Under the pieces are notes generated by a model. The model was not told where the DNA came from, made no database searches, and was given only the letters and a program-made list of their open reading frames with translations. From Ruminococcus sp. (lineage in GTDB: Bacteria; Bacillota; Clostridia; Oscillospirales; Ruminococcaceae): DNA of 37,524 bases. The position numbers were made by a program, and so were the translations under genes. The stretch covers positions 1-37,524 of the forward strand of contig JAFZRF010000039.1 in assembly GCA_017620025.1 (NCBI GenBank). The letters are read 5' to 3'. Position 1 is the stretch's first letter, and the number at the start of each line of letters is the position of its first letter. Shown piece after piece: positions 1-37,524 of the stretch.

Positions 1-208
1 CCGGGTGAGGAAAAGAAAACCGCAGTAAAAGCTGACATCCTCCCCCGTCCCAAGGTTTCCCCCTCTGGACTCCCCCTTCCTTGCCCTCCACCCCCTCCTG
101 TCAGCTTTTGCTTTTTATCGGAGACAGCAGGCCTTGTCAGGCTATCGCACGGGTGACATAATGTGCGCTGTTAGTTTTAGTTGCTGACTTCGGACGGGGT
201 GTAGGGGG
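1..208 (+). repeat. Dispersed structured repeat, copy A (5' end cut by window edge)
   Basis: Non-coding. Matches copies at 27221-27465 and 30146-30332 nearly base for base over the core, from the gaggaaaagaaaaccgcag block through the pyrimidine-rich middle to the ggctatcgcacggg tail (ends at 153). The stem-2 arms are gtaaaagctgac (near 26-37) and gtcagcttttgc (near 100-111). The upstream arm of stem 1 lies before the window start; its partner (tccccctctgg) is at 59-69. After the tail, about 50 bases up to about 205 are shared only with the 27221 copy. I do not recognise the family. No ORF or transposase is associated with it. Confidence 0.8.
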
Positions 209-524
209 CGATGCCTACATCGCCCCGCCACCTGTGTATTTCGCCCCCCCTGCTGTAGGGGCGGCCACTGGCCATCCGCCCGCCAACATCCTTTTATATG
301 GATACCCGATTCTTCACATGATATACGGATTGTAGGGGCTGCCTTCGGCAGCCCGCCCCCCCTTACGTCGACTCGCTACAATGCGGACGCCCAATGGGCG
401 TCTCTACAGATTGCTTGCAACTCATGACCAGCGGACCACCAAAGGCGGTCCCTACAGTCACCGTATACGTTGTGGCTGGCGGTACCGCAGATTCCGAATT
501 CCGAATTCCGCATTCCGAATTAAA
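209..524. repeat. Intergenic block of short palindromic units
   Basis: No gene seen. The stretch holds several short inverted repeats flanked by TGTAGGG or CTACAG: ggggcgatg/catcgcccc (205-226), ggcc-act-ggcc (253-284), ggctgcc-ttc-ggcagcc (331-360), acgccc-aat-gggcgt (383-409) and ggaccacc-aaa-ggcggtcc (431-457). The stems differ but the flanks and loop sizes are alike. It ends with an attccga-type tandem run (491-520). Related units recur at 26831, 30357 and 33803. Confidence 0.6.
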
Positions 525-558
525 AAAGACGGCTGCTCCGATTGAAGCAGTCGTCTTT
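525..558 (-). terminator. Rho-independent terminator of the purine-containing gene run
   Basis: The inverted repeat aaagacggctgc / gcagtcgtcttt has a 10-base loop. It is followed on the minus strand by a run of T (plus-strand A run 522-527). It sits four bases after the stop of the last minus-strand gene (562-1293). Confidence 0.85.
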
Positions 559-561
559 GCA

Positions 562-1293
562 TTACTTTTTCTTATTCTTCTTTCCGGTCTTTTCCGTGCT
601 GTCCTTTTCGTCCGTCTTTTCCGGCTTTTCAGCAGTTTCTGTCTTTTCCTTCTTGTCCTTGTCGTCAAACAGATCCTCGAACATGGTATTGCTGTTATAC
701 TCCACGACCTTCGCCCGGTCTCCGTGGCAGTCGATCTCCATCTCCTCACGATTCAGCAGATACATGATGCCTGCAAACATCAGTGAAAAGCCTATGGTAT
801 TTGCAACGATGCTGAAATATACCCTTATGCCCATTATCGCGCCGAGCATACCTCCGAGCATAATGCCTACGCATATTATTATCAGCGCTTCAAACTTGCT
901 CCTGTCCGGATCAAGTTGGAGGAACGAGAAGCATACCGCCGCCGATACTATCGAATGCACTATTGCGAGCCCGAGAGAATAGGGTTTGTAGAATTCCAGA
1001 TCCATTGTGTTCAGCTCAAAATACATCATCACGCATTCAAGCACGATGTATACTGTATAGCCGACCTTCATGTAGTTTCTCATTCGCACTGTGGTAGACA
1101 GCATATAATCCGAGTAGATAAGTGAACCGAAGCCCGCTATCTCCACGGCATACGCTATGAACTCAAGCACCTTTGAGAACGTTGATTCCCTGTCGTATGT
1201 CAGGTAGTAGACATAGCATATCAGACCGAACAGAACGAACAGAAGGTTTCCGGCAAGGCCGGATCTGAGTGCGGATCTCAATCTTACGTTCAT
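562..1293 (-). CDS. Six-span membrane protein of unknown function
   Basis: Not recognised. The 243-residue protein shows about six hydrophobic segments (roughly residues 12-33, 40-62, 75-95, 105-125, 135-158, 160-180), then a strongly charged Lys/Glu/Thr tail (about 205-243) that is probably cytoplasmic. The N-terminus is basic, not a cleavable signal. The start ATG has AGGAG seven bases upstream. It lies 12 bases after purD and is the last gene before a clear terminator, so it is probably cotranscribed with purD. Nothing in the sequence suggests an enzymatic motif. A sensor or scaffold role cannot be told apart from a transporter-like one. Confidence 0.8.
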   Translation of the reverse strand: MNVRLRSALRSGLAGNLLFVLFGLICYVYYLTYDRESTFSKVLEFIAYAVEIAGFGSLIYSDYMLSTTVRMRNYMKVGYTVYIVLECVMMYFELNTMDLEFYKPYSLGLAIVHSIVSAAVCFSFLQLDPDRSKFEALIIICVGIMLGGMLGAIMGIRVYFSIVANTIGFSLMFAGIMYLLNREEMEIDCHGDRAKVVEYNSNTMFEDLFDDKDKKEKTETAEKPEKTDEKDSTEKTGKKNKKK

Positions 1294-1305
1294 GTCATTC
1301 TCCTG

Positions 1306-2592
1306 TTATCCGAGAGCCTTGAGCGCTCTCTGGCCGATGTCAGTACGGTAATGTGCGCCCTCGAAGCTGATCTTGTCAACTCCGCTGTAGGCTGTGGCAA
1401 GTGCCTCTCTGAGGTCGCTGCCCTTTGCCGTTACGCCTATTACTCTTCCGCCGTTGGTGAGGAACTTTCCGTCATCCGAAAGCTTTGTTCCTGCGTGGTA
1501 TACAAAGCAGCCCTCGACCTGTCCCTTGTCGTCAAAGCCGTTCATCTCTATGCCCTTGGGGTAGCTCTCCGGATAGCCGCCGCTTGCCATTACTACGCAG
1601 GCGCAGCTGCCGTCATGCCACTTGATATCCACCTTGTCGAGCTCGTGGTTGTAGATAGCCTCGAATATATCGTAGAGGTCTGCATCGAGCATAGGAAGCA
1701 CTACCTGTGTCTCGGGATCGCCGAAGCGGCAGTTGTACTCGATGACCTTCGGTCCCTTGGGTGTGAGCATGAGTCCGAAATAGAGGCAGCCCTCAAAGGT
1801 GCGTCCCTCTGCGTTCATTGCATTCATGGTCGGGAGGAAGATCTTCTCCATGCACTCTGCTGCGATATCAGCAGTATAGTAAGGGTTGGGTGAGACCGTT
1901 CCCATACCGCCGGTATTGAGTCCCTGATCACCGTCGAGTGCTCTCTTGTGATCCATTGAGGATATCATGGGTACCATTGTCTTTCCGTCTGTGAAGGAGA
2001 GAACAGATACCTCGGGGCCTGTGAGGAATTCCTCTATTACTATGCGCGCACTGCTCTTGCCGAACTTGAGGTCGTCGATCATATCGTGTACAGCCTTTAC
2101 AGCCTCCTCCTCGTTCTGGGCGATGATAACGCCCTTGCCGAGAGCAAGTCCGTCAGCCTTGATAACTGCCGGATAGCTGTTCTGCTGCTTCAGATACTCT
2201 ATTGCCTTGTCGGATTCCGTGAACACCTCGTAGAAGGCTGTCGGGATATCATACTTCTTCATAAGCTCCTTGGAGAACACCTTGGAGCCTTCGATGATGG
2301 CTGCGTTTGCCTTCGGGCCGAAGGTCATGAAGCCCTCTGCCTGAAGTGCATCGACCATACCCAGCACCAGCGGATCGTCGGGAGCTACTACCACCATATC
2401 CGGCTTCAGTTCCTTTGCAAGCTTTACTATGCCGTCGATATCCGTTGCGCCGACATTGAAGCACTCGGCATACTTTGATATGCCGCCGTTGCCGGGAGCA
2501 CAGTAGAGTTTGTCTACCTTGCTGCTCTCTGCGAGCTTCATTATAATGGCGTGTTCTCTTCCGCCGCCTCCTACTACTAATACGCTTCTCAT
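1306..2592 (-). CDS. purD: Phosphoribosylamine-glycine ligase (GAR synthetase)
   Basis: Joins glycine to phosphoribosylamine using ATP, the second step of de novo purine synthesis in the cytoplasm. The 428 residues fit the family length. The N-terminal nucleotide-fold motif VVGGGGREHAI is at the start. The ATP-grasp segment IKADGLALGKGVIIAQ is near residues 144-159, EYNCRFGDPE near 280-290, and the C-terminal GGRVIGVTAKG element near 380. AGGAGG precedes the ATG. It follows an SDR gene by about 63 bases and precedes the six-span membrane protein. Its product of reaction feeds PurN (10954-11580) in the same gene run. Confidence 0.97.
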   Translation of the reverse strand: MRSVLVVGGGGREHAIIMKLAESSKVDKLYCAPGNGGISKYAECFNVGATDIDGIVKLAKELKPDMVVVAPDDPLVLGMVDALQAEGFMTFGPKANAAIIEGSKVFSKELMKKYDIPTAFYEVFTESDKAIEYLKQQNSYPAVIKADGLALGKGVIIAQNEEEAVKAVHDMIDDLKFGKSSARIVIEEFLTGPEVSVLSFTDGKTMVPMISSMDHKRALDGDQGLNTGGMGTVSPNPYYTADIAAECMEKIFLPTMNAMNAEGRTFEGCLYFGLMLTPKGPKVIEYNCRFGDPETQVVLPMLDADLYDIFEAIYNHELDKVDIKWHDGSCACVVMASGGYPESYPKGIEMNGFDDKGQVEGCFVYHAGTKLSDDGKFLTNGGRVIGVTAKGSDLREALATAYSGVDKISFEGAHYRTDIGQRALKALG

Positions 2593-2655
2593 TGTGGAAT
2601 TTCCTCCTTCTATTGATGAGCTGCCCTGCCTCGGCCGGGAGCCCGTTTCGGACTT

Positions 2656-3399
2656 TTAATAAGGACTGTCCATAGTCTCTGCCTTTGCAACAGCCTCCTC
2701 CAGCGTCATGCCGTGGAAATCACCGGCGGAGAAGAGTCTGCCGGACTTGCCGTCGTTTACAAAGGCTCCGGCTATTACTCCGGGGATCGCACTTTCGGGT
2801 GCGTTGGGTGCCTTGGGGCCGCCGAGATCTGTCCTGCACCAGCCGGGATCTGTAAGGCTGATGATGACGTCACTGCCCTGGAGCTTTGAGCCGAGGTCGA
2901 TCGTCACCTTGTCAAGAGCCGCCTTGCTTGCGGAATATCCCGCCTGCTCGGGCTCGAGACGGATGCCGCTCGTTGTGTTCACTATCCTGCCGAAGCCACG
3001 CTCCTGCATAGCCGGGAGGAAGTGGTATACTATCACCATGGGTGCTATAGTATTCACGATGAAGCTGGTCTCATAGTCGCTTACGGGAGTCTTCAGATAG
3101 TCAGTGCGGTAAGCTATCTGTATACCCGCATTGTTGAGGACTATATCGACCGGTACGCCGAGGCTGTCTATCTCTGCCAGTGCTCTCTCCACTGACGGGA
3201 TATCGGAAAGCTCTGCCTCCACAGCATAAGCCTTCACGCCCTTTGCCTCAAGCTCTGCGATGAGCGGGGCGGTATGCTCCCTGCTTCTGCTGAGGGCGAT
3301 GATGTTCACGCCCTGATCAGCCATTGCAAGTGCGGCAAGTCTGCCGATGCCCCTGCTTGCGCCCGTTACGAGCGCCCATCTGTTTCTTAGTTCTTTCAT
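2656..3399 (-). CDS. Short-chain dehydrogenase/reductase (SDR) family oxidoreductase
   Basis: A classical SDR of 247 residues. It has the TGASRGIG cofactor-binding glycine motif at residues 13-20, NNAG near 88-91, the catalytic Ser in NTTSG near 140 and YSASK (Tyr/Lys) near 155-159. TGASRGIG with Arg after the Ser is commonly linked to NADP preference (family knowledge). The substrate cannot be inferred. The C-terminal part GRLFSAGDFHGMTLEEA resembles carbonyl-reductase-like members. A plausible promoter lies just upstream (3421-3449), so it may head a short purD-containing transcript as well as being read through from upstream. No functional tie to purine synthesis is evident. Confidence 0.9.
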   Translation of the reverse strand: MKELRNRWALVTGASRGIGRLAALAMADQGVNIIALSRSREHTAPLIAELEAKGVKAYAVEAELSDIPSVERALAEIDSLGVPVDIVLNNAGIQIAYRTDYLKTPVSDYETSFIVNTIAPMVIVYHFLPAMQERGFGRIVNTTSGIRLEPEQAGYSASKAALDKVTIDLGSKLQGSDVIISLTDPGWCRTDLGGPKAPNAPESAIPGVIAGAFVNDGKSGRLFSAGDFHGMTLEEAVAKAETMDSPY

Positions 3400-3420
3400 G
3401 TTTTTTCACTGCCTTTCATT

Positions 3421-3449
3421 TTTATATCCGGCAGGTATGAGCCATTCAA
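3421..3449 (-). promoter_or_regulatory. Candidate sigma-A promoter for the SDR-purD segment
   Basis: Minus strand reads TTGAAT, 17 bases, TATAAA, ending about 21 bases before the SDR start codon. It falls in the only sizeable gap (168 bases) of this part of the gene run, which otherwise shows no gene. Confidence 0.5.
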
Positions 3450-3567
3450 GGCTTATCGGCAGTGTCCTTGTGTCCGGATAGGGAAGACCCTCTCTTCTTC
3501 TCTGTGTCACTCTTTACCGACAGTCTTTGTCAGGCCTGCGCCTGCATTGGATCATGTTTTCTTTCTG

Positions 3568-4719
3568 TTATTTCAGTACCAGGCTGTCGATAAGTGTGTC
3601 TGATCCCGCTTTTATCTTTTCGTATCTTCCGGGATCTGAGTTGTCTATATTGGTGAATATACCGAAGGTCGCTCCGGGGAGATCGACAAAGGTATACTCT
3701 GATACGGTCGTTCCTGCTTCAAGGCGGAACCAGTATGCGGGATGATCACGGAAGGTGATCTCCTTCTCCTCCTTGATGATGCCTGAGCCCTCATAGGCTG
3801 CCCTGAGGTCCTCTGCCTCTCCGGCGGCGTCTCTTCTTTCCTCAGAGCTGTCGCTGAAGAAGGAAGTAAAGCTCATTGACTGCGATTCAAGTGCCCCCTC
3901 AGTGGTGAAGTAGGATACATCGACGTTCTTTTTCTCGTCATCCTTGTCCTCGTAGTAGAGGTACCATGTGTCCTGCTCGGTTACCGTGAAGGTATCGCAG
4001 TCGAATACCTTCGGAGTCATATCCTCGTCATATGTCATGGTCGAGGTGATCTGTCCTATGACAGAATCGCACCATTCCTCCGTCTCGCTGTCTATACCGG
4101 TAGTACCGATTATAAGCTGTGAGCCGTCCTTGGTGGATACCTGATAGAAGTGAAGCAGTGAATCAGTCTGGGCATAGTGTCCGTAGATATGGAAGCCCTC
4201 AAGACCGCCGATCGTTACATCCTCCTGCTGCATGGAATCAAGGATGCTGCCGTAGTATTCGATCTCGCCGTCCTTATAGTTCGATGCGGCAAGATGCGTC
4301 GGATAGCTGCCCTGTATGCTCACACGGGTGAGAAGATCGGAGGAACTGTCCTTCGGGACAAAGGTCACGTAGAAGCTGTTGTCTCCGTTGATAAGTTCCA
4401 TTTCCCCGGCATCTATCACACGGATATCCTCGCCGGCCACCTTGAATGTGAATGCTCCGGTCGTGAATTCCGTACCGTCTGCGGAGCAGTAGGTCGGGTC
4501 GGGCAGAGTTGCCGGCTCTGTCACAGGCTCGGTCTCCTTTTCTGTGGGCTTTTCCGTCGCTTCTTCTGTCGGTCCGGCTGTCTCGGTCACCTCTGCGGAT
4601 GCCTCTGTAGTATCTTCACCTGATAAGACATCATCCTGCGGTATCAGTGAGGAACAGGACACAAGTCCTGCTGCCATGCAGAGTGCTGCCGCAAAAGCGG
4701 CGGTCTTTCCTGAAATCAT
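3568..4719 (-). CDS. Secreted lipoprotein, two-repeat architecture, unknown function
   Basis: The 383-residue protein has a lipoprotein signal peptide: a hydrophobic core, then the lipobox LVSC, so Cys22 would be lipidated after cleavage. A Thr/Glu/Pro-rich linker (about 35-70) follows. After it come two weakly similar segments of about 140 residues, each starting with an aromatic-rich strand (FTFKV; FTVTEQDTWYLYY) and each carrying a G-hydrophobic-xGH/HPAYWF strand. This pattern recalls DcrB/PsbP-like folds seen in Gram-positive lipoproteins, but that is inference. AGGTGA precedes the ATG. It lies directly after a four-span membrane protein, with another lipoprotein further upstream, forming a small envelope cluster inside the purine run. 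Confidence 0.8.
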   Translation of the reverse strand: MISGKTAAFAAALCMAAGLVSCSSLIPQDDVLSGEDTTEASAEVTETAGPTEEATEKPTEKETEPVTEPATLPDPTYCSADGTEFTTGAFTFKVAGEDIRVIDAGEMELINGDNSFYVTFVPKDSSSDLLTRVSIQGSYPTHLAASNYKDGEIEYYGSILDSMQQEDVTIGGLEGFHIYGHYAQTDSLLHFYQVSTKDGSQLIIGTTGIDSETEEWCDSVIGQITSTMTYDEDMTPKVFDCDTFTVTEQDTWYLYYEDKDDEKKNVDVSYFTTEGALESQSMSFTSFFSDSSEERRDAAGEAEDLRAAYEGSGIIKEEKEITFRDHPAYWFRLEAGTTVSEYTFVDLPGATFGIFTNIDNSDPGRYEKIKAGSDTLIDSLVLK

Positions 4720-4741
4720 ACTTCACCTCGTTATTATACTT

Positions 4742-5242
4742 TTATTCTTCTTTTGTGCCGCTGTGCTTTGCTGCGTAGAACTCTGCGCCTGCCGCACAGC
4801 ACATGAGCATCATGGCAAGGAATCCGAGCCAGCCGGCCATAGAACCTGCACGGTTGATGATATCTGCAAGTGCTGCAGCCTTTTGGCCGGCATTATTAGC
4901 CTCTATATTTGCCATTGTCGAGAAATAAATGTCGCCGGCTGAACGTACTATACTGAATACCGCTATGAGTATCACAGTGATAATACTTCTCGGTCTGCTG
5001 ACTTTTCCGGCAAAGCCGTTGACAAGGAAGAGGATGGTGAGCGGAAGTATTCCGACGCCCTTCATCATAAAAAGAGTGCGTGAGAGCTTCGGTATCTCTG
5101 CATCAATTATCTCTTTTCCGGCGCTGAACATTCCGGCGTATGTATCCGGTCTGAACACTGCGAATATCTGCAGGGCTATCACGGCGCCTGTGAGAAGTGC
5201 TGCAAGGAACGCAAGTACTCGCATGGATACGGGTTTCTTCAT
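4742..5242 (-). CDS. Four-span membrane protein of unknown function
   Basis: Not recognised. The 166 residues carry four hydrophobic segments, at about 8-28, 55-75, 83-105 and 130-155. The loop between the first two (FSAGKEIIDAEIPKLSRTL) is probably extracytoplasmic. The start has a strong AAGGAGGAG site. It is sandwiched between two lipoprotein genes with about 20-base gaps on both sides, so all three are probably made together and may act together at the membrane. There are no catalytic motifs. Confidence 0.75.
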   Translation of the reverse strand: MKKPVSMRVLAFLAALLTGAVIALQIFAVFRPDTYAGMFSAGKEIIDAEIPKLSRTLFMMKGVGILPLTILFLVNGFAGKVSRPRSIITVILIAVFSIVRSAGDIYFSTMANIEANNAGQKAAALADIINRAGSMAGWLGFLAMMLMCCAAGAEFYAAKHSGTKEE

Positions 5243-5262
5243 AATGATCTCCTCCTTGTTAT

Positions 5263-6816
5263 TTACTGATCAAATTTGAGCGATTCAAAGAACTTGGTTA
5301 TGAACTCTGTCATCTCTTCCTCGTTGTCGGGGGAGTTGGAGAATTCAAACTCCCAGGTCTCTTCGCCGCGGCCGAGATAATATATCCTGAAATGCTCGTC
5401 ATAGCTGTGGCTGGCGTTTTCAGGCTCGATATACGACAGCAGCACCATATCATATCCGCTGACTGTCTCATCACTTAACTTTATATCCCAGTCATCGGGC
5501 GTTGAATCGGGATTGATCTCAGCCAGATGCCGTCTGCTTTCGGCAGTATTCTCCGCCAGTTCTTCGGGAGAGAGAATGAGATCGTGAACTGTTATCTCAA
5601 GATTACGGGTATAGTTAAAGAACCCGACTCTTTGTTCCGATTCAAGTGAAGAACGTATCATACGGCTGTCCATGATGAAGGAGGCGTTGCGGAAGGTCTC
5701 GTCAGTAGTCCTTGCATCCTCTCTTGCCTGATGCTGCTCGGCTATTTTCTCTTCTGTAAGATGTTTCAGAGTAAGACCGGAAAGCAGCTCGTCGATCTCC
5801 TTCTGATCGTCTTCGGAGCCGTCATTGATCACGCTTGTAACTGTATAGATCATGCCGTTGAGATCAAAATACCATGCCCTTATGCCCCAGCGGATATCTC
5901 CGGTCGAGATACGGTACGTCAGAAGCTGAGCCTCGTTTCCCATGAAATCAACAGTGCTGAGTTCGATATCATTTGTAGTTTTCGATTTCTGCTTGCTTTC
6001 ATAGACTGACTGAGCCTTCTCAGCGGCGGTATCATTTCCGCCGTTATTGAGGACAGCGAACGACAAGCTCGGGGTGAGATACTTCCCGGGATCGTCGGTC
6101 TCGGCATAGCAGAACTTCACGCCGACAACATTGCCTGTGGTCAGATCGGTCTCTGTATCTCTTGCTACCCCCCACTTCGGATCGTAGTGCAGGGTGAAAT
6201 ATGGCGTATCATAGTCCTGCGGCTCGGTGGGGAGGAATATATCGGAGATATATTCCGCAGAGCACATGATCTTTCTCAGCTCTGCCCTTGCACTTTTCGC
6301 ATCTGACTTTTTATAGTGAGCAAATACAGCCAGTTCCATGGACTGATATGTCATATAGTAACTGCTTATACACTGTCCAACCGACTTTTCATTATCGTTA
6401 TTCGTATAGTGACAGGCGGCACATTCATAGGGCGCCTCCTCTATCACTTCGGTCTCGATGTCAGTTATGTTCTCATCATCCCTGAGACTTTCGGCATAAT
6501 CCTCAGCAGATGCCTTTGCCCTGAGCCGCTGCACAGAGCTGCCCGATATCTCGAGCGATATGATGCCGCTGCCCTCAAATTCAAACTTGTCTGCGATATC
6601 GTCATCGTCGTAGTCATTCGATTCCGTCAGCTTCAGGCCGCTGTCTGTCGTAAAGCGATAGAAAGCAGTCTCGTAGACCGTTCTGCCGTCGGATGATACC
6701 GATACACTTCCGGATACTGAGGATGTATCTGCTGTTTCTGATGCACAGCCGCAGAGGGGCATCAGCATTGCCCCTGCGACTGCGATTGATGTTATTCTTT
6801 TACCCAATGCTCCCAT
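5263..6816 (-). CDS. Secreted lipoprotein, three-repeat architecture, unknown function
   Basis: The 517-residue protein has an N-terminal signal ending in the lipobox LCGC (Cys24). The mature part seems to contain three related segments of about 140 residues, beginning near YETAFYRFTTDSGL, YDTPYFTLHYDPKWG and RNASFIMDSRMIR. Each has a charged start, a middle strand containing a Gly (FMGNEAQLLTYR; VSGYDMVLLSY) and a C-terminal helix ending in a short hydrophobic block. The layout parallels the two-repeat lipoprotein at 3568-4719, suggesting paralogy by domain duplication (inference). The ribosome binding site is weak. It lies 41 bases downstream of the AICAR transformylase gene. Substrate and role are unknown. 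Confidence 0.78.
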   Translation of the reverse strand: MGALGKRITSIAVAGAMLMPLCGCASETADTSSVSGSVSVSSDGRTVYETAFYRFTTDSGLKLTESNDYDDDDIADKFEFEGSGIISLEISGSSVQRLRAKASAEDYAESLRDDENITDIETEVIEEAPYECAACHYTNNDNEKSVGQCISSYYMTYQSMELAVFAHYKKSDAKSARAELRKIMCSAEYISDIFLPTEPQDYDTPYFTLHYDPKWGVARDTETDLTTGNVVGVKFCYAETDDPGKYLTPSLSFAVLNNGGNDTAAEKAQSVYESKQKSKTTNDIELSTVDFMGNEAQLLTYRISTGDIRWGIRAWYFDLNGMIYTVTSVINDGSEDDQKEIDELLSGLTLKHLTEEKIAEQHQAREDARTTDETFRNASFIMDSRMIRSSLESEQRVGFFNYTRNLEITVHDLILSPEELAENTAESRRHLAEINPDSTPDDWDIKLSDETVSGYDMVLLSYIEPENASHSYDEHFRIYYLGRGEETWEFEFSNSPDNEEEMTEFITKFFESLKFDQ

Positions 6817-6857
6817 TTTTCAATAATACCCCTTATAAATAATACCCCTGTTATTTA

Positions 6858-8039
6858 TCAGTGATGGAAAAGTCTGATGCCTGTGAATGCCATTGCGATG
6901 TTGTACTTGTTGCAGGTCTCGATAACGTTGTCGTCACGGATAGAACCGCCGGGCTCTGCGATGTACTCAACGCCGGACTTCTTTGCTCTCTCGATGTTGT
7001 CGCCGAAGGGGAAGAATGCATCAGAGCCGAGGCATACGCCTGTGTTCTTTGCGAGCCACGCCTTCTTCTCTTCCCTTGTGAATACAGCAGGCTTTACCTT
7101 GAAGATACGCTGCCACTCACCCTCACGGAGAACGTCCTCGTACTCATCTCCGATGTATACATCGATAGCGTTGTCACGGTCAGCTCTGCGGATATCGTCC
7201 ACGAACTGGAGTCCCATTACCTGCGGGGACTGTCTCAGCCACCAGTTGTCTGCCTTCTGTCCGGCAAGACGTGTGCAGTGGATACGTGACTGCTGGCCTG
7301 CGCCGATACCGATAGCCTGTCCGTCCTTTACGTAGCATACAGAGTTGGACTGTGTATACTTGAGTGTGATGAGGGAGATAAGGAGATCGTCCTTCTTGTC
7401 GTCGGGGATATCCTTGTTCTCTGTAACGATGTTTGCGAGGAGCTCACGGTTGATATCGAGCTCGTTGCGTCCCTGCTCGAAGGATACGCCGTATACCTGC
7501 TTTGTTTCGATAGGTGCGGGCTTGTAGTTCTCGTCTATCTTCAGTATGCAGTATGTGCCCTTTCTCTTGGACTTCAGTATCTCAAGAGCCTCGGGATCGT
7601 AATCGGGAGCGATAACGCCGTCGGATACCTCACGCTGGATCATCCTGGCTGTGCATACGTCTACCTTGTCGGAAAGAGCGATGAAATCGCCGTAGGAGGA
7701 CATTCTGTCTGCGCCTCTTGCTCTTGCGTATGCGCTTGCAAGTGGTGTGAGCTCGCCGAGATCGTCTACCCAGTAGATCTTCTTGAGATCATCGGAGAGA
7801 GGACGTCCGATAGCTGCGCCGGCGGGTGATACGTGCTTGAAGGAAGTTGCAGCACATACGCCTGTTGCAGCCTTGAGCTCCTTTACGAGCTGCCAGCCGT
7901 TGAAGGCATCAAGGAGATTGATATAGCCGGGACGTCCGCAGAGCACCTCTATCGGGAGCTCGCTGCCGTCAGCCATATATACTCTTGAAGGCTTCTGATT
8001 CGGATTGCATCCGTACTTTAACTGCATTTCATTTGACAT
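6858..8039 (-). CDS. purH: Stand-alone AICAR transformylase (C-terminal half of PurH)
   Basis: Transfers a formyl group from 10-formyl-THF to AICAR, giving FAICAR, the penultimate step to IMP. At 393 residues it covers only the transformylase domain; the IMP cyclohydrolase half of bifunctional PurH is absent. Diagnostic segments are KYGCNPNQKPSRVYM at the start (the family's RYGENPHQ-like signature), TSFKHVSPAGAA near residue 66 (the Lys-His pair used in catalysis) and the C-terminal FFPFGDNIERA and EPGGSIRDD, ending TGIRLFHH. AAGGAGG precedes the ATG. The missing cyclohydrolase activity is supplied by purO (9657-10370) in the same gene run. The start Met is well placed, so this is a natural single-domain form and not a truncation. 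Confidence 0.93.
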   Translation of the reverse strand: MSNEMQLKYGCNPNQKPSRVYMADGSELPIEVLCGRPGYINLLDAFNGWQLVKELKAATGVCAATSFKHVSPAGAAIGRPLSDDLKKIYWVDDLGELTPLASAYARARGADRMSSYGDFIALSDKVDVCTARMIQREVSDGVIAPDYDPEALEILKSKRKGTYCILKIDENYKPAPIETKQVYGVSFEQGRNELDINRELLANIVTENKDIPDDKKDDLLISLITLKYTQSNSVCYVKDGQAIGIGAGQQSRIHCTRLAGQKADNWWLRQSPQVMGLQFVDDIRRADRDNAIDVYIGDEYEDVLREGEWQRIFKVKPAVFTREEKKAWLAKNTGVCLGSDAFFPFGDNIERAKKSGVEYIAEPGGSIRDDNVIETCNKYNIAMAFTGIRLFHH

Positions 8040-8085
8040 GATAATGTCCTCCTTAAATATAATTCATAATGCTTAATGCTGATTA

Positions 8086-8577
8086 TCAGCGGTCAGTCTG
8101 ACCGTCGTTCTCGGATTTGCCCCTGCGTATCCTCTCCAGCTCACGGCGGATGTTGTCCGCCCAGTCTGCGTCGTCGTTGGTGATGCGGTACACACGGAAG
8201 CCGTAGGCTATGCCGTTTTCGTATACCGACTTCTCATCGTCAACGTGGAGGTCTATGCGGTATACCGAGGGGTACTTCGACGGGAAATTGGATCTTCCCC
8301 TTGCGACCTCGGCCTCATGCCGGGGTGCGTTGACTATACTGTCTATCCTTATGCCGTAATGGCCGAATATGCCGCGGATATAACGCAGGCTCCTGTTGGA
8401 GGTGGTGTATATCCACAGCTCTGTATCTGATTCGTTTATCTCCTTCAGAAGCTCGACTGCTCCCTTTCTGAGTCTGTCCCTGTACAGCTTGTTGTACGGA
8501 AACTTAAGCTCCGGTTCGGTCGGCACCTCCGCAGGATTAACGAACAGTGTCTCGTCAAGATCAAATGATATCTTCAT
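8086..8577 (-). CDS. Small HAD-superfamily phosphatase
   Basis: The 163-residue protein has the HAD motif I FDLDETLFV at its very start (nucleophile and acid/base Asp), motif II as IYTTSN near residue 56 and an acidic DDEKS motif near 113. There is little room for a cap domain, so this is a C0/C2-poor small HAD, similar in layout to NIF/FCP-like or polynucleotide-phosphatase-like members. The ATG at 8577 overlaps the stop of the upstream gene by one base (TGATG), indicating translational coupling; a TTG one codon earlier is less likely. The C-terminus is Arg-rich. Substrate unknown. Confidence 0.8.
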   Translation of the reverse strand: MKISFDLDETLFVNPAEVPTEPELKFPYNKLYRDRLRKGAVELLKEINESDTELWIYTTSNRSLRYIRGIFGHYGIRIDSIVNAPRHEAEVARGRSNFPSKYPSVYRIDLHVDDEKSVYENGIAYGFRVYRITNDDADWADNIRRELERIRRGKSENDGQTDR

Positions 8578-9107
8578 CAATGTATCCTCGCAAATATCGC
8601 CCTTATCAGGAAGAAGAGACCGGCTGCGATACCGGCGTGTACAAGGAATGCAAATACCATCGTTGCCTTCTTCCTTGCCTCACGTATCTCGGGGGTGAGC
8701 AGCATCCATGCCGGGAACGGCCTTGCCTCCGCTACCTTTGCAGGAGATATCACATACATCGCTATACCCACAAGCAGAGGGAACATTCCGCCCTCCTCAA
8801 AGCCGAGATAACGCATCACAACTCCGGCGGAGTATATCAGGGAGACGACCAGTATCAGTTTGAGCCAGTCACGTCTCCATGTCTTCATCCTTGACGTGAA
8901 TATTATCACGTCCTTCTCGTCGGGCTCTGTCTCGGGCTTCTGCTCCGGTACCGGCTCGGGTGCGGGCTCCGGCTCGGGAACGGGCACATAGGGAGTGCCG
9001 TCCGGTACGTTGTACCAGTTGTGGCAGTACTCACACTGTGCGTGGTGCTGTGAAACTCCGTAATGTATATCAGCTCCGCAGGACGGGCATTTCATGGATG
9101 TACTCAT
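8577..9107 (-). CDS. Zinc-ribbon membrane protein
   Basis: Of 176 residues, the N-terminus carries a two-CxxC zinc ribbon (CPSCGADIHYG ... CEYCHNWY, residues about 7-29). A Pro/Glu-rich spacer (about 40-65) follows, then three hydrophobic segments (about 78-100, 107-125, 143-168). It ends in a one-base overlap with the HAD gene and starts three bases after a second zinc-ribbon membrane protein. The two share the MxxxKCPxCGADI start, so they are probably tandem paralogues. The function is unknown; in this family the ribbon is usually cytoplasmic. Confidence 0.75.
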   Translation of the reverse strand: MSTSMKCPSCGADIHYGVSQHHAQCEYCHNWYNVPDGTPYVPVPEPEPAPEPVPEQKPETEPDEKDVIIFTSRMKTWRRDWLKLILVVSLIYSAGVVMRYLGFEEGGMFPLLVGIAMYVISPAKVAEARPFPAWMLLTPEIREARKKATMVFAFLVHAGIAAGLFFLIRAIFARIH

Positions 9108-9110
9108 ACC

Positions 9111-9650
9111 TTACTTTTCTATAAGCGTAACGGAAATGATCGCCGCTGCGATAAGTCCTACAGCCGATGTGGCTAAGCAGAGTCCGTAATACTTCAGAGC
9201 TGTTGCAAACTTCTTCGGCGGAGGTGCGGGAGAGCCGGGCAGCCTGCTGCCGTCGGGCTCTGATGCAGCCAAGACTACCGGAGCTGCAAAGAATATGCCG
9301 AATGCTGCGAGTATCATCAGCACTCCCCAGCCGTCAAGATCGAACTCCAGCAGCATACCGCCGAGGAACCACAGAACGCCTGACAGTATAACAGGGATGC
9401 GGCCCTTTTTCTTCCATTTTTCCATAGCTGCCCTGTAATCCGCCGACGCATTCTCATGGCGCTTTACCTCTGCCTCACGCTCGGCAATCTCTGCAACACG
9501 GCGGTCAAGCTCGGCATCGGCCTCAAGAGCCTCGAGTGCATTGCCGAGTGTGGCTACAGAACCGCAGTATTCACATTTTGAAGTACGCGATCCTTTGCGG
9601 AAGGTGATGTCAGCTCCGCAGCCGGGACATTTTACGGTATCGAGATTCAT
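9111..9650 (-). CDS. Zinc-ribbon, coiled-coil membrane protein
   Basis: The 179-residue protein has a two-CxxC zinc ribbon at residues 8-29 (CPGCGAD ... CEYCGS) and a charged helical stretch likely to form a short coiled coil (about 35-80, rich in Glu/Ala/Arg). Hydrophobic segments follow at about 85-105, 108-128 and 153-175, separated by a Pro-rich loop. It lies six bases after purO and three before its probable paralogue at 8577-9107. Neither protein has a known purine role; the tight packing suggests a shared transcript only. Confidence 0.75.
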   Translation of the reverse strand: MNLDTVKCPGCGADITFRKGSRTSKCEYCGSVATLGNALEALEADAELDRRVAEIAEREAEVKRHENASADYRAAMEKWKKKGRIPVILSGVLWFLGGMLLEFDLDGWGVLMILAAFGIFFAAPVVLAASEPDGSRLPGSPAPPPKKFATALKYYGLCLATSAVGLIAAAIISVTLIEK

Positions 9651-9656
9651 AGCGTC

Positions 9657-10370
9657 TTACTTGTTCTTGTTTACGATGCGTGTCTCGTACTTGCCTGTTT
9701 CAAGGTCTACGAAGCGAACGAACAGGGATACCTTGTTTGCCTCACTGAGGTTGTTCCATACCATATCAGTGAACTCGTCTATGCTTCCGGAAATACCTAC
9801 CAGCTCAGGCTCGCCCTCAAAGCTCGGGAGCGGACTGCCGTCGCCCATGTATGTATGGATGAAGTGTCCCTCGCCGTTTACGGGGTTGGTGTAGGAGTAT
9901 GTGAAGCGCTGGCAGGAATCGGGATTGCCGTTTGCGCTCTTGAGTATCGACATTGCGTAGTTGAAGCCCTCCTCGCCGAAACGGAGGATACCGGAAATAC
10001 GGGGTGTGTAGTTGGGAGCATCGTCCTCGAACTCACGGGTGCGGAGAGCCTGCTCGAAGGTGTACTGCTTGTCCATGAGCTCATAGATAGTATCGGTCTG
10101 GTCACCGTTGGTAACGATGAGCTTGTTGCCGAGAACTCTTACGGGAGAGTAGATGATAAGGTGGGGATCTGTGAGCTTGGAGGGATCGAATGCCTGTGTG
10201 CGGATGCCCTCGCCGTCCTCAACGAATACACGGTTGCGGCTGTTCTCGCTTCTTCCCATGATGAAGTAAGCGGTAACTGCGTACTTTCCGTCTGCGGATT
10301 TACCTATAACGATACCTCTTCCGGGGTAGTCATTTGTGTTGAGCTGGGTTGCAAGATCGAGCTTTTTCAT
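9657..10370 (-). CDS. purO: IMP cyclohydrolase, PurO type
   Basis: Closes the FAICAR ring to give IMP, the last step of de novo purine synthesis. The 237 residues match the archaeal-type IMP cyclohydrolase family, not the PurH N-terminal domain. Supporting segments are DYPGRGIVIGKSADGKY near residues 14-30, AYFIMGRSENSRNRVF near 34-49, the middle NYTPRISG and the C-terminal ETRIVN. This assignment rests on recalled family similarity and on the fact that the same gene run carries a PurH lacking its cyclohydrolase half. It sits between a CmpB-like membrane protein and the zinc-ribbon pair. The RBS is close to the upstream stop. Confidence 0.87.
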   Translation of the reverse strand: MKKLDLATQLNTNDYPGRGIVIGKSADGKYAVTAYFIMGRSENSRNRVFVEDGEGIRTQAFDPSKLTDPHLIIYSPVRVLGNKLIVTNGDQTDTIYELMDKQYTFEQALRTREFEDDAPNYTPRISGILRFGEEGFNYAMSILKSANGNPDSCQRFTYSYTNPVNGEGHFIHTYMGDGSPLPSFEGEPELVGISGSIDEFTDMVWNNLSEANKVSLFVRFVDLETGKYETRIVNKNK

Positions 10371-10382
10371 AGCGATTCTCCT

Positions 10383-10952
10383 TTACTTTAAAAAGAATGT
10401 GTATATGCAGTCAGCGGCGACTATAAGCGCCGTAATGAGTGCGATGATGTTTATCGTCTTCCCTGACGGCTTTGAAAGGAGCCAGTCAAAGAAGGGCTGT
10501 ACTATGTACATGAAGAGAAGTCCTCCGAGTCCGAACCTCACCGAGGTCGAGAGGGCTATCCTTGCCTGGAAATTGTATTTGTAGCTTGCGTAGGTCTGCC
10601 ACGGCCAGCCGCCCGTTGCCGCCTCGAGTATGTAGCTTGCGATCAGCTCTATCAGAGTTGCCGCCGCCATACAGCCGAGGAATATCAGCACCGGCTTGAC
10701 AAGTATCTCAAAGGGGAGGCTGTACTTCTTCTTTTTGAACTTCCCGAAGAGAAGCTGGAAGGTAAGCGCTCCCACGCCGTATACCGGGCAGTAGGGGCCG
10801 AAGAGTACTCCTCTGTTGGAGAAGCCCCATTTGTATATGAAGGTCTCGAGTATGACCTCATAGCACCAGCCGAGCACGGCATACATCATGAAGCAGAGGA
10901 AAAGCTTCTGTATGGTCTGCTTCTGTTTCAGGCTGTCAATAAGGGTACCCAT
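10383..10952 (-). CDS. CmpB-family (ABC transporter type IV-like) membrane protein
   Basis: The 189-residue protein has about five hydrophobic segments and the signature of the family labelled 'putative ABC-transporter type IV': AVLGWCYEVILETF near residues 25-38, then FSNRGVLFGPYCPVYGVGAL near 43-63. It ends in a short hydrophobic tail (IIALITALIVAADCIYTFFLK). No ATPase partner is encoded nearby, so the transporter label is only a family name and the substrate is unknown. It is placed one base after purN and 12 before purO. Confidence 0.85.
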   Translation of the reverse strand: MGTLIDSLKQKQTIQKLFLCFMMYAVLGWCYEVILETFIYKWGFSNRGVLFGPYCPVYGVGALTFQLLFGKFKKKKYSLPFEILVKPVLIFLGCMAAATLIELIASYILEAATGGWPWQTYASYKYNFQARIALSTSVRFGLGGLLFMYIVQPFFDWLLSKPSGKTINIIALITALIVAADCIYTFFLK

Positions 10953-10953
10953 A

Positions 10954-11580
10954 TCATTCCCTCACGTATGCCTTGCCGTCAACGATCTCTATCTTGTCCT
11001 GGCAGAAGAGGGAGACAGCCTTCGGGAGGAGCTTCCACTCGACGTTCTCCATGATGCGTCTCTGGAGTATCTCGGGAGTATCGTCGCTCTCGATATTGAC
11101 TGTGCCCTGGAGTATGATAGCTCCGGCGTCTGCCTTCTCGTTGACGAAATGTATGGTAGCTCCGCTCACCTTTACTCCGTATGCAAGAGCAGCTTCATGG
11201 ACTTTCAGTCCGTAGAAGCCCTCGCCGCAGAATGAAGGGATAAGAGCCGGATGCACGTTTATTATCTTATAGGCATAGGCCTTTGTCACGCACTCGTCGA
11301 GTATCGTCATAAAGCCTGCGAGTACTACAAGGTCTGCCTTCTCCTCGTTGAGTGCCTCAAGTATCGCCTTGCTGTAGGAAAGGCTGTCGGGGTACTCCTT
11401 ACGGGGTATCACACGTGACGGTATGCCTGCTTTTGCTGCTCTTTCAAGGGCAAATACTCCCGGCTTGGAGGAGATAACGCAGGTTATCCTGCCGCCCTGT
11501 ATAATACCGGAATCCTGTGCGTCGATGAGCGCCTGAAGGTTTGTTCCTCCGCCGGATACCAGCACGACTATATTCTTCAT
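10954..11580 (-). CDS. purN: Phosphoribosylglycinamide formyltransferase (10-formyl-THF dependent)
   Basis: Formylates GAR to FGAR, step three of purine synthesis. The 208 residues fit the family. The phosphate-binding loop VSGGGTNLQALIDA is at residues 8-21, VVLAGFMTIL near 84-93, and the catalytic Asn-x-His in INVHPALIPSF near 105-115. The late Asp is present in NEKADAGAII near 145-154. The gene ends one base before the CmpB-like gene and starts 21 bases after a DUF3592-like gene. Together with the folate-dependent transformylase at 6858-8039 it shows that this pathway uses 10-formyl-THF at both formyl steps. Confidence 0.96.
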   Translation of the reverse strand: MKNIVVLVSGGGTNLQALIDAQDSGIIQGGRITCVISSKPGVFALERAAKAGIPSRVIPRKEYPDSLSYSKAILEALNEEKADLVVLAGFMTILDECVTKAYAYKIINVHPALIPSFCGEGFYGLKVHEAALAYGVKVSGATIHFVNEKADAGAIILQGTVNIESDDTPEILQRRIMENVEWKLLPKAVSLFCQDKIEIVDGKAYVRE

Positions 11581-11601
11581 TTCTTTATGCCTCCTGTATT
11601 A

Positions 11602-12075
11602 TCAGCCGCCGAACATTGCTCTTACCACAAGGAAGAGAATGACAGCAATGATACCGCCGAAGATGATGTAGTTCTTATATGGGGAAATAAGCTCGTCCTC
11701 ACGTTCTGCAAAATAGAAAAACATCGGATCGAGCGGATCGTAGCGCACTACCTCCGTGCTGCCGGTCTCATACCGGCGTTCGGTGTCTCCGAAGGAGCAT
11801 ACCGAGGTGACCGTTCTGCCCTCCTCGGTCTCGTATGTCACTATCGGGTAATACAGCTTGGTCTTCTCGGAAGTGTGATAATCCTTTATCACGCCGAGTG
11901 TTTCCGTCGTGCCGGATATCTGCTGCTTTACCGTATTGATATGGTAAAGGAAAACAGACACCATCATAGCATATATGATGATCACGCCTATCGAAAGGCA
12001 GCCCTTCGAGAAAGTCAGTGCAACTGTTACCAGCGACAGGACAGCCCAGACATAATCGATTTTTTCAACCTTCAT
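11602..12075 (-). CDS. DUF3592-like membrane protein
   Basis: The 157-residue protein has two N-terminal hydrophobic segments (about 10-30, 32-50), an extracellular-looking beta-rich middle and a C-terminal hydrophobic segment (about 133-155). The middle contains YYPIVTYETEEGRTVTSVCSF and TEVVRYDPLDPMFFYF, the typical 'hPhhxYxxxG ... V.YdP.dP' pattern of DUF3592 proteins. GGAGGAAG precedes the ATG. It follows the expansin gene by 12 bases. A second protein with the same pattern lies on the other side of the expansin (12974-13441). Function unknown. Confidence 0.78.
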   Translation of the reverse strand: MKVEKIDYVWAVLSLVTVALTFSKGCLSIGVIIIYAMMVSVFLYHINTVKQQISGTTETLGVIKDYHTSEKTKLYYPIVTYETEEGRTVTSVCSFGDTERRYETGSTEVVRYDPLDPMFFYFAEREDELISPYKNYIIFGGIIAVILFLVVRAMFGG

Positions 12076-12087
12076 TTCTTCCTCCGG

Positions 12088-12960
12088 TTACTCGGGGAAC
12101 TGTACGTGCCCCGGTATTATCTCTGTGTCATCATAGGAGAGCGGGATACCCTCGTCTATGATCACCTGACCGTAGATGTCTGTTATGCGGAATGTGAACG
12201 GACCTGTGCCCATTTCGTTTGATTCAAAGTAATTGTAGCGGCGTCTTCCTATCTCCTTGAAGCTGCCGTTCTCGTCGAGGTACTCCAGACGGGTTATGGG
12301 GTAGCGGTGGTTTCTCACCTGCACTCCGCACCAGAACTCCGTGGTGCCCTCCTTGTACTTATAGCAGACAGGCGCGTCTGCTGCGGTGTCGAGCGGGACT
12401 ATCTTCCAGCTTACCGGGACTCTGCCCTTTTCGGCGGGAGCTATCAGCGGGAAGGCATCGACATACAGGTCAAGGTCGCCCTTCTTGCCCTCCGGCAGAA
12501 GATCCGTGACCAGCATATTTATCGTGCCGAGCTCGCCGGTGACTTCAAGGTATGCGCCTGCAAGCTGTCCCTCGTTGTAGTCCGCAAGGTTCATGGCTAC
12601 TATCCAGTAATCCTCGGATACCGGATCAAGCATGGCACAGCCGCCGACATAGCCGCCTCCGTAGAAGGTGCCTTCGCCGGTGTGCACTGTCCCCTTCGGC
12701 TCAAGGATACAGCTCTCGTCAATGAGGACTCCGTCGCTGTTGAGCACGGGCTCCGGCCGCTTGCCGAGGACGAAATCCGCCACGGCATTCAGCTCCTCCG
12801 CAGATATGCCGGCTTTGCGACCGGCAACCACGTCAAAGGCATCAACGACGCCGTCGCCGTTTATGTCCTTCGGGTCGGAGGCTGCCCTTGTATACGGCGC
12901 TCCGGATACAGATGCAGCAAGTATCAGTGATGATGTCAGAAGCGGTATCAGCCTTTTCAC
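12088..12960 (-). CDS. Secreted expansin (EXLX1-like) with N-terminal half-dockerin
   Basis: Bacterial expansins loosen cellulose networks without hydrolysis. I chose the GTG at 12960 (290 residues), which gives a clean signal peptide (KRLIPLLTSSLILAASVSG...) and an AAGG eleven bases upstream. Residues about 30-70 hold one dockerin-like calcium loop, DINGDGVVDAFDVVAGRKA, followed by a degenerate second helix. The rest aligns throughout with B. subtilis EXLX1 as I recall it. Domain 1 has GTFYGGGYVGG and VTDLLPEG (the essential Asp). Domain 2 has EFWCGVQVRNHRYP and YNYF, and ends GHVQFPE. One of the three cellulose-binding aromatics, normally Trp-Trp, is Phe-Trp here. It lies inside the purine run between two DUF3592-like genes. 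Confidence 0.9.
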   Translation of the reverse strand: MKRLIPLLTSSLILAASVSGAPYTRAASDPKDINGDGVVDAFDVVAGRKAGISAEELNAVADFVLGKRPEPVLNSDGVLIDESCILEPKGTVHTGEGTFYGGGYVGGCAMLDPVSEDYWIVAMNLADYNEGQLAGAYLEVTGELGTINMLVTDLLPEGKKGDLDLYVDAFPLIAPAEKGRVPVSWKIVPLDTAADAPVCYKYKEGTTEFWCGVQVRNHRYPITRLEYLDENGSFKEIGRRRYNYFESNEMGTGPFTFRITDIYGQVIIDEGIPLSYDDTEIIPGHVQFPE

Positions 12961-12973
12961 TACTATCACAACC

Positions 12974-13441
12974 TTATATGTGGAAATGCCACCAGATAAG
13001 TCCGTAGCCGATGAGCAGCAGCGGTACTGCCGCAATTATCCTGTATATTATCTCACGCACACGGAAGCCCCTCTTATCGCCGACGAAACAGATCTCCGGA
13101 TCATCGGGGGAATACTTCACGGAAACGGGTGTGCCGTTCTCATAGGAAGCTCTTTCGTCCCTGTACTCTGCCGAGGCTCTGAGAACATAGGGCATGGGGA
13201 CTGTATACTCCTCTCCCTCCGCTGTCATGAACTGCACGACTGCGCTGTATTCCCTTGTGATGAGCGGTATAAGGTTCACGGTATGCACGGTGAGGCGGGA
13301 CTTCATCTCTGTGACAAAGCCTTCGGCCTCTTCGTACCGCTCCTCGGCGGATATGCGTGATGTGCCCTGCCGGATACCGGCGGCTATGACCGCCAGCCCG
13401 AGCAGGAGCACGATTATGCCTGATATGAGAAGAAGGTACAT
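12974..13441 (-). CDS. DUF3592-like membrane protein
   Basis: The 155-residue protein has an N-terminal hydrophobic segment (about 3-24), a beta-rich extracytoplasmic middle (YSAVVQFMTAEGEEYTVPMP; GTPVSVKYSPDDPEICFV) and a C-terminal hydrophobic segment (about 130-152). The GTPVSVKYSPDDP element matches the DUF3592 pattern and parallels the protein at 11602-12075. Its ATG overlaps the purM stop by one base (TGATG), so it is translationally coupled to purM. Its stop lies 13 bases before the expansin start. Function unknown. Confidence 0.78.
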   Translation of the reverse strand: MYLLLISGIIVLLLGLAVIAAGIRQGTSRISAEERYEEAEGFVTEMKSRLTVHTVNLIPLITREYSAVVQFMTAEGEEYTVPMPYVLRASAEYRDERASYENGTPVSVKYSPDDPEICFVGDKRGFRVREIIYRIIAAVPLLLIGYGLIWWHFHI

Positions 13442-14481
13442 CAGCAGATGATAACGCCTTCCTCTGATTCAACGAGCTCGCCGAGAACGTAAGCGTCCTC
13501 GCCGGCAGCCTTGAGTACCTCGACTGCCTTGTCGGCATCGTTCTTGTCAACGGATACGATCATGCCGACACCCATATTGAAGGTGTTGAACATATCACGC
13601 TCCGGAATATTTCCTGCCCTTGCGATGAGCTTGAAGATCGGGAGAACGTCTACTGCGTCACGCTCGATCTTTGCTGCAAGGTTCTTCGGGAGGGCTCTCG
13701 GGATATTCTCGTAGAAGCCGCCGCCTGTGATGTGGGATACGCTCTTTACGTTCACTGCATCGATAAGGCTGAGAAGTGCCTTGACGTAGATGCGTGTGGG
13801 AGTCAGCAGGCACTCGCCGAGGGACATACCCAGATCGTCGAAGTGCATATTGAGGTTCTGCTGATTGATATCGAATACGCTTCTTACAAGTGAGAAGCCG
13901 TTGGAGTGTACGCCGCTGGACTTGATAGCGATGAGAACGTCGCCTGCCTTCTGTGTATCGGGCTGAAGGATCTTGTCCTTGTCTACCACACCTACAGAGA
14001 AGCCTGCAAGGTCGTACTCGTCAAGAGGCATAAGACCGGGATGCTCCGCAGTCTCTCCGCCGATAAGGGAACAGCCTGCCTGTACACAGCCCTCTGCAAC
14101 GCCGGCAACGATCTTCTCGATCTTCTCGGGATAGTTCTTGCCGCAGGCAATATAGTCGAGGAAGAACAGGGGCTTTGCACCGCAGCAGATGATGTCGTTT
14201 ACACACATGGCAACGCAGTCGATACCTACTGTATCATGCTTGTCCATAACGAATGCTATCTTGATCTTTGTGCCTACACCGTCTGTGCCGGAAACGAGTA
14301 CGGGCTTGGATATGCCTGTTGTGTCGAGCTCGAAGAGGCCGCCGAAGCCGCCGATGCCAGAGAGAGCGCCGGCAGTCATGGTGCGGGCGATATGTGACTT
14401 CATCAGCTCTACAGCCTTGTAGCCTGCTGTTACGTCAACGCCTGCCTTCTTGTAGCTCTCGGAAAAACTGTTGTTGTTCAT
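13441..14481 (-). CDS. purM: Phosphoribosylformylglycinamidine cyclo-ligase (AIR synthetase)
   Basis: Closes FGAM to AIR with ATP, step five. I start at the ATG at 14481 ([17 protein letters not shown], 346 residues), which has GGAGG ten bases upstream; the open frame continues 30 codons further without a good site. Recognisable parts are the N-terminal [29 protein letters not shown] near residue 65, [20 protein letters not shown] near 85-104, GGETAEHPG near 139 and THITGGGF-like [14 protein letters not shown] near 247. It follows purF across a 110-base gap that holds short GC-rich inverted repeats. Confidence 0.96.
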
Positions 14482-14591
14482 TGATCTAATACCTCCATAT
14501 CTAAGTCGGAAAAAACAGAGACCCGGGCCGTGACCGGAATTACGGCCGTATATTCGGTGATTCCGGATCACGGATCACGGATCCCTGCAAC

Positions 14592-16016
14592 TTATTCTTT
14601 ACCGCTCCAGCAATAGGTGCAGAGCTTGCATTCGTCGATGCCTACAGCCTTTACCTTTCCGGGGAGAGACTGGAACTCGAGTGAGGTCAGCTTGAGTCTG
14701 CGGCATATCTCGTCACGGAGACTCTTTCCTCTCTTTGTAGAGGAATCGCTGTACTCAGCAAGATACTTCACGCCCTCCTCGCCCTCGAATTCATGTATGA
14801 TCTGACGGGCGATAAGCTCCAGCTCGGAGTGGCTGCGTGAGAAGTTGAGGTACTTGCAGCCGTACATGATAGGCGGGCAGGCAGAACGCATATGAACTTC
14901 CTTGGCGCCGTTCTCGTAGAGGAACTCTACGGTCTCACGCATCTGTGTACCTCTTACGATACTGTCATCAACGAAGAGCAGTCTCTTGCCCTCGATGAGC
15001 TCGTGTACCGGTATCAGCTTCATCTTTGCAACGACGTTGCGCATACTCTGGTTGGTAGGCATGAAGCTTCTTGGCCATGTGGGGGTGTACTTTATGAAGG
15101 GGCGGGCAAAGGGTATGCCGCTCCTGTTTGCATAGCCGATGGCATGGGGTGTGCCGGAATCCGGTACTCCGCATACATAGTCAACATCCGGCAGGCAGCC
15201 GTTGTTGATGTCGTTCTCGGCCATTATCTCACCGTTGCGGGTACGCATGACCTCTACGTTGACGCCCTCGTATACCGCTGTGGGGTAGCCGTAGTATGTC
15301 CACATGAAGGTGCATATCTTCAGCTTGGAGGGATCGCCGGGATCAAGGACCTCGCAGCTGTCCTCGGTGAGCTTTACTATCTCGCCGGCGCCGAGCTCCT
15401 TGTATGTCTCGTAGCCGAGCTTCTGGAAGGCAAAGGACTCTGTGGAAAGGCAGTAGCCGTCCCAGCGCTTGCCGATGACGATAGGCAGTCTGCCGTACTC
15501 GTCTCTTGCAGCTATTATGCCGTCCTTTGTGAGTATTATAAGCGACATGGTGCCGTCTATCTTGCTCTGTGCATAGCGGATACCCTCGACGAAGCCGGAC
15601 TTCTGGGCGATGAGTGCGCCGATGAGGTCGCCGGAGTTGATGTTTCCGCTGCTCATGGACTCGAAGTTTGCACAGCCCTTCTCAAGGAGTTCCTCAACGA
15701 GCGCATCCGCATTGCGGATGATGCCTACGGAACATACTGCGTAAAGGCCGAGCTTAGAACGTACCATGATGGGCTGGGGGTCTGTATCGCTGATGCAGCC
15801 GATACAGAGCTTTCCGCGCATATTCACAACGTCGTTCTCGAACTTCGTTCTGAAGGGAGAGTTTTCTATGCTGTGGATGTTGCGCTGGAAGCCGAGATCC
15901 GGAGAGTAGGAGGTCATTCCGCCTCTGCGGGTACCCAGATGTGAGTGGTAATCGGTTCCGTAAAATACGTCTATTATACAGTCGTTTTTGGATGCAGCTC
16001 CGAAAAATCCACCCAT
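14592..16016 (-). CDS. purF: Amidophosphoribosyltransferase with degenerate glutaminase domain
   Basis: Should make phosphoribosylamine from PRPP. The phosphoribosyltransferase half is intact: VCGVPDSGTPHAIGYA near residue 285 and the PRPP loop LLFVDDSIVRGTQM near 353. Four Cys match the B. subtilis Fe-S ligands as I recall them (KICTF, YGCKY and CKLCTYC). The glutaminase half is not intact. It starts MGGFFGAASKNDC where active enzymes have Met-Cys-Gly, so the nucleophile is Gly. The usual QHRGQ is LGTRRGG, the HVRY segment (Arg73 in E. coli) is GCISDTD, and the HNGN oxyanion segment is CSVGII. The start is fixed by AAGG and a 4-base gap to purC, so no Cys start exists. Probably ammonia-dependent or partnered. 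Confidence 0.88.
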   Translation of the reverse strand: MGGFFGAASKNDCIIDVFYGTDYHSHLGTRRGGMTSYSPDLGFQRNIHSIENSPFRTKFENDVVNMRGKLCIGCISDTDPQPIMVRSKLGLYAVCSVGIIRNADALVEELLEKGCANFESMSSGNINSGDLIGALIAQKSGFVEGIRYAQSKIDGTMSLIILTKDGIIAARDEYGRLPIVIGKRWDGYCLSTESFAFQKLGYETYKELGAGEIVKLTEDSCEVLDPGDPSKLKICTFMWTYYGYPTAVYEGVNVEVMRTRNGEIMAENDINNGCLPDVDYVCGVPDSGTPHAIGYANRSGIPFARPFIKYTPTWPRSFMPTNQSMRNVVAKMKLIPVHELIEGKRLLFVDDSIVRGTQMRETVEFLYENGAKEVHMRSACPPIMYGCKYLNFSRSHSELELIARQIIHEFEGEEGVKYLAEYSDSSTKRGKSLRDEICRRLKLTSLEFQSLPGKVKAVGIDECKLCTYCWSGKE

Positions 16017-16020
16017 ATCC

Positions 16021-16740
16021 TTATTCTCCCATCAGACGCTTCATGATTTCCTGGTATGCTTCCTCTACGCCGCCCATATCTCTGCGGAAACGATCCTTGT
16101 CGAGCTTCTCGTGAGTTGTGCTGTCCCAGAAACGGCAGGTATCGGGTGAGATCTCGTCAGCGAGGATGATAGTGCCGTCAGAGGTCTTGCCGAACTCGAT
16201 CTTGAAGTCGATGAGGTCGATGTTGAGACCCTTGAAGAACTTTACCATGAACTCGTTTACCTTGAAGGCATACTTTGCGATTGTATCGAGTTCTTCCTTT
16301 GTTGCAATGCCGAGTGCGAGTGCATAGTAGTCATTGATGAAGGGATCGCCGAGGTCGTCGTTCTTGTAGCTGTACTCAAGGATCGGGCAGAGAAGCTTCT
16401 TGCCTTCCTCAACGCCCATTCTCTTGGAGAAGCTGCCTGCGGCAACGTTTCTGATGATTACCTCAAGGGGAACGATGGAAACCTTCTTTACAATAGTCTC
16501 ACGGTCGCTGATCTCCTCTACGAGATGAGTGGGAACGCCCTCCTTCTCCAGCATCTTGAACATGAAGTTTGTCATGCGGTTGTTGATAACGCCCTTGCCG
16601 GAGATAGTGCCCTTCTTTTCGCCGTTGAAGGCTGTGGCATCGTCCTTGTAGTCAACGATTACAAGATCGGGATCGTTTGTTGCAAATACCTTCTTTGCCT
16701 TGCCCTCGTAGAGCTGTTCCTTCTTTTCAATGTTTTCCAT
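16021..16740 (-). CDS. purC: SAICAR synthetase
   Basis: Ligates aspartate to CAIR using ATP. The 239 residues fit the short bacterial form. The N-terminal [24 protein letters not shown] is typical, as are [20 protein letters not shown] near 55-74, [15 protein letters not shown] near 92-106, [22 protein letters not shown] near 178-199 and the C-terminal [18 protein letters not shown] precedes the ATG. It lies four bases upstream of purF and 74 bases after the small protein at 16815-17060. It uses the product of PurE (17718-18218). Confidence 0.97.
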
Positions 16741-16814
16741 TTTGAAATTCCTCCTTGAGAATTATATGAATGTGTATGTGCAATCCCGCTGTATTACGGG
16801 AATTGTAAGCTTGT

Positions 16815-17060
16815 TCAGTCGGAGATGTTGTCCTCTTCTCCGCAGCCGATGTACTCAGGTGTAACGACCACATTTCCTCTGCCGTCGAGCAGGGGTGTAA
16901 GGCCGGAATAGCCTTCGCCGACAGTGTTTATGTAATTCACGCCGGTAACTGTATCAACAATTACATGAAGGGCGCCGAGGCCGTATGTCTTCTCGAGCTT
17001 CTGCTCGTGAGTTACTATGAAACGTCCGCGGTCCTTTTTCTTCTTTTCCTTATCAAACAT
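16815..17060 (-). CDS. Small conserved protein, DUF6440-like
   Basis: The 81-residue soluble protein has a basic start (FDKEKKKKDRGRF), then the pattern VTHEQKLEKTYGLGALHVIVDTVTGVNYI and GYSGLTPLLDGRGNVVVTP. This resembles a short family common in Clostridia that I recall as DUF6440: a strand, a 'D..TGV.YL' turn and a 'SGLTPLLD..G' end. It lies seven bases after an HAD gene and 74 before purC, in the same direction. The function is unknown, and the family name is from memory and needs a profile search. Confidence 0.72.
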   Translation of the reverse strand: MFDKEKKKKDRGRFIVTHEQKLEKTYGLGALHVIVDTVTGVNYINTVGEGYSGLTPLLDGRGNVVVTPEYIGCGEEDNISD

Positions 17061-17067
17061 GGCTGTA

Positions 17068-17721
17068 TTACCTCCCTGTAATGATGTCTGCCGCCTGCTG
17101 CGGCGTATCTGCTATGAGCTCCGCTCCGCCGGATTCGAGCTCCTCCCTGCTGCCGTATCCCCAGAGAGCCCCGAGGCAGTCTATGCCCGCCCTGTGTGCT
17201 CCTGCGATATCGTTGAGCCTGTCGCCGAGCATCAGCACGCTGCTGCGGTCAGTGATGCCGGCCCGGGAGAGAACGTAGTCTATGACCTCATGCTTTTCGA
17301 TGCGTGTGCCGTCGATGCCTGCTCCTCCGATAATGTCGAAGTACTGCATCAGTCCGAAGCGCTCCATTATCCTCTCAGCGTAGGTATCCACCTTGCAGGT
17401 GGCAACGTGAAGGCTTATGCCGTTATCCCTGAGGCGCCCGAGCAGCTCCGGGATGCCGTCGTATACACGGTTCTCGAAAAGACCTATGGTGCTGTATCTC
17501 TCACGGAATACCCTCACAGCCTCGGCGGACTGTTCTTCGTCCATGCCGCAGAGGTTCCGGAAGGACCATTGCAGCGGCGGGCCGAGAAAGCGGTCGGTAT
17601 CTTCAGGCATATCAAAGCCCATTACGTCAGAGGCGTGGCGGAGGCAGTTTATCACTCCCTCACGGGAATCTGTAAGTGTGCCGTCAAGATCGAATAGTAC
17701 TGTGCGGTAGGGTTTTATCAT
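17068..17721 (-). CDS. HAD-family hydrolase, phosphoglycolate phosphatase-like
   Basis: The 217-residue protein has HAD motif [16 protein letters not shown] at residues 8-22, a helical cap (about 20-85), motif III around a Lys in [15 protein letters not shown] and motif [19 protein letters not shown] near 163-179. It then has the [20 protein letters not shown] tail typical of Gph/PpaX-like members. It overlaps purE by four bases (ATGA), so the two are translationally coupled. A nucleotide or sugar-phosphate substrate is plausible from context but not shown by sequence. Confidence 0.88.
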
Positions 17722-18218
17722 AAAGCAGCGATCTGCTCCTGTAATGCCTTGTCCTTGGCGATAACGCCCTCAGCCATTGCCTTCTTCTCTGCTGCGAGCT
17801 TCTCTGCGAGAGCTGCATCGGAAAGGGCGAGTATCTGTACTGCAAGTACGGCTGCATTCTTTGCTCCGTCAATGCCGACTGTGGCTACAGGTACTCCGGG
17901 GGGCATCATGACTGTTGCGAGAAGGGCATCCATGCCCTCGAGAGCCTTTGATTTCATGGGTATGCCGATAACGGGGAGAGTGGTGTGTCCTGCCACTACT
18001 CCGGCAAGGTGAGCTGCCATGCCTGCGGCGCAGATGATGACGCCGAAGCCGTTCTCTCTTGCTGATGAAGCGAACTCTGCTGCCTCTGCGGGTGTGCGGT
18101 GTGCGCTCATTACACGGCATTCAAACTCAACGCCGTACTTCTTCAGCTCTGTAAGTGCTGACTTTACTACCGGGAAGTCGCTGTCGCTTCCCATGATTAC
18201 TGCAACTTTCATTGACAT
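17718..18218 (-). CDS. purE: N5-carboxyaminoimidazole ribonucleotide mutase
   Basis: Moves the carboxyl group of N5-CAIR to give CAIR. The 166 residues show [12 protein letters not shown] at 8-19, the catalytic MSAHRTP near 38-44 and [18 protein letters not shown] near 63-80, as in class I Pur[19 protein letters not shown] follows near 115, and the C-terminal helix is Ala/Lys-rich. AGGAG stands seven bases before the first ATG. Class I PurE normally works with PurK, which is not in this window. It is the first purine gene of the minus-strand run, after a membrane-anchored protein gene. Confidence 0.96.
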
Positions 18219-18259
18219 AATATATCTCCTGTCTGCCGGGAATACCGGCGGTTATTACA

Positions 18260-19438
18260 TTATTCAGCCTGTATCACGGTCTCCTCCTGCTGATACAGCT
18301 CCTGCTCCCCGGCCTGAGGAGTTTCCGGCTGCACGTCCTCCGGTGTCTCCGGCTGCGGTGTCAGCGGCTCTCCTGTCTCCGGATCGTATTCCTGCGTCTG
18401 CGGCGGCTCCGGCTTCGGATAATCGGGGCTCTCCTTGTTGAATGAGCCTGATACTGCGATCAGATCATTGAGGCTGCCGCCCGAGAATGTTACCTTGGCG
18501 GCGCATTCCTCTGTGAGCTTTTTGGTCTTGCCGTCATTTTCATCGGAGTAGGTTATCTCCGTATCAGCCTTGACCGATATCGCATATCCCGAACTGCCGT
18601 TGTCAAGACGTGTGTTGTATATGTATATCTCATTGACGCCCTTCAGCTCCTTCTCGAGTATCTTGTGATCATCGGGATAGAGCTGCTGGAAGGCTCGTGT
18701 CGCTGAGGTTATCTGTCCGAGCAGGTCTTCGTTGCCTGTATAGGCAAATTCAAGGTATACTCCAGTATCGCTGACCATCTTCTCAAGCATCTGTGTGCTG
18801 AGCTTCTGGAGGATTATCTGGCTCGTTACCTCCATCGTATAGGCGCATCCGAGGCTCTCGCCCGAAAGCTTGGCCCTCTCGCATACCACACCGCCGGAAG
18901 TGATGCCGTAGGTGAATATGCCGCCCTTATCGACGAGTATAAGCTTGCCGTCGGAGAACTTCGCCCCCGTCCACGACTGGCGGAATACCGGGATGAAGCT
19001 CTTGTCATAGACAACGAACTGTCCGTCCGCAGCTGCTTCGCCGATATAGAACGTGAAGCCGTCCTTCTGGTGATGCGTTATGCTGCTGTAGATAAACGGC
19101 ACTGTGATGTTGCCCTCGAAATCTATACAGCCGAACAGCACCTTTCCGCCTATCCTCTTTGAGGCGATGCAGGTATCATCTCCGGCAAAGGAAAGCTCGA
19201 GCCATTCGGGAGCAACGATGACTCTGTCACGGCTGTCAAGTATGCCGCAGAGCCCGCTGCTGTCCTCGAAGATATCGTTGCCGTCCGGATCGGAGGCGAT
19301 CCTTTTGGAGATCTCGGGCTGATTGACTCCGCCGCTGACCTCATCCGGCACTGACGAATAGAAACGTGTTACCGCTGCTGCAAGTATGATTATGACTACG
19401 AACAGCAGGGACACGACGAGTTTTGTACGCTTATTCAT
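18260..19438 (-). CDS. Membrane-anchored extracytoplasmic protein, WG-repeat-like
   Basis: Not firmly recognised. The 392 residues have one N-terminal hydrophobic anchor (about 8-28). A beta-rich segment follows (about 55-175) with strands such as CGILDSRDRVIVAPEWLEL and FGCIDFEGNITVPFIY, resembling degenerate WG/KWG-type repeats ('G.id..G..v.p..y'). Then comes a mixed alpha/beta part (about 185-330) and a Pro/Glu/Gln-rich tail (about 335-392) suited to the wall or an extended linker. It lies seven bases after the glycosyltransferase gene and 41 before purE. Confidence 0.75.
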   Translation of the reverse strand: MNKRTKLVVSLLFVVIIILAAAVTRFYSSVPDEVSGGVNQPEISKRIASDPDGNDIFEDSSGLCGILDSRDRVIVAPEWLELSFAGDDTCIASKRIGGKVLFGCIDFEGNITVPFIYSSITHHQKDGFTFYIGEAAADGQFVVYDKSFIPVFRQSWTGAKFSDGKLILVDKGGIFTYGITSGGVVCERAKLSGESLGCAYTMEVTSQIILQKLSTQMLEKMVSDTGVYLEFAYTGNEDLLGQITSATRAFQQLYPDDHKILEKELKGVNEIYIYNTRLDNGSSGYAISVKADTEITYSDENDGKTKKLTEECAAKVTFSGGSLNDLIAVSGSFNKESPDYPKPEPPQTQEYDPETGEPLTPQPETPEDVQPETPQAGEQELYQQEETVIQAE

Positions 19439-19444
19439 TTTCTA

Positions 19445-20398
19445 TCAAAGACCGGAGGCCGCCTTCTTGCTGCGGTAGCTCTCCTCGGTCTCGCTGGCGA
19501 TGTATATCGGACGTCCCTTGGTCTCAAGGTAGGTCTTCGCCATGTACTGACCGAGTATGCCAGTGCATATCATATCAAGACCGCCGATGAGCGTTATAAG
19601 GCCTGCAAGGGCAAGTCCGCCGGAAGCGCATATAATGGCGATGATGAAGAGTATCAGCGATGCACAGCAGCTTATCATGCCGAGTATTATTGCCACGAGA
19701 AGCGGCGCTGTGGAAAAGGCGATGATACCTTCTATCGAATAGCGGAACAGTCCCCAGAAGGACCAGGAGGTCGTACCCTTTGCTCTCTCGACATTCTCAT
19801 AGGGCATATACTTCACCTTGAAGCCCACCCAGCTGAAAATACCCTTGGAGAAGCGGTTGTACTCGCTCATCTCAAGTATCGAATCTACCATCTGACGGGT
19901 CATGAAGCGGAAATCCTGCGCTCCGTCCACGATCTCGGTCTGTGATATCCTGTTCATGATCTTGTAGAACTTCATGGCGAACCATGAACGCACCTTCGAT
20001 TCGCCCTTGCGGCTGGTGCGGCGTGTGGTGGCGCAGTCGTACTCGCCGTTCCTCACGTAGCTGTACATCTCGGGCAGGAATGCCGGCGGATGCTGGAGAT
20101 CGGCGTCCATTACAACGACGAAATCACCCTTCGCATTGCTCAGACCGGCATACATACCGGCCTCCTTGCCGAAATTTCTCGAAAAGGAGATGTAGCGGAC
20201 ACGCCTGTCCTGATCCGCAAGAGAACGGAATATCTCAAGGGTCTTGTCCTTTGAGCCGTCATTTATGAAAAGGAACTCGAAATCAAGCTCCGGGTAGGTC
20301 TCAGCCATCTGTGATGTGACTTTTGTTATCTCTTCATAGAACAGAGGAAGCACTTCCTCCTCGTTATAGCAGGGCACAACTATGGAAAGCAGTTTCAT
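19445..20398 (-). CDS. Membrane glycosyltransferase family 2 (GtrB/DPM1-like)
   Basis: Starts at the ATG at 20398 (MKLLSIVVPCYNEEEVL, 317 residues), with GGAGG upstream. The GT-A domain shows PCYNEE at the start, FLFINDGSKDKTLEIF near 46-61, the metal-binding VMDADLQHPP near 104 and a QDFRFMTR/W-x-GFK segment near 175-205. Two C-terminal hydrophobic helices (about 230-290) match polyprenyl-phosphate glucosyl- or mannosyltransferases, which load a sugar on undecaprenyl phosphate at the cytoplasmic face. The sugar and acceptor cannot be read from sequence. It is the first gene of the long minus-strand run, behind a promoter at 20463-20491. Confidence 0.9.
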   Translation of the reverse strand: MKLLSIVVPCYNEEEVLPLFYEEITKVTSQMAETYPELDFEFLFINDGSKDKTLEIFRSLADQDRRVRYISFSRNFGKEAGMYAGLSNAKGDFVVVMDADLQHPPAFLPEMYSYVRNGEYDCATTRRTSRKGESKVRSWFAMKFYKIMNRISQTEIVDGAQDFRFMTRQMVDSILEMSEYNRFSKGIFSWVGFKVKYMPYENVERAKGTTSWSFWGLFRYSIEGIIAFSTAPLLVAIILGMISCCASLILFIIAIICASGGLALAGLITLIGGLDMICTGILGQYMAKTYLETKGRPIYIASETEESYRSKKAASGL

Positions 20399-20462
20399 AA
20401 TATCCTCCCTCTTTATATAGTATCCGGAAAGCGCATTACCCTCTCCGGCAAATACACTATTA

Positions 20463-20491
20463 ATTATACTACAATTATCCCGATACTGCAA
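20463..20491 (-). promoter_or_regulatory. Candidate promoter of the minus-strand gene run
   Basis: Minus strand: TTGCAG, 17 bases, perfect TATAAT, about 64 bases before the glycosyltransferase start. The -35 is a weak match. The stretch 20399-20707 has no gene that I can support; it is AT-rich and separates the two divergent transcription units. Confidence 0.55.
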
Positions 20492-20707
20492 GAGATATTT
20501 TGAAAAAATTTCGCCGTATCCGGAAATACCCTTCCTCCGGCGTAAAGTTATATCAAATTACTATGCTTGTCTGAAAAAATGTATATATTCTTCGTCTTTA
20601 GTCATTTTAAACAGGACATTATGGATAAAAAACCTGATAACGATTTGTTGTTTTCTACGAAAAAATTAAAATCGGTATAATTTCCGCAGTTTATTATTAA
20701 AAAAGTG

Positions 20708-20736
20708 TTGATTTTTTTTGTCGTATCAGGTATAAT
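20708..20736 (+). promoter_or_regulatory. Strong sigma-A promoter for the 803-residue protein gene
   Basis: TTGATT, 17 bases, TATAAT. The expected transcript start is near 20743, giving a leader of about 220 nucleotides before the ATG at 20965. Confidence 0.8.
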
Positions 20737-20752
20737 ATGATTAAGAATAGTG

Positions 20753-20950
20753 CCCGCATATCTGACGTCTGTCCGGAGGCCGGACTGCGTTCGTGATATG
20801 CGGGATATCGTCCGACCGCCCGACCGGTCACAAGAAATCGGCAAGCCGCTGCCGTAAAGCGGCAGACGCAGGTCACTGCGCAGGTCACGCACCGGTTCAT
20901 ACAGTCGCTGTATTGCTCTTTCCGGTGTTCCTCATACCCGCTGTACTGCG
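20753..20950 (+). promoter_or_regulatory. Long structured 5' leader, class unknown
   Basis: A ten-base stem cccgcatatc (20753-20762) / gatatgcggg (20795-20804) encloses a perfect inner hairpin gtccgg-agg-ccggac (20771-20785). Downstream, two mutually exclusive six-base hairpins share bases: gccgct/agcggc (20845-20863) and ctgccg/cggcag (20849-20865). GGTCAC occurs three times (20826, 20871, 20883). It matches none of the common riboswitch consensus motifs I checked by eye (TPP, SAM, cobalamin, c-di-GMP, guanidine). AAGGAG precedes the ATG. Confidence 0.6.
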
Positions 20951-20964
20951 TTAAGGAGAGCATT

Positions 20965-23376
20965 ATGGATGTTACACTTGTTACTACTTCCTTCAATGAC
21001 ACGGTCCATGGTACATTCAACGGAAAATTCACAGGCTGTAAGATAAACCTGCAGAAGTCCGAGAACGCTACCAAGTTCCGCAGAACTCATCTTATGACTG
21101 ACCTGGGCGAGATCACCTGCGAGAAGTGCAAGGCAAGGATCGCAAAGGAAATGATCAAGGCCGATCAGAAGGAAATGAAAGTGCTCCTCAAGGAGGAGAA
21201 GCTCCGTGCCAAGAGAGGCATCGAGGACGAGGGCATCGTTCCCCTCGGAAATACAACTGCAAAGATCACAGGTAACCAGCGCCACGACGACAGACGTGAC
21301 AGACGTGATTACGGCGGCGGTACTGAATACAGAGGCAGCAGTGCTTCAAACAGCAGCAACTACGGCGGCGGTTCCGAGTACAAGGGCAGCAGCAATAATT
21401 ACGGCGGCGGCACTGAGTACACAGGCAGCAGCAACAACTACGGCGGCGGCACCGAATACACAGGCAGCAGCAACAACTACGGCGGCGGTACTGAGTACAC
21501 TGGCAGCAGCAATAACTACGGCGGCGGCACTGAGTACAAGGGCAACAGCTATAACGAGCCCGCACAGGAAGAGCGTCCGAGACCTGCTCAGAAGCCCGCT
21601 GAGGAGAAGCCCATGGATGAGTTCAGCGCATTCATCGCTGCTCAGCCCAAGCCGAGAAATCCCCAGCCCCAGCCTCAGGCTCAGCCCCAGACACCTCTGG
21701 ATGACCCCTTCGCTGTTCCGGCACCCGCACCCGCAGCTGCACCCGCTGACGATGACGATTATCTCGCACAGTTCGCTATCCCGAAGCCGGCAGCTCCCGT
21801 TCCGCAGGCAGCCGCTCCTCAGGACGACTTCCTCGCACAGTTTGCTATACCTGCTCCCGCTCCGGCACAGCCCGAGCCCGCTCCTCAGCCTCAGGTACAG
21901 CAGCCTGCTCCCGCTGTGAACTCCGGCGACGATATAATGAATATGTTCTCAATAGGTGCCAAGCCCAGCTCTGAGCTCGACATCTTCAGCAATAACAGTG
22001 CTCCCGCAGCACCCAGCGCTTACAACAATTCCGATGTTATAGACGTTGCTGCTGATGCACTGACTCCCGCAGGCGCACCCGCAGAGGCAGAGCCCGGCAA
22101 TTCCGGCAACTCCGAGTGGGACCGTCTTGCAAACCAGCTCTTCGGCTTCGGCGGACAGGAGGCTCCTCAGGCAGCTCCGGCACAGCCCGCAGCTCCCGCA
22201 GCTCCGGCTCCTATGGGCATGGACGATCTGAGCTTCCCCGCACCCGGACAGACAGCTGCTCCGATACAGCCCGCTGCTGCTCCCGCACTTGACGATATCT
22301 CAGCTCCCATACTCGCTGATATCTCATCCGCTGCTGACGAGATCGTTGTTCCCGAGGCAGTATCCGATGATTATAACACCGGTCTCTCTGACGAGGACTT
22401 CATGGAAGAGGACGTTGACGATTCCGAGCTCCTCGATACAGACGATGATACAGCCGCTATAGAGGATATCGTATCCGCAGCCGCTGCTCAGGTAAGACCT
22501 CAGCCCGCTGCTCCCGTTATCCCGCAGGCTCCCGTTACTCCCAAGGCTCCTGTTGCTCCTAAGGCTCCCGCACAGCCCGCAGCAGTACAGCCCGGTACTC
22601 CGGTAATGCCCGCAGGTGCAGTTCCTCCCGCAGGCGCTGCTCAGCCCATCGTTACAGTTCCCCAGTTTGCAGGCTATGATGCTGCAAACCAGCCGATATA
22701 TACATACATCCAGATGCAGCTCACAGGCTACGATCAGAACGGCCAGCCGATTTACGCTCCCATGCCGGGTCAGCAGATGCCTATCCCGCCTGCAGCTCCC
22801 GCATACTCAGGTATGCAGTCCACTATCGGTGCTACATCACTCGGCACAGGCCAGAATGCAGCTCTTATCAATCAGATCCTCAACGAGCCTACTGATCCTT
22901 CAAACCTCACAATAGGCCAGAAGATCGCTGCTGCAAACGCTAACGTTGCCGATGTCCAGAACGTATCCAAGATCGCTGTACACCAGCACAACAAGGGTGC
23001 TTCACAGACATTCATCAGTGCTATTTCCGGTGCAAAGGCTTATGCAAACCAGAGCCTTACCGATACTCAGGGTCTCCAGCAGCATACAAGAGTTCTCGGC
23101 TCAGTTGAGGACGTACTCGCTGCTATGGGCGACACAAGCTACAAGCAGAAGCAGGCTGAGGCTGCTGCAAGACAGCAGGGCCCTGCCGGCGGAGCTAATT
23201 TCCACGTTGACGAATACAAGCCGTCTTCAAGACGTCCCGTACAGGCTTCTTCAAGACCTCCCATGCGTACTGTAGAGGATGAGAGATTCCTTACAAAGTC
23301 CGAGCTGAAGGCCAAAAAGAAGCAGGATAAGATCGATGCCAAGTTCAAGAAGGACATGGCCAAGAGAGGTCTCTGA
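20965..23376 (+). CDS. Large Ala/Pro/Gln-rich protein with YGGGTEY repeats, unknown function
   Basis: Not recognised. Of 803 residues, the N-terminal ~90 look folded and carry three Cys (GCKINLQ; CEKCKARIAKEM), possibly a small zinc site. They are followed by a Lys/Glu-rich helix. Six tandem units YGGG[TS]EY[TKR]G follow (about 116-195). A long disordered Ala/Pro/Gln part has recurring short motifs: DDDYLAQFAIP and DDFLAQFAIP, DDIMNMFSIG, LDDISAPILADISS. A pair GYDAANQPIYTY / GYDQNGQPIYAP sits near 571-595, and the C-terminus is very basic (KSELKAKKKQDKIDAKFKKDMAKRGL). No signal peptide. It looks like a cytoplasmic scaffold with linear binding motifs (inference). Confidence 0.85.
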   Translation: MDVTLVTTSFNDTVHGTFNGKFTGCKINLQKSENATKFRRTHLMTDLGEITCEKCKARIAKEMIKADQKEMKVLLKEEKLRAKRGIEDEGIVPLGNTTAKITGNQRHDDRRDRRDYGGGTEYRGSSASNSSNYGGGSEYKGSSNNYGGGTEYTGSSNNYGGGTEYTGSSNNYGGGTEYTGSSNNYGGGTEYKGNSYNEPAQEERPRPAQKPAEEKPMDEFSAFIAAQPKPRNPQPQPQAQPQTPLDDPFAVPAPAPAAAPADDDDYLAQFAIPKPAAPVPQAAAPQDDFLAQFAIPAPAPAQPEPAPQPQVQQPAPAVNSGDDIMNMFSIGAKPSSELDIFSNNSAPAAPSAYNNSDVIDVAADALTPAGAPAEAEPGNSGNSEWDRLANQLFGFGGQEAPQAAPAQPAAPAAPAPMGMDDLSFPAPGQTAAPIQPAAAPALDDISAPILADISSAADEIVVPEAVSDDYNTGLSDEDFMEEDVDDSELLDTDDDTAAIEDIVSAAAAQVRPQPAAPVIPQAPVTPKAPVAPKAPAQPAAVQPGTPVMPAGAVPPAGAAQPIVTVPQFAGYDAANQPIYTYIQMQLTGYDQNGQPIYAPMPGQQMPIPPAAPAYSGMQSTIGATSLGTGQNAALINQILNEPTDPSNLTIGQKIAAANANVADVQNVSKIAVHQHNKGASQTFISAISGAKAYANQSLTDTQGLQQHTRVLGSVEDVLAAMGDTSYKQKQAEAAARQQGPAGGANFHVDEYKPSSRRPVQASSRPPMRTVEDERFLTKSELKAKKKQDKIDAKFKKDMAKRGL
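21310..21549 (+). repeat. In-frame 39-bp tandem repeat
   Basis: Six units encode YGGG[TS]EY[TKR]G[SN]S-type sequence inside the 803-residue protein. The inner units are nearly identical at DNA level (tacggcggcggcac...), so copy number may vary between strains by slippage or recombination. Confidence 0.9.
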
Positions 23377-23400
23377 TCCGTAAAAACCGAATACTAAAAC

Positions 23401-23432
23401 GAAGCGCTGAACATGAAAGTGTTCAGCGCTTC
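23401..23432 (+). terminator. Intercistronic hairpin without a T-run
   Basis: Perfect arms gaagcgctgaac / gttcagcgcttc with an eight-base loop, 24 bases after the 803-residue gene and 24 before the next gene. The bases after it (tgcaaag) are not a T-run, so it is more likely a processing or stabilising hairpin, or a leaky terminator, than a full stop. Confidence 0.55.
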
Positions 23433-23455
23433 TGCAAAGAAACGAGGTACCCTAT

Positions 23456-24517
23456 ATGTCAAATAACGATATCATTGCTGAGCTGAAGGCTAAGCTCGGC
23501 GATTCCCGTGAGGAGAACGAAAAGATACTGCGTGAGGCAGCAGAGCGCTTTGCAAAGGACGGAAACACCGAAGGCTTCAGGGCTGCTGAGCAGCTCATGC
23601 TCGAGAACCTCCCCGAGGCAAGAAGAAAAGAGATCGAGCGTCTCACAACGATTGACGGTGAGCGCCTTGACGATATCTATGACCGCATCAACAAGCTGAT
23701 GCGTGAGCATGATCTCCTTGCCGCCAAGCCCCTTGCAGAGAAGCTCTACAAGAAGATAACCGTTGAGTATGCAGAGACCGATACGGAGAAGTTCGTATCA
23801 CTCAGGAACCCCTTTGAGGACGAGCTCTGTCAGCATCTCTTCAAGTCGGAGAAGACACTCAAGCGTGCTCCCTTCGACTTCTCTACCTACCTCACCACAT
23901 ACGCTTTCATTCTCCTTGAGACAGGCGGTACTATCGATTCTCTGCCCGTACTTGAGAAGGCAATAGCCTTCAATCCCGTAGACGTTGCTCCGAGATTCGA
24001 GATGGCAGAGATCTACAAGATAACCAAGAACTTCAAGAAGCTGACCGAAATAACGAGAGAGACTCTGAAGATATGCTCCTCACCTGTTGCCATTGCCCGC
24101 TGCTACGCGAATATGGGCTATGGACTCACAGACCTCGGTGAGTTCGAGGATGCTGCCGCATTCTACGTTGCAAGCGTGAGATTCGCTCCTAATCCGGCTA
24201 TACCGCTCGAGATGCAGCACCTTGCAGACCTCAAGGGCAGCCCCCTTGTACGTCCTACTATCGAGCAGACCACAGAGGTAATGGAGAAGTATGACATAGC
24301 ATTCGGCGCAGACCCGACAGTCATCGAGCTTGCTTCAAACCTTGCCGAGTTCAACCTCAGACACAACAATATCCCCGATGCCGTAAGGGCAATGAAGATC
24401 GTTTACAACCTCACACTCAACGAGGACCTCAAGAAGATAATCCTCAGCTATGAGCCCGAGGAAGAGGGAGACAGATCAGGCATCACCCAGACGATCAATC
24501 CTGAGACTGAGGAATAA
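23456..24517 (+). CDS. Helical-repeat (TPR-like) protein, unknown function
   Basis: The 353-residue all-helical, acidic protein is without signal or membrane segments. Residues about 140-235 show TPR-like pairs: YLTTYAFILLETGGTIDSLPVLEKAIAFNP, DVAPRFEMAEIYKITKNFKKLTEITRETLKIC and ARCYANMGYGLTDLGEFEDAAAFYVASVRFAP. Each has the small/large residue pattern and a Pro at the repeat end. The N-terminal 130 residues are helical and charged. It follows the 803-residue gene by 79 bases and ends in a terminator, so the two probably form an operon. A TPR partner for a protein full of short linear motifs is an attractive but unproven pairing. Confidence 0.8.
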   Translation: MSNNDIIAELKAKLGDSREENEKILREAAERFAKDGNTEGFRAAEQLMLENLPEARRKEIERLTTIDGERLDDIYDRINKLMREHDLLAAKPLAEKLYKKITVEYAETDTEKFVSLRNPFEDELCQHLFKSEKTLKRAPFDFSTYLTTYAFILLETGGTIDSLPVLEKAIAFNPVDVAPRFEMAEIYKITKNFKKLTEITRETLKICSSPVAIARCYANMGYGLTDLGEFEDAAAFYVASVRFAPNPAIPLEMQHLADLKGSPLVRPTIEQTTEVMEKYDIAFGADPTVIELASNLAEFNLRHNNIPDAVRAMKIVYNLTLNEDLKKIILSYEPEEEGDRSGITQTINPETEE

Positions 24518-24528
24518 ACAGTAATGAT

Positions 24529-24554
24529 AAAGGGCGCACAGATGTGCGCCCTTT
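24529..24554. terminator. Bidirectional terminator hairpin (GGGCGCACA stem)
   Basis: Perfect 12-base arms aaagggcgcaca / tgtgcgcccttt with a 2-base centre, 11 bases past the TPR-like gene stop. It is flanked by A and T residues on both sides, so it could also end transcripts from the facing DUF3810 gene. The same stem core recurs at 30536-30554 and 33808-33826. Confidence 0.8.
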
Positions 24555-24601
24555 CATAGTATCAATAATGAAGAATCGGGAAATACTTTTAGTATAACAG
24601 T

Positions 24602-24630
24602 TTGACATTCACCCTTCATGGTGATATAAT
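24602..24630 (+). promoter_or_regulatory. Consensus promoter pointing antisense into the DUF3810 gene
   Basis: TTGACA, 17 bases, TATAAT: a perfect match to the sigma-A consensus with ideal spacing. It lies 22 bases outside the 3' end of the minus-strand gene 24653-25753 and points into it. No plus-strand gene follows before 25872. Confidence 0.75.
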
Positions 24631-24652
24631 ATAACTGACTATACGGAGCAGT

Positions 24653-25753
24653 TCAGTCCTCCGGCGGATAGTAATAATCAAGGAGCAGATCGACCATGCG
24701 GCTGTAGCTCTGTATGCCGTCGCTCACACCGTTCATCTTCATGCTCGTGTCAGCAGCGGCGGATGATACCGTACTCACTGTATCGGTTGAGATTATCTCC
24801 TTCTCCTTGTTCTCCTCCCAGTAGTTGTCAGGCATGAAGCGGAACCAGTCGTTCCTTACCTGCTGCGATATCTCACAGCTGAGAGGATAGGCCTCCGATA
24901 TACCGCTGCGGTATACCTGATTGTGTACATACATAAGCGCATTGAGACAGCCGCTGTACTGCATCTGCGGCTCACCGCTGCCCATTGTCGCTACGAAGGA
25001 GATGAAGTTCGCTTCATCCTCCTGCATGAAGCCTTTTAGATGTGCGTACTCATGGCAGAGAGTTTCCGGCAGGTTCTCACGCATCATATCGTTATTGTAG
25101 CTTGCCTCCATGGAGAACGGCAGATACATACCGAGCGTATCAGTCTGGCTCATGAAGAAGGAGAACATTATCGGCTTCGGGTCGGGATAATATCCCGCAA
25201 GCTGCGGATAGGTCTCAGCAGCCTTCTTCATGGCAGCCTTTGAGCCGTCCACAGGGTCTATAGTAAGCGTGAAGCGGTCCTCACTGTCCCTCGGAACCTG
25301 CGCCGCAAGCTCGTTGCAGGTATGGATAAGCCTTCCGTAAAGGTCGGTAAGCTCCTCCTGAGAGTGCTCCTTTGACCGGAAATACTTCTCGGAAAACTTT
25401 GTGCAGCCATAGAGCGTGAAGCAGTTGAGAGACTCGGTCGTGACTGCGAAAGCAAGCGCCCACAGCATGACGGAAAGCGATGTGAGAGCGACCTTCATGC
25501 GTGACCTTTTGCATACTATCAGCAGTATCAGCATCAGAGGTATGCCGATGCCGACGAGCAGCAGCCCGGCAATTATCATCAGCTCACCGAGCGCTACCGG
25601 CAGCAGCCCGCTCAGGAATGCGTAGGGCGTTGATATGTACGGGAATATATGTGCGGCATAGAAATCAGCAAATGGCTGAGAAAGACGACCGCATACTGTC
25701 AGTACTGCGGAAAAAAGTATGAGCAAGAGCGGTATAAGATATCGTTTTTTCAT
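24653..25753 (-). CDS. DUF3810 membrane protein with HExxH motif
   Basis: The 366-residue protein has three N-terminal hydrophobic segments (about 5-22, 45-80, 88-107), then an extracytoplasmic domain. The latter holds ETLCHEYAHLKGFMQEDEANFISF near residues 223-246: HEYAH followed at a fitting distance by Glu, the layout of a zinc metallopeptidase. FSMEASYNND precedes it. These features match the DUF3810 family, whose substrate I do not know. The C-terminal ~60 residues are Ser/Thr-rich. It has its own promoter (25786-25814), and an antisense promoter faces its 3' end. Confidence 0.87.
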   Translation of the reverse strand: MKKRYLIPLLLILFSAVLTVCGRLSQPFADFYAAHIFPYISTPYAFLSGLLPVALGELMIIAGLLLVGIGIPLMLILLIVCKRSRMKVALTSLSVMLWALAFAVTTESLNCFTLYGCTKFSEKYFRSKEHSQEELTDLYGRLIHTCNELAAQVPRDSEDRFTLTIDPVDGSKAAMKKAAETYPQLAGYYPDPKPIMFSFFMSQTDTLGMYLPFSMEASYNNDMMRENLPETLCHEYAHLKGFMQEDEANFISFVATMGSGEPQMQYSGCLNALMYVHNQVYRSGISEAYPLSCEISQQVRNDWFRFMPDNYWEENKEKEIISTDTVSTVSSAAADTSMKMNGVSDGIQSYSRMVDLLLDYYYPPED

Positions 25754-25785
25754 ATTGCCCCCATAATTATTAATGCTTTACATTC

Positions 25786-25814
25786 ATTATATCATATTTC
25801 AAACGTCAGTGCAA
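25786..25814 (-). promoter_or_regulatory. Promoter of the DUF3810 gene
   Basis: Minus strand: TTGCAC, 17 bases, TATAAT, about 33 bases before the start codon. Confidence 0.65.
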
Positions 25815-25871
25815 TGCCGCAGGGAGTGGTAGTTCTTTCCGGCAGAGCCGTCTGTATACAGGAGAAAACAA

Positions 25872-26792
25872 ATGAAGAAAATGTATTTTCTTGTGAATCT
25901 CATCGCAGGCAAGGCCGCAATAGGCGATAACCTCGGTGAGATTATAAATGAGTTCAATAAGGCCGGCTGGGAGGTTACTGTCCGTGTTACTCAGGACAGC
26001 GACGACGCCTCTCTCATGGCAAGGTATGCCTGCGATAACGGCTTCGGGATGCTGGTATGCGCCGGCGGAGACGGTACACTCAGCCAGTGCCTGCAGGGTA
26101 TCATGTCAAGCGAAAGGCGCATCCCCATAGGCTATATTCCGACGGGCTCGACCAACGACTTTGCAAGGAGCCTCGGCATACCCGCAAGCCCTATGGATGC
26201 CGCACGCTGGATAGTGACCGGAGTGCCGCGAGCCTGCGACGTGGGCGGTCTGAACGATGCCTATTTCTCCTATATAGCCGCATTCGGAGCCTTTACCAAT
26301 GTGACCTATGAGACTCCGCAGCAGATAAAGAATATATTCGGTCATGCAGCCTACCTTGTCAACGGACTGCTCCAGGTAACGAACCTGCGGTCTAAGCGTA
26401 TGCGTGTGGAGTGGGGCGATAACTGCATCGAGGATGATTTCATATTCGGCATGGTCACGAATTCCTCGTCCGTTGCAGGACTGCTCTCCATGAACGACTT
26501 TCTGCTTGACGACGGAGTGTTCGAGGTAACGCTGATAAAGAAGCCGGCGAATCCGGTCCAGCTCCAGCAGATACTGCATTCGCTGCTTAATATCGGCGTG
26601 GAGATAGACAAGGAATATATCCGCTTCTTCCGCACGGGCAAGATAACATTTACCTCTCTCGGCGGCGATCCTGTCACCTGGACAAGGGACGGCGAATACG
26701 GCGGTGATTCGCAGATAAACGTGATACAGAGCATTCCGCGTGCCGTGGAGTTCCTTCTTCCGGCCAAGCATAATGATTCGTTCTCGGATTAA
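25872..26792 (+). CDS. Diacylglycerol kinase-family (DagK/YegS) lipid kinase
   Basis: The 306-residue cytoplasmic enzyme has the diacylglycerol-kinase catalytic domain: FLVNLIAGKAAIGDNL at the start, the nucleotide-binding GGDGTLSQ near 58-65, and PTGSTNDFARSLGIP near 80-94. The second beta-rich domain runs from about 125 to the end and includes DDGVFEVTLIKKP near 213. Such enzymes phosphorylate diacylglycerol or related lipids to return them to phospholipid synthesis; the exact substrate is not readable. AGGAG precedes the ATG. It is transcribed divergently from the DUF3810 gene. Confidence 0.93.
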   Translation: MKKMYFLVNLIAGKAAIGDNLGEIINEFNKAGWEVTVRVTQDSDDASLMARYACDNGFGMLVCAGGDGTLSQCLQGIMSSERRIPIGYIPTGSTNDFARSLGIPASPMDAARWIVTGVPRACDVGGLNDAYFSYIAAFGAFTNVTYETPQQIKNIFGHAAYLVNGLLQVTNLRSKRMRVEWGDNCIEDDFIFGMVTNSSSVAGLLSMNDFLLDDGVFEVTLIKKPANPVQLQQILHSLLNIGVEIDKEYIRFFRTGKITFTSLGGDPVTWTRDGEYGGDSQINVIQSIPRAVEFLLPAKHNDSFSD

Positions 26793-26830
26793 TGACAGGA
26801 TGTATCTGACTTACTGAATATGAGATTAAA

Positions 26831-26851
26831 GGGGCTGCCTTTGGCAGCCCC
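26831..26851. terminator. GC-rich hairpin after the lipid kinase gene
   Basis: Perfect arms ggggctgcc / ggcagcccc with loop ttt, 38 bases past the stop; no clear T-run follows. Nearly the same unit lies at 331-360, so it belongs to the short-palindrome family. The bases up to 26941 hold a further palindrome ending in ccctaca and no gene. Confidence 0.5.
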
Positions 26852-26941
26852 TGAATCATGTATATAGGGGCGGGGCGATGTAGGCACCGCCCCCTACACA
26901 CAACGAAGCCTGCTACCCAAAGTGACAACCCACATTAATTT

Positions 26942-27133
26942 GCCCGTGCGATAGCCGACTTTAGCCTGCGTGTTTGGAATAAAGCAAAAACCGGCAAAGG
27001 GAAGAAGAAAGGGGTGAGGGAAAAGAGAGTCCAGAGAGGAAAACCGTAGAGGGGAAAGAGGGAGGGAAATGCCGGTTTTTGCTGCGGTTTTCTTTTTCCC
27101 TCCCTCTTTCCCCCGGAGGTGTTCCTCTTTGGC
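26942..27133 (-). repeat. Dispersed structured repeat, copy D (inverted, divergent)
   Basis: Read on the minus strand it has the same order of elements as copies A-C: the caaagcca start, a first stem arm (ccaaagaggaa), the aaaagaaaaccgcag block, a second stem arm (gcaaaaaccggc, complement of 27071-27082), the partner of stem 1 (ttcctctctgg), the partner of stem 2 (gccggtttttgc, complement of 26984-26995) and the ggctatcgcacggg tail. Both stems differ in sequence from the other copies, but stem 2 pairs over all 12 bases and stem 1 over 10 of 11. It faces copy B, their 5' ends about 88 bases apart. Confidence 0.8.
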
Positions 27134-27220
27134 TTTGTTTGAGATTTTGCAAATCTCGAAAATTCAGACATAAGAATAATGAATCCTCGTTCTTTATTTC
27201 AATTTATCATACCTCTTACT

Positions 27221-27465
27221 TGTACTCACAAAGCCAGAGGGGGAGCCTTCGGGGAAACAGGGTGAGGAAAAGAAAACCGCAGTAAAAGCTGACATCCTCC
27301 CCCTTCCCCTACGGCTCCCCCTCTGGACTCCCCCTCACTCTCCCCTTGACCCCCTCCTGTCAGCTTTTGCTTTTATTTGAGACCAGCAGGCTAAATCAGG
27401 CTATCGCACGGGTGACATAATGTGCGCTGTTAGTTTAAGTTGCTGATTTCGGACGGGTGTAAGGG
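27221..27465 (+). repeat. Dispersed structured repeat, copy B (complete)
   Basis: The complete copy. Stem 1 pairs ccagagggggagcc (27234-27247) with ggctccccctctgg (27313-27326), 14 perfect pairs. Stem 2 pairs gtaaaagctgac with gtcagcttttgc (beginning near 27281 and 27358). The arms come in the order 1-2-1-2, a pseudoknot topology. The loops are purine-rich on the 5' side and almost pure C/T on the 3' side. The tail ggctatcgcacggg ends at 27412, and the following 50 bases are shared with copy A. No ORF is present. The remaining bases to serA's terminator contain an imperfect ggcgcacac/gtgcacc inverted repeat. Confidence 0.82.
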
Positions 27466-27511
27466 AGGCGCACACTGTGCACCCATTCCGAATAAAAGTG
27501 CATATACGCAA

Positions 27512-27537
27512 AAACCCCGGTCAGATGACCGGGGTTT
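27512..27537 (-). terminator. serA terminator
   Basis: Arms aaaccccggtca / tgaccggggttt, followed by T residues on the minus strand, 15 bases past the serA stop. It lies between serA and repeat copy B. Confidence 0.88.
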
Positions 27538-27552
27538 GTTTATCAGTATATC

Positions 27553-28716
27553 TTACTTCTCGATAACTCTTACACGGATAACGCCGTCTACAGAGTTGAT
27601 CTTGCCTACAACCTTAGCAGGAACATCACCGATAACGTCGAGCATTGTGTAAGCGAAGTCGCCCTTGCTTGCATTTGCCATGTTCTCGATGTTGAGTCCC
27701 TCGTTTCCTACTGCTGTAGTGATGGAAGCGATTGTTGTGGGAACGTTCTTGTGGATAACGCAGATCTTTGTGCCTACAGCGTTCATGCTGAGGTTAGGAA
27801 GATTTACGCTGTTTCTGATATTGCCGTTCTCGAGGAAGTCGATGAGCTCCTGAGCAGCCATAACAGCACAGTTGTCCTCGCTCTCGGGTGTGGAAGCACC
27901 GAGGTGGGGAAGTACGATAACGTTCTCAGCGCCGAGAACTGTATCATCAGCGAAGTCTGTAACGTACTTAGCGATCTTGCCGTCAGCGATAGCCTTTACT
28001 ACTGCCTCGCTGTTGATCAGCTCGCCTCTTGCGAGGTTGATGAGACGAACGCCGTCCTTCATCATTGCGATCTGCTCAGCGTCGATAGTGTTTGCTGTAT
28101 CCTTTGTGTAAGGCATATGGATTGTGATGTAGTCGCTCTCCTTGTAGATATCGTTGATATCTGTAACTACCTTTACGGTAGGCTCAAGGTGAAGAGCAGC
28201 ACCAACTGAGAGGAAGGGATCGTAACCGATAACCTTCATGCCGAGAGCCTCAGCAGCGTTTGCGATCTTGCCGCCGATAGCGCCGAGACCGATGATACCG
28301 AGAGTCTTGCAAGCGATCTCAGGGCCTGCGAACTTGGACTTTCCGGACTCTACAGTCTTGGGCGCGTCCTCTGTGCCCTTGAGTGAAGCAGCCCACTGAG
28401 CAGCCTCTACGATCTTTCTTGAGGAGATAAGGAGTGCAGCGATTGCGAGCTCCTTAACAGCGTTGGAGTTAGCACCGGGAGTATTGAATACTACGATACC
28501 CTCCTGAGCGCAGCGGTCAACAGGAATGTTGTTTACGCCTGCGCCTGCACGGGCGATAGCAAGGAGCTTGTCGCCGAATACCATGTCGTGCATCTTAGCG
28601 GAACGAACCATGATAGCGTCCGGATTAGCCGGTGCATCAGCTACAGCGTACTTGCTCTTGTCAAAAATATCAGTTCCCACTGCGGAGATCTTGTTGAGTG
28701 TCTGAATATTGAACAT
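27553..28716 (-). CDS. serA: D-3-phosphoglycerate dehydrogenase
   Basis: Oxidises 3-phosphoglycerate with NAD, the first step of serine synthesis. The 387 residues are the short form: substrate and nucleotide domains plus one C-terminal ACT domain (about 315-387, starting ICVIHKNVPTTIASIT). The Rossmann loop GLGAIGGKIANAAEALGM is near 146-163, the catalytic Arg in NLARGEL near 226-232 and the catalytic His in VLPHLGAST near 274-282. The ACT domain suggests amino-acid feedback. AGAGG precedes the ATG. It follows serC by 40 bases in the same direction, in reverse of pathway order. Confidence 0.95.
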   Translation of the reverse strand: MFNIQTLNKISAVGTDIFDKSKYAVADAPANPDAIMVRSAKMHDMVFGDKLLAIARAGAGVNNIPVDRCAQEGIVVFNTPGANSNAVKELAIAALLISSRKIVEAAQWAASLKGTEDAPKTVESGKSKFAGPEIACKTLGIIGLGAIGGKIANAAEALGMKVIGYDPFLSVGAALHLEPTVKVVTDINDIYKESDYITIHMPYTKDTANTIDAEQIAMMKDGVRLINLARGELINSEAVVKAIADGKIAKYVTDFADDTVLGAENVIVLPHLGASTPESEDNCAVMAAQELIDFLENGNIRNSVNLPNLSMNAVGTKICVIHKNVPTTIASITTAVGNEGLNIENMANASKGDFAYTMLDVIGDVPAKVVGKINSVDGVIRVRVIEK

Positions 28717-28756
28717 TTCACTAACCTCTTTTCAGATATTGTTTGTTCCTGTATGA

Positions 28757-29842
28757 TCAGGAATTCTCTTCCTCGAACTTCTTCATGAATGCAACGAGTG
28801 CCTCAACGCCCTCGATAGGCATAGCGTTGTAGATGGAAGCGCGCATACCGCCTACGCTTCTGTGGCCCTTGAGGTTCTCAAGGCCTGCTGCCTTGGACTC
28901 AGCAACGAACTTCTTGTCGAGCTCGTCGTTGCCTGTAACGAAGGGAACGTTCATGAGTGAGCGGTCCTTCTTGTCAACTGTGCCCTTGAACATCTTGCTC
29001 TGGTCAAGGAAATCATAGAGGAGCTTAGCCTTCTTCTCGTTGTGAGCCTTCATAGCCTCAAGGCCGCCCATCTTCTTGATCCACTTGAATACCTTACCGC
29101 ATACATAGATGCCGTAGCAGGGAGGTGTATTGTAGAGTGACTCGTTGTCAGCCTGGATCTTCCAGTTCATCATTGTAGGTGTGATGCTGAGAGCGGGGCC
29201 GTCTGCGATGAGATCCTCACGAACGATGATGATCTGTACGCCGGAGGGGCCTACGTTCTTCTGTACACCGCCGTAGATAACGCCGTACTTTGATACGTCA
29301 ACAGGCTCTGAGAGGAAGCATGAGCTTACGTCAGCAACAAGCTCCTTGCCCTTTGTGTTGGGGAGCTCCCAGAACTTTGTTCCGTAGATAGTATTGTTCT
29401 CGCAGATATATACATAGTCAGCATCCTCGGGGATGTCGAGATCTGAGCAATCCGGGATATAGGAGAAGGTCTTGTCAGCAGAAGAAGCAACTCTTACTAC
29501 CTCGCCGTACTTCTCAGCTTCCTCAGCAGCCTTCTTAGCCCACTGACCAGTGATTATGTAAGCAGCCTTCTTGTTCTTCATGAGATTCATGGGAACGCCT
29601 GCAAAAACCAGTGAAGCACCGCCCTGTGCAAAGATAACCTTGTAGTTGTCGGGGATGTTCATCAGGTCACGAAGATCCTGCTCTGCTTCCTTGATGATGT
29701 TGTCATAGACCTTGGAACGGTGGGACATCTCCATAACGGACATTCCGCAGCCCTTGTAATCCATCATTTCCTCTGCACACTCTCTGAGAACTTCCTCAGG
29801 AAGTACAGCGGGACCTGCGCTGAAGTTGTAAACTCTGCTCAT
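28757..29842 (-). CDS. serC: Phosphoserine aminotransferase
   Basis: Transaminates 3-phosphohydroxypyruvate with glutamate to give phosphoserine (PLP enzyme). The start at 29842 (MSRVYNFSAGPAVLPEEVL, 361 residues) is set by GGAGG ten bases upstream; the frame extends further without support. The PLP Lys is in GGVQKNVGPSG near 190-200; FAQGGASLVFAGVPMNL near 68-84 and HRSVGGMRASIYNAMP near the C-terminus are typical. It is the first gene of the serC-serA operon behind a strong promoter. No phosphoserine phosphatase (SerB) gene is next to it. Confidence 0.96.
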   Translation of the reverse strand: MSRVYNFSAGPAVLPEEVLRECAEEMMDYKGCGMSVMEMSHRSKVYDNIIKEAEQDLRDLMNIPDNYKVIFAQGGASLVFAGVPMNLMKNKKAAYIITGQWAKKAAEEAEKYGEVVRVASSADKTFSYIPDCSDLDIPEDADYVYICENNTIYGTKFWELPNTKGKELVADVSSCFLSEPVDVSKYGVIYGGVQKNVGPSGVQIIIVREDLIADGPALSITPTMMNWKIQADNESLYNTPPCYGIYVCGKVFKWIKKMGGLEAMKAHNEKKAKLLYDFLDQSKMFKGTVDKKDRSLMNVPFVTGNDELDKKFVAESKAAGLENLKGHRSVGGMRASIYNAMPIEGVEALVAFMKKFEEENS

Positions 29843-29928
29843 TGTAATAAAACCTCCACTTTTAGTGTAAATTGAAAGGCAGCGGCGTCGTATGGCGTCA
29901 CCGCCGGAGTATAATCCATACAATATAA

Positions 29929-29957
29929 ATTATACTCCCTTACGGGGAATAAGTCAA
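29929..29957 (-). promoter_or_regulatory. serC-serA promoter
   Basis: Minus strand: TTGACT, 17 bases, TATAAT. The leader of about 80 bases contains a GC-rich imperfect inverted repeat (cggcg...cgccg near 29880-29906) that could be a regulatory hairpin. Bases 29958-30145 hold a tattcact-type AT repeat (about 30060-30100) and no gene. Confidence 0.82.
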
Positions 29958-30145
29958 GCCTACACGGGAAACTTTTTCAGCAGTTGCGATTTTTGTTTCA
30001 GTGGGTTAACAAAGTGGGATGAGGTGACGGGGCGGGCACCCCTCCTCCCGCCACTTGTTAATACTATTCACTATTCATTATTCACTCTTCACTATTCACT
30101 AAACCGGGTTTACGTTCTCTTCTTCCTCTTACGAAAAAACACACC

Positions 30146-30332
30146 TGTACTCACAATGCCAGAGGGGGAACCCAGGGGAGCCCAGGGAAGAAAAGAAAAC
30201 CGCAGTAAAAGCTGACATCCTCCCCCTTCCCCAGTTTTCCCCCTCTGGACTCCCCCTTCCTTGCCCCTTATCCCCCTCCTGTCAGCTTTTGCTTTGTTAA
30301 GACCAGCAGGCTAAATCCGGCTATCGCACGGG
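30146..30332 (+). repeat. Dispersed structured repeat, copy C
   Basis: Stem 1 pairs ccagagggggaa (30159-30170) with ttccccctctgg (30237-30248). Stem 2 is identical to copies A and B. The 5' boundary is shared with copy B from tgtactcacaa, and the 3' boundary is at gcacggg (30332), without the 50-base extension of A and B. Confidence 0.82.
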
Positions 30333-30532
30333 CAGCCTAAAAGTTTATGATACTTTGCGGACGGCCAATGGCCAACCCTACAGTCTTACCCTATTTTAAA
30401 TACATCGCCGCAGGCGATACCGCCAATTATGCATTATGAATTAAGAATTATGAATTGAAAAGCTAACGGCTAAAGGCTAACGGCTTATGGCTCTAAATAA
30501 TTCTGCATTCTTAATTCTGAATTCAGCATTAA
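30333..30532. other. Intergenic sequence with simple repeats
   Basis: No gene seen. It holds one short palindrome unit (gcggac-ggcc-aat-ggcc...ccctacag, 30357-30383), AT-rich near-repeats (aattatg/aattaag/aattatg) and a tandem 'aaagctaacggct' motif near 30460-30490. Confidence 0.55.
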
Positions 30533-30557
30533 AAAGGGCGCACATTGTGCGCCCTTT
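30533..30557 (-). terminator. Terminator of the GTPase operon (GGGCGCACA stem)
   Basis: Arms aaagggcgcaca / tgtgcgcccttt around one base, followed on the minus strand by TTTTTAAT, eight bases past the GTPase stop. Same stem as at 24529-24554. Confidence 0.87.
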
Positions 30558-30564
30558 CATCTGT

Positions 30565-31695
30565 TCACTTCTTCTCCAGCTCCGACCGGAATATCTGCTC
30601 TATCTGCTTTCTTCCGTCGGCGGTCTCGAGCTGCTCCGTTGTGAATTCGCCTGTGAATATCTTCTTCATGATAAGCACATAGGCATTTCCGAGAGCTACA
30701 GTGAGCGAGCTGGCTACTGCCGCATTGACCACTCCGGCTGCGACGTTGACTACGGGTATCAGCTTCAGCACCGATCTTACAGCCGCACGTCCGAGGACTG
30801 TGGCGGTGCTTGCGCCTATGGTGGCGGAAATAAAAGCGGAAATAAAGCCCTTGCTGACACCTATGCCGAATACAGCCGTTATCTCGGCTATCATGGTCGT
30901 CTGTATAGGTACGAGGACTGCTGCATCGGAAAAGGGTATCGGTATCGCACCGGCTGCTGCCGCCGCTGCCGCATTGGTAGCTATGATGCCCTGTGCGAAT
31001 TTCACTTTCTCCTGAAGAGCTGCTTTCTGGACGTGCTGCCAGGTTTTTTGAAGATCGTCCGGCAGGACAGCTCCCATGACTGCGACAAGCTCATCAAGGC
31101 CGTAGGAGCTTACGATGACCTGTCCGCGGAGCACATAGTCCCGGGCAAGGACTGGGATCACCTTCTTTACCTTCAGATTCTTCGAGTCGATAAGGCGCTT
31201 CAGCTCGGCGGCCTTCTCCTCGTCCTGCGACTGAGTGAGTATCACTATCACAGGCACGTTGTATTTACTGTTCTCTTCTGTGAACTCGGTGAGCCATTCA
31301 AGCTCGGCCGGCTCAACACGGTTTGCGGCGGTATTGATACAGTACCAGATACAGTGTATCGCCTGATCCATATCACGCTTCTCTATGCCGTTCTTTATAA
31401 GGCCGATAAGCCCCTCTCGCACCTTTACAGGCCGGTTCTCGGACATATCGAATCCCGGGGAATCGTATATGGCAAGGGGGCTGTCGGGAGTGGTGTAGCG
31501 GCAGAACTCTGTAGTCACCGGCTCGCCTACCGCAGCCTTTGCGAACTCCTTGCCGAACACACTGTTTATGAGAGTGCTCTTGCCGGAGCCAGTCTTGCCG
31601 ACGACTGCTATATTTATCTTGTTCAGCTCGCTGATTCGCTTCCTTATCTCTTCAAGAGCGGTGCGGGCTGCTTGATCTACGGTCAGTTCGTTCAT
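30565..31695 (-). CDS. GTP-binding protein with DUF697-like hydrophobic domain
   Basis: Of 376 residues, the N-terminal GTPase domain has the P-loop VVGKTGSGKSTLINSVFG near residues 32-48, a switch Thr region (GEPVTTEFCRY), G3 IYDSPGFDM near 78-86 and VIVILTQSQDE as a likely G4 near 153. The C-terminal half (about 225-350) is Ala-rich and hydrophobic (IATNAAAAAAAGAIPIPFSDAAVLVP), as in DUF697/YcjF-type proteins that sit on membranes. I use the second ATG (31695): GAGGAG stands six bases before it, while the first ATG leaves no spacing. It is 10 bases after a 54-residue membrane protein gene, so they form one operon. Confidence 0.9.
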   Translation of the reverse strand: MNELTVDQAARTALEEIRKRISELNKINIAVVGKTGSGKSTLINSVFGKEFAKAAVGEPVTTEFCRYTTPDSPLAIYDSPGFDMSENRPVKVREGLIGLIKNGIEKRDMDQAIHCIWYCINTAANRVEPAELEWLTEFTEENSKYNVPVIVILTQSQDEEKAAELKRLIDSKNLKVKKVIPVLARDYVLRGQVIVSSYGLDELVAVMGAVLPDDLQKTWQHVQKAALQEKVKFAQGIIATNAAAAAAAGAIPIPFSDAAVLVPIQTTMIAEITAVFGIGVSKGFISAFISATIGASTATVLGRAAVRSVLKLIPVVNVAAGVVNAAVASSLTVALGNAYVLIMKKIFTGEFTTEQLETADGRKQIEQIFRSELEKK

Positions 31696-31705
31696 CGGCA
31701 TCTCC

Positions 31706-31870
31706 TCACCTGAGCGAATCTGCCGAGCTCTTCCTGTAGGCTCTTGCGGCAGTCTTCTCAGTGATAAAGGGCATTACAAGGCCTGTAAGAACGGCAAGCA
31801 GTACGCTTCCTATCGCAAAGAGTATCACATTCTTATCGAGCTCATAGCTCTGTTTTTTCTTCTTTCCCAT
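31706..31870 (-). CDS. Small single-span membrane protein (54 residues)
   Basis: It begins MGKKKKQSYELDKN, then has one hydrophobic stretch (about 15-37, VILFAIGSVLLAVLTGLVMPFI) and a basic C-terminus ending ADSLR. AAGGAGG stands at ideal distance from the ATG, and a promoter lies 74 bases upstream. The stop is just before the GTPase start, whose ribosome binding site overlaps it. Expression therefore looks real. The Lys-rich start predicts a cytoplasmic N-terminus. A membrane anchor or partner for the GTPase is the simplest guess. Confidence 0.75.
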   Translation of the reverse strand: MGKKKKQSYELDKNVILFAIGSVLLAVLTGLVMPFITEKTAARAYRKSSADSLR

Positions 31871-31943
31871 TTTTGTTCCTCCTTGTCGGATATACAGTCA
31901 CAGTTATTTTCAGCGGATCCGGTATCCGCATTTCCACATTTTC

Positions 31944-31971
31944 ATTATAGCATAAATTACCATTTTGTCAA
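31944..31971 (-). promoter_or_regulatory. Promoter of the small membrane protein-GTPase operon
   Basis: Minus strand: TTGACA, 16 bases, TATAAT (both boxes perfect). The leader carries a hairpin gcggat-ccggt-atccgc (31913-31929). Confidence 0.85.
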
Positions 31972-32012
31972 TATATCATCGTCCATTTATGATAATGATA
32001 TACAAATTACAG

Positions 32013-32041
32013 TAGACAAATCCGTCACATTGTGATATAAT
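32013..32041 (+). promoter_or_regulatory. Promoter of the MBL/beta-CASP gene
   Basis: TAGACA, 17 bases, TATAAT, about 48 bases before the ATG; AGGAGG follows at 32076-32082. It is divergent from the promoter at 31944-31971. Confidence 0.82.
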
Positions 32042-32088
32042 ATAAAGTAGCGGGATAATACGCCAAAAGCTCTACAGGAGGATACTCT

Positions 32089-33684
32089 ATGAAAATGACA
32101 TTTATCGGTGCCACCCATGAGGTCACCGGAAGCTGTACATATATCGAGGCCTGCGGAAAGAAGTTCCTTGTGGATTTCGGTATGCAGCAGGGAGAGGACA
32201 TTTACGAGAACGTGCAGGTGCCTGTTGCTCCGGGACACATCGACTTTGTGCTCCTTACCCATGCCCACATCGACCACTCCGGTATGCTGCCGCTGCTCTA
32301 TGCCGGCGGATTCGGCGGAGAGATACACGCCACAACAGCCACAGCCAACCTCTGCTCCGTAATGCTCCGTGACTCCGCACATATCCAGGAGTTCGAGGCT
32401 GAATGGAGAAGCAGGAAGGCGCACAGAAGAGGTGAGCCGGACTATGAGCCGCTCTACACTATGGAAGACGCTCTCGGCGCTATCTCACTCTTCGTGCCGC
32501 ATGAGTACGAAAAGGAGTATGAGCTTGCACCCGGAATAAAGGTATTCTTCCGTGATGCCGGACACCTTCTCGGTTCATCGAGTATTGTTCTCACCCTCAC
32601 AGAGGACGGTGAGACAAGAAGGATAGTATTCTCCGGCGATATAGGAAATACCGCACAGCCCCTCATACGTGACCCGCAGTACATCGACGAGGCGGACTAT
32701 GCCGTTATCGAATCGACCTACGGCAACCGTGAGCACGAACGCCCGACCGACTACGTAACGGCACTCGCAGAGGTGCTTCAGACTACCTTCGACCGCAAGG
32801 GTACTGTTATCATTCCCTCCTTCGCTGTCGGAAGGACTCAGGAGATGCTCTACTTCATCCGTCAGATAAAGGAAGACGGTCTCGTAAAGGGACACGACGG
32901 CTTCAAGGTCTACGTCGATTCCCCGCTTGCAAACGAAGCTACGGATATATTCATCAACAACCGTGAGAGCTGCTACGACGAGGAGGCGCTATCCTATGTC
33001 CGCAAGGGTATAAACCCCATTGAGTTCGAGGGACTTATCCGCACTGTCACCAGCGATGACTCCCGTGCGATAAACTTCAACAATATGCCTAAGGTCATCA
33101 TCTCCGCAAGCGGTATGTGTGAGGCAGGACGAATCAAGCACCACCTCAAGCACCACCTCTGGGAGAAGCAGAATACAGTTCTCTTTGTAGGATATCAGGC
33201 AACGAACACTCTCGGCAGAGCTCTTGTTGAGGGTGCCAAGAAGGTAAAGCTCTTCGGCGAGACGGTGCGTGTTGCAGCCGAGATAAAGCAGCTGCCCGGC
33301 GTCAGCGGTCATGCCGATGTGAACGGTCTGCTGAAATGGGCGGAGGCTGTCAAGGGCGTGAAGAAGTTCTTCGTCAACCACGGCGAGGCTTCGTCTGCTG
33401 AGGCCTTTGCACAGCGCCTGCGTGACGACCTCGGTGCTGATGTATATGCACCGTACAGCGGAGCGGAATTCGACCTCATCACCGGCGAGGTGACTATAGA
33501 TGCAGAGCCTGTCCCGATTCCGAAGAAGGAGGGCTATGCAAATCTCAGTGCAGCCTATGCCGCACTCAAGGCAGCGACCGACAGGCTCTCACAGCTTGTC
33601 GATGATTCCTCCGGCAGAACGAATGCAGATATGCGGAAGCTTGCAGAGGATATCAATAAGCTTTGTGAGGACTGGCAGTTATAA
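32089..33684 (+). CDS. Metallo-beta-lactamase / beta-CASP RNA-processing-type hydrolase
   Basis: The 531-residue protein has the two-zinc signature THAHIDHSG near residues 58-66, DAGHLLGSSS near 157-166 and FSGDIGN near 179-185. Beta-CASP elements follow: VDSPLANEATDIF near 285, ASGMCEAGRIKHHLKHHL near 340-357, and GHADVNGLLKW near 405, where motif C His is found. This is the CPSF73/YSH1-type architecture used for RNA cleavage. It lacks the RNase J-type start, and a ~60-residue helical C-terminal extension follows. No signal peptide; cytoplasmic. The target RNA is unknown. Monocistronic with its own promoter and terminator. Confidence 0.93.
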   Translation: MKMTFIGATHEVTGSCTYIEACGKKFLVDFGMQQGEDIYENVQVPVAPGHIDFVLLTHAHIDHSGMLPLLYAGGFGGEIHATTATANLCSVMLRDSAHIQEFEAEWRSRKAHRRGEPDYEPLYTMEDALGAISLFVPHEYEKEYELAPGIKVFFRDAGHLLGSSSIVLTLTEDGETRRIVFSGDIGNTAQPLIRDPQYIDEADYAVIESTYGNREHERPTDYVTALAEVLQTTFDRKGTVIIPSFAVGRTQEMLYFIRQIKEDGLVKGHDGFKVYVDSPLANEATDIFINNRESCYDEEALSYVRKGINPIEFEGLIRTVTSDDSRAINFNNMPKVIISASGMCEAGRIKHHLKHHLWEKQNTVLFVGYQATNTLGRALVEGAKKVKLFGETVRVAAEIKQLPGVSGHADVNGLLKWAEAVKGVKKFFVNHGEASSAEAFAQRLRDDLGADVYAPYSGAEFDLITGEVTIDAEPVPIPKKEGYANLSAAYAALKAATDRLSQLVDDSSGRTNADMRKLAEDINKLCEDWQL

Positions 33685-33685
33685 T

Positions 33686-33711
33686 AAAAAAGCGGCTCCG
33701 GCCGCTTTTTT
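33686..33711 (+). terminator. Terminator of the MBL/beta-CASP gene
   Basis: Arms aaaaaagcggc / gccgctttttt around tccg, two bases past the stop; a T-run on both strands makes it bidirectional. Confidence 0.9.
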
Positions 33712-33867
33712 AATTCATAATTCTTAATTCATAATTCATAATTACACGAACCGGCATCTGAAATTCGGAATTATCGGTATCGCCTGCGGCGATATTCTGA
33801 AGTGTAGGGGCGCACAATGTGCGCCCGTTTGATTGTGTATTACAGAAATACCTGTTTTGAAAAAACG
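33712..33867. other. Convergent intergenic spacer with GGGCGCACA palindrome
   Basis: Contains aattcataattcttaattcat-type AT repeats and the perfect palindrome gggcgcaca-a-tgtgcgccc (33808-33826) preceded by tgtag, but no T-run. No gene. Confidence 0.6.
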
Positions 33868-33891
33868 AAGCGGCTGCCGGAGCAGCCGCTT
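33868..33891 (-). terminator. Cellulase gene terminator
   Basis: Arms aagcggctgc / gcagccgctt around cgga; the minus strand continues cgTTTTT. It ends 11 bases past the stop of the cellulase gene. Confidence 0.87.
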
Positions 33892-33902
33892 TTGTTATAC
33901 GT

Positions 33903-35837
33903 TTACTTGGTGAGAGGAAGCTTTACAAGTCCTGCGTCTGCCTTCTGGATAGCTATAGCATCGCCGCCTGTGATTCCTACCTCTCCGTCGCAGTCTGCAT
34001 TTGCAAGGCCTGCGCCCTCGAGCTTGTACTTTGTGGAGTTTGCAATGAACTGGAGCACTGCAACTGCGTCGGCTACGTTTACCTTCTGATCAAGGTTCGC
34101 ATCGCCGTAAAGAGTAGCAGCATTATTACTATCAGTGCTGCCAGCAGTGGTAGCTTCAGTGGGAGCCTGTGTACTGGTACTGACAGTGGTCGGCGCCTCC
34201 GTGGGCTTCGGAGCCTCTGTTGTAGGTGCCTGTGTGGGCTCTGTAGCAACTGCTGTTGTAGTTGTTTCTACGGGAGCAACTGTTGTAGCCTGTGTTGTCT
34301 TGGGTGCCTCTGTAGGTGCGGGTGTATCGGAGTTTACGGGTGTGCCGTTTGCCTTCTTGCCGCCGTCGAGGTTGCTTCCCTCGCTGTTTGCGTAGTTTGC
34401 ATAGAAGTCATTCAGTGAGATACCGTTCTTGCCGAGTGCTACCTGGTGATCAAGGCCGATGTACTTACCGGAGGAAGCTGTCTGCCAGAGAGCCTTCTCA
34501 AAGAGCTCATACTTGGACTCGTTCCATGTGATAGTTGTACCGCTTCCCTGCATGAAGCCGAGGCCGTCCCAGAGTCCGCCGGTATCGCCGGAGTTGGTAT
34601 TCAGACACCAGAATGTGTGGTTGATGTGGTGCTCTATCATGTAGTCACGAAGGAGAGTCATCCACTTGAGGTTAGCGGCATTGTTCATATGTCCGCCCCA
34701 CTCACCGATGAGCTCGGGACCGATCTCCTCGGCGTTGATATAAGCCCATGTATCGTACCAGTACTCATCAAGAAGGCTCTGTGTATTAAATGCTTCACCT
34801 GTAGCGCTCTTGTCAAGGTGGAACCATGTCTGCTCATATACGGACGGGCCGTAGTCATGAGGTGAATAAACTATCTGTGATGTACCCTGCTTGGGAACAA
34901 TAGGGTTCTCTCTTGCGCCACGGAAGTTACCGCCCCACCATGCACCGATGTAGGGTGAGTTGTCTCTTCTGTCTGCGATTCCCCAGTAGTCGCCAGCCTG
35001 AGCGCCGCTCAGGGACTGCTCAACGCCCTCAACAAGGATAAGAGCATGGGGGTTTACATCGAGGATAGCCTCTGCACACTTTGTAGCAGCGTAAGCCCAG
35101 TTGTTCTCATCTGTAGAACCATCCCACTTGGCTGCTGCATCGCCCTCCTGACCCTTGCCGTGAGGCTCGTTCTTGAGGTCGTATGCAAGAAGTGTATCGT
35201 CGTCCTTGTACTTTTCAGCAAGCCATACCAGTGAATCGATCCATACATCGGTAGTAACGCCTGCCTTGCCGTACCAGAGGTTGTAGTTATGGCCGGAGTT
35301 GTCGGTATGAGGGCTGTGGATATCGATGAATGCCTTGATTCCGTGCTCCTTACACTTCTTCATCATGATATCGAATACCTGCATACTGTCAACGGGAGTC
35401 TTTCCGTCAGGTCCGCAGAAATCGGGATTGATGGTGAAGGACGGATCGGAGTTGCAGGAGAAGCTGCTTACCGGGTTGGGTGAACCCTTCATCCATGATA
35501 CAATCAGCTCTGTAGCGATCGGGAAACGGATGATGTTGATACCGCGGTCAGCGATCTCGGTCAGACAGTCGTCTGCGTCTGCGCTCCAGAGGTAGTGCGG
35601 GCAGTTCTCGGAACAGTTGAAGCCGAACCAGTTAGCGCCTGTGAGCCATACCTCGTTGCCGTTCATGTCGTAGATGCGGCTGCCTTCGCAGTGGAGCCAG
35701 TCATCGTTGTTAGTGTCAACTGCCTGAGCAGTAACAGCATTGTTGGTCATTACAGCGGGTATCACAGAAGCTGTGCCTGAAACTGACAGGGCAGCTGCGG
35801 ATACAAAAGCTGCAAGAGCCTTTGTGATTTTCTTCAT
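33903..35837 (-). CDS. Secreted GH5 endoglucanase with C-terminal dockerin
   Basis: Hydrolyses beta-1,4-glucan outside the cell, probably in a cellulosome. Of 644 residues, a signal peptide (about 1-39) precedes the catalytic domain (about 45-460): LTGANWFGFNCSENCPHYLW near 69-88, the acid/base Glu in YDLKNEPHG near 218-226, and the nucleophile Glu in LIGEWGGHM near 374-382. The layout resembles GH5 subfamily 1. A Thr/Pro/Ala linker (about 500-575) follows. The dockerin has two calcium-loop segments, GDANLDQKVNVADAVAVLQFI and ADCDGEVGITGGDAIAIQK. There is no separate carbohydrate-binding module. It has its own promoter and terminator and a palindrome over the -35 box. Confidence 0.95.
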   Translation of the reverse strand: MKKITKALAAFVSAAALSVSGTASVIPAVMTNNAVTAQAVDTNNDDWLHCEGSRIYDMNGNEVWLTGANWFGFNCSENCPHYLWSADADDCLTEIADRGINIIRFPIATELIVSWMKGSPNPVSSFSCNSDPSFTINPDFCGPDGKTPVDSMQVFDIMMKKCKEHGIKAFIDIHSPHTDNSGHNYNLWYGKAGVTTDVWIDSLVWLAEKYKDDDTLLAYDLKNEPHGKGQEGDAAAKWDGSTDENNWAYAATKCAEAILDVNPHALILVEGVEQSLSGAQAGDYWGIADRRDNSPYIGAWWGGNFRGARENPIVPKQGTSQIVYSPHDYGPSVYEQTWFHLDKSATGEAFNTQSLLDEYWYDTWAYINAEEIGPELIGEWGGHMNNAANLKWMTLLRDYMIEHHINHTFWCLNTNSGDTGGLWDGLGFMQGSGTTITWNESKYELFEKALWQTASSGKYIGLDHQVALGKNGISLNDFYANYANSEGSNLDGGKKANGTPVNSDTPAPTEAPKTTQATTVAPVETTTTAVATEPTQAPTTEAPKPTEAPTTVSTSTQAPTEATTAGSTDSNNAATLYGDANLDQKVNVADAVAVLQFIANSTKYKLEGAGLANADCDGEVGITGGDAIAIQKADAGLVKLPLTK

Positions 35838-35895
35838 AATATAATTTCCCCTCTCAGATCATGCGGAAATTTTTGATACATGATCCATCACTTAT

Positions 35896-35924
35896 ATTTT
35901 AGCATTATGCTGAAAGAATGTCAA
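35896..35924 (-). promoter_or_regulatory. Cellulase promoter
   Basis: Minus strand: TTGACA, 17 bases, TAAAAT, about 58 bases before the ATG. The leader is AT-rich. Confidence 0.82.
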
Positions 35925-35932
35925 TTGACATT
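35917..35932. promoter_or_regulatory. 16-bp perfect palindrome over the cellulase -35 box
   Basis: The sequence aatgtcaattgacatt is its own reverse complement and covers the whole -35 hexamer, a position where a bound dimeric regulator would block or aid polymerase. No regulator gene is next to it. The AT-rich bases from here to 36088 hold no gene. Confidence 0.6.
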
Positions 35933-36088
35933 GTGCATAATATCAAAGAAATAAAGTGTTCAATACCCCGAAACCATGAATCCATGGGGGTTCACACATG
36001 GTACAGTGATGTGAATTGATTGTGAATAGGTAATATCACTTTCGTGCTGCTGTTAAATTGAAACAAAATTCAAAACAAAAGTAAGGTA

Positions 36089-36829
36089 TTACTGCAACCC
36101 TATAAATGCTAAGAATTCATTATATCTCAAGGGATCTACAAATAAATGCAACGGCAAATGATTATCAAAACTTCCTGTCACACATTGTATTGAATTATAA
36201 AACGTCCATTCCTTCCATCTTCTGACAAATAGTACATTTATATTACGATTATTCTGTGTTTTCCATTTTCCAAACATAGCTTGATAGGTTTCCTTTTCAA
36301 TAGAATAAACCGTTTGATTAGGGCGAATAAACTTGCTAATAAAATTATCATAATTATTCGGATGAATATACTTATATTTTCCGTCTAAAGTATCAAAATC
36401 AAACACCCAGATTACTTTTAACCCTAATGAATTATAAAAAGCATTTCTATTATGAAATGTTTCCATGTCAATTTTAGAATGCTGAAACTCTATCACTGTT
36501 TTCTTTTCGGGGAGAAAAATGTCAGCTCGAAAAATATTTGAAGCTCGTTTAAAAACAATCTCTCTTCGATCTTCTGGATAACGCCCCTGCCAATACTTAT
36601 GCCATTCACTCATCTGATTAGCAGTTCTCAATTCGTTTCTCTCTGTACATTCTCGTTGAATACGCTCATTTGTAACATCAGGAACATGAGCAAAATGATG
36701 AGACACAAACTCGCCATTATTCTTTGCCATCAATCGTGTCCCGCATTCTTCACAATAATACGAAGTACCGTTCTTAGCATTATCAATAAAAATTCTATTT
36801 CCTTCGAGGTCTAATGCAAATACAATCAT
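36089..36829 (-). CDS. coiA: CoiA-like competence protein / nuclease
   Basis: The 246-residue protein has an N-terminal zinc-binding-like segment YYCEECGTRLMAKNNGEFVSHHFAH (residues about 24-48) and a nuclease core RADIFLPEKKTVIEFQHSKI (about 100-119), the D...E-x-Q pattern of the PD-(D/E)xK fold found in CoiA. CoiA acts on incoming DNA after uptake in transformation (family knowledge). It is shorter than streptococcal CoiA, lacking much of the C-terminus. Codon use is clearly AT-rich compared with all neighbours, suggesting acquisition by transfer. It has its own promoter, with no other competence gene in the window. Confidence 0.82.
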   Translation of the reverse strand: MIVFALDLEGNRIFIDNAKNGTSYYCEECGTRLMAKNNGEFVSHHFAHVPDVTNERIQRECTERNELRTANQMSEWHKYWQGRYPEDRREIVFKRASNIFRADIFLPEKKTVIEFQHSKIDMETFHNRNAFYNSLGLKVIWVFDFDTLDGKYKYIHPNNYDNFISKFIRPNQTVYSIEKETYQAMFGKWKTQNNRNINVLFVRRWKEWTFYNSIQCVTGSFDNHLPLHLFVDPLRYNEFLAFIGLQ

Positions 36830-36858
36830 TCTGTCGGCTCCTTTCAGTTGATATGTTT

Positions 36859-36888
36859 AGTATACCATGCACACAATCAGAATGTCAA
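36859..36888 (-). promoter_or_regulatory. Promoter of the CoiA-like gene
   Basis: Minus strand: TTGACA, 18 bases, TATACT; AAAGGAG follows near the ATG. Confidence 0.72.
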
Positions 36889-36941
36889 CAACTGTGCCCT
36901 CTTTCCCCACGTATAAATTGAACTTAGCATGATATAAAAAC

Positions 36942-36977
36942 AAGCCCGGAGGCAGGTTCTATGACCTCTCCGGGCTT
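36942..36977 (-). terminator. Terminator of the MIF-family gene
   Basis: Arms aagcccggag / ctccgggctt enclose a second short pairing (aggt/acct); the minus strand then reads gTTTTTat. It is seven bases past the stop. Confidence 0.88.
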
Positions 36978-36984
36978 TGCTGTG

Positions 36985-37326
36985 TCAGAAATTCGAGCCG
37001 TTCCAGCCCCAGTGATCCGTTGAGAAATAGCTGACGTAGATACGGTCGGCAGGAAGTCCGAGTGTATCGGTGAGCAGATCTGTGATGCGTCCGGTCATAT
37101 CGGTAAGTGCAGCAGATGAAGCAGCGCCCATAAGGCTTACCTCGACCATAGCTGCGGGAGCGTCTGTACCCTTGAACCATACAGCCTTGTCTCCCTCTAT
37201 AGCGACCATGAGCCAGGCCTCTGTCTTTCCGGGAACTGCTGTTATAGCCTTTCCGAGTCCTGCCTTGATTGTCTCAGCCTTGTCTGCAGGAACAGCTGCG
37301 TTTGTCTTTACGTTAATGAATGGCAT
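36985..37326 (-). CDS. MIF / phenylpyruvate tautomerase family protein
   Basis: The 113-residue tautomerase-superfamily protein (start 37326, MPFINVKTN, with AAGGAGG upstream; longer frames lack support). After Met removal Pro1 would be the catalytic base. Other MIF-type features are VPGKTEAWLMVAI near 31-43 with the active-site Lys, AAMVEVSLMG near 58 and the C-terminal ISYY..N..W.GWNGS-like VSYFSTDHWGWNGSNF. Bacterial MIF homologues have keto-enol tautomerase activity in vitro; the biological substrate is unclear. It has its own perfect-consensus promoter, adjacent to a mobile-element-like end. Confidence 0.92.
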   Translation of the reverse strand: MPFINVKTNAAVPADKAETIKAGLGKAITAVPGKTEAWLMVAIEGDKAVWFKGTDAPAAMVEVSLMGAASSAALTDMTGRITDLLTDTLGLPADRIYVSYFSTDHWGWNGSNF

Positions 37327-37356
37327 GATGGATTCCTCCTTAGATTTGATAAGTGA

Positions 37357-37385
37357 ATTATACCACAGACATAGCCGGTTGTCAA
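37357..37385 (-). promoter_or_regulatory. Consensus promoter of the MIF-family gene
   Basis: Minus strand: TTGACA, 17 bases, TATAAT. The -35 box ends just beside the hairpin cluster that starts at 37389, so anything inserted there would leave the core promoter whole. Confidence 0.9.
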
Positions 37386-37524
37386 TCAAAACCACCCGTT
37401 GAACGGGTGGTTTGCAAAAGCCCTATAAGGGCTTGATACTGACACTGCCCCTTAAGAGGCTGAGAAAAGTCTGCCAACTGCATTTCATACCCTATAGCTC
37501 ACAAGTGAGCAAATTAGATTTCGC
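37386..37524. mobile_element. Hairpin cluster resembling an IS200/IS605-type element end (cut by window)
   Basis: There are three perfect hairpins in about 120 bases: aaaccacccgtt / aacgggtggttt around one base (37389-37413), aagccct-ata-agggctt (37418-37434) and gctcac-aa-gtgagc (37497-37510). Imperfect subterminal hairpins next to an abrupt boundary are typical of IS200/IS605 ends and of their transposon-encoded guide RNAs. No transposase or TnpB reading frame is visible before the window ends, so this is an inference. Confidence 0.45.

Follow-up and report, generated by a model that had tools for sequence, protein, structure and literature searches.

An intergenic repeat of Ruminococcus carries on one strand a purine arm (Pu), a pyrimidine arm (Py) and a third arm, and comparison of divergent copies leaves us highly confident that these three arms are coupled in a triplex-like register. 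On balance we favour reading it as a dispersed intergenic DNA repeat that could fold, as a single strand, into an intrastrand triple helix that a pseudoknot locks in place, and we lean slightly towards this DNA triplex-pseudoknot as the operative form. Comparative sequence analysis establishes stem 1, stem 2 and the mirror coupling of the third arm with the Py arm; what we infer is that a triplex actually forms, that folding falls to the purine strand and that the element acts as DNA. Among the papers listed in literature searches, none described a Ruminococcus triplex repeat or a pseudoknot-locked triplex repeat.

Anatomy of the repeat and covariation of its two stems

The window, that is, the whole 37,524-nt stretch of DNA analysed here (contig C49), holds three plus-strand copies (1-208, 27221-27465 and 30146-30332) and one inverted copy (26942-27133), just where an earlier note on this DNA had placed them. 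The "four-copy" label of that note is right for the window and too small for the genome, in which a BLAST search with the 27221 copy returned 59 matches. Its arm order of 1-2-1-2 is also borne out, and its helix lengths need revision: stem 1 is longer than the 12-14 pairs claimed, and the 12-pair stem 2 has 11 pairs in B copies and 14 in the A copy. What it described as a second C/T-rich stretch (27327-27357) is the third arm, a mirror of the Py arm, which it had missed. Coordinates are collected in Table 1.

Table 1. Predicted parts of the copies in the window, with the evidence for each where given.
Copy	Feature	Position	Strand	Evidence or remark
B	purine arm (Pu) of stem 1	27234..27268	+	DNA fold pairs it with 27295-27326; stem-1 covariation
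B	stem 2 5' arm AAAAGCTGACA, within hairpin loop	27284..27294	+	pairs with 27358-27368; covariation
B	pyrimidine arm (Py), Watson-Crick partner in stem 1	27295..27326	+	DNA fold; covariation
B	third arm, mirror of Py (predicted triplex third strand)	27327..27357	+	mirror test, swap test
B	stem 2 3' arm TGTCAGCTTTT	27358..27368	+	covariation
B	conserved tail GGCTATCGCACGGG (this genome and sister species)	27399..27412	+	
A (inverted)	purine arm	27095..27132	-	
A	stem 2 5' arm AGCAAAAACCGGCA	27070..27083	-	pairs with 26983-26996
A	pyrimidine arm	27031..27069	-	
A	third arm, mirror of pyrimidine arm	26997..27030	-	p ~0.001
A	stem 2 3' arm TGCCGGTTTTTGCT	26983..26996	-	
A	tail with GGCTATCGCACGGG	26943..26970	-	
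A-B	spacer, 101 nt	27133..27233	.	
Lone B (B3)	purine arm	30159..30191	+	
B3	stem 2 5' arm	30207..30217	+	
B3	pyrimidine arm	30218..30248	+	
B3	third arm	30249..30279	+	mirror p 0.0015; direct p 0.0105
B3	stem 2 3' arm	30280..30290	+	
Contig-start B (purine arm cut)	stem 2 5' arm	27..37	+	
Contig-start B	pyrimidine arm	38..68	+	
Contig-start B	third arm	69..98	+	
Contig-start B	stem 2 3' arm	99..109	+	

The element spans ~120-160 nt, with a hairpin loop of ~26 nt that carries the 5' arm of stem 2 and a third arm of 25-42 nt lying on an interrupted stem. In the 27221 copy the Pu-to-Py loop is 26 nt long (27269-27294), and stem 1 consists of two segments flanking a small internal loop (TTC/TAC by eye). 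The copy at 1-208 is truncated by the contig start and lacks about two-thirds of its purine arm. Compared with shuffled sequences, the DNA folding energy is low for 27233-27373 (z -3.7 and -4.2 for the two strands) and for the type A copy (z -3.4 and -2.9), and the 30158-30295 hairpin is unexceptional (z -0.9 and -0.7).

In the larger alignment that the earlier note had proposed as a check, both stems covary. The alignment comprises 105 model hits from 91 chosen loci, equivalent to 101 distinct rows. For stem 2, 95.8% of the 1067 cells are paired, and 142 cells carry double changes as against 42.2 (sd 7.1) in shuffles and 4-16 when the partner is slid by 1-3 columns; changes on both sides occur in 7 of the 11 pairs. 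For stem 1, to which the alignment was fitted, 93.2% of cells are paired, with 324 double-change cells against 98.2 in shuffles. The two interleaved helices thus show compensatory changes in both, as expected of an H-type pseudoknot. Stem-2 arms as different as AAAAGCTGACA, AAAAGTCGGCA, AAAAACCGGCA, AAAATCCGACA, AAAAATTGACA and AAAAGCCGGCG each come with their exact complement. Because our unit scanners demand an exact stem 2 of at least 9 nt, the perfection of stem 2 in scanned units is by construction; the covariance model R1 was made without stem-2 pairs, from 17 sequences that all have an intact stem 2. Departures occur: some type A copies from R. flavefaciens and its relatives (L087, L088, L142, L143 and L155) have a partly broken stem 2, and in the lineage of genomes G015 and G094 it seemingly shrinks to ~4 pairs. 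These two genomes also hold a related element (L243-L246, L251 and L252 in G094; L031 1277-1371 in G015) that has a different, non-purine upper stem (CGGGCGACACCTCGTCCG...) and in which the lower stem and a portion of the third arm are preserved, possibly a further subtype.

Mirror coupling of the third arm

To score the third arm, 111 stem-2-based units (45 + 66, duplicates included) were reduced to 88 distinct arm pairs and then to 22 representatives below 80% identity, some of which come from one genome. Two chimeras of an A purine arm and a B pyrimidine arm near contig starts (L018 and L019), probably products of misassembly, were left out before counting, as were units in which the pyrimidine arm has no recognisable end (for example, L034). 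A lineage with a short stem 2 (12 units, 3 representatives) and 4 units from other genera were tested apart. With the alignment fitted to the mirror, as it also was for the letter tally below, the third arm matches the Py arm in mirror orientation at p < 0.05 in 21 of 22 representatives (mean z 3.34 relative to composition-preserving shuffles of the third arm); the direct orientation reaches this level in 3 of 22 (mean z 0.45). Mirror matches extend over 25-41 aligned positions with a median identity of 77%. For the third arm of the 27221 copy, z is 3.8 and p 0.002, or p 0.001 in the representative set (L005, the same arms). All three short-stem-2 representatives have significant mirrors (p 0.0027, 0.013 and 0.0027), as do 3 of the 4 units from two other genera of the family; the fourth (L274) has p 0.17. 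The 0.05 level is also missed by L103, L081 and L085-. The direct orientation is the better match in L032/L090 and about equals the mirror in L072, and it reaches p < 0.05 alongside the mirror in L010, L059, L113 and L033+/L091+.

A swap test, in which the match of each third arm to its own Py arm was compared with its match to the arms of other lineages, gave in mirror orientation an own-arm residual of 6.73 (z 10.7), with the own arm ranked first in 17 of 22; adding the three short-stem-2 representatives raised z to 12.0 (own first in 17 of 25). The corresponding values were 1.10 (z 2.5, own first in 3 of 22) for the direct orientation and 0.83 (z 1.8, 1 of 22) for shuffled Py arms, which retain composition only. 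This excess indicates that the third arm and the Py arm change together, in mirror register, across divergent lineages. As the lineages are related, the permutation p is not a strict probability, and the direct and composition controls share that relatedness.

Ordinary copying and template switching yield direct or inverted repeats and do not produce mirrors. A direct-repeat origin was considered as a general account of the third arm and rejected, as the direct orientation is far weaker in both the mirror and the swap tests. We also regard it as very improbable that the mirror is a low-complexity by-product of two C/T-rich stretches and that only the two-stem pseudoknot is real. All arms are indeed C/T-rich, and the small own-lineage excess for direct orientation and for shuffled arms would be expected from such a by-product; yet the mirror far exceeds third-arm shuffles, shuffled Py arms and the direct orientation, and is retained by lineages whose arms are interrupted (GGCGGAGGGG, GGGGCGGGG). 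Equally hard to credit is the idea that the G-rich arms form G-quadruplexes and that everything else is incidental: the purine strand does contain many runs of 4-6 G, but quadruplexes leave the matched T positions, the covariation of both stems and the mirror register unexplained. In three type A copies (L023, L046 and L050) the pyrimidine and third arms have changed together (TTT to CTC, at mirror positions) over an unchanged purine arm, by recombination between copies or as short-read chimeras.

Mirror coupling is a signature of triple helices, which is why we see in the element an intrastrand triplex with a pseudoknot as its lock: judged by sequence only, its three same-strand arms are able to form Watson-Crick plus (reverse) Hoogsteen triads. 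In the predicted fold, the purine and pyrimidine arms would pair as a long interrupted hairpin, the third arm would fold back along it, and stem 2 would join the hairpin loop to the sequence past the third arm. By bridging the loop and the flank of the third arm in this way, stem 2 would clamp the third strand in place.

Which strand folds, and as which nucleic acid

Mirror symmetry alone fits a pyrimidine-motif triplex on the written strand and a purine-motif triplex on the other strand alike; a pyrimidine-motif triplex on one strand couples with a purine-motif class on the other (Holder et al. 2015, PMC4666352). On the purine-rich strand the order would be stem-2 arm, third purine arm, purine arm, stem-2 arm, loop and pyrimidine arm, with the third arm antiparallel to the purine arm, as in the purine motif (G.G-C, A.A-T and T.A-T triads). 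The letters of the third strand were tallied against a control given by the mean of shuffled, realigned arms. At G-C pairs, C occurs at 245 of 268 positions (control 211 of ~258) and A at 3 (control 16); at A-T pairs, T occurs at 172 of 231 (control 144 of ~200), A at 47 (control 17) and C at 10 (control 37). The share of T at A-T pairs is no higher than in the realigned control. When A and G letters were masked during alignment and the first 3 nt omitted, a third-arm A faced a pyrimidine-arm T 31 times and a C 5 times (odds ratio 9.4, p 6e-8; bootstrap 95% interval of the log odds ratio 1.6-3.2). The purine motif accepts A or T at A-T pairs (PMC4666352, introduction). A third-arm A at such a pair corresponds to T.A-T on the purine strand and so favours that strand.

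Isolated mismatches in stem 1, masked in the alignment, point the same way. Of 56 such cases, 35 have a third arm that agrees with the pyrimidine arm (shuffles, 19 of 53), and 10 have one that agrees with the complement of the purine arm (shuffles, 7); the signal comes mainly from C.T and T.C, and wobble-type mismatches alone split 7 to 3. In a purine-motif fold, the arm thus followed is exactly the one that the third strand contacts, so this result also favours the purine strand. Wobble counts conflict on which strand folds. In the letter tally, A.C/C.A outnumber G.T/T.G by 56 to 24 distinct contexts, with 11 of 46 A.C contexts representing one conserved position and others lying at helix ends. 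Stem 2 contains 3 G-T type and 20 A-C type cells among its 1067, several of both at the edges. In stem 1 of the model alignment, by contrast, G.T exceeds A.C by 93 to 24, with 87 of the 93 in four possibly misaligned column pairs.

These counts bear on the guess that the repeat is a non-coding RNA family, one of three offered in the earlier note. In that case the pyrimidine-rich strand would be transcribed into a pseudoknot with a parallel pyrimidine-motif triple helix (U.A-U, C+.G-C), perhaps sensitive to pH, a possibility that we find quite doubtful. Stem covariation and mirror coupling suit RNA equally, the G.T excess in stem 1 agrees with it, and purine-motif intrastrand triplexes are absent from RNA while pyrimidine-motif ones occur there, according to PMC4666352. 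Against this, a third-strand A at an A-T pair makes no pyrimidine-motif triad, the third arm at mismatches tends to follow the Py arm and not the Pu arm that it would contact, stem 2 is poor in G-T cells, and there are dozens of copies in one genome, in both orientations to genes. A promoter or terminator role found no support either: a scan of 26800-27560 counted 1 promoter-like site where shuffles gave 0.7, and 3 terminator-like sites where they gave 1.2 (sd 1.2). The earlier note had not recognised the element as a known RNA, and none of 4227 Rfam families reaches its gathering cut-off over the window. The 83 weaker matches, each below the cut-off of its family, are mostly to microRNA models, with a few others such as AniS, CopA and snoRNAs; the best, MIR7533, scores 61 bits against a cut-off of 230 (E 7e-11). 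The RNA guess gains no positive support, and a structured DNA element fits best of the three. The lean to the purine motif, combined with the absence of purine-motif triplexes from RNA, would favour DNA.

Dispersal, mobility and relation to known elements

With 59 BLAST matches in a 2.71-Mb, 70-contig genome, the family is not a chance occurrence. Of these matches, 37 lie no more than 200 bp from a contig end (~0.6 expected), and 33 of 140 contig ends have a copy within that distance; the true copy number is therefore probably higher, and the copies may explain why the genome assembled poorly. The inverted type A copy and the type B copy at 27221 form one head-to-head (5'-to-5') unit separated by 101 nt. 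Among the sites listed, 10 others here and 1 in the sister species have an A-B pair with a spacer of 101-103 nt, and two outlying spacers measure 225 and 282 nt. Spacers of the other pairs have in common with that in the window their outline and a GAGATTT..AAATCTC palindrome. Four other genomes (G060, G020, G079 and G111) have 3'-3' pairs of a longer and a shorter type, as opposed to the 5'-5' pairs here.

In the genus, R1 has matches at E 0.01 or better in 36 of 125 genomes, the present one among them; in the order, at E 0.001, it has them in 9 of the 245 genomes sampled. These searches used stricter filters and scored a capped number of candidates, so that copy numbers are lower bounds. The order-level matches comprise this genome, G028 and four genomes from two further genera of the family (three in one, one in the other); the remaining three (G276, G366 and G280; L277-L279) lie outside the family, showed no arms on inspection and were judged by eye to be chance. 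An exact 19-base core pattern occurs in 33 stretches of named genomes. Arms are present, some cut or deleted, in 22 of them, 21 titled Ruminococcus (including R. flavefaciens FD-1 and MAGs from horse and roe deer) and 1 a goat Oscillospiraceae MAG. The other 11, from various bacteria, have no arms and look like chance.

Among the 56 copies with enough flank, 45 lie between ORFs (13 divergent, 8 convergent, 12 sense and 12 antisense, counting both partners of some units), with no orientation bias to genes; the remaining 11 fall inside long ORFs that we take to be mostly spurious. The A-B unit of the window is flanked by the ends of two genes, one DAGK_cat (diacylglycerol kinase family) and one for a serA-like 2-hydroxyacid dehydrogenase, and the lone copy lies between the starts of an aminotransferase class-V (serC-like) gene and a gene with no Pfam match. 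A Beta-CASP/RMMBL metallo-hydrolase gene (32089-33681) is second downstream of the lone copy, with no link suggested, and an 803-aa ORF (20965-23376) contains in-frame 39-bp tandem repeats at 21351-21555.

The sister species G133 is 95% identical over the serA-like gene. At three shared sites an A-B pair here corresponds to a lone B there (L002/L086, L008/L057 and L020/L074), at one B3 corresponds to another B type (L010/L081), and at one both species have A-B (L003/L064). The A-B pair at 26.9-27.4 kb is absent from the sister species, beside a rearranged neighbour. Few orthologous sites were compared, and none was a clean empty site; as only element-bearing loci were taken, the comparison shows shared sites and not the frequency of loss. 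It suggests long-lived intergenic sites with turnover of the occupant.

The intergenic regions around the elements are mosaics of several repeat families. Short palindromic repeats such as TGTAGGGGCTGCCTTCGGCAGCCC and GCGGTCCCTAC lie beside elements in the window (200-460 and 30350-30420) and in L081 (~7530-7730). A similar palindromic insert of ~50-60 nt interrupts the pyrimidine arm in L146 (434-649, G133) and L270 (~640-837, G127), where another repeat family has landed inside the element. The tail motif ATCGCACGGG recurs 46-72 nt downstream in L021, L022 and L078, as if it were a repeat in its own right. A 54-nt direct repeat (L057 7217-7270 and 7572-7625) flanks a lone B of the sister species, a possible trace of spread.

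Another guess of the earlier note, a mobile element moved by a structure-reading enzyme, was not borne out. Such a non-autonomous element would have its pseudoknot read by a transposase or recombinase (of the REPIN/RAYT, IS200/IS605 or attC-like kind), with the triple strand as part of the recognition; this is somewhat unlikely in our estimate, and it and the triplex-pseudoknot explanation are not mutually exclusive. High copy number, inverted A-B units, the patchy distribution across the genus and, by eye, borders close to the fold in other lineages speak for mobility. The Y1 family PF01797, however, matches 41 of 125 genus genomes and has no match in this one (G000, 76% complete). Up to 1.5 kb from 24 PF01797 loci, 20 with mostly divergent RAYT-like Y1 genes and 4 canonical, there is no convincing element (sole match 12.3 bits, E 0.11), and hence no sign of a REPIN/RAYT partnership; an enzyme encoded farther away may still take part. 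Distant BLAST found no match in plasmids or phages, and IMG/VR gave none to one exact core pattern. The several sites common to the sister species, with no clean empty site among the few compared, also count against mobility.

The triplex-pseudoknot that we favour has its nearest known counterpart in kind in the BoxC/PIT/TM repeats of E. coli (Hoyne et al. 2000, 2002, as cited in Holder et al. 2015, PMC4666352). Both are dispersed intergenic repeats with an intrastrand triplex motif (predicted here), no strand bias, no linked mobility gene and no consistent neighbouring genes. Both have types A and B, and the five close inverted pairs of BoxC always join one A to one B; the inverted A + B pairs and the intergenic placement without orientation bias (45 of 56 copies) recur here. 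BoxC/TM is 37 nt long and described as a class II purine motif, in which the pyrimidine domain comes first; the sections consulted mention neither a stem 2 nor a pseudoknot. The Ruminococcus element differs in arm order (class I on the purine strand and class III on the other), in size, in its long loop, in its predicted interrupted triplex and, above all, in the covarying pseudoknot clamp. Published triplex searches used stems of 6-15 with loops of 1-6, or more than 7 perfect triads with loops of 0-10 nt, as given in PMC4666352; the 26-nt loop lies beyond these limits, and such searches would be expected to miss the element.

Other known systems resemble it in part. With H-DNA it shares the mirror symmetry of a purine-pyrimidine tract; unlike H-DNA, it has its Watson-Crick partner arm in the same strand and a stem 2 that closes the fold. 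REPs are palindromes of 20-40 bp; REPINs and BIMEs with RAYTs are likewise inverted pairs of structured intergenic repeats in high copy, but no RAYT adjacency was seen here at the 24 PF01797 loci. Telomerase RNA and SAM-II are H-type pseudoknots with interleaved stems and a third strand along a stem, with few triples, whereas the third arm here would span the long stem. Type III toxin-antitoxin RNAs combine a pseudoknot and triple-strand contacts in tandem repeats beside a toxin gene; no toxin gene was seen next to the copies looked at.

By analogy with BoxC, we propose that the element may behave as a selfish or structural genome repeat and not as a gene regulator. The triplex-pseudoknot would form transiently on a single strand during replication or repair, where it could impede the polymerase and promote template switching, which would fit both the inverted arrangement of A-B units and copy turnover at shared sites. 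For BoxC, PMC4666352 describes an association with local genome variability and a triplex shown in vitro, a stable triplex not supported by in vivo DMS footprinting, and PIT elements that block DNA polymerase in vitro with no effect in vivo; these in vivo negatives weigh against the proposed impediment of replication.

We rate it an even call that the repeats represent a natural nucleic-acid fold, maintained across three genera within one family, whose third strand would run along a long hairpin for 25-41 aligned positions under a covarying pseudoknot clamp, and which would act as a DNA structure with an influence on genome stability or else as a very long triplex RNA. If true, this would be, to our knowledge, the first long triple helix to be backed by the joint evolution of its strands. 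The reality of genomic triplexes, as against chance, has long been an open question, and the variation in this family allows all three arms to be followed. Its many natural variants, mirror-keeping and mirror-breaking, would suit a direct test of triplex formation and tests of an effect on replication or recombination in R. flavefaciens, whose FD-1 strain genome has copies.
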